From: Sphaerosporella brunnea
Lineage: Eukaryota; Ascomycota; Pezizomycetes; Pezizales; Pyronemataceae
Assembly: GCA_008704415.1 (NCBI GenBank)
Contig: VXIS01000013.1
Location: 186,001-250,000 of the forward strand
DNA: 64,000 nucleotides
Direction of reading: 5' to 3'
Shown one piece after another: positions 1 to 64,000 of this stretch. The notes beneath the pieces were generated by a model. That model did no database searches. It was given only the letters and a program-made list of their open reading frames with translations, and was not told the DNA's origin. Within the stretch, counting starts at the first letter, position 1. Every line of letters starts with the position of its first letter. A program made the position numbers and the translations under genes.

Positions 1-2342
1 TTAGCCTAGAGTCGCAGTGGAGCGCGTGGAGGGAGGATGTACCGGTTATCAACATTCCCCACTCACCTTCACCCCATACTCGATATGCCGTAAAATGAAG
101 ATCGCCAGGAAGGTTTCGTTCCGACCGCAACGCAAAGTTCTCTGCCATCGGGGCCTTTCGCAAAAACAATCAGCGGGATCCGAAAAAAGATCTCTGTAAA
201 ATCCGCAGGATCACCAACTTTTGCCAATCGGTTCCGCAGTTCCAGCCCGCATGCTAGCTTTCGCGGCGCTGAAAGTGTTGCTAGAGTAGCCATATTGTGT
301 GGGCGTTTGGTGGAGAAAAAGTCGTGGGGCCGCTGTTATTTTGAAGCCCCCGTACGATGAGCGAGCCCCACCCCGAGCTCCGCGACGGATAGACCCTAAC
401 ACCGATGCTGTTGGAAGTCCGCTGTTCCCGGGGATACCATAACCCGATCATCGGAAGGTCGAGTTCACGAGTGACTAGGAATGTTTCGGCGCTGCGCGAG
501 CTCCTGCTTGAGTGCTTGACAAGATGAGATATCTGTGGGGGGTTTCTTGAGAGTTACTAACCGCGGCTCACATGTTTGTTTGTGTTTTTTTCAAGGTGTT
601 TATCGCCGTTCTCGGTTTTGTGGCGCAGCGACTTCTCCACGGTGCCTTACAGGATGAATTTGGACTTTGACAAGCATTCCACAACAGCGCCAGTGGTGTC
701 ATTTCAGCATTCGAGTTCCAGAAACACAAGTCCAGACTATGACCAATCTTGAAAGATCGACCTTTTGGCAGCCTCAAAGGTGATTTGAAATCCCTTAGAA
801 CAGCGGAGCTCGCGCTAGCTCACGCAGGTAGTAATCTACAGCATACGATAAAGCGGAAACCAGGAAGAGGACAGAGAAACCCGGGTCCTCATCGGATACA
901 CATCGCTGCCCGAAGACAATATACTCCCATCGGCAATACAGAGGCCCTCGGTTCCCCAAACCTTCCCAGTCTACCACCGAATCTTTCGGCGAAACCCCCA
1001 TCCTGTCCGGTGCCATCTGATGGGCGCTTCCATACCTGCACATATCACCAACGCTGCGACAAACCCTCTCCAACAGCGCCAGCCAATCCTGAAAGCTCGG
1101 AGCGTCCGGACGCAGGATGGAGTCTACTTTGTGCAAAGGCGCCCCACGGGTCCCGTGAGTATCTCGACAGCGCCTGCCGCTACTAGACACTTAACTAGAG
1201 CTCACTACCTGTTATTTCTTTGTTGTTGTTGTGGTGCAGCAGCTTGCTTTCCGTTTTGACGCAAAACGAGGTGTCGACGCCTCTAAATCAAAAAACATCG
1301 CCATCGAGATTTAGTTCCCGAAGGCTGGAAACTCCACAACCAAGCGGAATTTCGACAATTGGAGACTTTCAAATGATAGAGTGAATGAAAAATAGATCCA
1401 TATCCGTGTTCTTTTAAAGGATGATTTTTCTTGGGTAATTAGTCCAAAGTCTGGGTTTCTAAACCCCGCCGTTTAATTTGCATACTGAACTGCATGTAAA
1501 CAGCGTTTTTTTGCTGAATTAGGGCGCGTTTGGAGGTTGACATCCTATGTTTCACCTCAGAACCAGGCAACATACATACATTAGAGGGATCCGGCGGGAT
1601 TTCTGTTTCTGCGGCTGGTGCTAACTAGCCATGAATACCAAGTAGTTACGAGGAGATGGTTCGTAGATTGACATACAAGTACTTCATGACTGCGTTGACT
1701 CCCAACCCGAACCGGATCCCTCTACTCGAGCCACATCCTGCCGTAACGGAGTTGAAAGCAACGGGCCCTGGGCCATGTGAAGATATTGGTGCCATGTGTG
1801 AAAATTTTGAGTTCTGGTTAGTATTTGAAACTGACTAAGTTATAAGCTTGTACTTACTTAGTGAAGGCCATGGTTCAAAGCTGATCGCACTATCTGGGAG
1901 CGAGCGCTAGATAAGGACAGTATTTTTCTTTTTGTACTGACGGTGGCTGGAAGAGGTCGCTCACCACATGATTTCTAATGTTTGTGTCCATGCGATTTCT
2001 TGCTGGAACCGCGTGAAAACAATCATTGTTTGTGGGCAGAACGTTGTAGATTGAATATATCGAAAGAGGGGAAGTGAGCGCTCGATACAAAATCCTTGTC
2101 CACACTACAGACTGGAAGGGACAAAAACGGGTGATATACCATGACAATACGCCGTCGGTGGTTTTTTTTGAGATAGCCGAGGGCGTGTGCGCAGGTATCT
2201 TAACCACGGTAGTCTCGGTCAAAAATTGATTAGACCAACAGGCCTTTACAAATGGCCATGCCGTCGATCCCTTTCAGCATCTTCAATCATGTTGAGCAAC
2301 TGCACAGGGGCTTCGGTGAGAGTTGTATAGGCCGCAGTATAC
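1..2342. other. gene-free stretch
   Basis: Only short overlapping reading frames occur on both strands, without recognisable domains or paired splice signals. A 13-bp inverted match (tagagggatccgg near 1582 and its complement near 1710) is the only local structure seen. Probably decayed intergenic DNA. Confidence 0.5.
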
Positions 2343-2664
2343 TCGGGGATTTCAAAAGTATTGGGACACGCTATTTACCCGGCTTTGTGAGGCAGGGGTG
2401 TCCGGCGCTTAGAGTAGAGTAGAGCTCCAGCCTCCCTCTCCGAGTTCCCCACCGCTTCCAATCCACCTGTGTCAAAGCCGTCTTCCTCAGCTATCGAAGT
2501 GCTATCCAGTCTACTGCTAGATACATCATGGTGCGCTCAATAGTCCATAGACAGTGGAGCTGAAAAAAAAAGGGAGGAGGACGAGCTTCAAGCTGGGAGC
2601 GGACCGGACAACCCCTGTCCAAAGCCGGGTAAATAGCGTGTCCCAATACTTTTGAAATCCCCGA
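2343..2664. mobile_element. inverted-repeat element (MITE-like, 322 bp)
   Basis: The first 45 bases, beginning TCGGGGATTTCAAAAGTATT, recur as a perfect inverted copy at the right end. The match continues inward imperfectly to about 75 bases. There is no coding capacity. The long perfect TIR is typical of a recently mobilised non-autonomous DNA transposon. I see no convincing target-site duplication at the ends I chose, so the exact ends and superfamily are open. Confidence 0.6.
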
Positions 2665-2889
2665 AATTCGACCTTTTTAGATCTAAGGAAGGACTTAAAC
2701 GAAATCATACCCCGATTGTTTAAGTGTCTGGAGGTGACATACGATGGCCAAGAAAATCACTTAAAATTCCCAGGTTCAGAATTCTAGAATACCACCAACT
2801 TTTTCCCATTGTACGGTAGCTCCTTTACTGGCGGCCTTCCCGTCGCTCTATAGAAGGCCGATAGATCGCCTGGTTCTATCCCTCGCAGT

Positions 2890-3018
2890 GTCGAAAGTGC
2901 CCAATACGACTACGTTACACCAAGTGAATGGACAGAGATTATGTAATGGGGGCGATGGGCCAATCAACCGTTCATTATAACTCTTCGGTGTAACGATGTC
3001 GTATTGGGCACTTTCGAC
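2890..3018. mobile_element. small foldback element (129 bp)
   Basis: The 32-base left end starting GTCGAAAGTGCCCAATACGA is repeated inverted at 2987-3018 with two mismatches, enclosing about 65 unrelated bases. This is a MITE-like foldback without coding capacity; no target-site duplication was recognised. Confidence 0.5.
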
Positions 3019-3467
3019 AATAGCAATAGAACGCCAATAGAAGCACCCACTTCCCGTCACTTCGTCAGTTAATAACCTGCGATATCAACCACATCTTAGT
3101 CAGCAAAGTTGCCAGTGTACTCGCTCCTCAATTCCGCTGCACTCCATGGCTACGCTCGCAAAGGCATCCATATGGTTGTCACAAATTATCACTCCCGCTA
3201 GTGGGCGATCACGGTCTATCACTCACACTTCCGGGAAAATTTAGTCAAAGTGCTTTATAATGACAATCTCGCCAGCGAAATCATACAGTGCTTAAGTCTA
3301 TTAAAGCATCCCACCAAGGAAAGAAAAACGGAAAAACAAAAAGAAAGCAAAAACGAAAACGAAAAAAAATGGTCCCACCAGCAAGAAAAAAGACCAGACA
3401 TTACAAATAGAACATCGAAGCCCTTCCGAAAACCCACACGACTACTATGAGCAATCCTGATGCACAC
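3019..3467. other. intergenic, A-rich
   Basis: Downstream flank of the minus-strand Ulp1-like gene. It holds an A-rich tract around 3318-3400. No gene or clear element is seen. Confidence 0.4.
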
Positions 3468-6400
3468 TTACTTCTTGCTCTTCTTCTCTTTTACAATAGC
3501 TTCCTTCCTTTTCTTCATAGCGTTGGTATGCGCCGTTGTCAATGTGGTCCAATCCGATACGCCACACGGCGAAGCGATACCGTGGTTCGTCTTGGCGGTC
3601 TGTGTAGAAAAATTAGCCTTTATCCCAGAGGAGCGTAAAAAGGAAATGAAGCAACTTACATCGTATTTTTGACTGCCCAGCATCGTTCCGCAGTTGGGAC
3701 ACCTCTTACCCCTTCTGTTGGCAAGATAAGTTTGCTCAGAATAGTTATCGGCGTCCTCTTCCGCATCCTCCTCCTCCTCTTCTTCATTATTAGGATCGAA
3801 GTCGTCACCATCCCCACCGTCATCGGTCGCTCCAGTGCCCTTCTTTCCTCCCTTACTTCCGTTTTTCTTCGTACCGCTCTGCTCGCCTCCATCGTCGTTG
3901 TCTCCCCCATTATCCGTGTCTCCTCCGTCTCCCTTGGGTCCGCCGCCATTGTCGCCCCCATAATCTCCTCCATCACCTCCATCGCCCCCATAATCACCTC
4001 CGTCACCTCCATCGCCCCCATCATCTCCTCCGTCACCTCCATCGCCTCCATCATCTCCTCCGTCACCTCCATCGCCCCCATCATCTCCTCCGTCACCTCC
4101 ATCGCCCCCATCATCTCCTCCGTCACCTCCATCGCCCCCATCATCTCCTCCGTCACCTCCATCGCCCCCATCATCTCCTCCGTCACCTCCATCGCCCCCA
4201 TCATCTCCTCCGTCACCTCCATCACCCCCATCATCTCCTCCGTCACCTTCATCGCCCCCGTCGCCTTCATCGTTCCCGTCGCCTTCATCGTCCCCGTCAC
4301 CTCCATCGTCCCCGGCATCGCCCGAAGCCGGCGGCGGCGGTAGGTTATTGTAATGCTTTTTAAGCAGCTTTTGGTTTTCCCAATCACGTGGTTTGGTTTT
4401 GCGTAAGTTGTTCCAGTCATTGACGCCGCAGTAAGTGCCGGGTCCGTGTTCATCTTTTGCTTTCTATAAAAAATTGAGTTACGATCAACATAAGAGGGAA
4501 GGGAAATATTTACGTTGAAGGCAATGCTTCGCATGTTGATGCCACACACCGGACAGTAGAGGAAACCTGCCTTCCTCACTGTTTTGTAAGTCGCCTCATT
4601 CAGATTCACTGTGTTGGCCGGCGGTTGTTTGGCTGGCGGTTGTTTGGCCGGCGGCTGTTTTTTGGCCGGCGGCTGTTTTTTGGCCGGCGGCTGTTTTTTG
4701 GCCGGCGGCTGTTGTTTGGCCGGCGGCTGTTGTTTGGTCGGCGGCTGTTGTTTGGCCGGCGGCTGTTGTTTGGCCGGCGGCTGTTGTTCGGCCGGCGGCT
4801 GTTGTTCGGCCGGCGGCTGTTGTTTCGCCGGCGGCTGTTGTTTGGCCGGTGTTCCCGGCGTGTCCGCCGCTGACTTTTTACCCTTTCCTTTGCCCGGCCC
4901 TGGATCTGGATGATCGGGATCACTCTCATCACTCGAGCCCTCGGCGCCCTTTTTGCCTGTACCTGGCCCCTTACCCTTGCCCTCGGCGCCCTTTTTGCCT
5001 GTACCTGGCCCCTTACCCTTGCCCTCGGCGCCCTTTTTGCCTGTACCTGGCCCCTTACCCTTACCCTTGTCGCCTGACTGAGTGGTAGTCTGCGGTAAGA
5101 TTGGCGCACTAATGATTATCTCATCATTGAAGATGACTGCATCACGAATTGCGACGCGCTCCATTTCACCACTGGTCTCCAAATTTTCAGCCATCCGCGC
5201 TCTCCTTCTCCTCCGTGCTTCTCCAGATGGATCGACATCGCCGTCGCTGTCATCGTCTGATGATGAATATGGATAAATTGGCGGTGCCTGTCGGGGGCTT
5301 AACGGTCCTGTGTACCCTGGATCACGCCGTAGCCTCTTTCGCGGCCGAACACCAATAGGGAGACGTAGAGCCACCTGCCAGTCAATGGAGTCATCCGAAT
5401 CATCTGGATTCTCATCCCACTCAGGCTCGAGTTGCTTTACCTTACTAGCAATCCTGGAACGGCGGTTCGTAAGTGCAGTATTATATTGTTTTGCTGTGGC
5501 GTCCAAGCTAGCCGTATCATTTTGTATGTTCCAGTCGAACACAGCAGGCGCCTCCGGTTCCATCTGGGTGCTGCCATCCCTGCCACCGCCAGCCGAGGCG
5601 ACCAAAAGCTCAATCTGCGTTTCCGTGGTTGGCCTATTCTGGCTCGGTTGTGGTGGCGTCGGAGCAGCGGTTGATTTTTTGGGAGGAGCCGGCGCACTCT
5701 TGACAGGAGCTTCGGGGTTGAGGGGCGCGGTGTTCTTCGTCGCTTGCTCGCCTTCTTGGTCGCCGGGCGGTGAAGGGGGGCGCTCCTCCATGCTGTCTTC
5801 GTAGTCCGCTCTGAGGGGGCCATCCCATTTTGTTTTCATTGGCCCCCCAAACTGAGTGAGAGCTAATACGGCCTTATTTGGATATACGTAGCCGCCCAAG
5901 TTTCTCCAATGAGTCAAACCAGCCTCTTCGCCACAGGTGGAGAAATATCGCGCGGCTGCGATATCTACAAAACTATTAGCGAAAATTGGCCGGTATTTCA
6001 ATTCTTCGGTCTCTTTGAAAGCGCTTGGATTCTCCTTGTGAGTACTTAAAAACCCCCAGAAAGTATCCCCGATCTGGAAGAAACCTTTGTTTGGCAGGTG
6101 GATCTGTCGAAATGGGGCCTCCCTGTCGGTGACCTCGAATGTCTGCCGAAGACTGAAACCGTTGAACTCGGCGATTGTGTCAATGTCGTGGGTCTCCGAA
6201 TTCACGGCTGCAAAGAAACCAGTCCCAGCGTGACCAACCAAGACCTTCTCGTTCAATTGGGCAAGAGAACGAGCTCGCTGTTGGGTCATTACTTCTACAT
6301 TCGCAGTATCGTCGCTGGCTTGCGGCACGTATCTAATATTCCAGTCAGATACCCGGGAAGTTGATAAGGTGAATAGTAAGGAAAAGTAGACTTACGGCTG

Positions 6401-9197
6401 AAGTATGACCTTGCAATTTAAGGGTACAGGAACAATGTCCATAAAATGATCACACGAACCTTCACAAGGTTTAGAGTCGTAGGGGTTTGGAGGACGCTTG
6501 CACGAAAACAAGACACCTCCAGCGTTTTCCAAATGATAGCGAATGAGCTGTAGTTGGCGTCCGTGGCCCGAGTGCCGGTCAATAAAGGGATACATCATCA
6601 CCGCAGCCCTCTGGAACTTTGCCCCGAGCGGCGAATAATCTTCCAGCCATGCCAGCTCTTCGAACCTCTGACCTTGCTCTTCGTCAAACACTGTTGACTG
6701 TGCCTTGGTAAATTTGAACCAAACACTCTGACTATCATGATGCCAGTCTCTGGCTTCTAGATGGTGGCCTCTAGTTGGACAAGATGGATCCAGATATTGC
6801 GGCAATACCCCTTCTAGAATCTGAGCTCTCTCGCTGCCTGCATTATAGCATGCTTCCAGGAATCTTCTCATTGCTGACGCGCCGCGCTGTTCAAAATTTC
6901 TGAACGTGTATCGCCAACCAGCAGGGCTAGTGCCGCCGCGGCTGAACTGAGATGGACGACCTTGCCCTACAGATAATCGGTCCATAACAAACATCAGCAA
7001 GTTGTTCATGGAAATGATACCGCAGTCAAAACCATTTGTCTGGAGGTAAGCGTCTGCTCTCCTTATTCGAAAGGGTGCAGTTGGAGCTGGCATTCCAAAC
7101 AAACTGATAAGCTCAAGAATGTTGTCTCGTATATTTGCCTTAATTGAGTTAGCAATCCCTTGATCAGTATTGAAGCTGTTGTGGTCCCAAAGCTCATTTG
7201 TTTGTTTATCGTATATGCAAAGGAACCAGTGATTGGCGGATCCTCGCTGTTTTTTTGCCAAGGGTTTTGCTGAAAGCGGTGTTGCTTGCTCTCCTTCAGG
7301 CAAGTCCTCTACGAAGACTGTGGTGGAGTTTCTTTCCGCAAACTTATCCAGTTTATACTGAAATTTTTCAAAATCCTTCTCCGACCGGACAATGTACCAC
7401 ACCCGCTTTTTGACTGCGCCGAGAATATTGAAGAGTTGTTCTTGGTTTTCTATGCGGAAGTAGAGGTCCTTGGCTTGGGGGTAAGTACTTGTGAAGTCTT
7501 TCCACTTTAATATATAAGGCGGCCCATATGAGACCTTGCCTGATGGGGAGACTCCTTTGATCGGCCTCTCGGGCCTGGTATATGTTGTTATTAGCGTCTT
7601 GTTGGCATCATAAAAGTGAAGCTTGGCGAGGTCGGAAATATCAGTTGCGGCGATGGAATTGTGCGCAAAGAAAGCCCAGAACCGTTTTTTTTTGAACTGT
7701 TGGATATGGAAGTCATCACTAACTGCGATAGGGGTACTAACTGCGACAGGGCTCTGATTGTGGGTTTCGAGGTGCGATTGCCAGCTATCCGGGGTTTCCT
7801 GCTGCATTCCATTCGCAAGGCGCGAGCCCATGAAGCCATATCGCCCAACGATAAAAACATCGTTATCTTCTCTTTCTACCAAAGGGGCAAACAATTTGTC
7901 ATATATTTCCACTTCAACGCTGCTGGCGAGCCAACACCTGTCCGGAGTACCCGTAATTTCAGGTGTGACCCAGGTTTTGTCTTGTAATTGACCAGTCAAT
8001 GGAGGAGGTTGCGTCATGCCAAAGGTGAATTCGTCATCGAATTTGACAGGTTCTGACAAGTAGTTCTTAAGGCTCCACCTGCCGAATAGTTCGATTCGCT
8101 CCTTTGCCCTCGCGGCAGTGAATTCATCTGAATCGGCGATCCTACTGAGCAGCTCCATATCCAGCACAGCAGTCAAGTTAGCAGGTAACTGGTTGTCCGG
8201 AGGCAGATGAGACGCTCTCGAAAGGATGTCCCACGGCCAACGCCACCGAGTTGGTCCCGAGAAATAGGGCATCGTTTGCGGTTGTCCTGGTGGTATTGGT
8301 GGTGGTGCTCCTCCTCGGTACGTGTGTGCGGCACCGCCACGCTTTGTAGGCAGGCTGAGGTCTCTGTGCATAGGTCTGAATTGGGCCGAGAACTTTTCCT
8401 GGCGCTCATGCGACTGTATAATCGAAGATTGATTTCTGCCGATCATCGCCACAAAGTCCTTGCACAGGCCTTGTATCGCTTCTTCTGATTCTGGGATGCC
8501 TGCCAACCTGCTTGCTCCAATCCAAGCCCAGAAAGATGAGTCAATATCAAAGATAGCCAAGTCGGGTAGAAGGCTCATGATTAGCCCTTCCACGATCGGC
8601 CCGTTCTGCGGGCCCAGATGTGCAGTCGTGCAGTAGGCATGCCCGGGAGGTGCGGCCTTTATGACCAGGCCTCTGGCGTCGGTTGGTAACTTTATCCATT
8701 CAACGGGGTTAGATTCTCCTGTTGTACAGCTAAAATTTAGTGATCTGCGATGCAAAGATATCAGACAACGGGGGACTATATACCGATCGCCTTAGACATA
8801 TCAAACATCGGAGTATCTGTACGGGACTTTGCGATGAGACTGTTGTTTTCGAGCTCATTCCTACCAACCGTGGTCAATTTCTTTCCCATAAAAAACATAG
8901 GTTGAAGATCTAATACCTGGTGATCATTACCCTCTCGCCTGGCCTCAGGATGATTGTTTTAAGTGTAGCCCAAGCCTCGGCTCCCGACCACGAAGCAATG
9001 CCCCGAAGATCATCGGCAACGGAGTTTGGGAGCTTCATCAATAATCCACAGGCACCTTCCAGCGAGTCATCGCGGACTGATGTATCCGGTACTAGACCTG
9101 CGTTGCTCTCATCACTATGTCCCGGGCCGTTGGGCACTTGATCCATATCCATGGGGGTTTCGGATTGGCTTTGAGAGATGGCGTCGTCTTCCGCCAT
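3468..9197 (-). CDS. giant Ulp1/C48-type cysteine protease-like protein with duplicated Cys module
   Basis: Proposed exons, in transcript order: 9197-8917, 8744-6396, 6332-4514, 4463-3660, 3599-3468. They sum to 5385 nt, about 1794 residues, with the frame open across all junctions. The Ulp1-like core lies near residues 540-700: His in NHWFLCIYD (~599), Asp in LWDHNSF (~614), and Gln and Cys in [10 protein letters not shown] (~662, ~668), the order expected of a SUMO/ubiquitin-like deconjugating protease. A long tail follows with Lys/Gly, Pro/Gln and Gly/Asp repeats. Two related Cys modules (CPVCGINM...CGVNDW and CPNCGTML...CGVSDW) flank the Gly/Asp stretch. Each is split by a phase-0 intron at the same place. 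A continuous 890-codon frame that ignores the 50-bp intron 4464-4513 reads the Gly/Asp region wrongly. The start is the first ATG of the 5' exon; a further upstream exon and the 172-bp first intron are the weak points. Many fungal Ulp1-like genes sit in transposons, but no terminal repeats were found here. Confidence 0.7.
3958..4255 (-). repeat. 30-bp coding minisatellite, Gly/Asp-rich
   Basis: Roughly ten head-to-tail copies of a 30-base unit encode a ten-residue Gly/Asp block in exon 4 of the Ulp1-like gene. Copies between 4021 and 4230 are nearly identical. Lengths are multiples of three, so copy-number change keeps the frame. The stretch separates the two Cys modules as an acidic flexible linker. 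Confidence 0.75.
4614..4858 (-). repeat. coding repeat, Pro/Lys/Gln-rich (KQQPPA units)
   Basis: About a dozen 18-21-base units encode variants of PAKQQP in exon 3 of the Ulp1-like gene. They form an extended basic Pro/Gln stretch directly before the first Cys module. Confidence 0.75.
4936..5066 (-). repeat. 42-bp coding repeat, three copies
   Basis: Three nearly perfect 42-base units encode [14 protein letters not shown] in tandem within exon 3 of the Ulp1-like gene, giving a Lys/Gly-rich basic segment. Confidence 0.8.
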
Positions 9198-10986
9198 ACT
9201 GCCGCAGTAAGGCTGTTGCCTCTCTCTCCGCTCGTGGTTGTTGTGTTTGTCTGGCCGGGCCAACTTCAGAACGGGATGAGTAGCCAATTCAACGGAAGAA
9301 GTGGTGTCGCAGGAGATAGTGGAAAGGGATCGCGCGGGCGGCGCAGTCGAGGCAAGCGCCTGTTATAGCCATAGTACTACTCCGATGCGCAAACAAAGGC
9401 TTGGTAGTTCGTGGTGGCCATTGTTGTCGCGAGCAGGAGGTGCTCACTCCTGGTCTGAAACAAAGAAAACCGCGTTGACCGACCAGCTTCAGGTGTACGT
9501 ATGGCGATGTTCAAACGCGCACAACAATAATAACCCGGGATGGCCTTCAGCGCGAAATCAGTACACCACGGAGCGCCTTCTGTAACTGATATGCTCTCGC
9601 TCTTTCTTCATGTGGCTGCAGTGGCAATGATCCGACCGAGAAGAAGGCCCTAGACTGGTTCTTGCACTTGCTCGAAAAACACCTTCTGCCAGCATATGCA
9701 CCGTTCGTTCGCGGTTCGGTTCACGGCATACGCACTTGGCTCAGTTGTCCATAATTGAAGTTAAGTTCATTTTGGCTCATCGAGTCCGCTGTGGCCATGT
9801 CCCGGTCTTAGATGGTACTCGATGTGTATATTCACGGTAATGTCCCCCAAACGCGTTATCCACGCGGTTGTCTAGGATCGCATTTCTGGCCCCCATTCTT
9901 CCCAGGAAGGCGAAATGTATGCGCCTGGGTTTTCTCGTTTTGCCAAAGGTGGCGAATCGACGTCTTTGCGCTTGCTTCGATGTGGTGGATGCATATGCTG
10001 GCTATGGGGTTTACCGCAAAGCTATAATTAGCCAACGGAATTATGAGCACCTACGGGATGAAAAAAACGGGGCAAAGTCCCGGCCGTGGGGAAAGACCCT
10101 GCCTAGTGGCCTACACAATACCGGTGATTTTCACCCGGTACATACCAGCTTGTGCAGTATCAAATATGCTATGTAGCATGCGCGCACGCGTACCACGCAG
10201 TGCCACAGCAACCGTGGCTAGTGTCCACGTGCAATTGACGTTCTTCTGCATTCCCACAAATATCCAACAACCACCTCACCGACCTCGAAATCAACGCGTA
10301 AATACATAGCCGGATAATGACATTTCGGCTGAGTTCAGGCAGATGTGCATGCAGGTACATACATACCCTGGACTATCCGCCCATGGGGAACTACCCCGCA
10401 TCTTCTTTTTGTTCACTCGACTTCGATTCTTGGTACCGACGATTATCGGCATGACAATTCCGAGATTCCATTGGCTTCTCACCGTGGGGAGAAACAGAAA
10501 CAGTATCTTTCAGCCTATATGTAATGGTCACGGGTGGTAGCGAGCACAAAACCATCGCTTGCAATTGACGATCAGCCTATGTATGTATGCCGACATTGTT
10601 CCACTTGATTTCTAACGGTATGTACTATAAAGATTCTCTCCCACGGCACCTGGAATCTCCACAATGGATCGCACTCCCTGCTGCATGCCGTCATTGGCGG
10701 CTGTGTCTCCAGTTCACACTTGCGGGATCAATCAAGAACGATGTGCTTTCAACCGGTCTATCCTTGTAGGCAGCGAGTGGAGTATCGAGCTGTTACTACT
10801 CTCGAACTACAGGAGAAGGCACTGTATACCAATGCCACCGGAAAACAGGATAAAGTTATTCCAACTTTGCCGGAAAGCTCATGATCACCAGCGATGGATG
10901 TTCCTACGCAAAAATCAACATAAAAGAGGTAGAATCCAGTCGCCGAAAGCCTCTTCATCCTCAGGTGCTCAATTCCACCACTTATA
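9198..10986. other. gene-free stretch between Ulp1-like gene and GH115
   Basis: No reading frame here resembles a known protein and no paired splice signals were convincing. It must contain the promoters of the minus-strand Ulp1-like gene (left) and the plus-strand GH115 gene (right). A short 5' exon of the Ulp1-like gene could lie near 9200-9400. Confidence 0.4.
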
Positions 10987-13900
10987 ATGGGGCCTTTACG
11001 CTTCCGTCTTTTGCTCCTGGTAGGAGCGCTGTTTTTTGCCTTGACCGCTGCCCTGGGGAGAAAGCCTATCATTTCTACCACTCCCCAGCCGGGTGCGCTT
11101 GCACTGGTGAGCCACGGAAGCCCCGTAGCTAATATCCTCGTATCAAACGACGGTACGCTGCGATAGCTATCACCACTTTCCTTCACACGCGCTCACCAAC
11201 GTTACATGTACAGACTGGCCAGGTGTTATCCGAGCCGCCCACGACCTCTCTGCCGACTTTGGCCGCGTAACGGGGCACAACATGACATTGGTTACCGGCG
11301 GCAAGTGCGAGAAGACGGCAATCATCGTTGGAACGATCGGCAACTCCTCGCTCATCGACGCACTGATTGCGGCGAAGAAAATCGACGTGAAAGGCATCAA
11401 GGGCAAGCGCGAGGTCTTCCAGACACAATTGGTTAAGAACCCAACTGCTGGCGTCGCCGAGGCGTTGGTTGTCGCTGGAACCGACAAGCGCGGCTGTATT
11501 TTCGGCATCTACGAAGTGTCCGAACAGATCGGAGTTTCTCCGTACGTATTCCCTCTCGGTTGGTGCGCGTCGGGGTGCTAAAGGTGGCGCAACAGTTGGT
11601 ATTACTGGGCGGATGTTGCGCCCCGTAAGGCCGCCAATATCTATGCCCTGAACACCCAGCTGCTCAGTCCAGAGCCGTCGATAAAGTACCGCGGTATCTT
11701 CCTCAACGATGAGCAGCCCGCGCTTACCGGCTGGGTCAACGCCAACTTCCCACGGGGCGAATGGGGCCCCGGCTATCAGCGCGAGTTCTACAGCCGTGTT
11801 TTTGAGCTGCTTCTGCGGCTGAAGGCGAATTTCATGTGGTGGGTTTTCTTAACCTTCGTCGAAGCTTTCGGGGCTGAAAAGGAAGGACAGGCCTGCGATG
11901 TGGGACTCCATGTTTGCCGTGGACGACACAATGAACCAGCAGACAGCCGATATGTACGGAATAGTGATGGGCACGTCTCACACCGAGCCGCTGCAGATGT
12001 CGACCAAGGAGTGGAACACGTTCGGCAACGGCTCCTGGGACTACTCGAGCAACTCGGCCAACATCCACAAGTACTGGGAGAAGGGCGTGGAGCGGGCCAA
12101 GCCGTGGGAAAACATGTGGACCATCGGCATGCGCGGCAACGGAGACAATTATCTCGGCAACAACTTGCTTACGGAACTCCTCGAGAAGGTCGTGAGTGAC
12201 CAGCGCGGAATCTTGAAGGATAAGCTTGGAGTGGCAGATGTTTCCACCGTGCCACAGGTGTGGTGTCTCTACAAAGATGTAGGCATTCATTCCCCAAGCT
12301 CGGCGGAGCTGATCCCGGCAGATTCAAGCATATTACGAGGCCGGCATGCGTGTGCCTGAAGATGTGATCTTGCTCTGGACCGACGACAACTGGGGCAACA
12401 TCCGGCGACTTCCTGTGCCGTCCGAGCCTAACGCTGCCGGTGTATACTATCACTTCGACTGTATTTTTGACCGCCGCGTTCTTTATCTGCCTGGAATGTT
12501 TGTCTAACACTTGCCCAGTTGTTGGGCCTCCGAGGGATTGGAAATGGATCAACACAGTCTCGTTGTAGGTTTCATCCGTTTCGCCAAAGTGCAAATATTT
12601 CTGACCTACAAAAAAACAGGCAAAAAACCTGGGAGCAAATGCACCTCTCCTACCAAAGAAACGCACGCGAGATCTGGGTGGTATGCGCCATTTTCATCCC
12701 TCGCTTTCTTTATCTCCCCCAGGAATGGGAAAAACCACAATCTCTAACAACGAAACTAACCAGGTCAACGTGGGCGACCTGAAACCGCTCGAGCTCCCCA
12801 TTGACTACTTCCTCAACCTAGCATACGACTTTGCGCAATGGGGGCCAGCGAACAAGGTGCACACGTACGAGCAGGCGTGGGCAGCGCGAGAATTCGGCGC
12901 CTCGCACGCGGACGAAATCGCCGAGATAGTTTCTTTGTACGGCTTCTACGCGGCGCGGCGCAAGTACGAGCTCGTGGACCCCAGCAGCTACAGCCTCATC
13001 AACTACCACGAGGCGGCCACGGTGCTCGACGAATGGAAAGCCCTCGCCGCCCGCGCAGACGCCGTGCACGCGCAGCTCCCGGCGGCGCAGAAACCCGCGT
13101 TCTTCGAGACCGTGCTGCACCCTGCCAACGCCGCCTACGCCCTCCACGACATCCACATCTCGGCCGCAAAAAATATCCTGTGGGCCCAGCAGCGGCGCAC
13201 GAGCGCCAACGCCCTCGCTGAATACGTGTTGCGGCGCTTCGGGGACGACCACGACCTCACCCGCGCGTATCATGGCTTGCTTGGAGGCAAGTGGAACCAC
13301 ATGATGGATCAGCCCCACCTGGGGTATATGTACTGGCAGCAGCCGATGCGGAACACGCTGCCCCCGCTGGCGTGGACGCAGCTGCAGGACCCGGGCCTCG
13401 CGGGCCACATGGGCGTTGCCGTCGAGGGCTCCAACGGCACCGTGCCCGGCGACGACTACTACAACGCCGCCGAATACAGCAACAACACCCTCGTGCTCCC
13501 GCCGCTGGACCCGTACGCCCCGGTGCCCTACCGCACCATCGAGGTCTTTTCTCGCGGCACAGAGCCATTCCATTTCAACATCACCCCCGAGAACCCGTGG
13601 GTGCATGTGTCGCCATCCACGGGGTACGTCCACCCAGCCGACCCCGCCACCGACGCCACCGTCAAAGTCTCCGTCGACTGGGCGCGCGCCCCCGCCGGCC
13701 ACAGCATCGCCTTCATCGACATCGCCTCCACCGCGGGCTACGGCGACTTCTCGGCGCCGTCGGTACACCTGCCGGTGCACAACTCGGCCGTCCCCGCGTC
13801 CTTCCACGGCTTCGTCGAGAGCAACCAGCAGCTGTCGATGGCGGCCTCGCACGCCACGCGGAACACCAGCACGGGAGACGCGTACTACGCGACGATCCCG

Positions 13901-14353
13901 CGGCTGGGCCGCACCGGCGACGCCGTGACCCTCTTCCCCGTCACGGCGGCCTCGCAGTCCCCCGCCTCCGGCCCGCGCCTCGAATTCGACATCTTCACCT
14001 TCACCGTCCCCGGCCACCCCGGCGCAAACGTAACCCTCCACCTCAACGCCGCGCTCAACTTCATCCCCCACCGCCCGCTGCGCTACGCCCTCGCCTTCGA
14101 CGGCGCGGACCCGCGGATCGTGCAGTTTGTGCCCGACGCCGAGAACCCGCTCGACATGCCGCCCGGCTGGGACCGCGCCGTTGCTGACGGCAACGTGTGG
14201 AAAAGCACCACCACGCATCCGCTTGCGCGCGCCGGGGAGGCGACGCTGAAAGTGTGGGCGCTGGAACCCGGGGTCGTGATCCAGAAGGTTGTGGTCGATT
14301 TGGGTGGCGTGGCGGATAGCTACTTGGGACCGCCGGAGAGTGTGGTGGTGTAA
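10987..14353 (+). CDS. GH115 alpha-glucuronidase, secreted
   Basis: Eight exons: 10987-11152, 11214-11541, 11596-11838, 11891-12278, 12322-12460, 12519-12564, 12620-12680, 12764-14353. They total 2961 nt, 986 residues, the normal size for glycoside hydrolase family 115. These enzymes remove (4-O-methyl)glucuronic acid from xylan side chains. The start ATG opens a signal peptide (Arg-containing n-region, then LLLLVGALFFALTAAL). Family landmarks in order: WPGVIRAAHDL, the YEVSEQIGVSPWYYWADV block, AMWDSMFAVDD, WTDDNWGNIRRLP, SYQRNAREIWVVNVGDLKPL, and the C-terminal beta-sandwich part ending near PPESVVV. Every intron has a plausible donor and acceptor, and each junction restores the family sequence. 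All introns are 43-83 bp. The gene looks intact and much more GC-rich than its flanks. Likely role: extracellular hemicellulose breakdown. Confidence 0.92.
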
Positions 14354-14690
14354 TTCTCGCGGGGTAGGGGGGAGGTAGGGGGGAGGAATGCAATGCCAAC
14401 GAGTATCCTTTGTTTTTGTTTTTCTACGTCGTTGCTAATTCTGGAGGAATTATTTCCTCGAGCGCATTCGCATTGAGGATTGCAGGCGGTCATATGGTAT
14501 CACTCGCGGACATTGGATTACTCGAGTGATATTTCATGCTTCAATACTGAGAGGAGAAATAGTTTTTCTGGAATTACTAGAGGCTAACATTATAACCCGC
14601 AAAACAAGACCAGAACACATGTGAGTAGATAGCCGCACGAAAAAGAAAAAAGAAAAAGAAAAAAAAAGCATGGGTATCACATGTTCCCCA
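14354..14690. other. convergent 3' intergenic region
   Basis: Lies between the 3' ends of the GH115 gene (+) and the 603-codon gene (-). An A/G-rich run at 14640-14668 probably belongs to the 3' flank. No gene is seen. Confidence 0.5.
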
Positions 14691-16502
14691 TCACTTCATT
14701 TTCGCCGCCACAGCTGCTGCCCGGGCAGCCTCCGGAAACAAATGCGCATGCGAAATCTTGAACAGCCGCAGCTGCTCCAGCATGCGGCTCCCGGTCCTCG
14801 GCTGCGGCTGCTGCTCCTCCGCGGGAAGCTGCTGCCGGCGGATACCCTCCAGCACGCGGACCGAGTCTGCGGTCTTCGGCTTCGCTCTCGCTTCCTGGGT
14901 GGCGGGGCGCGGGCGGAGCGGGCTGCCGGCGCGCACGGCGTACGGAGCCGCAGGAACGCGGGGTAGCGTGCCGTATGGCCGCAAGATCTCGGGGATGGCG
15001 CGGGTGAACCCGCTGCCGTGCTCGTAGACCCCGCGCGGAAGCAGGCGGGTGTCGGGGCGCAGGGTGGTGGTGATGGCTTTTCCGTCGCCGCGGCTGGTGA
15101 GCGCCAGCTTCTGCGCGCTGCGCCAGGTTTCGGCCGGGCAGCTGAGGGCGCTGCGCCAGCTGTGGCCGCTGCTCGACGCGTAACACCCGTGGCTGCTGTA
15201 GTAGTGCAATCGTGCCTCCTCCCACGAGACGTACCGCGTGATGTCGCCCGTCTCCGACACCCCCGTTCCATAGTACACGCTGTAGTTCTCGTCGATCAAA
15301 GAGCTGACGGCGTGGATATCCTTGTGCCCTATCGCGCTTTCGGGGAAGCCGTGCTGGCCCCACTGTTTGTGCTGGAAGTGCCGGGCCCAGCCGAAGTATT
15401 CCGCCGGCGCGAGGTCTTGTAGATTTAGTTCACGGAACTTGAGGTGGCGGTAGAACTTGGTGTTCCCCGGGTGCTCGGGCAGGTATGGCGCCGGGGTCAG
15501 GTAAGTGGTGGGAGATTTTCGATTGATGAGCGCTGCAGATCCGGTTGGAGGGGTGTAGAGCAGTCCGGGCATCTCGGCGAGAAGGATCTGCTGCAGCGCC
15601 TGCGTCTGTTCCGAGGCGAGTGAATGCTGGTTGGCCATGGCGCGCAGGACTACGTCTATGCCGCAGGACAAGTTCAGGAGGGCTCTCTTCAACTCTGGCG
15701 CAAGCTCCGCGAGGGATGCTGCTCCTTCTGGCACAACGATATGTCGCTGAGGGGATGCAACGTCATCGGCTTGCTCCTGAGAAGAGACGACATCCTGGGA
15801 TCCAATCTGTGGCTGCGGAGAGGCCATGATGTCCTCGGGGCCGTCGTCTGGGTGTTCGATGTCCATGTCGTCAAAAGACATGTCGTCAAAAGACGTGTCG
15901 TCAAAAGCCATGTCGTCAAAAGACGTGTCGTCAAAAGACGTGTCGTCAAAAGACATGTCGTCAAAAGACATCTCGTCATAAGAAATCTCGACATGGCTGT
16001 CTCGGTGAAGCGCGCTCTCAGAAACCTCGCCGCGATCGGGAGAACCGGGGGGCGTCAGAGGTGCATTCGGCAACTCAGGGCTCGACCGAGGTGTCTGCGG
16101 CAGTCCATCGGAGGGATTCAATAGCTTGCATCCCCAATCGGCCTGATCGGACGGCGACCGAAGCCGCGTAGGAGCGACTGGTGGAGACATAAAGGCTGCC
16201 AGTGAGGAGTCTTGAAGTAGGGGGTCGAAGGCGCCCGGGGTAGGAAGCGGCAAGCTGATTGGAGATCCAGGGGGTGTCAGAGGGCTCCACAGCTCCGCCT
16301 TGTCGCCAGGGTTCGGGATCGAGTCGCTGATTGTAGCGGATTCCCGCGGAGGAGTGAGGAGTCCGGTCGACACCGGTTTCTTCGACGCGAAAGCGCTGTT
16401 GCTCTGCTGCGACTGCGGAGGAGGGCTCGGCGGGAAAGCCATGGCTGCCGAGGAGAAGGCAGAATCCTCCGCGGAAAGAATGGCGTGGGGGGGTGACATC
16501 AT
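14691..16502 (-). CDS. hypothetical protein with SFDDM repeats (603 aa)
   Basis: One uninterrupted 603-codon frame starting with two Met codons. I do not recognise a family. The N-terminal ~150 residues are Ser/Pro-rich with repeated TPP(G/R) motifs (LLTPPRE, PLTPPGSP twice), which look like proline-directed kinase sites. Next come eight acidic pentapeptide repeats (SFDDM/SFDDT/AFDDT) encoded by a 15-bp minisatellite. A helical stretch follows (ELKRALLNLSCGIDVVLRAM), then a better-structured region rich in Tyr/Trp/His (FYRHLKF...YFGWARHFQHKQWGQHGF). The C-terminus is basic. The composition suggests a regulatory or scaffold protein, but this is inference only. It is convergent with the GH115 gene. 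Confidence 0.7.
   Translation of the reverse strand: MMSPPHAILSAEDSAFSSAAMAFPPSPPPQSQQSNSAFASKKPVSTGLLTPPRESATISDSIPNPGDKAELWSPLTPPGSPISLPLPTPGAFDPLLQDSSLAAFMSPPVAPTRLRSPSDQADWGCKLLNPSDGLPQTPRSSPELPNAPLTPPGSPDRGEVSESALHRDSHVEISYDEMSFDDMSFDDTSFDDTSFDDMAFDDTSFDDMSFDDMDIEHPDDGPEDIMASPQPQIGSQDVVSSQEQADDVASPQRHIVVPEGAASLAELAPELKRALLNLSCGIDVVLRAMANQHSLASEQTQALQQILLAEMPGLLYTPPTGSAALINRKSPTTYLTPAPYLPEHPGNTKFYRHLKFRELNLQDLAPAEYFGWARHFQHKQWGQHGFPESAIGHKDIHAVSSLIDENYSVYYGTGVSETGDITRYVSWEEARLHYYSSHGCYASSSGHSWRSALSCPAETWRSAQKLALTSRGDGKAITTTLRPDTRLLPRGVYEHGSGFTRAIPEILRPYGTLPRVPAAPYAVRAGSPLRPRPATQEARAKPKTADSVRVLEGIRRQQLPAEEQQPQPRTGSRMLEQLRLFKISHAHLFPEAARAAAVAAKMK
15861..15990 (-). repeat. 15-bp coding minisatellite (SFDDM/T)
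   Basis: Eight or so tandem 15-base units (core gtcgtcaaaagacat on the plus strand) encode Phe-Asp-Asp pentapeptides in the 603-residue protein. Variation falls mostly on the last codon (Met/Thr) and one Ser/Ala change. Confidence 0.8.
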
Positions 16503-16994
16503 TGCGCTCTGCTGCGTGGTTAGACGGTCTCTGAGCTGATCGATTAGATGCGGGAGGTTAAGTTACCTGCGGAGCAAAGATTGAGTCGCGTAGGGTGTTA
16601 GGGTTGTCGCTCGGAGGTGAGGTTGGTTGGGAGGGAGAGGTTGGTTGGGAGGGAGAGGTTGGTTGGGAGGGAGATGTTGCAGAGATGTGAGGTCGGTTGG
16701 AAAGTAGTAGAGATTCGAAGAGATGGATAGCTTCAAGACGAGTTGGGGAGACGCGACTGCTTCACGAGGTTCACGGTGCATGGTGCGTCACAAACAAGCA
16801 CTCAATGAAATTGCGAGTGCGACACGATGAATTGCCGAAGACAGCGAGTGAGACACCATGAATCACTGAAGCAACCGAGTGAGATATCATGAATAAACGA
16901 AAACACACCATGAAATCGGCTTTTGAAACGATCAACCATCACGGAAGAAACAAAGACAGCAATCACCCATGACAACTGCATCGACCGCCCACCC
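16503..16994. other. intergenic with short repeats
   Basis: Upstream of the 603-codon gene and downstream of the DUF3176 gene. It contains three copies of a 20-base unit (ggttgggagggagaggttgg type) at about 16614-16676. Four degenerate ~36-base units built on 'gagtgagacaccatgaa' lie at 16810-16915. No gene is seen. Confidence 0.5.
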
Positions 16995-18927
16995 TCAATA
17001 GAGCCCCAGCCCCGAGTCCTTGCCTAACGGATCCACCTCTTTCAGCTTCCACCACTCTCCATCCCGCACCAAAATGACCTTGACATCCCTCGAATTTTTC
17101 TCCATCTGCTCGGCACTCCAATGGCCGACGCGGTCCCGGATGCTCTCGTCGACACCCCACAGCATCATCGCGATCGCCGAGCAGCCCCACGGCCCCACAA
17201 ACTGCGCATTCTTCTTCGTCTTCCACACCACCAGGATCATGAACACCACCGCCAAGACCCACAAGGCCGCCGGATAGAGCAGCCACCACCACCGCACGCG
17301 GACGAGCGTGTGCTTCTCCACCCGCTGGCCGTCCACATCCAAGATCGATCTCAAGGCGTTCGACATTCCGTCCGCCATGACCTCGACGGGATTCGTTTTG
17401 TGCCTGTGCCAATGCTGGCCGCCCACCGTCATGTCCGCCACCGAAAACGCGGCCATCCCGCTGAACAGCGGCGAAGAGTGGATCCAACGGCCGGTCGGCG
17501 AGCGGCGCGACCATCCCGTCAGATCGTTCGCCAGCGCCTTGTACGCCTTCTGCGAGTTCTGCGTGACGCTGAAGCTTTTCTTCGTGCCCCCGTCGTCGTA
17601 CGAGAACTTCGCCGTGCCGTCGGGCTGCATCTCCGCCGCCGTCGAGTACGACATCTCGGTCTCGGAGTAGGTGGCGTTCTCGACCTTGGCTTCGATCTGG
17701 CGGATGCACCACATCACGTGGCACTCGAACGCCGCGTACGTCGGCGGCCACGTGGACGAGCTGACGTTCAGCGTGTACGTGTCCACGATCGAGCTGCCGG
17801 CGGTGCTGGCGGTTTGGTTGATGATGGTCGAGTACACCTCGGTCTCGCCCAGCTTGCGCGTGGCGTGCCCCTCCAGCGTCTTGTACCTCGCCCAGCACCA
17901 GTCCTGCTCGGCGTCGCAGCCGCTCTCGAAGCTGGTGTCCGCGCGGCAGGTGGAGCAGACGGCGAGCGTGTAGAAGGGCGGGTACTTGCAGTTGCCGGAG
18001 TCGCAGCGGTAGATGGGGTCGTGCACCTGGTAGTGGTTCAGCGACGAGTACAGCGACGCCCACACGCGGAACTCGACCACCGGCACCGTCGGGCCGTCGG
18101 TGGCGTTGCTGGTGTCCTGGTAGGAGTCGTAGAATTCGGGCGCGCGCCCGACCTGCGTCAGGCCGGTCGGGTCGGGCAGGAGGTCGGTGCGCGTGGGGTA
18201 GGAGATCAGCTGCTGCTCTGCAGGCCCGGTCAGGTCAGCATCTCGCAGCATAAATCAACCGCATTCCTTCCTCCTCCCACAGGCACTCACGAGTAAAGCC
18301 CAGCGCCACCGCCATGATGACCAGAAAGCTGCCCAGCGCCGCAACGCCCCTAAACCGGGTCAGCCTCTTCCCTTGCAAAAGCTACAAAGACGGAGCTGCC
18401 AACTTTTCCCTCGCCCGCCACATCAACATAAACGCCCCCCACGGGCCCCTCGCCGCCTCGTTGAACAGCTCCGCATCCGCCAGCGCTCTCGCCCGGTGCG
18501 CAAACGCCAGCCACATCAGCTGTCCCAGGGCATTGTCCAGCGGCACCAGCAAGCTGGTCCTCGACATCGTCGACAGCACGGACAGGATCGAGTTCAGCGA
18601 CAGCCCGCTGCCGGCCGACGCCCACTGCGGGATCGGCGCGTTGTGGAGGTAGCGCAGCAGAAAGCCCGTCAGCGCGAAACCCACGCCGGACCCGAGCAGA
18701 CACAGCCACTCGAACCACCACGTGTACACGTAGAACTTGCCCACCGCGTGGCCGCGCGGCGGCGTCGAGATGCGCTTGTAGCTCCCGCGGAGATCGGGAG
18801 TCGCCAGCTCGTCGCGTGTGGGGTGCAGCGGGAAGGAGGGTGTTTCGGGCGATGGGAATGGCTGCGAGCCGCGGCTGCGGCCCTCGGGCGCGACGTCGTC
18901 GAGGGGGATGTAGTCCTTTCTGCCCAT
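16995..18927 (-). CDS. DUF3176 family membrane protein
   Basis: Three exons: 18927-18392, 18349-18291, 18217-16995. They total 1818 nt, 605 residues. The N-terminal part carries the DUF3176 signature: Trp-rich first membrane segment WWFEWLCLLGSGVG, then LSLNSILSVLSTMSRTSLL, LGQLMWLAF and ARGPWGAFMLMWRAR. The next segment, SFLVIMAVALGFTQQQLIS, is produced exactly at the intron junctions. A long extracellular middle contains paired Cys and several N-glycosylation sequons (NQT, NVS, NAT). A C-terminal membrane helix (WWWLLYPAALWVLAVVFMIL) and a basic cytoplasmic tail follow. The first intron is very short: 42 bp from GTCTTT, or 36 bp from GTAGCT. Both keep the frame, so the donor is uncertain. 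Function is unknown for the family. Confidence 0.88.
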
Positions 18928-19959
18928 GGGTTCGTCGGTGTATCGCAGGAGGAAGTGTGCTCGGTGGGATCGATGGGATGGCGGTTGGCTTTAGTTATTG
19001 CCCGCCGTCGCCCCCGCAAGTTCAGCGTGAGAGTATCTTCTCTGTCTGCCTGTCCAATCGCGACTGCAGCTTGTTCGCGAATTTCAGCCCTATGGACGGT
19101 TGGTGACACGAAGCGAAAAAGCAAAGCTCCGCCACTCAAATTGGCGCATCGCCCTTTTGGGGAATGTTGTTGCCTGGAATTCGTCCCACATGCATGCAGT
19201 TGTCGTCACTGAGATGGTAGATACACGCAATATCACTCGCGTGGCGTGGCGATCACTACTGCTCGAACGCCACGTGGCGTCAATGCTGCGTTCGTCTGTA
19301 TTTGGAAGCGGCGATATCGTTGAGAGTATGTAGAGTACTGGTAGGTGGCGGCACTCTTCCAGCGTAACTCCAAGACCTGATCGATTAACGCAAAAAAGCG
19401 TCAATCGCTCCCGGATCCGGGGGTTCGGGTTTGGGCTGCCGTATTACGTCCTCGTGCTCGCTGGCCTGGCTCACCAGCCAGTCCTCCTGCAGCTGGATGA
19501 GTCGAGGCTGTGGTTGCGAGGGATTTGAGCTTTGGAGTGTACGGGGGAAGTTTGCAGTGGGTTTGGTGCGAGTGAGTCCCCGTGAAGAGAAAACGCAAGG
19601 CAAGGATCGGGTTCAACAGAGCAGGCCGTTGCAGCCGGCTAGGTGCCTTGCAAAAAGGACCTGCTGCAATTGCAATTGCAGGTGTAGACATGATATTCTT
19701 ATACGCATGCCCGGCGATGGTGCAGGAAACGTTGAAGAGCAGGCGACATCCGGACGCAGCGGCAGTTTGGATATCGCCGGCCGCAAGCCCACGGCGTCGT
19801 CTGGAAGTCGAATCGGAGGACCCCGCGCTTGGCGCTTCTCGGCAGCGCGCAAACCTCGCTAAAGCGGGTGTTCGCTGCCGACAGGGCGGTGCCGAAGCGT
19901 CTATCTAGGCACTCACATTTATCCCCCCCCCCCCTCCCGTCTGTCTTAGTACTGACCAT
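18928..19959. other. intergenic region
   Basis: Promoter side of the DUF3176 gene, followed by mixed sequence without recognisable genes. A run of C at 19923-19935 is present. Confidence 0.4.
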
Positions 19960-20601
19960 CTCAGGCACCGCCTTCGTGAAAGTCTTCCCCGACGGCTCTC
20001 TCAAGTACCTCGGGCGGCTGCCAACGCAGACCGTCTCCTCGATCTGGCGGGACATGAAAGTGATCTCCACCACGTCCACATCGGGCCGGAAGCGTCCAAG
20101 CCCGGGCTGCAAATCTTCGAACCCAACAAGCTTCTCGCAATCAAGACCCCGCGGCGGGTCTTCAACCCGCTCACACACCTAACCGCGCACTTCTCCGGCT
20201 TCCGGAATAGCCGCAACATCGTTGCGGACGGCAACACCACCCACCCACCGCCTACCTCTGGGATATCACCCACCTTGAGAACTCGAAAAACACCGGCTTC
20301 TAGTTACAAGCCTCGATCGACTATAACCTCTATGTCCACGACGGCCTGGCGTACGTGAGCAACTACGCCGCCGGCCTCCGCGGAAGTCGATGTTTCGAGC
20401 ATTGCGGAAAACCCGGGTGGGAGCCTGATGCGAGACCTGGGATTCTTTGGTGTGTATCCGGAGGACGGCCACGACCAGCTCAATGAATTCTTTGGCGCGT
20501 GGTCCGCGTACCCGTATCTCAGCTCGGGCGTTGTTCCGCTCACCTCGATCGAGAGGCTCTTTACCCTTGGGTATACTGGCCCGAAGGCAAAGTTTGCGTA
20601 G
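19960..20601 (+). pseudogene. choice-of-anchor B / LVIVD-like protein remnant
   Basis: Translated pieces in more than one frame match the order of a fungal choice-of-anchor-B (LVIVD repeat) secreted protein as I remember it. They are FVKVFPDGSLKYLGRLPTQT, IWRDMKVI, then after a frameshift HVHIGPEASKPGLQIFEPN and FSGFRNSRNIVADGN. These are followed by LYVHDGLAYVSNYAAGL and, after another shift, DGHDQLNEFFGAWSAYPYL and a stop at 20599-20601. There are at least two frameshifts, an in-frame TAG and an apparent internal deletion. The upstream exons are missing. A CTGAC...CAG just before 19972 may be a fossil splice acceptor. Confidence 0.6.
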
Positions 20602-21700
20602 AGCGATGCCTTGGACGGGGTCAACCCTGGCCCTTCTATCGTATCGTGCATCCCCGCTCAGCGACCCATCCGGTCTCAGCTCGTAACCTCGCCGGCATGG
20701 TGCCGGAAGCCTGGCGGTGATACATATGGTGCCCAGCGCTTTAAACCTGGGCCGCCGTGGGCTAGGGCTACCCCGGGCATGACAAAAAAGGTGAATAGAA
20801 CAATGGATCAAATCACAGGATTATTTTAAGCGAGGGCAGGGGGGCTGGTTTGCGAGGCCTGGGATCACCTAAAGTCACTCGCCCACAAAGGTCCACGTTT
20901 AACCCAAAAGGGTTAATGCAGATTCTGAGATTTATTGAAAACATAGAAACCGATCGCGATAGCGAGGCATATGGGACAGCGCCGTCCGCAGAGAAAACAT
21001 ACTGGAGCCATAGGAAGGTTACTGGACAGGCTGCAACTGGGGCCGTTTCTGGGGGTTGAGCATCGAGGTTGTTTGCTACATGGTGATTGAGCGTGGCTTA
21101 TTAAGCAAAGCTCTAATCCCGATTCGGTGCTCACCTTCGCTTAAATTTAGTACTTTGCCTGCAAAGGTGAAGGGTTAGGGGTCCAACCATGATGTCGGCC
21201 AGAGAGCAGTAAGGCCGGTGCGTCCGGCAAAGCCTCCACGGCCGAGATATAGAGGAGTTCGCCCTCCTAGGCAAGGACACGAACCAGTTCCCACTACAAG
21301 CGCGCCGCCGAAAGCACCTGGGCAGGGACCCCCAAGCAATAGCAAATTCAGAAGAGCTGCCTCCACTTGCGCCGCTGCCGCGAATCCCATCCGCTGACTG
21401 AAATCGTGAACCCACGCCCTGGAAAGCTGAAAGCGAAAGTGGTGGGGCCACTCCGGGCATGCTGAACATGCAGAAATGACTAGAAAGTCGTTTTTGGACA
21501 CCGGCATCTCTCGTTTGAGTCGTTTCCCTGATGGCTTGCAGGATGGCTTGCTGAATGTGGAGGATATTGAGGGGATTGCATCACGCATTGGGACTGTACT
21601 GGAGAGGTTTCTGGGAGAGGGGGGGGGGGGGGGAGATTGTAACTTGGAGCCAGCACCTCGTGGGGAGAGGCGTACCAGTGCTAGGAGACAGCTGGCCTAC
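20602..21700. other. gene-free stretch
   Basis: Contains a 12-base G run at 21620-21631 and Pro/Arg-rich or Gly-rich open frames of low significance between 21180 and 21720. No supportable gene. Confidence 0.35.
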
Positions 21701-22793
21701 TGGGTGACTTCCCATAAAATTTAGAACGTGGAGTCGTTCTAGGTTTTCCAAAGTGTTACTTTTTTGGAAAATTTAACCCTTACCCAGACGTTCTATCTTT
21801 CGAGAGATAGAAAATTTAGAATGCTTAGAACACCTCTCCCACCCACTCTTCTAAGGGATTTAGAACGTTCTATTTTTCGAAAAGATAGAATCTTGCCTGC
21901 CATTGGCTGGAAAAGCGAAGGGTTAGGGAAAAATAACTTCATTGTGGGCTTGCTCCAACCTTGCTTAGCCTTTTTAGAAGCGGGCTGTTTCCCTCCCAGT
22001 CAGTACCGGTATACCCGCAAATAAATCCAAACCTAGGTGGGGAAGTTACCGTCGCCGAGGCAGCAGATTTCCTTTTTTTTTTGTGGTCTTTGGTGGCATG
22101 TTTATCAAGTGCAGATTTTCTTGTTTTAATCATAATGTATTCGGCCGCTTGCGGCCATGACATATAAATGAAGCTACATAGTGCCCCTAGGCTCGAGTCC
22201 TACTCTGGGACTGAACTTCTAAGGAAAAGGACAAAGGGAACTGTGTGAAGAGGCGCACTAAGGGAAGAAAAAGTAGTAGGAGAAACATATGAAAGGTTAC
22301 ATGTCAAAAGCATTCTTAGGCCTAGCCCGGCCATACTCCAATCTTGGTGCAGCTCAAAAAGGCCAACACCACCTCCGTACAGCGCTCATCCGCTAGAAGA
22401 AACTTAACCGGCGTATTGGTCTTCCTCCTCTTGGTGGCCTTAGCCACTGCCTTCCACAGTGTTGCCTGCTCCCTCTTCCAGCGCGCGCAGGACTTGAAAA
22501 TATCAAGTGCAGAGTGTTGGTGTTTGTGCAAGCAAGTTCTCTCTGTTGCAAATTGTTTTTTGGCCGAAGAGACCTCGCCAAACCGGGCGCCGGACACTTC
22601 CACAACCGATCAAAACAGCGGGAGACTATGCGCGCAGACAAGGCAGAACAATTTTTATACATCGAACTTTAGAACGATTTATATCGCCCGGAATCTTATG
22701 GCAAGGCGTTGTGTGTGCCAAACTCGGAACGCGAAGATAGAACAAGATAGAACCTCGGTCTAAAACTTTCTAAATCTTATGGGAAGTCACCCA
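21701..22793. mobile_element. 1.1-kb inverted-repeat DNA element
   Basis: The left end TGGGTGACTTCCCATAAAAT is matched by an inverted right end (gggaagtcaccca, 22781-22793); about 26 bases pair with one mismatch. The subterminal regions are rich in 'tagaac' and 'gatag' motifs. A lone end-like piece (ctgggtgacttccc) also occurs at 33650-33663, suggesting a family. No long intact transposase is present. No clear target-site duplication was found. Confidence 0.5.
22322..22603 (-). pseudogene. possible non-LTR retrotransposon C-terminal fragment
   Basis: The 93-codon frame ends in a segment (KFLLADERCTEVVLAFLSCT) reminiscent of the C-terminal tail of fungal Tad1-like LINE reverse transcriptases. 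No reverse transcriptase motifs remain. The match is from memory and the family assignment is weak. It lies inside the 21701-22793 inverted-repeat element. Confidence 0.25.
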
Positions 22794-25359
22794 CTTTGCT
22801 ACGGCTGCTGGAGAAAGGCATGACAGCATCAGCACAGGAGGTTCAGGGACAGGTGGAGGACGATGAGTTGGGTGAACAGGGTCTCAGGGCGCTTGTTTGT
22901 GGCTGTTTTTTCGCGGAATTGACATATATTTTTTTTCCCCTTCGCCTTATGCGCAAGTCCCGGGTTATGGCCGGATTAATACGGTACTCATGATTTTTGG
23001 TTTGCCAGAATCCTCATCATACCCCGGCCCATGCTTTCATCAAATAATTTGGTGTATATCCAAAAACCCACCGCAATAATTTCTGAAGTTGATGCCCCCG
23101 CGACCCATTACCTGTATACTGCCTTCTCTCGACGCACGTTTTGGCCACTGACGCGTCGGTGACTCCTATAGACCCTTTCTTGATACCCTTCGCTCCCACA
23201 ACTAGCAATATCTGACGGCAATGTGGGCTAGCTGAGTCGGCCACGCCGTAGCTAGGAATTCGGCTGGATGGAAGACCGGGTCGGGTGGCGGTGCGGCGCC
23301 GGAAGCTATAGCGGCCGGCCTAGGAGTTGAGAGGTATCGCCGCTGTAGTTGTTTTTCCCACCCACCTCCCTCCGGATCCCAGTAGCTCTCCGGAGACTGG
23401 GAGGAGCAGCGCAGAGGCAGCCGCCGGTTCGACGCTGCGCCCAGGGCAAACCACGAGTCCAGAGAAATGCTGTCGCCGAAGTCTTGTAACCCTCGAGAGG
23501 GTCATCGCAAGAGGTTGGTCAGGACCAAGCTGGCCTTCATCCGCGAGAATTGGCGGCCTGGAACTTCCGAATCTCGGGGAATGCCTCGCCATACGCAACG
23601 CAAACATCAGAAGACCTAGTTAAAAACTGCGGCATTGAATCTATCGCGGAAACCAGCCCAGGCATCGGCGGCATCGCGAGGAGGAGAAGCGGCGAGAGAA
23701 AAACATGGCTGGCTGATAGTTCACGGTGATGAACTTCAAGCTAAGTTGCGCGAGCGACAGTGTAAATTCTTGGAGCGGAGCGAAAACATTCTATGGTATT
23801 CGCCACTGAGTCGTGAACGCTCAAGCGCGTTCGCGACAGGGCACCAGTTCGTGAATAGGACGTTCCAGTCGTGGCAGGGACGTCCCCGTCGCGATGGGGA
23901 TTTATTCGCATACGGTGCATTGAGCAGTATTGGTAGCCAGGTTCAAGTTAAAACCGTCTCGCAACAGTGGTTGTCCACCACCAGGCCCCAGACCGAGTCA
24001 TCTCTGCACTCTCCGGTTCAATTTCCTTTTCCTCTCACACCATGGAGCCCACAGGATTGGTGCAGTAAGGCAGGAGAAGAATATCCATTACGTTTTCGGC
24101 CGGCTTCATTCATCTCGGCTCCGACCATCTCGGCTTCACCACGTACAGTCTTGCAGCCCTCTCTCCGAGCGTCCCTGAGCAAGCCATCTCGGCCCCGCAC
24201 TGGTATCCCCCGCAGTGGTGAAAGTTCTAGGTCGCGCAACAACCGATGAAAGTGGTGGTGACTACTCTGACTAATCCACACTATTTCACGGTTGTTGCGC
24301 GATCTAGCACTTTCACCACTGCGGGATAGGCTGTGATATTACAAACAGCCATATAAAAGTCTGGGATTCCTAGCAGTGCGCTGAGATTACACAAAACCGT
24401 ATAATAGTGTTTGCAGCTCCTCGTCAAATCCGTGGCATCCTTTCAAGGGCAAATCTCATTGAACGGAGAGATGCTGGCATTAACTGTGCGCTTTCTTGGG
24501 GAGATCTCATCCCGTCTATCGAGGAGGCTGCAAAGGATATGGAAGTCAGCTCCGAGTGCCTCATTTCCGCATCCTAGTGCGGTGTGATGCATGCAATTCG
24601 TTTAAGGTCAACAGGCTCATAGATGCGGGGTGGAAAGCAAAACGTGGTTTGCTCTCATCCTCCGCTTCTCAACCGCAATAAGATAGCACTGTCTAGGAAC
24701 ATGCCAATCCAATGTATAGGATAAGAAGATGCGGATGGAGACTCTGTCATCCTCGTGGTTATTCGAAGCACCTCATACTCGACTCGCCACCTCGTGTGCG
24801 ATACTATACAGGAAGCGATCTACTAGCCAGACCAGTAACGAATTGTGTGTGGGTCAATGACCAGGAAGAATGCATTCGATTCCAGGAAAAGCCAACCACT
24901 TGGGAGCACGCTCGAACGTCGTGAGTCCGTCTCGAGCCTGCTCATGCCGAACACTGGCCATTACTCAGGATGAGAGAAGCCTTTTGTGGCAATTAGCGCC
25001 CACTACACCTCGACCATTGGTTTGCGCATATTTCGAAACATGGGAGACAGCTAGTATTGATCGCTTGTAGCGCTCATCGATTGGCCAATGTACGCATGCC
25101 GTCTGATACCCAAGCACCAAAATTTGAGACAGTAAGGAGACTTGAACTTGTATAAGCCCTTGGAACAGAACATCCTTCAAAAATTCTTGACCCGCAAACC
25201 CTATCATGCCAGCACCATGAACGAAGAACCCCCCAAACAGCGCAACAAATCTAACAAAAGGTTAGCCATGCCATCACGAGAGAGGGCAGTGACAACAAAG
25301 TAAGGGGCTTACTTGGCGGAACATAGAACACAAGCCAACTACAAGCCAAAGCGATGGCC
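22794..25359. other. repeat-rich gene-free stretch downstream of the NLR
   Basis: Short frames only. It includes a foldback at 24204-24328 and a 'gtattcgccactgagtcg...gttcgcgac' segment near 23795-23845 that recurs inverted at 43195-43260. At 24965-25250 a minus-strand frame with a hydrophobic start may belong to an alternative 3' end of the NLR gene. Confidence 0.4.
24204..24328. mobile_element. foldback element (125 bp)
   Basis: A 37-base arm (gcagtggtgaaagttctagg and onward to caacaaccg) pairs with the inverted segment at 24292-24328 with two mismatches. The loop is about 45 bases. MITE-like, no coding capacity. Confidence 0.45.
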
Positions 25360-28300
25360 TCAAGAGGGCGCGCAGAACTGTTCCTGCATTTATTATGAGT
25401 CGGATTCAGCCCTATAGTGAGATATTAGGGGAGGAAACTATTTTACTTACAAGCTGCACCGTAATTGAACGGTAATTCAAGCTAGCTGTTAGCAATAGCG
25501 TCAATAAGCGAACGACCAACCAGTTCACTGACAAACTGCGATGGGCGGTAGGACAAAGGTTAGAATACTGTCAACCGGAAGTGAGGGTGGAAGCCTGCTC
25601 CACTAACTTCCTGGCAGCCCAAAATCAGTCCGAAGCCAGCAGTTTGCTAGGAGTATTTATGAAAAATAGCATACAAACTGCAACAACGAACAGATACCGG
25701 ATCAGCCATGTTGTCTCGGTGGAGTGATGGATCCCTATAACTTACTGGCTGTGACACCGAACGACCACCGGATCAGCCATGTTGTCTCTGTTGAGTGATG
25801 GATCCCTATCACTTACTATCTGCAATACCGGTCGAACGAGCACCGGATCAGCCATGTTGTCTCGGTGGAGTGATGAATCCCTATCACTTACATGCTGTGA
25901 CACCGAACGAGCACCGGATCAGCCATGTTGTCTCGGTGGAGTGATGGATCCCTATCACTTACTGGCTGTGACATCGAACGAGCACCGGATCAGCCATGTT
26001 GTCTCGGTTGAGTGATGGATCCCTATCACTTACTGCCTGCAATACAAATTGAACGAGCACCGGATCAGCCATGTTGTCTCGGTTGAGTGATGGATCCCTA
26101 TCACTTACTGGCTGTGACACCGAACGAGCACCGGATCAGCCATGTTGTCTCGGTTGAGTGATGGATCCCTATCACTTACTGTCTGCAATACCAATCGAAC
26201 GAGCACCGGATCAGCCATGTTGTCTCGGTTGAGTGATGGATCCCTATCACTTACCCACTAATACCGAACGGATACCTGATCAGCCATGTTGTCTCGGTGG
26301 AGTGATGGATCCCTATCACTTACTTCCTGTGACACCGAACGAGCACCGGATCAGCCATGTTGTCTCGGTGGAGTGATGGATCCCTATCACTTACTGCCTG
26401 CAATACAAATTGAACGAGCACCGGATCAGCCATGTTGTCTCGGTTGAGTGATGGATCCCTATCACTTACTGGCTGTGACACCGAACGAGCACCGGATCAG
26501 CCATGTTGTCTCGGTTGAGTGATGGATCCCTATCACTTACTGTCTGCAATACCAATCGAACGAGCACCGGATCAGCCAGGTTGTCTCGGTGGAGTGATGG
26601 ATCCCTATCACTTACCCACTAATACCGAACGAGCACCGGATCAGCCATGTTGTCTCGGTTGAGTGACGGATCCCTATCACTTACTGTCTGCAATACCGAT
26701 CGAACGAGCACCGGATCAGCCATGTTGTCTCGGTGGAGTGATGTATCCCTATCACTTACTGGCTGTGACACCGAACGAGCACCGGATCAGCCATGTTGTC
26801 TCGGTGGAGTGATGGATCCCTATCACTTACCCACTAATACCGAACGAGCACCGGATCAGCGATGTTGTCTCGATTCAGTGATGGATCCCTATCACTTACT
26901 GGCTGCGACACCAATCGAACGAGCACCGGATCAGCCATGTTGTCTCGGTTGAGTGATGGATCCCTATCACTTACTCTCTGCAATACCGATCGAACGACGA
27001 CCACCGGATCAGCCATGTTGTCTCGGTGGAGTGATGGATCCCTATCACTTACTATCTGCAATACCGATTGAACGAGCACCGGATCAGCCATGTTGTCTCG
27101 GTGGAGTGATGGATCCCTATCACTTACTAGCTGTGACACCGGATCAGCCATGTTGTTTCGGTTGAGTGATGGATCCATATCACTTACTAGCTGTGACACC
27201 GGATCAGCCATGTTGTCTCGGTTGAGTGGTGGGTCCCTATCACTTACTACCTGCAATACCAATCGAACGAGCACCGGATCAGCCATGTTGTCTCGGTGGA
27301 GTGATGGATCCCTATCACTTACCCACTAATACCGAACGGATACCGGATCAGCCATGTTGTCTCGGTTGAGTGATGGATCCCTATCACTTACCCACTAAAA
27401 CACCCAGGAAGCGCCGTATCAGCCATGTCTTCGATTAGTGATGTATTGCAATCTGGTCCAATTACTTCCTGCAACGCCGAACGCCCCCCGGATTAGCCAT
27501 TTCTCGAGCGGTTGGGCTGCTCGGTATCTGGGTCATTTACTCTCTGCAACATGAACGACCAACGGGTCAGCCCTATCTTCGGCACGTGGGAGATTGCGTT
27601 ACTTATCACTCACATACTGTACAGGCAAACCAAAAAGTGTTAGTGATGAACAGTTCAGCATGGCCCAGCTACCCACTTACTTGCTGCAATGAGGAAGGAG
27701 TAAGTGTCCTATTGTCAGCTATTTCCTCGACAAATGACGTGTTGTTTGGTTTTCTTACTTCCTGCAGGGCAAAATGAGCTTAATATTGCTGATAACATTG
27801 GAGTGATACCACCGTTCACCTACTCTCTGAAGTTCGAATCGCCCGAAGTCAGCTGAATCAGTAGCATGGGAGAGGCGCCAATGCGGGGCAATTACAGTCT
27901 GTAGCAGAACAAATCGAATCAGCCATGACATTGGAAAGGAACGAATATAACATCCGCTTACTTTCTGCAGCGCGATATGATTAGGTCATATGCCACAAGT
28001 TCAGTTATGAGAAGCGACGTGATTTCACTCACTTTCTGCAAGTGTGTATATTCTCGTTTATCGTAATATACATTGGCTCCATTATCGAGTAGCATCTTGA
28101 CGATTTTATGGTGCTTTCGAGTGGCTGCCGCCATCAACGCATTCTGATATCTACCACCCTGAGAGTTGGCATTAGCCTTGTTGTCTAACAGCAATCGTAC
28201 CACCGCCTCATGTCCGCCGAAGGAAGCTGCCTGCAGGGCACTGCCAAAATCGCTATTGGTGATATCGACATCGACATTGATCCCGGACTGTATAAGCATC

Positions 28301-31300
28301 TCGACGCAACTCAGAAAGCCATATTCCGAAGCGGTATGCAAAAAGGTTGTTCGCCTATTGTGAAAGTTCATCCAGCAATCCAAGGCGTGGCCCTCGGGTT
28401 CCTGAAAGTATTTCACGAGTTGCCCTTGCTGTACACCATTAGATTCCGCTTTTTTGGCATGTGTGAACACAAATTTGGCTGCGTAATCCACCAACGGATA
28501 AGGGGTCAGGATGGATTCCGACCGAGTAAAATAGCTGTAAAGTTGCGCTTGAAAATCCGCCGTGCGTAGCTCTTGAATGTTGAGGTAGTTACTGCAGGAT
28601 CTTGCAAGTCGATCATGAGCGCGGCCGATAGCTGTCTCGCCAAGGGAAGGGTCGAGTATTTCGAAACCATTGCGTTGTTGCAGGAAATCCCTCACCGACT
28701 CGTGAATGAACTGAACGATGGTTCTTGTAGCGCTCCCGGTTCCGACAGTCTTGACTTCAACTAAACCGCGAGACAAACTCCGTGCCAATTTTTCCATCTG
28801 CTTGTCTTCCTTCACGAAACGATCCGACCTTTGCCACTCCTGCTGGGATGCGTTTGGCGCCTCATCGGATGCCAGTGCGAAACGTAACTCGGTCAAAGTC
28901 AGAGGGCGCTCTGCAAATAGAACCCATTGCATTATTTGTAATGCTCTGGGCCGATCGTCGGGGCGGATTGTTTGGAACGACTGCTTGAACAGCTCTTCCA
29001 ACTCCGGCGGAGTATCTTGCAGTATCTGTTTCATTCGCTCCATTGACTCGCCATCATCTTGGGCCTTGACTAGCTCATTAACAACAAGCACAACCCACAG
29101 AAACACACCGGAAGCATTCCGAAGTATAGTGTCCACAAGCGCAAGGCTTGACTCATCGGAAACCGCGAGAGATAGTGTGGTTCGGACATATTTCGAGATA
29201 TCGGACTCGTTGCAGTCTTCGACCCGAATCTCGGGACAGTCCTTGAGGTGTATATTTGGATAGTGGCGACTTGACAAGCATATGCTGAGGTTGGCTCCAT
29301 TCTCAACCGCGGACAAGGCTGAAGCCCCGAGAAACCACACGAATCTCCGTGCACTCGGTTCATCGCACTCGTCAAGTCCATCGACAAACACAACTATCGG
29401 ATGTGCTTGTGGTCGCGTGATAGCGGTGCGAAAGAAGCCTTCGAGCTCAGTTTGGTGCCACTCCCAACCTTTTTGATGCAATGTCTGCTTTTCTTGGAAC
29501 TTAGGCAGAAATTCGGAGAGTAAAGGACGAACTTGCTGCAAGAGCTGGTGAAAAAGTGAGCGAAAGAGACCTAGAAGCGTTTTCTCTAAATGACCGCCAC
29601 GAGCATTAAAAAAGAATCCGAGGATTGCGACAGGAGTGCCGGACGCGCGTTGCCTGTAATGTTCGAGGGCATGCTTCATTAAGGTGGATTTCCCAGCGCC
29701 GGGCTTCCCTTTGATCCAGATCAATCCCCGGTGTTCGTTTAGCCTCTCTCTGTCGAGCCATTCGCGATAATTGGGATGCTGAAGTAGCCACGCACAAGTG
29801 TCATCGTGGCCACCTTTAATGGCTTGTTGACGGGAATCGATCTCCGGAAATGATAGCGATCGAATGCACTCTTATATAAAGTCAGTCAAATCTGGGATAC
29901 TGAAGGCGAGATTGTTGTCTGACCTTGCTCGTCCTTCTGAAAAACCTTGGGCTGTCCTCCCCTTGCGGCCGCGGGACTTGCCAAACGGGTTTCAAGAATA
30001 CCAGGAGCTTTTGCAACATAGTCGGATAGTCTGTCCCGGACCGGAATGTAGTTTGGATCGGCTTTGTCGGCAAATTTCACCATATTTGAGTGGTCGGCAT
30101 CGATCGGTACTTGCATATGAATGGCCTCTGTGGGCAGAGCAAACGTAGCTGACTCCTGTGACACCACTCGTATCATCCCACCACTTCTTTCCCAGCTCCC
30201 GTCCTCCCGTACCTTCAAAGTCAGTATATATATACCACGGTGGTGCAGTAAGGGCATACAATCACAGCTTTAGTGTCTCTCAATTCGTAAAAAGACGTGA
30301 TTTGGCAATCCTTGTGTGTAAACCCTTGGAGGAAATGTTGATAGGCATGCCTCAAGAGTTCCGATCCTTCCCTCAGGTCATTGACTAAGTGGGCATTCGT
30401 CTGGTGCATTACCAAAGTCCTCAAATTCTCGACATTGAGTCCTCGGTTAGGCACTCCAAAGAAAAAGAGACCTGTGCACGAGCTCAGGATGGCTTGGTCA
30501 TTTTCGGAGCCTCCCGACATGGATGCGTCCGCAAGCGCCTATAATGGATAAAAATCGACACTGGCTACCGATAAACACCAAGAGACGAATAATGTAGCTT
30601 ACCTGTTTGATGATCAAACCACCGAAGCTGTGGCCGATGAAGATTATTGGGCGATTCCTTTCCTGCAGCTACCCATTAACTACGCGCGTCCTCATGAAAG
30701 GTACCTATTCATACCTTTTCGCCGGTGCGCTCACTGTTCACACCGTCCAAAAACGCTCTCGAAAATTGCTGAATAGACCCGGTGGATGTGCTGTCTCTCA
30801 GAGTCGAATCATAGCCAAACGTGAGAATCCTAACATTGGGCAGGTCTGATGGCAAAAAATCCCTCAGCCACATCTGGTTTTGTGTGCGGGACTTCCACGA
30901 CCCATATGCGTGCCCAGCAAGGCCGGTGACAGCAATAATGCTAAACATCGATCAGCTCTTCTCGGAGAATGACAGTCAAAAAGGTTGCTCCTTACTCTAC
31001 TGTAGGATTCTCTGCGCTGTATAATGGCGTCATACCGAGAAAATCGCAGTCGACTACTAAGTCGACACTCATGTCCTCGTAGCGCAGGTAGGACCTGTCG
31101 CCTCGTGCGCATTTTGACAAAGCTGGGGGCTCCCGGTGTGTGAAAGTCACCGTCGCAACTTTGAAGCCCCGAGAAGGAGCGAGTGAGAGTATGAAGTCGC
31201 CCCCGACTAGTCCCCTCAAAAAGGTCCTGAACTCATCTTCCGTAACACGGAGAGGGATGAGAGAGACTCGAAGTGTTCGACCTCGACCCAGGAAAGTCAC

Positions 31301-31348
31301 CTCAGGCCCCGGGTGGGGTGAAACGCTTTTCCGCCGTAGCTGTGGCAT
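25360..31348 (-). CDS. STAND/NLR: sesB-like hydrolase - NACHT - ankyrin, with micro-exon 3' array
   Basis: Large exons: 31348-30996, 30940-30715, 30662-30603, 30538-30260, 30212-29924, 29870-28033. They sum to exactly 1015 codons. The N-terminal alpha/beta hydrolase domain has nucleophile motif GHSFGG (Ser ~205) and a likely catalytic His in DADHSNM (~347). The linker is ECIRSLSFPEID. NACHT shows Walker A GKPGAGKST (~457-465) and Walker B VVFVDGLDEC. At least three ankyrin repeats follow from ~900, the last ending HLQK. The coding exon then meets GTGAGT, and about 36 candidate 3-nt exons follow (see repeat 25451-28032). A terminal exon begins at 25383 (acceptor atgcag) with seven codons and TGA at 25360-25362 in phase 0, giving ~1058 residues if all micro-exons are used. 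Two junctions (30212, 29870) use AAG acceptors. A further GTAAGC...CTAAC...TTAG intron at 25251-25312 suggests an alternative longer 3' end. Fungal NLRs of this architecture act in non-self recognition and incompatibility. Confidence 0.85.
25451..28032 (-). repeat. tandem array of intron units with variable 3-nt micro-exons
   Basis: About 36 units of 60-82 bp (mostly 71 or 75) read, on the minus strand, acceptor (CAG or TAG), three bases, then donor (usually GTAAGT). Leftmost position and triplet in transcript order: 27962 AAA, 27896 ACT, 27824 AGA, 27759 GAA, 27681 CAA, 27614 TAT, 27541 AGA, 27466 GAA, 27392 TGG, 27323 TGG, 27248 GTA, 27188 CTA, 27128 CTA, 27053 ATA, 26975 AGA, 26900 CCA, 26831 TGG, 26760 CCA, 26685 ACA, 26616 TGG, 26541 ACA, 26470 CCA, 26395 GCA, 26334 GAA, 26255 TGG, 26180 ACA, 26109 CCA, 26034 GCA, 25963 CCA, 25892 CAT, 25817 ATA, 25746 CCA, 25675 TTT, 25608 GAA, 25533 TTT, 25451 CTT. 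None is a stop codon. Units between 25.70 and 27.40 kb are nearly identical outside the triplet and the stretch before the acceptor. Flanking units are diverged but keep the splice signature; the weakest donors are GTCAGT (25533) and GTATGC (25675). CTGAT before 'ccggtg' is a plausible branch point. Confidence 0.85.
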
Positions 31349-33739
31349 AAGAAAAGGGTTGTTTCGAGATTGAGTAATTGTAAGGCTTGAAAGTAGGGAA
31401 AACCGGCTCGTTTATTGTGATGCTTTAGGGCGTTGGAAGTTGAGATCTCGTCACCTTTTTTGGCTGTTCTCAGGGAGGGGCATAACTGTTCAGCCTCACC
31501 ATGCAGGCGTGGCACAGATACCTACCTACCTTGACGCACCGCCAACTCGATTCGGCTGCTTAGAGGCCCACCTCGTCGCCCAATAGGATCACCAGTAGAT
31601 TCGGCAACAAGGGAAAGCGCCACGGGTTGCGATCGCAAGTTCTATGGGCACCGGTGACACAACAGAAAGCCAGCTTGGCGGTTGTGCGGGGTCAGTTGAA
31701 CAAACACAAACGAACCCCTTCCCCGCTCACACACGCAGCGACTCTCTTTTCTTCCTTCCCAGCGGCTACGTAGGGTTTATATTTCACGGAGGGAGCAATA
31801 TTGTCAAGGTCATGCATATTATTGGAAGCGGCACTGACAGAGAGCATTATGGGCCCAGTCATATTAAGAGCCCGGCCCTGGGTCGGGCGGGCTCGTTAGC
31901 GGCGGGCAGTACGGGCGGAGGCTGGATTACAGGCTGGTCGCAGCGGTTAGATCACACTGGATGGTGCATTGGTAGAGATAGGAGCAAGAGTGAGCCAGGA
32001 AACTTGAAGCTGCCCCACGCTGAGCGAATACAAATCACTTTCCGGCCGGAGACCTCTCTTGTAACTGCATAGCGGCGTGTCAGGTGTAACCGACAGATTG
32101 CAGAGACAATAGAAGACCAGTGGATTTGCGATTGTAACCAATGAGCGCTCAGTATCTGGCTTCCGAGACGTCAGCCCTATCAGAATCTCCCCTCCCCACC
32201 TCGTCATCCTGCGGGTGGAACCCATCCGGTTCCGTTGTCCAACCCTTCTCCGTCGGTTTCTGTCCGGCAATCGCGCGGTCGCAATTGGTGATGACTCCTG
32301 TCTAGTGCTTTCCTCCGGCGGGTGGCTTGTAGACCGCGGTAATGTATTTGAGACTCGACAAATGATGAGAACTTGAAACCGAACAAATAACTGTGAAAAA
32401 CTAAGAACCAAACCAAAACCGTGAAATCCAACGTATCCAAAGGTTTGCCCCTAGCCCGGACCGAGGGGTGAGGGTTGGTGACCCGATCGCTCCAACCCCG
32501 AGCCCCCCGGGCCGAGCCTAAACTCCTCCCAGCCTCGCCCGTGGGCAGAGCTACAGGGAAATGGAGCAAAGAAAGAAAAGGGGTGTTGGTGGGTGGGCAG
32601 AAAACTGTGCGAAGACGTGCGGTCTGAGGTCTGAGGTGAGGAGAGGATTCCGGACGGGGTCCTCGGGCCCGATTTAAAGGGCCTCGAGGCCCGTCCAGAT
32701 CCTCCTCCCGCGCCGAGCCGCCACAATCTCTTTCCCGGCACTTGGACCCTTCCTTCCTACAAGCCCAGATCCTTCCATTCCGTCAACCGCCCAAATCCTC
32801 CTGCTCCGTCAACTGTTGGGGGGGGGGGGGCAGCCCCTCCGTCCGCACTAGCCCGCAGTCAAGCTGCACCATGTTTTTGACTAGATAGGTAGTACCCAGA
32901 CTCTCACAACGAAGCCGGCCGAGCCACAGGAAACCGACGCGACCGGTATCCTACCTGTCATTGGCCCAGTTCTACACTTTCTTTAATGCCAGAAACCAAT
33001 GTGGCTCAGCGCTGTGTGCGAGCGGAATGCGTCGGAAAACCATCGCGTCGACAAAAAAGATAAACACAGAGTAATCATCTTTTGCCATCCTCGTTGGTTC
33101 TGGGAACCATCATCACTGCCCGCGGCAAAGGCTACCATTATCTCCATCAATATTGATCATGCCGACAGGGGAACAGAAGCATTGAAATCTTTGCGTCACG
33201 CTCATACCCAGCTTCCTTTTTGAAGCCTCTGTGATCTGCTTAATAACTTCAGCAAAAACGTATCGCGAGTATCGTCCCACTTTCTCGTAGTACCGGTGGT
33301 TTGGCTCATGATGTTCGACGGCCAATGATTGTCACTCACTTTTCACCACCTTACTAAAAATCACCATTTGCTCTAAGAAATTGACCGCTGGCCAAGAAAG
33401 TTGAAATTCAATCTCCGAAGAATCCGAAAAAAAAAAAAAAAGAGCAGGTGCCATGCGCTGGGAGGCGGTGTTGAGAGCATTTCGAAACGCGATTTTGTAT
33501 GGCCTTGCACACTCTGCCAGCTAGTCACGCAACACAAACACCTTTTTTCTTAATCGGACGCCAGAAATGAAGATTCCAGATGGTTATTTAGCTTTCCGTA
33601 TGGCGGGGCAAATTTATAACTTGCGTTGTGGTGGTTAGATAGAGGTCACTGGGTGACTTCCCGTCGCCGAATAGATGTAACAAACCAAGTTATACATCAA
33701 CACTCCGCACCAACAAACAACAATTCACACCTCGCAAAC
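31349..33739. other. gene-free stretch upstream of the NLR
   Basis: Holds the NLR promoter at its left side. A G run occurs at 32819-32830 and an A run at 33427-33441. A lone copy of the inverted-repeat end 'ctgggtgacttccc' occurs at 33650-33663. No recognisable gene. Confidence 0.4.
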
Positions 33740-33993
33740 ATGTCACCCAAGAGCGAACAAAAGAAAATCTGCTGCTTAGGCAACTGTAAGTTCTCCTAGT
33801 TTCGAAATTTGTTGTTGAGGGTACAAGTGTACTAACTGGGAGAGAAACAGCCCGTCACCAAAAAGATCAAGGCGAGGATTGTTGTACAACAATTTTGAGC
33901 TTATGCGACAACCTCAGCGCCAGAGCTGTCCCAACCCGCGAATCGATAACACATACATGGAGTACCGTATTTTCTCGCAAACAAGGGAAATGA
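33740..33993 (+). CDS. possible small two-exon gene (62 aa), unknown
   Basis: ATG at 33740 in a good context (gcaaacATG). The first exon ends at 33785 before GTAAGT; the acceptor at 33848-33850 (CAG) gives a 65-bp intron with a CTAAC branch point. The spliced frame reads 62 residues to TGA at 33991-33993. The first exon reads MSPKSEQKKICCLGN. I do not recognise it. It may be the decayed 5' end of a larger gene. Confidence 0.3.
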
Positions 33994-34214
33994 CGGCGCG
34001 ACAGGCTAGTAATAAATTACATGGAAACCTGTGGGATGGTGGGCGACAGAGGAGGGTTAGGGTTTGTGGGTGCCACCACCACCAGTTTTTGGGCAAAACA
34101 GAAAAGCAAGATAGAAATGACCCTCGCATGTAGCTCTATCTAGCCGTGTAATAAAAAATAGACGCCGAGAAAACTCCAAAAATGACTGTTCTTCGACCCA
34201 TGGTGCCGCACCAG

Positions 34215-34373
34215 TTAACCTGACTTCTTTACAACCCTTGACGCTTTTTGACCGTTCACGTTATCTCCTGATTTTCTCTTCCCGTTCCTTGTTGAGGGCT
34301 TTGAGGTTCCAGAGCTTGTCGTTCCACCAATATGCTTGCTATTCGATTGGGATCTGTTGTCGTCCTTCTGCAT
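34215..34373 (-). CDS. possible terminal coding exon, Ser/Lys-rich
   Basis: A 52-codon frame ending at TAA (34215-34217) is basic and Ser/Thr-rich (GTTSSGTSKPSTRNGKRKSG). It is preceded by a possible splice acceptor (gattactag) at about 34379. It reads like the tail of a larger minus-strand gene whose upstream exons I could not place between 34.4 and 34.9 kb. Confidence 0.22.
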   Translation of the reverse strand: MQKDDNRSQSNSKHIGGTTSSGTSKPSTRNGKRKSGDNVNGQKASRVVKKSG

Positions 34374-35471
34374 GATCTCTAGTAATCAAATCCCAAAATG
34401 GATCGTCTTTAGAGAGTAAAGGCTGCTTGGGGCCAGGTTCGCACTTTGGTTTAGCAGATATAGATGCTAGTGGAGTGGACGAGTGCGACGTCGTCCTGTA
34501 GAGACTCTGAAGCAATCGCAGACAGAAGAGATGATGTGTTTTCAGTTTTTTATGACCGTAGCTGATTGTTCTGCTCATACGGCAGTTTTTTAGATGTAGT
34601 GGCTGGTTTTTCGGTAGGGAGCACCCTCCATAAGAAAAAATTCTTTTATCTTCCTTCCTCTGAGTCCTTAGAGTCATCATGTGTCACTCATACCTAACTC
34701 ATCCCCTAACCCTCGCGGAAAAATCTCAAAAAGATACCTAAGTATTTCATGGTGCGAACACACGAGATCATTCACGCCGAGAGCCCAAACTCGGCGCGGA
34801 ACTGTAAGTTGCCACCCAACGTTTCTTCTTGTGCTACAGCAGGTGTTTTTTTTGCCGTACACTGGCCGTTCGGTGGCGACTGGTAGTCAGTTACTCTATC
34901 TGACAGCTATCAGAATCCCGTCCCCGTTTCTTCAGCACTGGCATGCGCATGCCTTTCTATATGATGTGGAATATACACAAGTTGTCTATGCCTTGGAGCC
35001 GGCTGCTTAAGGAAGCCGACTTTGAATGAACGAGTGCGCTCCAGTGGGCGTGTACACAGAAACTACCATGGAGCCCGGACTTGCAATTGACTGTACTATC
35101 AGACATGCACACCGGCAATGTGACGCAAAAACTGGCTGGGCTTTGACTGCAGGGTTTGGCGGACTTTTTGGACTGGCTATTAGGATGGTACACGGGTTTT
35201 TTTGATGCAGCATCACCGAATCTCACCCTTTCATCCGAAGTTTGAGCCACGCATGCGCATTCAATGGCGATCCGGATCTCTGGAATCTGCTGATCCCTTC
35301 GTTGTAGCTGGATCAACTTGATCAAAACAAAGCGACATCCGCATCTCAATCATCTTGAACTCCACAATAATCATAGACAGACCCTCGCCCCGCTCCGGCC
35401 ACAGGAAGGGAAAGAGAAGAGAGCAAAAAAACAAAAAAAAAACAAAAAAAAAAAACACACATACACAAACC
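34374..35471. other. unassigned sequence, possible exons on minus strand
   Basis: Short minus-strand frames near 34680-34860 (for example DLVCSHHEILRYLFEIFPRG) look partly coding, but no consistent splice model was found. An A-rich run (35428-35455) precedes the start of the next gene. Confidence 0.25.
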
Positions 35472-36085
35472 ATGCGCGTCCCTCCCGCATCAACATACCC
35501 GCAGCGCCCCGGCCAACCGCCGCAAACAACCTTCTACACCCTCACCGGCGGGCACCCCGGCGACATCTTCGACAACGCCCGCTGCAAATGGATCCTCTAC
35601 TGGAATCCATCGCGGACCAACAACTACGGCGGGCGAGCGTGGCACTCGCTCGAGGTGCGCGACGGGTGCGAGGACGCCGTGATGGACGTCCGCGGGTATA
35701 CACCCTGGAACGAACAGGCGGAGGCTATGGAGACGCTTCAGGCGGAGGAACGCGCGCTGATGTTGGCGTTTCTTGCTGTAGGTTTACCATACTCCACCAG
35801 GAAAAGAGACAGGCTGATGTAACTGACTCTCTATGTGTGAAGCGCGGTTGCTCGTTCGACCCTAAACATATCGCCTTCTATAATCGTGTCCATAGAATGC
35901 TGTGGGCCCAGAAGTACTGCCGGAGGAAGGTGTATGTGTATCTCCCGCCCCCTCCGCCGCCGTCGATTTGTGTGGATGACATCTTATGTGGGGAACAGAG
36001 TAACGGTGGGGTGCTGGCAGTGGTGGAAAAACCTGGCAGTGGCGGCGTTGAGGATGGTGGGAGTTGTGGGGTAACTGATTTTTGA
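35472..36085 (+). CDS. hypothetical protein, two exons (182 aa)
   Basis: Exons 35472-35777 and 35843-36085. The 65-bp intron starts GTAGGT, has CTGAC as branch point and ends in AAG; it is phase 0 and the frame continues open. Total 549 nt, 182 residues. The first exon is compact and Trp/Gly-rich (GGHPGDIFDNARCKWILYW, NNYGGRAWHSLEVRDG). The second begins RGCSFDPKHIAFYNRVHRML, is basic, and has a Pro run (YLPPPPPPS). It ends in a Gly/Val-rich acidic tail. The gene is GC-rich relative to its flanks, which supports real coding. No family recognised. Confidence 0.55.
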
Positions 36086-36554
36086 GGACGGAGGATGTGG
36101 GGGGAGTGAGATTTTACGATCAGTCTGGCAATATACTCTACAACACGCAATACCCACAGGACAACACTGCAGTGGCGAAAAGCCCCGGTTTTTTGGTGTC
36201 GTATTGCGCTGGCAAGTATGAGAATTCTGTAATAAATGAGCAGTGACTTTTTTGATGTAGCTTACTAGGCGTTGACTAGTGTAGTATAGCAGTAACAAAC
36301 CGGGGCTTACTCCTACTGCACTGAAGTACTTGATGTAGCCGAATCAAGCTATGTGATGGATAGGATCGTGTCCTTGTGGACGCAGTTCTGGTAAGCCCCT
36401 CAAGCCCTGCCCTGGCCTCCATCCGGAACCGTGAATGGAGTCCCCATACGGAGTCCCCATATCGTTTCCACCAGAATTAATGCGCCTATCAAACTTGCGC
36501 GCACCTGCCGATCGCATCAAGAAGCTTAACCTTGCGCAGAGATCAGTAAAAAAT

Positions 36555-36685
36555 TACTCGTGCCTAAGAAAGATCGAATTACGTGACTTTGATACACAAT
36601 TTTTACACTCGAAAGACCTGAAACGAAGAAGTTTTGGCTCAGAAAAAATATCACGTGATTCGATCTTTTTTAGGAGGCGCGAGTA
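36555..36685. mobile_element. 131-bp MITE-like inverted repeat
   Basis: The left end TACTCGTGCCTAAGAAAGAT pairs with the inverted right end (atctttttt-aggaggcgcgagta) over about 32 bases with a few mismatches. Both ends start with TA, as in Tc1/mariner-type insertions. There is no coding capacity. Confidence 0.5.
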
Positions 36686-37050
36686 GAGCTACTGGGCAAA
36701 CCTTCCCTAATGTAGTCCTTCATCATTCCAGTCCGAGTGTTGAAAGCTGAGTATGAGGTGCAGAAATACATTTTTTTGCCTGGTCGACCGAAACTTGGGC
36801 GGTATGTGTGCCACAGTGGCTTACGCCTTATATTAGGCCGCGAAGCTACATATCCAGAACAATACCCTAAATAGTTCTCCTGCAAAAAACACAAAATTAC
36901 ACTATAAAACCTTTCTAGAAGTAACAAACCTTTCTTTTTCAAACCTATACCTCTGCCTATCACACAAAGCCAACAACATTTTCGGCACCACCAGGTAGCC
37001 CGCCCCATAAGGACCGACCCTCGTGTTTATGCCTCGTAAAAACCTTATGT

Positions 37051-37497
37051 CTACCCCAACAACCCCAAAATGCACGGGACCCAGCATTCAAGCTCTCCCA
37101 GCTCGTCCAGCTCCTCCAGGTTTTCGGCCATAGCCCCAGCCACCGCCGCGCGGAGCATATCCGCTCTGCGTGTCTTTACACGTGAGCAGAAGGAACAGGG
37201 GGGGGGAAAGAGGGGAGAAGGGGAGGAACATACCCTACAGATCGTCGTGTTCAATTGCACCAGCATACTTTCGAGTATAGTCCGCCGATCGTGGTACTCG
37301 CGCTGCTGCCGGCGATACGCACGGTCGGAATTTGACAGCTCGGAGCCCTCCTCTGCGTCCTCGTCTTGGGCTTCGCCGTCGGGGATTTCTACCGCCGTCG
37401 CTGGGTGGGTCTTCGCCGCCGGATCGGTGCGACCCCACGACATGAAGCTGCACTGCGTCCGCTCCCCCGGAAACGCGACTTCGTGGATGAAACGCAT
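37051..37497 (-). CDS. possible hypothetical protein (148 aa)
   Basis: Single frame from ATG at 37497. The middle is acidic and charged (DEDAEEGSELSNSDRAYRRQ), followed by a helical segment (RRTILESMLVQLNTTICR) and a second helix-rich end (MLRAAVAGAMAENLEELDEL). A GTATGT at 37230 and an acceptor-like CAG at 37155 might bound an intron, but the phases do not agree, so I kept the continuous frame. It could be a gag-like fragment of a retroelement; not established. Confidence 0.3.
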   Translation of the reverse strand: MRFIHEVAFPGERTQCSFMSWGRTDPAAKTHPATAVEIPDGEAQDEDAEEGSELSNSDRAYRRQQREYHDRRTILESMLVQLNTTICRVCSSPSPLFPPPCSFCSRVKTRRADMLRAAVAGAMAENLEELDELGELECWVPCILGLLG

Positions 37498-38419
37498 CGG
37501 GCCTTCCTGAGAGGTGGATAAAGAGCCAGAAGAATGGCCAGGCCGCGCTCGTCTGTAGGTATCTGCACCTGTCCTAGACTTAAAATAAAAACCCCGGAAG
37601 TGCCGGTGTGGCTGGGTCTGTCAATAGGGTTGGAAAAAAACAATTGGAGGAGCTGCCTATCGTAAGCCTATAGTTTCGGCCCAATGCACGGGGGCTGATC
37701 TTATTTACACGCATAATCCACATCTGTTGATTGGTACTGGCTAGGTTTACAGAGTCCTCGTGGGTTCCACATTGAAAACATAAAACAAGCTTTGGAAGGA
37801 AAACTTTATGTAACTAAGTCCTACCAACCGAAAAATAGAGTCTAAATAGCGGGTGTCAATAATCTTTCCACGTTCGTGATTCCACTCGTTGCTGAACGCT
37901 GCTCGCTTCGTTGGTGGTTGCGGCAATGGCCAATCCGCGCTCCATTCGTTTTAACTTGCCCCGTTGCATAAAATGCAACTAACGACGGCTTTCCGTGCTG
38001 GTTGTGTTGGTGGAGCCCTCCCCCTCTTGATGCCGAGCTGCCTTCGGGACGAACGCGTAAAACTTCACTCACCAAGTAACAACACGCACTTGAAGGTTGC
38101 TTCGTCTCCGGATAGAATTTAGTGCAGTGCAGAGTGATATGCCACCAACCCCCCAAGCTGTTCTTCCACCGTCATCTCGACGCTTCGGTGATCGGCACCT
38201 CTCCCCTACATTCCAGCGTGAGCATCTTCGGTCAGCTCCACCCGTATGATGGACCAGGGTCAATCGTGTCCTTGAGCCGCTACACCCCCATGCTCCGTCA
38301 GTCACTTGTCGAAGGGTCCGGCATAATGTAGCTGTGGACCGAGTGCTAGCTATTGAGGCAGTGTTTCACTAATGGTATTTTATACATGTAATGAACACCA
38401 CGGTACTCTGCAGTCCAGC
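37498..38419. other. gene-free stretch
   Basis: No recognisable coding or repeat structure, apart from the start of the hAT-like element at its right edge. Confidence 0.35.
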
Positions 38420-38767
38420 CAGTGTTCCTAATAGCCGGCCCAAAAAGCCGGGCTGTGCGGGCGGGCTGCCAAAATGCAACAGCCCGGCTGTCTCAAAATC
38501 ACGACGGGCTGGCTGTTGGGCTGTCGGGCTGCCAAGCACTTTCGACTGGGGTGAACCTGTCATGCAACCATGAGTTTGACCTAGTTACGGCTTAAACGGA
38601 CGAGTGTTTCTGTGTAGCTGTTGCTCCATTCCCCATAGCGCATGATCCCTGCATCCGCTGGAAGCCAGCCCGACGTGGGCTGCAGCCCAAACAGCCCGCC
38701 CGTCTTTTCGATCAGCCCATGCAGCCCAGCATCAGCCCGACGGGCGGGCTGGCTATTAGGAACACTG
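38420..38767. mobile_element. hAT-type MITE (348 bp)
   Basis: Terminal inverted repeats CAGTGTTCCTAATAGCC and GGCTATTAGGAACACTG. It is flanked by near-identical 8-bp target-site duplications (AGTCCAGC at 38412-38419, AGTTCAGC at 38768-38775). CAG..TG ends with an 8-bp duplication are the hAT superfamily hallmark. The interior is rich in GGCTGG/CCAGCC words and is non-coding. Confidence 0.8.
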
Positions 38768-39499
38768 AGTTCAGCACCCTCGTCACTAGAAAGGGGCAGC
38801 CCGGAGTTGAATGCAATGCTGGCTTGTATCTGCTGCTCACCAGATGTACAAGTTAAGCCCAATGTCTATCGTGTGTTATCATGGAACCAGACCTGTCACG
38901 GAGAAGAAACAGTTCCGGACTCTCTTGGAGCTCGAACGCAACATTAATGAAGACGCTCATGCTATTCTCAGAGATAAGTTAAACTGAGAAGGATGTGTTA
39001 GGTGGTCTGCTCTCAACACCCTACTCGCTGCAGCGAGACACGGAACGGCCCTGCAAACAGTGATGTGTCGAGGTTGAGGATATGACGAAGATTGGTGCCG
39101 ACTTACGCCGAGGATTGTCGTCGAGGAAAATATCAACTTTTCCGAATCCCTAAAACGACTCAAAGTCGCAGGTGTGTACAGCCCAACCGCCGCCCCCGCC
39201 TTGGAACCGGATCGACTGACTGGGTCTCTGGCTCCAGCTCAAAAGACAAGGCTGCTCAGATCCATCTCCCTCCAACCAGTTTGCACTCTGTGGTCCTCTG
39301 TCGTCGTGAACACCCGAGTGAAAGTTGGTGAAGCAAACTTGGGACGCCGCACAGAACGCCCGAGTGAAAGTCAGTGAAGCAGGCTTGGCGGCGCCGCACA
39401 TAAAAACGCCCGATTCCTCTTCATCCCTCCCCCAATCCACCTTCCCTCGGTGGAAACAGGTTTTCCTACTTGTTTTTTTCAACCCCATCACATCTTCGG
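38768..39499. other. intergenic region
   Basis: Between a hAT-type MITE and the 39.5-kb gene. A locally repeated motif 'cgcccgagtgaaagt' occurs at about 39310 and 39357. No gene is seen. Confidence 0.35.
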
Positions 39500-40516
39500 A
39501 TGAAGGTTTTTCCCATTTGGGAACACAAGGTTAGTACTACCCCCGCGCCGAGTCGAATCAATTCGTTCGGCAGCAGGTATATCAACCCCGGCACATTGCG
39601 GAGGGTAGCTTTTCACCACGCATGTCTTTAGGATGTTTCTGATTATGCCGATTCGCTGCAATTGCTAATCTGAACCAGGCGTCGATGCGATCGACAACAG
39701 TATGCGCAAATCGTTGAAAACTTTGTGAACGGTATGTCGTTTTAGAATGTTTCTGGCTATGCCGATTCACCGCAATTCCTAACCTTAACTGCCAGCGAAT
39801 GTATTCCTGCAGCCTCAGGGCATGCTCCTTGCCGCGTCGGATGTGACCGGTATGTTCCTTTACGATGTTGCTGACTATGCCGATTCACTGCATTTGCTAA
39901 CCTTAACCAGGCTTGGACTTGATGGAACACTCCGAGGTGGATCCTGCAATCGTTCAGGCCCAGCAGCAGGACAGCCACCACGACGCCCCCGCCCCGAAAA
40001 AGAAGCGCAGAAAGCTAGCATTGCACGAAGACCACAAATCTTCGTGCAAAGCCCTCGATATATCCGAAAAAGACCGCGTCACGATGAGCGGCTTTCTTGA
40101 ATACATCAAGGAGTGCTGCGAAGAGTTGAACTGTCCAATCAACAAAAATTATAGCACCTATGAGAAGGAGGACCTGACCAACTTTGATCACAAAGTTGGT
40201 CAATATGTGGAACGAGGACGGCCCGACCACCGCGAGGGCTGTGAAAATGTGAAGGGAAGGAAATAAAAGGATCGTTGGCGCAGTTGAGGGGAAAGAACAA
40301 GGCCATCGTAAAGGACAAGGAGGGTGGCGGTAGTGACGGCGGCGGTGGTGACGGCGGCGGTGGTGACACCGCGGCCGTCGACAGGCTCATGGATGCGCTC
40401 TTCCATCGATCGCCTGTGCTTAGATTACATGAGGACCCACAACAGAAACATGAAGGTGAGTCTGCAATGAACATATCTCTCTGGCATTGTTACTGACATC
40501 GCCTGTAGAAGCCTAG
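39500..40516 (+). CDS. small nuclear-type protein with repeated introns
   Basis: Likely start ATG at 39500. Exons after it: 39679 (or 39701)-39731, 39796-39849, from 39911 to about 40206-40248, then 40284-40456 and 40509-40516 ending TAG. The frame stays open over 39679-39731, 39796-39849 and the 39911 exon. The main exon has a basic cluster (PKKKRRKL), probably a nuclear signal, and a folded-looking part (GFLEYIKECCEELNCPINK). The penultimate exon carries Gly/Asp repeats (GGGSDGGGGDGGGGD) and DTAAVDRLMDALFHRSPVL. The last intron (40457-40508) has GTGAGT, CTGAC and TAG. The 5' end is ambiguous. Either the GC-AG intron 39620-39678 joins an 11-nt exon (39609-39619), or the acceptor at 39700 is used with exon 1 unspliced. 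The donor before 40284 is also uncertain. If that exon is not joined, the protein ends at 40266. Function unknown. Confidence 0.5.
39620..39910 (+). repeat. three near-identical introns separated by unlike short exons
   Basis: Introns 39620-39678, 39732-39795 and 39850-39910 share a ~43-base core (for example CTATGCCGATTCACTGCA and CTAACCTTAACCAG) at roughly 85% identity by eye. The 53- and 54-base exons between them are not obviously alike. The first has a GC donor (GCATGT); the other two have GTATGT. This is intron multiplication inside one gene, either introner-like insertion or tandem duplication with exon divergence. Confidence 0.7.
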
Positions 40517-41093
40517 AGACACCGAAGGCTGTTGGAAAACGGCTTTCTAGGCATGGACAAGGACGAGTGAGAATGGGTGATTGGAGGAGTGATATACTGT
40601 GATGGAGGACCGATTGACGTCATGGTGACGGGTGGAGGATATATATACGTACTTAGGTTAGCCTTTCGCCTAAGTGAATCAATCAACCTTCTCATCACCT
40701 ACCTACGCTTGACCTTTCGCTCCTAGACTATTTCCAACAAAGGCCACCTGCAGCATAAAACTCAGCAGACATATTCAGTAACAGCAGGACAGCAAGATGC
40801 TTGGAGATAGAATTACCGTCGTCGATATATGAGCCTTGGAAAAATCAGTTGATCACTGGTTTTTTAAGTCCATGTATCGTGATTTCTGTACTATGTGAGA
40901 TGGCAAGAGCATGTAGCTAGCTCCCCAGTTGCAGAGCCACTCAAGCGAGGCAAAAACCGTGGGCCGACGGATATCTAGATAGGTAGCTACTTTGGGCTCG
41001 GGAGCTCTACAATGCATTCAAAAAATCGGAGGGGGCAGTAATAATAGGTGTCATTGTTTGAAATCGGTTGACTGCGAAGTCGAAAAACAAAAA
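40517..41093. other. intergenic region
   Basis: No gene or clear repeat seen, apart from the 3' flank of the 39.5-kb gene. Confidence 0.35.
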
Positions 41094-41180
41094 GTCGTGA
41101 TTTTGAGACAGCCTGGCTGTTGCCTTTTGGCAGCCCGCCAGCACAGCCGGGCGTTTTTGGGCCGGCTATTAGGAACACTG
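41094..41180 (-). mobile_element. truncated hAT-type MITE end
   Basis: Ends in GGCTATTAGGAACACTG and matches, inverted, the first ~87 bases of the element at 38420 with a few differences. The other end is absent, so this is a fragment. Confidence 0.65.
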
Positions 41181-41184
41181 AGTA

Positions 41185-41592
41185 CAGTAGAACCTCTCTA
41201 TAAGGATGTCTCGGGGGGGGCGTAGTCTTATATGGCGGGTATTCTTACAGAAAGGGTGGCTTGGCGTGTGAGTGATTACCGGTGATGCGTTGCTAGCGCG
41301 CGCTCCGGGCGGGGTGTGCGCTCCTCAACGTCTGCTCTGTTTAGCCTTCATGTTGCATGAAGTGTGTCGAGATGGGAAGGGGAATGCTCGCACAGGCAGC
41401 TGTGGCGATAAAAGGGGCGATAATTGCTTTTGCGCGGCGCTGCTCAGCCGCGCTTTTTATAAGACTAACATACAAATTTTTAAAGAAAAAAAAAATATTA
41501 TTTCCCATACAAAACCGTCGGGACCGCGGCCACCCAGAGTCTTATACAGACGTTATTATTATAAGGGGTATTCTTGTAGAGAGGTTCTACTG
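41185..41592. mobile_element. pogo/Tc1-mariner-type MITE (408 bp)
   Basis: TIRs CAGTAGAACCTCTCTATAAG and, inverted, TTGTAGAGAGGTTCTACTG. It is flanked by TA on both sides (41183-41184 and 41593-41594). The CAGTAGAACCTC terminus with a TA target is typical of pogo/Tigger-like families. There is no transposase frame. Confidence 0.75.
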
Positions 41593-41769
41593 TAATATGC
41601 GTGAGATAACGCACCAAAGTAGAGCCATGTGATAGAGGGGACAGCAGCGTAGGGATCGATATCCCGAGATGGAGAGATCCAATTCTCAGCCGCTCCCAAC
41701 TGCGCCCACTGCCCAATCTCTCTGTTGAAAATTTATCATCGGCGGAATATCTGTCACTCCTTTGAATTA

Positions 41770-42537
41770 CTGTAGCAAGCAGTGTGTGGATTGTACGTAA
41801 TCGGTAATCCGGCCTTGTACGTGCTTGGGATTCATACCTAAATCTAAATGTAAGCGTGATCCGGGCTTTGTACTGTTAAAATATCTGTTAATCTGGCCAG
41901 TGTACTACAGAAAAATTGGTAATCGACGCAGTGGGTGGAGTCCCAAAAAACAAAAAAGCGGGGGATGCGAAGCATAGAAATCCCGGCAACAATAGAAATC
42001 TAGGGTTTAGATCTAGAGACTGGTCAATGGACCGCTCAAACACATCAACTTGCAGACTGCCCGCAGGTCCTCTCTTAATTCCTCTGGACCTAGCAGCATG
42101 CCCAATCGCAGGCAAAACGCGGTGCAACGATTTCTGTTCTGCATGACCTTCATATTCCTCTTCGTCAGAATGATAGATTGCAGCCTGAGCACCAGTGGTT
42201 GCAGCGCTCAGCGGCTGAGGTGGAGGGATGGGCCCGGGTTCTACGGGAGAATTGCGCCGGTGAAGCCAGCGTGGTGTTCACTGGCAAGAAAAGGGCCTTC
42301 CGGCCCTTCCCTTCAGGCCAATTGAGCTGCTGAGATGGCCGTTTTCGCTTCCAGGTTCTCACTCGCTGCTCGTCTTTAACTTCTTCTCACTACTCACCAC
42401 AAATTTTGCGAGCCCAGACTTCTCAAAATTTAGGCAATTTCACTCTATACTAGGCAATTATCCAGCAATCCAGGCACCGCACTTTCAAAAATGTCCGGTA
42501 ATCAGGGGGCCTGTAAAATCCACACTGCTCACTACAG
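41770..42537. mobile_element. Tc1/mariner-type non-autonomous element (768 bp)
   Basis: Left end CTGTAGCAAGCAGTGTGTGG and inverted right end (ccacactgctcactacag) with TA duplicates at 41768-41769 and 42538-42539. Subterminal 'ggtaatc' words recur on both sides. Only short broken frames lie inside (about 41888-42127 on the minus strand). Confidence 0.65.
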
Positions 42538-43934
42538 TATGCTGTTAACCTCGGGCTGTACCTTCTAAGGCCGCGTTTGGGACGACCGTCAGCGAAGCGC
42601 GACGGCTGCTACATAACGGCAGAAGTGTTTGGGAAGAGCGACCGTTGGCTCTGCCATAAGCTGGTTCTGCAGCCAACCTGATGAAGCGATATAGAACAAT
42701 CAACTTTACTACACACGCAGTGATTTCCCGTGAAGCAACTGTGCATGTGTCACAGTGCCAATAGCCAGCCCGCTGCATGGGCCACTGTGGCGGCCGGGCT
42801 GGGCTGTTTGGCTGGCATCGGCTGAATGGCTGAGGTGAATTAACAAAGGATAGCAAGGATAGCGGCGTCCCTCAGCAATACCCTCATCAAAGAACCGAGT
42901 GGCAATGGATGTATGACTCCACTCTTTTTTAAGTTTTTTCTGTCAATATAACTGTTTGGAGAACAAAAGACAACGATTGCATTGACTAACCCATCACTCC
43001 GTTGGACCGAATGGAGGCACGCAACCCTGATAGCCATTCGGGTTGCAGTCTCGCAACACGACTAGGTCGTGTTGCTGGAAAACGATAGCAGCATCAAGCT
43101 GTCCATTGCATTGGGAATGATCCTTCAGGAAGTGTTGAAGTCTGCACGAGAGATCACTCGCGCGATGCAGCCGGGCTGTCAGCCAGCCCACCCGGGTCGC
43201 GAACGCTGAAGTGCATTCGCGACTCGGACGACCCAGTGGCGAATACCTTTCGCTCCGCTCTCAAAATTTATAGGCTCTGTTGCAACTCGTCAAGTCCGAC
43301 ATCACCGTATAAACAAGCCATATCCGCCTCCTGTCCGCCTCCTAACTTGAAATACAGATCCGAGCAGTTAGCTATTACTCCGAATGCTCAGAGCAATCAA
43401 CAAATTGTGTTGTTGTGGTTGTTTGTAGGTGGGTTTCTGTAAGCAAGCCATGCGTTTGGCTGTAGAAATGGCAAAAACACCGTTTCTTTTTGTCCCGTGA
43501 CCGTACGTAGAGTAGATAGACCTTGCGCAGCGACACAAAACACCATATCTTGGCATCCATCAATGGGCGTGGCTAGTGTTACTTCACTGATCAGACGCCT
43601 GCTGGTTTCTTGGTGCCCGGGTTCACGGTTGCCCGAAAGCTGAAGCCGCCAAAGTCTGATGTGTTTTGCCGGAGCCAGATAGAGGGGTGGTTGAAGGCTG
43701 GGGAGGGGGAGCATCTTGGACATCCCGACAGATTTGGGGGTATGGCGGCCATTTCGAGCCTCGGTCAGGGGCATCTTAAACATTAACCGATGCTTATTAC
43801 ACCGATCCCAACAACCCCTCCTTCTACGTGGAATGCCCAAATATATCGTCACGTAACCCACGGTGTCGTCGGTTGCTCGCCCCGCCCAAGAAAAAAACAG
43901 GTAAACTCCTGGTTGTTGACTGAAAACTAGTAGC
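42538..43934. other. repeat debris
   Basis: Contains a partial hAT-like segment near 42755-42830 (agtgccaatagccagcccgc). A block at 43195-43270 is an inverted relative of 23760-23840. No supportable gene. Confidence 0.4.
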
Positions 43935-44329
43935 CAGTGTTCTCAACAGTCAGCCAGCCCGGCTGGCTGCGTTGGGCGGATATGGGCTGATCAAAAAACC
44001 CGGCTGGCTGGGCTGGCTGTTTGGGCTGCGGCCCGCGACGGAGACCACAATGACGGCAAATACGACCATGATATAAACTACTGCTATCAAATGAAAAGTC
44101 CATAAAGATGTGCGCCGTGGAAAATAACGACTAGGAGGGAATCACTAGATAGGAGTTTACTATAGCATTACAGATCCTGATCAGATTATCGGCGCCGATT
44201 GAACCCCGCCACTCTGGTCTTCACCGGAGATCACTCAAAGCCGGGCTGGCCCGACGGCAGGCTGGGCCGTTGGGGCCGATGCAGCCGGCCAAGCCGCCCG
44301 GCTGTTTCGGCTGGCTACTGAGAACACTG
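43935..44329. mobile_element. hAT-type MITE (395 bp)
   Basis: Ends CAGTGTTCTCA / TGAGAACACTG. It is flanked by a perfect 8-bp target-site duplication CTAGTAGC (43927-43934 and 44330-44337). It shares most of its length, including the AT-richer centre, with the element at 61561-61985. Confidence 0.9.
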
Positions 44330-45081
44330 CTAGTAGCTACCTCTTAAGTCTATGGTTTCTTCCAACTACCTGGCCACAGGTCGAGCATTTGTAAGGCGCT
44401 CGTGTTCACAGCTCCAAATTCCAAACTTTGGCAACTTGATGCGCTTCCGAATATCTCCCCGTCGGTTTCGCCTTTTGGCGGAACAGCCTCTCAAAGCTGT
44501 GATTTGAGGCGGCTCGCCGGGACATCACAAAGTTCCGAAGAGGTATCACATTGGGGTTGCGGCTCCGCCAGGAGCAATACGATAGCCAGCTGGCAAATCA
44601 ATAGGACACAGGTTGTTTGTGTACATAACCGGAATGGCGGTGAGCTTCACGTAAGCAGACTCGCCCATATCCTGCCAGCCGCCTTATTGAAGTGACCTCA
44701 GGAGTCAACTGCGGCCAAGTATAATCATAGTGGGTCACTCGTTTGATGGAGAATAGTGGCAGCTCAGACGTCACAGCTGCACCCGATCGTTGCTCAAACC
44801 AAAAGAGCTCCGGAACGTGCACAAGTAACGTACAAACGCACTGGAGTGTTGGAAGCCCACACCGTGCATCCTACAGGTGGGGTCGCACTTGTATAATTCC
44901 GCATCGCTACATCTCATACTTGGTTCAGTTAAACTTTTACCGTGTTGTCGGGAGCACCTCGGGCATAGGGAAATGGGAGTCATCTCGGACAAAAGCTGGG
45001 GGCATCTTAATCATTAACCGAAAAAGGAATCGTCTTGAACTACATGAGCGGGCATGGCTTCCTGTGCCTAACCCTCGCCGC
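44330..45081. other. intergenic, 3' side of cutinase gene
   Basis: No gene. A short repeat 'ggggcatcttaatcattaaccg' at 45000-45021 resembles 43768-43789. Confidence 0.4.
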
Positions 45082-45873
45082 TTAGAGCTTGCTCTTGACA
45101 AATGCTGCCGCCGTCCCCGCGTCCTCCCCGTACGTAAGGTGCTGCGGCAACACGATGGCATCTCCATCGCAGATCAAATCCCCACTGTGACAAATAGTCA
45201 ACCTCACGGCATCAAGCCCATTCGCAAGTGCCTGGTCTCTATCCGGATCACCGAAGATCACCACCTACACACACGTCAGCCATTTGCCCAGCCCCTCAAC
45301 GCCGAGCCGCGAGCACCCACCGCGAAAACTTTGGCAGCCGTAGCGGCACTGATCTCGGCCGCTGACTTGTGCGTCAACTGCCCCCCCTGGCTATACCCGC
45401 TCATCACGATCCTCGTGTCCGGACAATTGCTCAGCGCAAGCTCCACCATCTCGGTCATGGTCTGCGCGCCGGCGTCGCTACCGCCCGCCAGGTACCCAAT
45501 GATCTACACGTCCGCCATGTGTGTCAGCGTATCACTCGCCGCGGAGCGGGTGGATGGGCCGCACATCGGCGGGGTAATCGACGCCCTGCACCGCGATATT
45601 TCCGATCGCCGAGGTGAGGGCGTTGAAGAAGGGAGGTCCGGCGATTGAGCCCACGTTGCCTGCCGAGTTTGTGGTTAGTGAAGGCGGGCACAGGAGACAA
45701 GAGGGGGCGCTACCGGCTTCAATTGTGCCGCGTGCGAAAATCACGGATACTGGTGCGCAGAGTCCGTTTTTGATGTCGTTGCGGGTGGTGCTGTCATCGC
45801 GAACGGTGGCTGTGGGCATGGCCACCGCAGCGGTGGAGAGAAGGAGGAGGCTCGGGATGCTGGGGAATTTCAT
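45082..45873 (-). CDS. cutinase, secreted
   Basis: Four exons: 45873-45714, 45659-45565, 45503-45321, 45264-45082. They total 621 nt, 206 residues, full length for the family. The N-terminal signal peptide is MKFPSIPSLLLLSTAAVAMP. Domain landmarks: VSVIFARGTIEAGNVGS (oxyanion region), YPADIIGYLAGGS, nucleophile elbow SGYSQGGQ (Ser ~123), FGDPD, CHSGDLIC (Asp ~175) and LPQHLTYG (His ~188). The four expected Cys are present (one before VSVIF, one in SNCPD, two in CHSGDLIC). Cutinases hydrolyse plant cutin polyesters outside the cell; close relatives act as acetylxylan esterases. The introns (54, 61, 56 bp) use GTAGCG, GTGCGG and GTGGGT donors. These are unusual, but each junction restores the family sequence exactly and the last two have CTGAC branch points. 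The gene looks intact. Confidence 0.93.
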
Positions 45874-45930
45874 TTTCGTTGCTCAGGGTGATGAGGGGGC
45901 TTGGAGTTGCTGTGAAATGGCTATGGGGGT

Positions 45931-45937
45931 TTTTATA
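45931..45937 (-). promoter_or_regulatory. probable TATA box of the cutinase gene
   Basis: TATAAAA on the minus strand, 58-64 bp upstream of the cutinase ATG, in an otherwise GC-richer region. Position and sequence fit a fungal core promoter; not proven. Confidence 0.45.
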
Positions 45938-48326
45938 CTGGGCCTGAGCCTGTGCATTCGTATCGACACTCGGGATGTACCGCGGCCAAAAACATGGGCA
46001 CATTGCTGGGGACTGGGAGGTTAAAGCTTGTGATCAGAACCATCGTATGGGGGATCCGGAGTGCTTCGTGGAGAACAACGGATTCTGGATTCCGGCTGTG
46101 GAGAGTGTGGGGTTGCAATTTAGTCGTACCTGCAGAGGGTTCGGGATAAAACCTTTTTGAGACGTGCAGAGATCACGAGGTTAGGCATGCGGAGGCCGAT
46201 CTGCGCAATGCTCGCTGAATTGGAAGGAAAGCGGGAGGGGGAGAGGGTACGAAGGTCAGGGTCTATGCCAGTCTGCTCCGCATCGCCATAACTATCGTGT
46301 TGTGGTCGCTGAGTGTCAGAAATTTCCCCAGACCTGATCGGTGAAGCATCACCCGTATCTACGCCAACAACCAACCTCTAGTCTACACTTGTAGATGTCG
46401 TCCGCAGTTACCGTTTTCAGCAAGCGGGGCCCGTGCACGTGTGAGAATGCGGGGTGCATGAGTCCAAGTAAACCCTGCCGGATGTACCGGGAACTGCTGC
46501 ATGGTACATACCGCTTGGATCCCGCCTCTCGGACAATTTATAGCCGATGCTTCACCGCAACCGAACGCTCTTGAGGCGTGGATTCGCGAGCCCCACAGCC
46601 AGCTACGGTTCTTTGGTCGGCATCAAAAACAGCCTGTGTCCTTTACAGGCACTCCGTTGGAATCGTGCTAGGGAATAGGGCCGGACAATGCGAGCCCGGG
46701 GCTTCCAAGGGTCCCGGGGCCAACAAACCCTGGTGCAAACAGTCGAATCGTGCTGCCCATGTGTCCCTGTCGCTGCTCACTCCCGCGAATGTGTGGACGT
46801 GGGGTAAGTGCCGCTTCATGCATCCCCACACACGCGGGTTAATGTCCACCTGTGTTCCCTCCGAACTCGACGTGAAGCAGCAATCACCCCTGCGCACTGA
46901 TTTGACCCGCAAAAGAAGGGAGGCTCCACCGGTATCGCTGAGATAAACCTTGTCCTCAAGCAGCCACACGGTGGCTGGCGCCACACCCCGCTGTGGAGGC
47001 GGAATATTGTTTTTCCGGCTGACAAGGGACACAAAGCGTGGCCACCTGCGGTATCCTTCACTCAAGTTCTCGGATATTGGAAGTACAGAGTGCAACTGCG
47101 ATCCCATTATGCTAGTGGCCCGCGGGGTTACATCATGCTCGAATTCGAACCCCCGACCCACGTCGACAACTCCGACATCTGAGCAAAGCTGTCGCCTTAC
47201 GTTTGGACTGATCGGGTAGCTCTTCCGCAATGCATGCCGAGGGGAAGGGATGCTTTGGAAGCGTCGAGTGACATACGGTGATTACCTTTCACTCCCGGCG
47301 CGATCCATCTTGGTCGTTTCTAGCCTCTTGCTGTTCCGTCGTTTCCTTCATTCCAGAAAGGAAAAGGCTCGGCCTGCGGCTTCATTCCTGCCATGGTCCC
47401 TGACGCCATGGTTGGAAGGAAATATTCCTCCCAGCTTTGATCGACTAGCTGCGCGCCCTGCATGCAGAAACCCGAATTTTGAAGAAGGCAGGTTCGTTGG
47501 ACTTTCTGCTCTTTGGTACTTACATGCGCAAGTACATACATGCATACATACATGTGTACTCATACTAAGCGCATGTACTAACCGGCCATGCATGTATGGC
47601 TCCTTCAAATGCTTCGGTTCTCGAAACGTCGCGGAAACCAACATCAGGCTCCAACGGCTTGCTTGCATCATACACCCGAGTTTGAAAAAGCTAGATAGGC
47701 ATGTTGCGTCCACGGTTTGGCCCCGTAGAACGCCTGGATCTCGAAACCGAACGCAACTCGGCGCAACGCGGTGAATCGACAACGCTTGTTCCGATCCCCC
47801 GCCAGCCTTGCCCGCCCAAAAAAAAAAAAAAAAAAAAAAAAAACAAATGTCGCCCACCCCAAAAAATGCATGAACTTCCTGGAGCGCCGATCCAAATGAT
47901 AACCCCCCCCCCCCCCCAGGCCTGTTTTAGGAAACCGTAAGAAAAATATGACACAAGAAGAAGAAGAAGCCGCCAACTCCCGACGGTAAACAAACAGACG
48001 GCACCAGCGCGTAACAATACAGCCCAGGGCTACAAGCGCGCGAAACCCTTGAAAAAAAAAAAAAAAAAAAAAAAAGTCAAGAAATTGAAAAAATGCTCAG
48101 GTAAAAGAAAGAAAGAAAAAAACCCTGTTGATGCCCGGAGGTGCCAGTTCAGGGCTTCCTGGAAACCTAGAAGCTGCCTAGCAAATTTTCCATCTACTGG
48201 GACCGCCGGAAGACAGATATATGAGGCACCCAGTGTCCATATCCATATGCCGAGAATCCTCCAATTACCCCCCGACCCCGACGGGCGGGTCCTGCAGTCC
48301 CGCAGAGTGAGGGGTCGGACCCCCAC
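45938..48326. other. gene-free stretch
   Basis: No recognisable gene. It holds homopolymer runs: A at 47819-47842, C at 47905-47918, A at 48053-48075. At 47100-47225 the minus strand has a box-B-like GGTTCGAATTC (47144-47154) with a weak box-A-like sequence upstream, possibly an old SINE or tRNA fragment. Confidence 0.4.
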
Positions 48327-49163
48327 TCATAACGAAAAGAAAGGGATCCGTTTCGAAGCGAAATATCCGAAATACAGCAGCGCGTTGTCGCTCGACGGAA
48401 CGCCGATAAGATTGTCGGCCAGTCCGGCGAGGACCCAGTCGCTGTAAAGCGCCGGCAGCGTGCCGAAGGTGACGAAGATCACCGTGAACGAGCGGCGGAC
48501 GGCGTCCGAGTCGCCGCCAGAGACGCAGTAGTACAGAAACGTGAGCGCCAACACGCCCCCCGCGATCCCGCCGAAGATCTCGGAGGAGAGCCGGATCACG
48601 TGGTCGTCCCAGGCCTCGAACACGAGCGACAGCAGGCCCGCAAAGCCGGTGAGCAGACCCATCCCGTAGATGAACAGCCACCCGAGGATCTTCAGGTCTT
48701 CTCGGTCTTTTTGGGACTTGACGTTGATCGAAACGTGCATGTTCATTCCGCCGAGGGTAAGGCTCAGCACGGCTTTCCAGATCGCGATGACCAAGAATTG
48801 CCAGCGCTGCTGGCAGCGGATCATGGTGAGAATCGTGATGCCCACGCAGAAAAAAAGCCCCGCGCCCGCGAGAAACATGTCAAAGGTTGGATGCTTCAAG
48901 GGCTTCCACGGTGCGAGCGGCGAAACCTGAAATCGCAGGCATAGGATGGTGTAGTAGGTCAAGAGATGCGACACGAGTCCGATGACACCGTACGGAAGGG
49001 CGTAGCAGTGTATCTCGTCGTGCAGGCTCGTGCCTTTTTTAGGTAGTGCACCCTTGGCCCAGGCTTTGACCGTGTCGACGTCGAGGGGCGCTGCCCGAGC
49101 AACGCTGAGAAAGGAAAAAACAAGGACGGTAGCAATTATCAGTGATTTGCGTCTTGGAAACAT
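48327..49163 (-). CDS. multi-pass membrane protein with signal peptide (278 aa)
   Basis: Single exon. The frame extends upstream of 49163, but ATG at 49163 begins a clear signal peptide (MFPRRKSLIIATVLVFSFLS, cleavage near ARAAP), so I chose it. After an extracellular N-terminal segment (HDEIHCYALPYGV) come about six to seven hydrophobic helices: VIGLVSHLLTYYTILCL, FLAGAGLFFCVGITILTMI, FLVIAIWKAVLSLTLGG, ILGWLFIYGMGLLTGFAGLL, IFGGIAGGVLALTFLYYCV and FTVIFVTFGTLPALYSDWVL. A conserved-looking cytosolic loop KSQKDREDLK lies between. This resembles fungal multi-pass proteins of unknown function; I cannot name the family. A TATAAC element lies ~50 bp upstream on the minus strand. Confidence 0.8.
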   Translation of the reverse strand: MFPRRKSLIIATVLVFSFLSVARAAPLDVDTVKAWAKGALPKKGTSLHDEIHCYALPYGVIGLVSHLLTYYTILCLRFQVSPLAPWKPLKHPTFDMFLAGAGLFFCVGITILTMIRCQQRWQFLVIAIWKAVLSLTLGGMNMHVSINVKSQKDREDLKILGWLFIYGMGLLTGFAGLLSLVFEAWDDHVIRLSSEIFGGIAGGVLALTFLYYCVSGGDSDAVRRSFTVIFVTFGTLPALYSDWVLAGLADNLIGVPSSDNALLYFGYFASKRIPFFSL

Positions 49164-52100
49164 TGTTTGTGGTGAATTATAGTACAAGAAGGGTTTGAAG
49201 GACGACGAGTAGTTATAAAGCGAGTCCACGATATTTGAGCGCAGCCCCTTATGCAAGACAGCAGGCGGTGGGGCTGAACACACGGTATCCCTCGATCCAG
49301 GAAAAAAAAAAAAAAACAATTATCATGCAACACTCCAATCAGAGGACCCGGATACAGGACGACTGCAGCGCGCGCCGAATGGCGCAGACGATACATACAC
49401 TTGATTTTTGGCTATTATTTTGGAGCCTTGTATGCGTGCTGTGCACACGCTTGCGCCCGACTGGTCAAGACTGTCTCGACGAAGCCATCCGTGGAGTCAA
49501 CTGTGAGTGGCACACCATATATGGAATCTTGATTATACTGAGCTCGGCGGACATGCAGATTGTCCTTGCAGCCGACGATTCCTGCCATCTTCCTCGCAGC
49601 AAGGCTTCTTGATTTCACCTTCCGCGTTCCCTCTCGTGGCACGGCCCCGAGTCCGAAGGCTCCACGGCGAACAAGCCAGCCACAGTGGCCGAGAAGGAGC
49701 CTCGCAATCGGTAATTTCGACCTCTAAAAACACTGCAGGCACCAACAACCAACCTGTTGAGTCAAATGTTCAGCCGCATGCTGTTCCGGATGGTCGTTTA
49801 AAGCGTGCACGGCAAACCCTGCATGCGCATGCAGCTGCGCGTGCCTGGTCAGCACTCAGGAGTGTTGCCTAGCCATACATCGCGCCAGCGAGTATGTTCG
49901 GGGGTGAACGGTACGCTTCGAGGCAACCATTCCTTTTATGGCCGCGTTTGTGGCTGAGCCAGGCTGTGGCTTGCCATGCAACTTCGCCAGCCCACTCAAC
50001 ACCACGATCGATCCACCGCCTGCAGGCGATTGCACCGGATCGGCCTGGCAGATTGCTTTCCGTCGCTGCCGGAATCAACCAAAAAACGTGGTGGTTCGAT
50101 GAAGGGGACTCTTGCGGTCTTTGCCACGCAAATGGCGGTCGGCAGGAAAACGGCCTGCTTCACCTCACTGCAGCAAGAGCACCGCGGCGTCCCCGAGAAA
50201 CCGAAAGCGGCATCCTCGCTCGAGAACTTCGGCGCTTCGCATTTGGAGGGATTTTGCGTTGCCGTTGAGCAGGTCGGCTCCGGATCGGAGACGTTTGCGT
50301 GGTGGTGGTTTGCCCTCGCGATTGTTCCAAGCAAATTTAAGGCTGTCAACCAGCCGGTGCATTGGGTGTGATCGATGGGTCTGCTCGGCTGGCTTGCCGG
50401 GATATCTGCTCGGCGGGATAGAACGCACGCTCACCTCAATACCAACGAACCACCCACGACCGCGAGAACTGCGCAGTTGGCCCTGGCGGACAAGGTACGT
50501 GCGCATGGCCGCCGCACATGTAACGTAGGTCAGCAGAAGCGAAGTCGTCGGGGATTAGCGAGACGCCGGATAAATGCCCGCGAACGAACGTGTTGCCACA
50601 GCGACCAAACCCACTCGAGACGCCTGCGACTCCCACAGCCCTAACGCGGCCGCCTCCAACAGATGACTCCTGATGGGCCGTTGGCAGTGATATTGCCTTG
50701 TTGTGGGCCTCGCTAATACGGCTCGCTTCTGCGTGACGTCCGCGACCCGCACAAGCGCAGTGTATGACTCGTTTTGTCGGAACAAACGTGCACGGCGGAA
50801 TGCCGAATATTACCCGTGGCCAGCATTCCGGACTCAAAAATGCGGGTGGCCGAGGTCTTGCGAGGCTTTTCTCGATCTGGTGATGTGGGCCTCAATTGAC
50901 CTCGACGATTTCTCGTTCGTGTGGGTTTCAGCCGCTTGTGGTAGGTGCGTTTTTTTTTTTGTTTTTTTTTGTTCTGAATGCCCGTCACGAGTATGTTCAC
51001 TGCACCCGGCTTGAGATTTGTTGGCTTTGGAAAAAAAACCCAGGTATGAGGATTTGGGAGGTCGTCGACCAGCGGACAAACGGGTCCCTGGGTTTTGTTC
51101 AGCGGTGAGACGCGAAGCGCCCACGGCCAGTGACAAAGCTGCAAAACACCATCAACAGCGCCCAAAAAGAAACCACCGGGATCCACACTTCGCTGTTTGG
51201 AACGAGACTGATGGAGCTTTTTCGACTATTGTTTTTTTTCTCCACTCGCCGCTGGGAAGCGGATATAAACGAAAAGCTGTCAACCCGACATAGCGATACG
51301 CGGATGGCCGTGGATGAAATTCCCGGAATTTTGTGGCGGAGTGTGTAATACAACTCCCGCGTCTACGGAAAAGACAGCTGGAATGTGTAGGTACGCTGCA
51401 GTGCTGCCAGAGAAGCTCAACCCCCCACATCCGACTACGATCTCCTGAAACTGCTCAACGGCCTCCCGGCGATTTGAACGCCTTGTGCAGCCAAAAAACA
51501 CTGCGAAGGACGTACCCGGAAGTATCGAGTAGCATTCACAGACAGATGGATTGAAGCTTCTGCAAGTGAGTATCAGGGTCGACGCGTGGGTGTGTAGAGT
51601 ACATACACCCCTACTGGAACGACGTCAGCCGCATTATTCCGCCATATTTGCGCTTCATACGGCGTTAGGTTCTGCCGCTTTCAACTCTGGGCTTCAGAAT
51701 CAAGTTGATGCGGGAGCTCCCGCCTCTCCACTACGTAGTGCAACGCACGCAGATAAGCGTGGCGCTACTACAAGGGCTCTGACGTCTATGCCGCGAAAAC
51801 ACCCGCGCGGCCCCGCGGTTGAGCTAGCTTCCGATTGACCATGCAAACGCCACACACGCGACTACATACCGCGACGGCTAAGGACGCAGCGTCGTCCCCC
51901 TCTCCCCCCCGCAGCGCTTCTACGGCAGCGCAAGGCTCAGAGCACGCAGCCACCGCGGACTCGCTAACGCACAAGCATCCGCGCATCCCACGCGCCGCGG
52001 ACGAAAAACCTGGCTTTCGCGTCGGCCGGCTCTCAAGAAAGGGAGAAAGGCGCTGGCAGTCCGGTGCTGCCAGAGTTCGATCGCAGCACCCTGTCCCGAG

Positions 52101-53278
52101 GAGAAGCTGCACAGGAGAGACTCCGATGAGTGTTGCTGTTGTGTTGTCTCTCAAACTGCGACCAATCGCTTCCACTGATTCGCGCGCTTTGGCACTCCGT
52201 GGGAAAGGGGCTGGGGTGCGTGGCGATCGCTGTCGGCTGTGGAGCTTTTCTGGTAGGGGAAGAGAAGGCTACCCCTCACATCCTGCGGTTTCTGCGAGGT
52301 ACTGAGGCTGCACAGGCCGTGTCGGAGGCGGATGATTCGTCATCATCATCTGAAGATGGGGTCCGAGGAAGCGGAGTAGCTGGGACCTGGCGGCCATGGT
52401 TTTTCCACGTTGTTACGGGCCTTTGTCTCCTTTACTATACTTTCCTTTTGTTTAGTCTTGGTATCCCCGGTGGCCGCAGTTGGCCCATGGGATAGCATCA
52501 ACAAGGGGGCGGACAGGACAAGGGCGGAGATGAGCAGTGGCTCTGTCATGCTCGTTCGCGGCCGCATGTAGATAACAAACGTGATTACATACCGGCCGCA
52601 CTCGGCAGAACGCGAGCCTGGTTTGGATCCAGAGGTGGGACATTGCGTTCCGCTGAGCCAGTCGTGAACCTTACCGCTCGGCACGAAGTGTTCTTTGCCC
52701 GGCGCCAATTCGCATATTCTGATCTTGTCCGACCGAGCGAGAAGCGGCTATGCTGCCCCTTACACTGGGTCTACTGCTGGGGGATACGGCCCTTCTGAGG
52801 AAATGGAATCGAGGAAATCGCACCGGGTACGCAGACGATCGTACCAAGGAGATTCGTGACCCTGCACTTGCGCTGGGAAGCAGGGTCTTCGTATATGAAA
52901 CGGGGGGATGCTCTTGACCGGCGGTGTCGTGCCTACGGTTTGCTTTGGCTGAATCACAATTTCGGTTTCTCTCTTACCTAACTCCCCGCAGGGCCTGGTT
53001 GGTGGCAGGACCTCGCTTCCACGTCGACAGCCGCAGGCATAGAACTCGTCGGTGTAGATAAATGGCTACAGCGGTACCAAGGAGCTACAAGCATGGCATT
53101 GTCGCTGCTTCATGTGAAGTGGGAGATTGGCGAGTGAGCTGTTGTGCATCAACTTGTTGAGTATTGCTATACCACTCCCTCTAGGAGAGCGGCTGTCAGC
53201 ACTCCAGCTGTTAACCCCGGAGAAAATATATATTTAAAGACGTCCCTTGGCTTGGTAAAGAGGGTTTCGGCCACTTCA
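49164..53278. other. 4-kb gene-free stretch
   Basis: Many overlapping short frames on both strands but none with recognisable domains or paired splice sites. It contains T runs near 50948-50970 and 51226-51239. Probably decayed repeat sequence. Confidence 0.4.
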
Positions 53279-53614
53279 AACATCAATAACTATATAGAGC
53301 AAACGAGTCACGTGAACGGAAAAACAGACGGTGGCTAAAACACGGAAAAATGTGGCTGAACACGGAAAAGGGGCTGAGTGATTATCTGTGATGCGGGGCG
53401 CATTGTGGAGCGGCGCCATGGCGTGGCGCATATCCAGGGAGGAGCGCGACACTGCGCGCCTCTCATCCCCACTGCTGCAACCACCCCATCGTCCAGTACC
53501 ATCAATATATATATAGAGCAAACAGAGCCTCAAACGCGGTAGTGCCGCGGTGGCTTTCACGGTGGCGCAACGTGAGTGATTAGCTGTGATGCGGGGCGCA
53601 TTGTGGGGCAGAGC
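53279..53614. repeat. imperfect direct duplication (period ~200-225 bp)
   Basis: 'catcaat..atatatagagcaaac' occurs at 53279 and 53502. 'gtgattagctgtgatgcggggcgcattgtgg' occurs at about 53377 and 53576. The segment is a diverged tandem duplication without coding potential. Confidence 0.5.
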
Positions 53615-55452
53615 CATGTAACGAGCGCCAGCGACGACACTGCGGAGCGACTAGGCTGCTGTACACACTGCTAGATTTGTAGATAGTTGTGGAATGGAAT
53701 AGAATTGTATGTATCCGTGCGAGTGCTAGCTGTGAGGTGATACGGTATTGCCTCCTCGACCCCAACCCACTACCCTACCTCCTCTCTTTACTTTACTTCT
53801 TCAACCTACTACCTCCTCCCTTTACTACTTCGCAAATACCTTCTCCCTCGGAACGACCTTTTCCCTCGCAACCAATTGAAGAGTTCTCCTTCTGGAAACT
53901 GGGAAAGCGCTATAAAATGTGTTGTGGTTGTAGAGAGCGTGTTGCCCGAAGAACTGCAAATGCGAGTATATACATCCCTACATCATTTGATCTGGCTTTT
54001 TTTTTTCACAGAATGAAAGCAACTGCGCTGTGTCTCACATACGTACGCCCTGACTGCAACGTACATATGACTTTACATTAAGTGGGGCTGTACTAATGAC
54101 TCCACGCCGTGTGGTCACCACATGGCTGTTCACTAGTAAAGTATATAGGCCTCTTGAAATTTCGAGACACCAGCGCGTGCAATTCTATACATGCAATCAT
54201 CATGTATCACTCGAATTCACGGCTGCTTGGTCTAGTTCCCAACAGCCAGCCGCTGCGTTAGGTAGGCTACTTTTGCGCATGCTAGCCTGTCTGTTGCTCG
54301 CGTCGGAAAAGTTGCCCATCTGGTTTTGCTTCACGGAGTATCACTCAGTCTCCGTGAAGAAAACCTTACAGCCCGCGCCTTGGAGGATATTGGGCCAAAA
54401 AGGAACCCCCCGGCTCAAAAAAAAGGTAGCAATCCATAAATAGAGTAGCCGTGACCTGGGTAACGGCTGTCGAAACAAAGAACAAAGACAAGTTCACCGA
54501 CCCAGAAAACAAAGGAAACAGGGCCAGCATCTAAAACAAAGGAAATAGGGCCAGCATCTACCCTAAGACGGCATTGTGCGTCGCCGGTGAACATTCCGAT
54601 CTCCGGTTGCAACAACCCCGAATGATAGCCGATGAAAAACGTACCCGCCCGAGTCTCAAAAAAAAAGCTTGATCCAAAAAAGCGCAAGAGGACGCGAAAG
54701 GAAACGAATGCGCACCAAGTGGCAGTGCATAGCCGAGCGAGCGGCTTTCGGCCGTGAGTTCGGATATGGCATGATCTTCACCCCGCATGCAGGGGCCCGG
54801 AACTGCAGATAACTTTATGCCAAACGAACGAAGCGTGCAATATTGACGTGTAGCCTGGATCGGGCACGTCGACAATAGCCGCCTGAACCGACTCCCCAGC
54901 GCATCAACCAGCTGGCGGGCCCATCGCGTCCAAACCCATCCCCGCAAACGTAAACGTCCCCTCATACCTATCTCGGCTTGCCACGGCCACGCGCCGCAGA
55001 AGCGTCCTCCAGATTCAGCACTGGCAGCCGAGCAGTTGGCCGTTTTTAACGTCATCTGGCCGCATCTGGAGTTTGGGGGATCGTATCCCCGGGTCTCCCC
55101 GCCAACAGCCGCGCCTAAGCGGATACACACAGAGCGCTGAGACACGACAGTGGTGGTGGGATCGCATCGAGAATAGGTCTGGCTGGCTGAGCAATATCGC
55201 GACTTGCCTGCATACCTGATACGGCTGGCAGGCATGCGTCGCCAACGCCAACGTGCCAGCCGAGCCGGGCGATATTCCTACCCACTCACTCGGTCGAGCA
55301 GCAATTCAAAAAGGAAACTCGCTCTTAAAAAACCCGCCTCGACCCCCCTCCCGCCCCCCGCCCTCAGAAAGGTCTTGCTTAACGAACGATACAACTCCTG
55401 ACTGACTCTGACACCTCCCCCCCCCCTCTCCCGCCCCTTGATCACCTTCGCA
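53615..55452. other. intergenic, upstream of P450
   Basis: A ~60-base segment at 54045-54115 (aagtggggctgtactaatgac... cgtgtggtc) recurs in the same orientation at 61015-61070, so it is a dispersed repeat. A C-rich pyrimidine tract (55411-55435) directly precedes the P450 start. No gene is seen. Confidence 0.4.
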
Positions 55453-57176
55453 ATGGGCGTCTTCGCGGACATGCCGCTGTACCTTCCCAGCATCGTCCAC
55501 CTCATGACGGCGCTGCGCAACGCTGCGATCTTGGCTGCTGTGTACCTGTTTACGCTGGCCTTTTATCGCTTGTACTTCCACCCACTGGCGAAATATCCTG
55601 GGCCCTTCCTGGCAAAAATCACCGACTGGTTGGTTACGCTTCTTTTGTTGCTGTTGCGTGTTGATGCCACAGCACTCACTCGCTTGATTGGGTTGCATTT
55701 ATTTACTCACTCGGCCGAATCACCAGGAACACGGCTTACCACGCGCTGAGGGGCGACCGCTTCCTCGAGCTGTACAAGGCGCACGAAAAATATGGACCGA
55801 TCGTCCGCGTCGCGCCGAACATGCTCAGCTTCAACAGCGCCACGGCATTGAAGAGCATCTACGGCCACTCGTCGATTGCGCGCTGCATCCAGAAGGGCCA
55901 GTTCTACACCGCCTTCCCCGCCGTGCCGGGCGTCCACAACACGCACAATGCGATCTCGAAAATGGAGCACGGCTTCAAGCGGCGGGTGCTTTCCGTCGCG
56001 TTCAGCGAAGCCGCGCTCAAGGGCATGGAGGGCATGATCCTCAACGCCGTCGACACCATGCTCGAGGGCATCCGCAGGGACGGCGCGAAGGGCGTCGACA
56101 TGGCCGACCGGTTCTCGTGGCTGACGTTCGACATCATGGGCGAGCTGTGCTTCGGAAAGACGTTCGGCATGTTGACCGAACAGTCGCAACGCTTCGTGTC
56201 CGACCTGATCGGCAAGGCGACGCACAACCACTACATTGTGAGATATCATATTATTCTCCGGACGGGCAACACGGTGATGATGATGCTGACTGACGAGCCG
56301 AAACAGTGCGGGAACTACCTCCCCATCCGCCACCTGGGTCTCGGCCGCTTCCTCTTCCCCACCATCGCCCGCGACCGCTGGCGCTTCATCGAGCACTCGC
56401 GCGCCTGCGCGAACGAGCGCATGGAGATGGCGCACGCGGCCAAGAAGGACTTCTTCTACTACCTGCTCAACGCGAAGGACCCCGAGACCGGCCGCGGCTT
56501 CTCGACCAAGGAGCTGTGGGGCGAAGCCAACGTGCTCATGATCGCGGGGTCCGACACCACGGCGACCGCGCTGTCGTCGACGATTTTCCACCTCTGCCGC
56601 CACCCGCAGATGCTCGCGAAGCTGAAGGCCGAGATCCGCGGCGCTTTCGCCAGCCCCGACGACATCGTCACCGGCAAGGAGCTCGCCGACTGCCACTACC
56701 TCAAGGCCTGCGTCGACGAAGCCATGCGTCTGGCCCCGCCCGTGCCGGGCCTCCTCCCGCGCGAGGTCATCGCCCCGTGCAAGATCGACGGCCACGACAT
56801 CCCCGAGGGAACCGTCGTCGGCGTCCCCATCTACACCATCCACCACAACCCCGAGTACTTCCCCGAGCCGTTCGAGTTCCGTCCCGAGCGCTGGCTGGAG
56901 GGCAACGAGGAGCAGCTCGAGAAGGCGCGCAGCGCGTTCAACCCCTTCTCCATCGGCTCCAGAGGATGCATCGGCAAGAGTGTGGCTTACGTGGAGCTGC
57001 GGCTGTCGATTGCGAAGCTGGTGTGGGGGTTCGAGATGAAGCAGCTGCCGGTTCGAGGCAAGGCGGACTTGTGGGAAGAGGGGTTCGCCGTCAAGGATGG
57101 GGAGTACAGACTCATGGATCATTTCACGGTCAAGAAGGAGGGGCCCGTAGTGGAGTTTCTGCCACGGAGCGATTGA
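55453..57176 (+). CDS. cytochrome P450 monooxygenase
   Basis: Three exons: 55453-55628, 55727-56237, 56307-57176. They total 518 residues, normal for a microsomal fungal P450. The N-terminal membrane anchor (ILAAVYLFTLAFYRLYFHPL) is followed by the Pro-rich hinge KYPGPFLAKITDW. I-helix AGSDTTATA, K-helix DEAMRL (ExxR), RPERW and heme-binding FSIGSRGCIG (Cys ~450) are all present. It resembles the broad fungal group often labelled benzoate 4-monooxygenase or trichothecene-hydroxylase-like; the substrate cannot be told from sequence. Intron 2 (69 bp) is a multiple of three without a stop, so an unspliced message would encode a 23-residue insertion. The gene lies 0.8 kb from HPPD, tail to tail. 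A role in aromatic or tyrosine metabolism is possible but unproven. Confidence 0.92.
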
Positions 57177-58014
57177 TGGGCGATGGGTGGTGGGGTGATT
57201 TCTTTCGGTTGGGGCTTTTTTTTTTCTTCGGGGTTTGGTGTGCTGGGGGGGGGGGGGGTCTGTTCTATCTGTTATCTGTTTTTTTTTTGTCTCTTTCTTG
57301 TGCATTTTACCAGCCTGGATACATGTAGCTTTCTGCTTTGAAAAATTGGAACATGATAATCATGGATTCTTGGGAGCTTCACGAACGCTGTTTGCGGTGT
57401 TTTAGTTCCTGATCCAAATGTCGACTACCGTCGGCATGCATGTTTGTCCACGTTATTAAGATGATGCGTTATTAACGTTGATGCGTTATTAATGTCGATG
57501 CGTGATTAACGAGAACCGCGTCGTGGGGTCTTTGCTCTATTTGAAACGCCCACAGAGAGGGAGGACACACGGCCGCAGTGTCACCGTTTTCGTGTAGAGT
57601 GGCTTCCGAGCATTAATATAAGCAAAACTCGTGGCGTTGAAGGTGTTTTTTGCTTTTGTTTGACCTCTGGGTGTGCCGATGGCAGGGTTAGGTTCCAAGC
57701 TTCGAATCTTGCCTGCGGCTGGAATATATGCCGACAAGACAGTGATGTTCGGACGAGACATCTTGGCGGCTGCAATTCGGCCGATCGTCAACACGCCGGA
57801 TGAGAACAAACGGCGTCTCGTCTCACTGGAATCCACGCGATTGGCCAAAGGGGATATTTTCCAGAAAGCACCTCGTCTGATCCTAGTATCTGACATCATA
57901 CGGAAAAACGCAAAGAGCAACAATCGCTGGCTTCATAGATACAGTAAGATAAAAAAAAAAAACTAAAAAAAACACACATTTCGAAACGCCGTTCACGATC
58001 CATCCGGCCAGAAT
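57177..58014. other. convergent intergenic region with a short tandem repeat
   Basis: Between the 3' ends of the P450 and HPPD genes. At 57460-57511 three ~17-19-base units of 'gatgcgttattaacgtt' type stand in tandem. G and T runs at 57246-57258 and 57281-57289. No gene is seen. Confidence 0.5.
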
Positions 58015-59342
<1,328 letters not shown>

Positions 59343-59742
59343 CTTTGCAGGGTCGAAGTTTGTATCGAAGGCAGAAGCGTTTATGAGTGGCCTAACATCA
59401 AAGGCCTGGCCGTCGGGGAAAGGGTGCAATATAAGCGTCATCACACGCAAGCCCCCTCCCCTCCTCCCTCCCTCCGTCGCGAAGATAGGCACTGGTGAGA
59501 TTCTCCGCCACCCATCAGGATCGTTTCTCCCTCCGCCTCGATCTCGCCCGAGCACAGCGATAAGCTCGCTGGCGGTGGAAACCCTCGGCTGGCGTCGGCC
59601 TCCGTCGGCTGCGAGCGGATGACGTCGTCGCCGCCGCTCGGCTACTTTAGCTCCCGCAGCTTACCGACGCACCCGCTCGGGAAGCATCGATATCAGGCCC
59701 CGCCGCTGCTCCTCACAAACCCAGCTCCACACCACTCCCGCA
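59343..59742. promoter_or_regulatory. shared divergent promoter HPPD / TTC36-like
   Basis: The two start codons are 400 bp apart and point away from each other, so both promoters must lie here. The region is C/T-rich with several TCCCTCC-type tracts (59459-59475). I could not identify a specific operator. Confidence 0.6.
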
Positions 59743-60330
59743 ATGGCCGCCGCAACGCAGCTCTCGCCCCACGACTCCACGACGCTCGCCCTGCTCTTCG
59801 ACCCGGAGGCCTCGCCGTCCACCAACCTCACGCCGATCTCCGCAGAGCTGCCGCCAGACCCGCACTTCCCTCCGGAAACGCTCGCCGCCCTCGCCGACAC
59901 CGAGCGCCGCGCGATCACGCTCGCGGACTCGGCGCCGCAAGACGCGCTGGCGCTGCTCGACGCGCTCCTGCGCTCGCATCCCCAGTATGCCAGCGCGTAC
60001 AACAACCGCGCGCAGCTGCGCCGGCTGCTGTCGCTCCCGCCGGCCGCCGTGAGGGCGGATCTGGAGCAGGCGGTCGCTCTGGCGCGGCCGCGCGCGAGGC
60101 TGGCGCCCGTGTCGGCGCTGCAGGCGCGGGTGCTGAGCAACGCGTACACGCAGCTGGGAGCGCTGCTGCTGAGGGAGGGGAAAGAGGACGAGGCCGGCGC
60201 TGCTTTCCAGGAGGCGGCGCGGTATGGCGGCGAGGTGGCCAGGACTATGGCCGTGAAGCTGAATCCGCTTGCGAGGCTTTGCGGCGCGATCGTCAAGGAG
60301 GCTATGAGGAAGGAAATGTCCGTCGGGTAG
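59743..60330 (+). CDS. TTC36-like tetratricopeptide repeat protein (195 aa)
   Basis: Single exon; ATG in a good context (cgcaATGG). The length matches animal TTC36 (about 190 residues). After a ~45-residue N-terminus comes a helix (FPPETLAALADTERRAITLA). Then come TPR-type repeats: SAPQDALALLDALLRSHPQY, ASAYNNRAQLRRLL, SNAYTQLGALLLREGKEDEA and GAAFQEAARYGGEVARTMAV. The family-typical end is KLNPLARLCGAIVKEAMRK. TPR proteins act as binding adaptors. From memory, mammalian TTC36 binds HPPD and protects it from ubiquitin-dependent degradation, and loss of it raises tyrosine. The divergent placement beside HPPD here fits that partnership. Whether this equals the tyrosine-cluster gene hmgX of Aspergillus I cannot check. 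Confidence 0.85.
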   Translation: MAAATQLSPHDSTTLALLFDPEASPSTNLTPISAELPPDPHFPPETLAALADTERRAITLADSAPQDALALLDALLRSHPQYASAYNNRAQLRRLLSLPPAAVRADLEQAVALARPRARLAPVSALQARVLSNAYTQLGALLLREGKEDEAGAAFQEAARYGGEVARTMAVKLNPLARLCGAIVKEAMRKEMSVG

Positions 60331-61214
60331 TCTTGTCTCCGCTTCTTCGTCCCCTCCCCGCCAGCGTACATGGTGCGCGTTATGTCATAGATATCTACCT
60401 CGTTTACTCTATACATAGAATCTGCTCGCGCCGGATGAGTGACCGCCCTGGTGTTGTTTCACTCAATATCACTCAGTCCTCGAAGTGAGCACGGCTATGA
60501 ATGCATCATGAGATCTCACGTCGACATTGTAGATCCTCTTCCACTTCCTAGATACGTACGTGTATAGTCTGCCGGCATACGCCTGCGCACGGCGCGCTGT
60601 GTGTATGCATGCCCCTGCCGCCCATGTTGGACGGGTGGCTGCGGATTAGAGATACAGGGGCCGAATGATGGTTTGTGACGGCAGATCGTAACCTTCTGTG
60701 CGCACGGCGAATATATAGAAATGTCCTTTCAGACGAGGTACTCTCGCTCTAGGCCCCGGCTTGTCGGGCTGCGTTCGACCCACTCGGCGTTGCTGACGCC
60801 GAGGCTTCCGGTTCATCGCGATCCAGAGCGTCGATCAGGAGAACCCAGCAATAAGTAGTGTTGCCCATGAACGGAGTTACGTTCAGGTTATATTCAGTAA
60901 CCTTGGTCAGTAGTCATGACATCGTTCGTAACTTTTGTCTTAGCAAGTAGAACAGCGACGACGCCGGCGCTTCACTCTACCACCATGCCCGACGCCCGCT
61001 GCAATAGAGAAAATCACGTACATTTATTCTAAGTGGCGCTGTACTAATGACTGCACACCGTGTGGTCTTTCTTCTAATGGGCAAGCGTGAGGAGTGCGGT
61101 CATGCATTCTCACTCTGTCCACTCCCGCCTGCTCAGTAACCCACCATTCAACTCCACACCTCCCCTCTCGACCAAGCGACAAAGAAAATGAAAGAAATGC
61201 ATAAGAAAATTAAT
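60331..61214. other. intergenic region
   Basis: 3' flank of the TTC36-like gene, then the dispersed repeat shared with 54045-54115 (here 61015-61070). No gene is seen. Confidence 0.4.
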
Positions 61215-61395
61215 AAAAAAAGTCCACGCGCTTAGGCAACAAAATCTACGCAAAGGGGAGAGCAGCAAAAACCTTCCGCTCCCAGGCGTGTAGGAGGCGG
61301 CGAGGAAGCCCCAGGACTTGAACCTGGGCACCCCAGCTGTGAAGGGGTACCAGTCCTACCCGGCAGTTTATACCACTGGGCCATGAGGGCTTTTT
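61215..61395 (-). mobile_element. tRNA-derived SINE-like Pol III unit
   Basis: On the minus strand, box A TGGCCCAGTGGT (61372-61383) and box B GGTTCAAGTCC (61314-61324) are 48 nt apart. A good T-arm follows (CCAGG-TTCAAGT-CCTGG) and an anticodon-arm-like ACCCC/GGGGT hairpin lies between. The acceptor arms pair poorly, so this is not a normal tRNA gene. About 95 bases after box B a run of seven T (61215-61221) could end Pol III transcription. This fits a tRNA-derived SINE or a tRNA relic. Confidence 0.5.
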
Positions 61396-61477
61396 GATAT
61401 GAGGTTGAAAGCAGTCGGGCCTATAAACACTCAATGTTGTAAGGCCTACTCCGACAACCTATCTTTTCTGCAAGGTT

Positions 61478-62330
61478 TTAGCCATCACTCAGCAGCCATC
61501 GCGCATCGACAACCTGCACGAGGGTAAGGCTAATCATACCGCCGGAGGCAATGTGCCGTCCAGTGTTCTCAACAGCCAGCCCGCCCGGCCGGCTGCGTTG
61601 GGCGGATGTGGGCTGATCAAAAAGCCCGGCTGGCTGTTTGGGCTGCAGCCCACAATGACGACAAATACGACCACCGTGATGTAAACTGCTGCTATGAAAT
61701 GAAAAGTACATAAAGATGTTCGCCGTGTAAAATGATGACTAGGAGGAGATCACTAGATAGGAGTTTAGTATAACATCACAGATCTTGATAAGTCTATCGG
61801 CGCCGATTGAACCCCGCCACTCGCAGTGGCTGGTCTTCACCGGAGATCACTCAAAGCCCTGGCAGCCGGGTTGGCCCGAAAGCAGGCTGGGCCGTTTGGG
61901 CTGATGCAAAAAGCCCGCCGGGCTGGCTGCTTAAAGCAGCCGGCCCAGCCCGCCCGGCTGTTTGGGCTGGCTACTGAGAACACTGGTGCCGTCCAAGATG
62001 AAATTTCAGGTCCTCACGATTGCTATGCCACAGCTTAACGATGTCACGGCCAATTGTATTCCGTCCAATAAGGTGTTCTTTCACCGTTGGAACCAGAAGC
62101 TGAGGGAAATATGTGTTTTCCACAATTCGCTCAGCAAAGTTGGATGACAGAATAAACAAAGCAAGAAGGTGGCCGAAAATTCGTTTCCTTAACGGAATAC
62201 CACTTGGTCTAGTTCGAAAATGCTCTTCTCCATTGTCTTCTGGCTCCTCATCATCCGGGCAGCGTCGCTTCAGACTGACAATAACAGACTGACCAAGAGA
62301 AGCTCTCTCCAGGAGACATAAACTTCCCAC
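61478..62330 (-). pseudogene. probable hAT transposase fragment, split by a MITE
   Basis: A minus-strand frame from 62330 to 61986 encodes a segment (FAERIVENTYFPQLL, IGRNTIGRDI) resembling the region before the catalytic core of fungal hAT transposases, as remembered. The frame is interrupted by the 425-bp element at 61561-61985. Beyond one copy of the 8-bp duplication it continues in frame with HIASGGMISLTL and stops at 61478. No DDE core or intact start is present. Confidence 0.45.
61561..61985. mobile_element. hAT-type MITE (425 bp)
   Basis: Ends CAGTGTTCTCA / TGAGAACACTG with a perfect 8-bp target-site duplication GTGCCGTC (61553-61560 and 61986-61993). It is closely related along most of its length to 43935-44329. 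It is non-coding and inserted within a transposase-like relic. Confidence 0.92.
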
Positions 62331-64000
62331 TGTACGCGGCGGCTTGCAGTCTCATTAGCATCACCGTCACGGCTGCTCAGGCCTGCGCCCTCGCTTTCCA
62401 TGGTGGGGAACTCTATTCAGACTTATGGACGGCAGTCATGAACAAAGTTATAACTTAGGTCACGCATTTTTGGTCAGAAGTCAGTGTACAAAGTCAAGCG
62501 TTGCCAACCAGTCACAGGTCATGGGCAACACTAGCAATAAGTGGAGGGGGTGTAGTTACAGATCCCGGCTCCGGGGGGGGGGGGGGTTTCTTTTCCTCTA
62601 TGGCGGGGCAAAGCAAGCCACCTTCATTCACCACCTAGCCCATATCCCTCCTTGATGATGCTTTAATTCCTAGTTGATCCATTGCCTATGGCACGAAAAA
62701 TCACTCGCTTGCTCACCCTCGCTGGAGCTGGCCGGCACAATTGCCCCAACTGGGTGCTTTTGCGGATGTTCAGGGATTCGGCTGGTTCGGACTGCGGCTT
62801 GCCCGTCGACCGTGCTGGTAAGCTCCCGTGGTGCATTTACGTTTTGCAGCGCACAAAATCTGCGCCAGGCCAGGCTTCTGGACTGGCTCTTGTTGGGGCT
62901 TTGCTTTCGGTTCACGCTGGATGGCTCGCTTCGATGGAAAGGGGTCCCCCCCGTTCTATTTCTCTATCCGGCGACGGGGAGGTCTCCAGTCTGGAACTCT
63001 TACGATGGGCTTTTCGAGTCGTTGCTCGACTGGATGGCTGGCTGCCGTTGTTTTAGGCGCTCAGAGGGAGCTTCTCCGCCTGCCTCCACCAGCGAGGCCT
63101 CAAAACAGTGCTTTCACCCCTGCTGTGCGATTTCCTTTTTTTTTCGACCAGCGTGTGTCGAGTGACCGTGTGTGATTCTGATTGTGCCGCTGCACAACCT
63201 ACCCACCTACCCAGGCCGCTGCCCGAGGCTGCTGCAAACGCTTATCGTGACACAGCCAGCGCAGGATATCGACGCGCCCTGGCGTTGTTGGATGCATACT
63301 GCTCTGCCCCGATATCCCAGCCTCTTGTGTTTTTTTTTGTTTTTTTTGTTTTGTTATTTCTGGGGTCAGGACTTGGCCCTGGCATATATATATGCATAGC
63401 TCGTTTTGAGCGCCAGGCTGCAGCTGCCATGTTCTACATACATCGGTCGGTGGGAACGCTCGCTGCCAGGCCTGTCTTGTCTGTCTAGGAGGCCCCTTTG
63501 GGCGTTTGCCAGTGGCCGTGCGGGAGGGGTGGACTTTTTGTTTGTTTGGACTTTTTGTTTCGTTTGGACTTTTGGATTCGTTTGCTGGCCCGCCCAGCAG
63601 CGTGGATCTCGAAAACCCGAAGCCGTTGGGTTCCGTTCTTGCAAGCTCAAACAGAAGCCACAAACCCACCCCAGTGCCTTTCAAGACGGCTGCCGCGGAA
63701 TTCGCTCGTGCTGCCGCTTTGTGGAGAACTTTCCAACAGACAGCGCTGGCTCCATTTGCCGGATCCAACACAGGCACCACGAGAGACATGCACACCCAAA
63801 AGCCGCCGAGTGATGACGCGTGATTCGCAACCCTAGCCCTGCGGGAGGGGCTGTTTTTCGATTTCGATGGCGGGGTTAGGGTTTCCTGCAAACGAGCACC
63901 GCATCAACTCGTGCGAGGTGTGGGGTGAGATTGTTATTTTTTTGTTTTGTTTTTGTTTCAGGAGAGGTGCCGTGGCCCCTCCTGCACACCACCGCCACCG
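62331..64000. other. gene-free right end
   Basis: G run at 62573-62586 and T-rich tracts near 63333-63348 and 63938-63959. Overlapping frames on both strands are compositionally biased and unrecognised. No supportable gene. Confidence 0.4.

Follow-up and report, generated by a model that had tools for sequence, protein, structure and literature searches.

The window, the whole stretch of 64,000 nucleotides of Sphaerosporella brunnea DNA analysed here, carries on its minus strand a predicted receptor gene that runs at its 3' end into a long array of candidate three-base exons. The receptor part of the gene is made up of:

30996..31348, minus strand: exon 1 of the NLR gene, with the start codon at 31348 (spliced fit of annotated protein P0001, FN846DRAFT_929114)
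30940-30715, 30662-30603, 30538-30260 and 30212-29924, minus strand: exons 2-5, with ordinary introns (P0001 fit)
28033..29870, minus strand: exon 6, large, encoding an NPHP3_N/NACHT NTPase, DUF7791 and ankyrin repeats (Pfam)

The five introns between exons 1-6 are 47-64 nt long in the spliced fit of P0001, and exon 6 ends in REYTHLQK followed by a GTGAGT donor in phase 0. What kind of protein is encoded here? In Pfam the NTPase region matches PF24883 with 118.2 bits (cut-off 24.8) and NACHT PF05729 with 27.5 bits (cut-off 26.7), and the C-terminal repeats match Ank_2 in two stretches (83.3 bits). The N-terminal region, exons 2-5, has a weak alpha/beta hydrolase likeness, PF12697 (Abhydrolase_6) scoring 21.1 bits, under its cut-off of 26.3. 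By these predicted domains, a NACHT-type NTPase and ankyrins, the gene is a fungal NLR (STAND). Elsewhere in the window, at 3952-5074, tandem repeats of 30, 18 and 42 bp lie inside or beside long open frames.

Downstream of the ankyrin exon the gene continues as follows:

27395..28032, minus strand: 5' diverged zone, eight micro-exons between unlike introns with splice signals kept (pattern scan and shuffles)
5' zone triplets by first base, minus strand: 27964 AAA, 27898 ACT, 27826 AGA, 27761 GAA, 27683 CAA, 27616 TAT, 27543 AGA, 27468 GAA
25746..27394, minus strand: homogenised core, 24 micro-exons between near-identical introns (tandem-repeat and pattern scans)
Core triplets 1-12, minus strand: TGG TGG GTA CTA CTA ATA AGA CCA TGG CCA ACA TGG
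Core triplets 13-24, minus strand: ACA CCA GCA GAA TGG ACA CCA GCA CCA CAT ATA CCA
25451..25745, minus strand: 3' diverged zone, four micro-exons, 25677 TTT, 25610 GAA, 25535 TTT and 25453 CTT (shuffles)
25384..25450, minus strand: last intron, 67 nt, GTAAGT to GCAG, mostly inside a match (25464-25393, E 0.00065) of the C105-trained model described below
25360..25383, minus strand: terminal exon GAACAGTTCTGCGCGCCCTCTTGA, read as GAA CAG TTC TGC GCG CCC TCT TGA, that is EQFCAPS-stop, in phase 0

A scan for an acceptor, three bases and a donor gave 37 consecutive matches on the minus strand, the first at 28035 and the last at 25453, with 60-82 bp from one to the next. The first match, AAA (28035-28033), has no intron ahead of it and is therefore the end of the ankyrin exon, which leaves 36 candidate micro-exons at 27964..25451, each a single codon. 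The first-pass annotation had described this same order (acceptor CAG or TAG, any three bases, donor GTAAGT or a variant), recurring about 36 times at this spacing directly 3' of the ankyrin region, and the scan confirms it. The array also fills the extent given there, 25451..28032; what had been overlooked is the terminal exon at 25383-25360. With that exon the array is in frame at both ends, with the ankyrin exon 5' and with EQFCAPS-stop 3', and all 36 triplets lie in phase 0 with no stop codon among them. The earlier claim that any set could be joined without a frameshift holds as well: 20000 of 20000 random triplet subsets were in frame, and the sole stop in each was that of the terminal exon. 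The predicted protein has 1058 residues with all 36 triplets and 1022 with none. The absence of stops is weak evidence by itself, as the core units are copies of one another; the core is a tandem repeat (25696-27391) with a period of about 75.

Is the window gene the only one of its kind in the genome? NLR genes were gathered with the window's large exon and by a PF24883 family search (at least 61 matches, a duplicated contig included). Among the loci from both searches, chains of three or more units occur only at three array genes and on the duplicate contig: the window gene with 36 units, a gene on C105 with 29 and one on C65 with 56, with no stop in 121 triplets. In the stretches that follow 12 further NACHT or ankyrin genes no chain was longer than 2; three array genes is a lower bound, downstream regions having been checked for part of the NLR genes. 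The C105 array forms two runs of 11 and 18 units with 593 bp between them, and its first donor is a poor GTTAAC. Inside this array, at C105:64059-64559 on the reverse strand, lies a repeat of which 437 of 501 bases recur at 97-98% identity in at least 39 other places, 40 of 368 candidates having been scored. Part of a mobile element has probably landed in one intron here; the corresponding stretch of the duplicate contig, C419, lacks the repeat. At 26,675 bp, C419 is the counterpart of the right end of C105: identity is 100, 100 and 99.9% in the three locus pairs compared. It breaks off within the array, and there its units stand in another order than those of C105. The difference may be a variant or an assembly artefact; we do not claim C105 and C419 as two alleles, since C419 stops inside the array and one of the two may be an assembly variant.

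Are the three arrays related? By DNA search the core units of each array are found solely at their own locus, those of C105 also on C419. A further comparison used models built on an alignment of two-unit stretches, for which 42 rows were prepared, 41 aligned and 28 kept; the 13 dropped rows were those badly shifted or gapped by MAFFT and a few neighbours, so the model R1, built on all three arrays, leans to well-aligned units. Among 51 sources R1 matched only the three arrays, on which it had been trained. The model R2 was built on the 13 C105 rows among the 28 and searched against 32 sources (178 kb). It gave 23 matches at E<=1, 9 of them at E<0.01, and all 23 are minus-strand matches to the window array, with its first and last introns among them. 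A model trained on C105 alone thus finds the window array, which shows that these two arrays are related. R2 had no match in the C65 array among the 32 sources and, as far as this test goes, the C65 array would resemble the others in plan only. At full inclusion the C65 array is stop-free in phases 0, 1 and 2; it is probably phase 2, preferred solely for the recurring GTATGTTTCC donor. The C65 gene also has a second partial NPHP3_N match upstream (C65:86941-88790, in a 265-aa frame) and a frame change between its NACHT and ankyrin frames, and its gene model is provisional.

The donors of the window units read GTAAGT in 26 of 36 cases, their acceptors are CAG (31) or TAG (5), and the 35 introns between the micro-exons measure 57-79 nt. 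A branch-like CTRAY motif precedes 35 of the 36 units, 9-45 nt from the acceptor; such a motif also stands before 21 of 29 units in C105 and 52 of 56 in C65. In the eight 5' and four 3' units of the end zones the intron bodies are unlike, yet donor, branch-like motif, acceptor and an exon of exactly 3 nt are kept. Could such chains arise by chance? Dinucleotide shuffles of the window zones never reached the chain of 8 (5' zone) or the chain of 4 (3' zone), with 0 of 2000 in each case. The same result, 0 of 2000, was obtained for both C105 zones (8 and 8) and for the C65 3' zone (6), while the chain of 5 in the C65 5' zone was reached in 1 of 2000. Elsewhere in the 64-kb window the longest chain is 1 with the strict pattern and 2 with the relaxed one.

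The core raises a different question: what is being kept the same, and what is allowed to vary? Over 68 aligned intron columns of the 24 core units, the mean pairwise diversity is 0.08 (maximum 0.57), against 0.76, 0.71 and 0.41 at triplet positions 1, 2 and 3, so that positions 1 and 2 exceed every one of the 68 intron columns. The first-pass annotation had singled out about 24 central units with nearly invariant introns and varying triplets, and these counts bear it out. The C65 core repeats the picture (introns 0.08, maximum 0.53; triplet positions 0.33, 0.67 and 0.69), and the 10 C105 units show a weaker excess, with triplet diversity of 0.38, 0.51 and 0.53 and 3 of 69 intron columns equal to the most diverse triplet position. 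Changes were also counted on trees built from the introns only. In the window 8, 11 and 4 steps fell on the triplet positions, whereas the 68 intron columns averaged 1.06 and had at most 7 (6 columns with 4 or more). The corresponding figures are 6, 14 and 14 in C65, where 76 intron columns averaged 1.89 and had at most 10 (11 columns with 6 or more), and 3, 4 and 5 in C105, where the intron columns averaged 0.75 and had at most 3. Counted as words, the window triplet site holds 10 distinct three-base words and each of 62 intron windows at most 4. The sameness of the core introns reflects recent copying, because intron bodies change freely in the diverged zones, and the excess diversity of the triplets would speak for diversifying selection, or for directed change, at those bases. 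In the window array the five units with a TAG acceptor are exactly the five TGG units. Triplet class thus depends in part on the type of intron, and there are fewer independent changes than units. The least variable triplet position is the third in the window, where phase 0 makes it the wobble base, and the first in C65. If C65 is phase 2 its first base is the wobble base too, which would favour selection on residues over a splicing constraint, one of the two phases being uncertain.

How does the public record deal with this gene? P0001, a hypothetical protein of S. brunnea, is 100% identical over the 71% of the large-exon query that it covers, uses a weak GTCGGA donor (28522) to exit the large exon and ends short of the ankyrins; the annotated intron 28522-28429 that starts at this donor is probably a gene-caller artefact. 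A second model, P0121, starts in the ankyrins. Judged from its protein letters, its junction runs from the LQK donor to the acceptor that precedes 27468, after which the frame stays open as far as a stop in the core; the model thus shows no use of micro-exons. Together the two models split the gene in two, with the tail missing. A protein query with the joined tail, for which candidates were limited to proteins 0.55-1.75 times its length, found 25 proteins and no transcript; the sole S. brunnea protein was the annotated model P0121 and the others were at most 57% identical. The genome is a PacBio assembly, and public RNA-seq exists under SRP214822 and SRP215074 (PMC6908789). The C-terminus of P0004, LEFCAPN, was considered as a homologue of the window's EQFCAPS and set aside: the match was picked post hoc among 120 proteins and the residues before it look like intron read-through. 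The resemblance may be chance or a shared terminal exon.

Relatives of these proteins lead to the truffles. Among the best 120 of 1549 matches of the C105 protein are close relatives in Wilcoxina, Trichophaea and Tricharina, and similarly named NACHT-ANK records from Tuber magnatum and Choiromyces venosus. With P0234 of T. melanosporum ('NACHT-ANK domain protein transcript variant 5') the C105 protein shares 43% identity over 575 columns. The window protein is 23% identical to P0234 over 647 aligned columns (E 1e-35), which places the window gene in a more distant clade than its C105 sister. In these alignments REYTHLQ of the window stands opposite RDYSVLY of P0234, and the exon ends LQK (window) and NLLQ (C105) line up with VLY of P0234, which is known from protein letters alone and has a tail of 30 residues past the point where the window and C105 exons end. 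A motif for this exon end, followed by at most 60 residues, occurs in 22 of 265 compared proteins; 17 of the 22 continue with V and then S, N or K, 4 with T, and one is P0234, counts that describe and do not test, since the motif was composed after the tails had been inspected. V followed by S, N or K is what a translated GT donor would give, and one of the 17 is the S. brunnea C105 gene. Two proteins, P0009 and P0158, judging by their letters, look like read-through of a first intron into a micro-exon-like K and T.

The literature on T. melanosporum fits this kinship. In the passages that mention it, four papers describe an expanded NACHT-ANK family with alternatively spliced codon-sized exons (PMC4986451, PMC9815663, PMC3689799, PMC10197012) and cite Iotti et al. 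2012 (Fungal Biol 116:261) as the source, which bears out what the first-pass annotation had said of 3-bp exons in truffle NACHT-ankyrin genes. Its further reading, that this locus would be another instance, is supported: an array gene of the same genome is 43% identical to the Tuber protein. Between loci of this genome some of the units are related, the C105 model finding the window array. Judged by sequence, the window gene is a new predicted member, in the Pyronemataceae (Pezizales), of the Tuber-type microexon NLRs. In the open-access literature, as far as its accessible passages go, we found no report of microexon arrays on NLRs outside Tuber, although one may exist elsewhere; the passages seen of the Pyronema genome paper mention NACHT once and no microexon.

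What would such an array do? We think it likely that it is a C-terminal diversification device of a fungal NLR, in which codon-exons are spliced into tails. Fungal introns are recognised across the intron, and a 3-nt exon is too small for both splice complexes at once, so removal of one intron after another from the 5' end is to be expected. Each removal would add one codon to the upstream exon and bring that codon against the next donor, a ratchet that would resemble recursive splicing while leaving three bases per step. A forward skip to any later acceptor would preserve the frame, so one gene could yield tails of 7 to 43 residues, terminal exon counted, and the near-identical core introns would make the choices of acceptor nearly equal. 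Over evolutionary time, tandem duplication would homogenise the introns while the triplets diversify, with mutation as a second source of new tails. A probable role of the tail is to make up or adjust the recognition end of the receptor, as suggested by the general role proposed for fungal NLRs and by the diversity of the triplets. For the splicing-based device put forward in the first-pass annotation, the array, the common phase and the freedom from stops hold; joining of triplets into mRNA, splicing order and variable inclusion are inferred from the anatomy and the Tuber reports. A bolder reading, which we rate as less likely than not, is a repertoire generator older than the truffles, in which duplicated uniform introns, selected codons and inclusion made stochastic by near-equal splice sites would give many NLR tails per hypha.

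The leading rival to the diversification device starts from the splice sites. With strong, uniform donors and near-ordinary introns (57-79 against 47-64 nt), nearest-neighbour splicing could include every 3-nt exon. In that case each molecule would have an identical insert of 36 residues, and variety would exist only between genes, strains and species through array turnover; the excess diversity of the triplets needs no alternative splicing. Such constitutive inclusion is a possibility that we rate well below variable inclusion: the Tuber papers, in the passages seen, report alternative splicing, the Tuber records are named as transcript variants, and very small exons are said to be prone to skipping (introduction of PMC4674806). 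Could the array instead act on the RNA, its many strong sites slowing or regulating the expression of a costly cell-death receptor, with the residues mattering little? Near-identical consensus sites would presumably load the transcript with spliceosomes, and retention or partial splicing can yield truncated forms such as the P0121 model, but under this reading there is no reason to expect the greatest diversity at the codon positions, or a set of triplets that without exception are sense codons in phase, and we regard it as unlikely. Least probable, and set aside as the main reading because of the signals kept in diverged units, is a minisatellite grown from a gene-end intron, a non-functional array that is spliced out whole or stays in the 3' UTR: the tandem core and the lack of a transcript from the joined-tail protein query would suit it, but against it stand the signals and 3-nt spacing of the diverged units, the three genes with arrays whose core units, in DNA searches, lie only at their own locus (or C419), the triplet positions 1 and 2 that vary above every intron column of the window core, and the in-frame terminal exon that closes the array.

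If the diversification device is real, why does it matter? Within the accessible parts of the open-access literature, Tuber is the only source of reports of codon-by-codon exons on an innate immune receptor, and little work has built on them. That a fungus of the Pyronemataceae has three NLR arrays, with related intron units in two, suggests an origin of the device before the lineages of this fungus and the truffles parted. S. brunnea grows on ordinary agar, which together with the public RNA-seq makes the device accessible. Uniform introns beside diverse codons allow a direct test for selection acting on an immune repertoire made by splicing, and the arrays would show how a spliceosome copes with 3-nt exons that follow one another by the dozen. 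The device escapes gene finders, which cut the window gene in two.

The nearest known system is that of the Tuber nank genes, described in the passages available as NLRs with NACHT and ankyrin domains and dozens of 3-bp exons in the C-terminal part, and the window gene is, by sequence, alike in this. It differs in coming from the Pyronemataceae, in its weakly hydrolase-like N-terminus and in its distance (23% to P0234). Homogenised introns with diversified triplets are seen in the window and go unmentioned in those passages for Tuber, whose exon layout is taken from papers and not from DNA; conversely, alternative splicing is reported for Tuber, whereas the window array is known from DNA alone.

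Outside the fungi, the micro-exon genes of Schistosoma contain numerous very small in-frame exons, and protein variants arise when some of these are skipped. Their micro-exons are mostly longer than one codon and their products are secreted parasite proteins with no NLR known among them, so the likeness to the window gene lies in the tiny, skippable in-frame exons and the difference in exon length and class of product. In the open-access literature we found nothing that links these genes with Tuber. Single exons of the size proposed here can be spliced, as the passages on a 3-bp micro-exon in Drosophila homothorax (PMC7392893) and a 1-nt exon in Arabidopsis APC11 (PMC4674806) indicate; those stand alone, whereas the window array has dozens. 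Fungal NLRs with hypervariable C-terminal repeats, as far as described in the passages seen of PMC9815663, resemble the window gene in combining homogenised units with a small number of hypervariable codons at the end proposed for recognition. In those NLRs the variable codons belong to the protein repeats themselves, whereas in the window each codon would be an exon of its own and the homogenised part is the intron.
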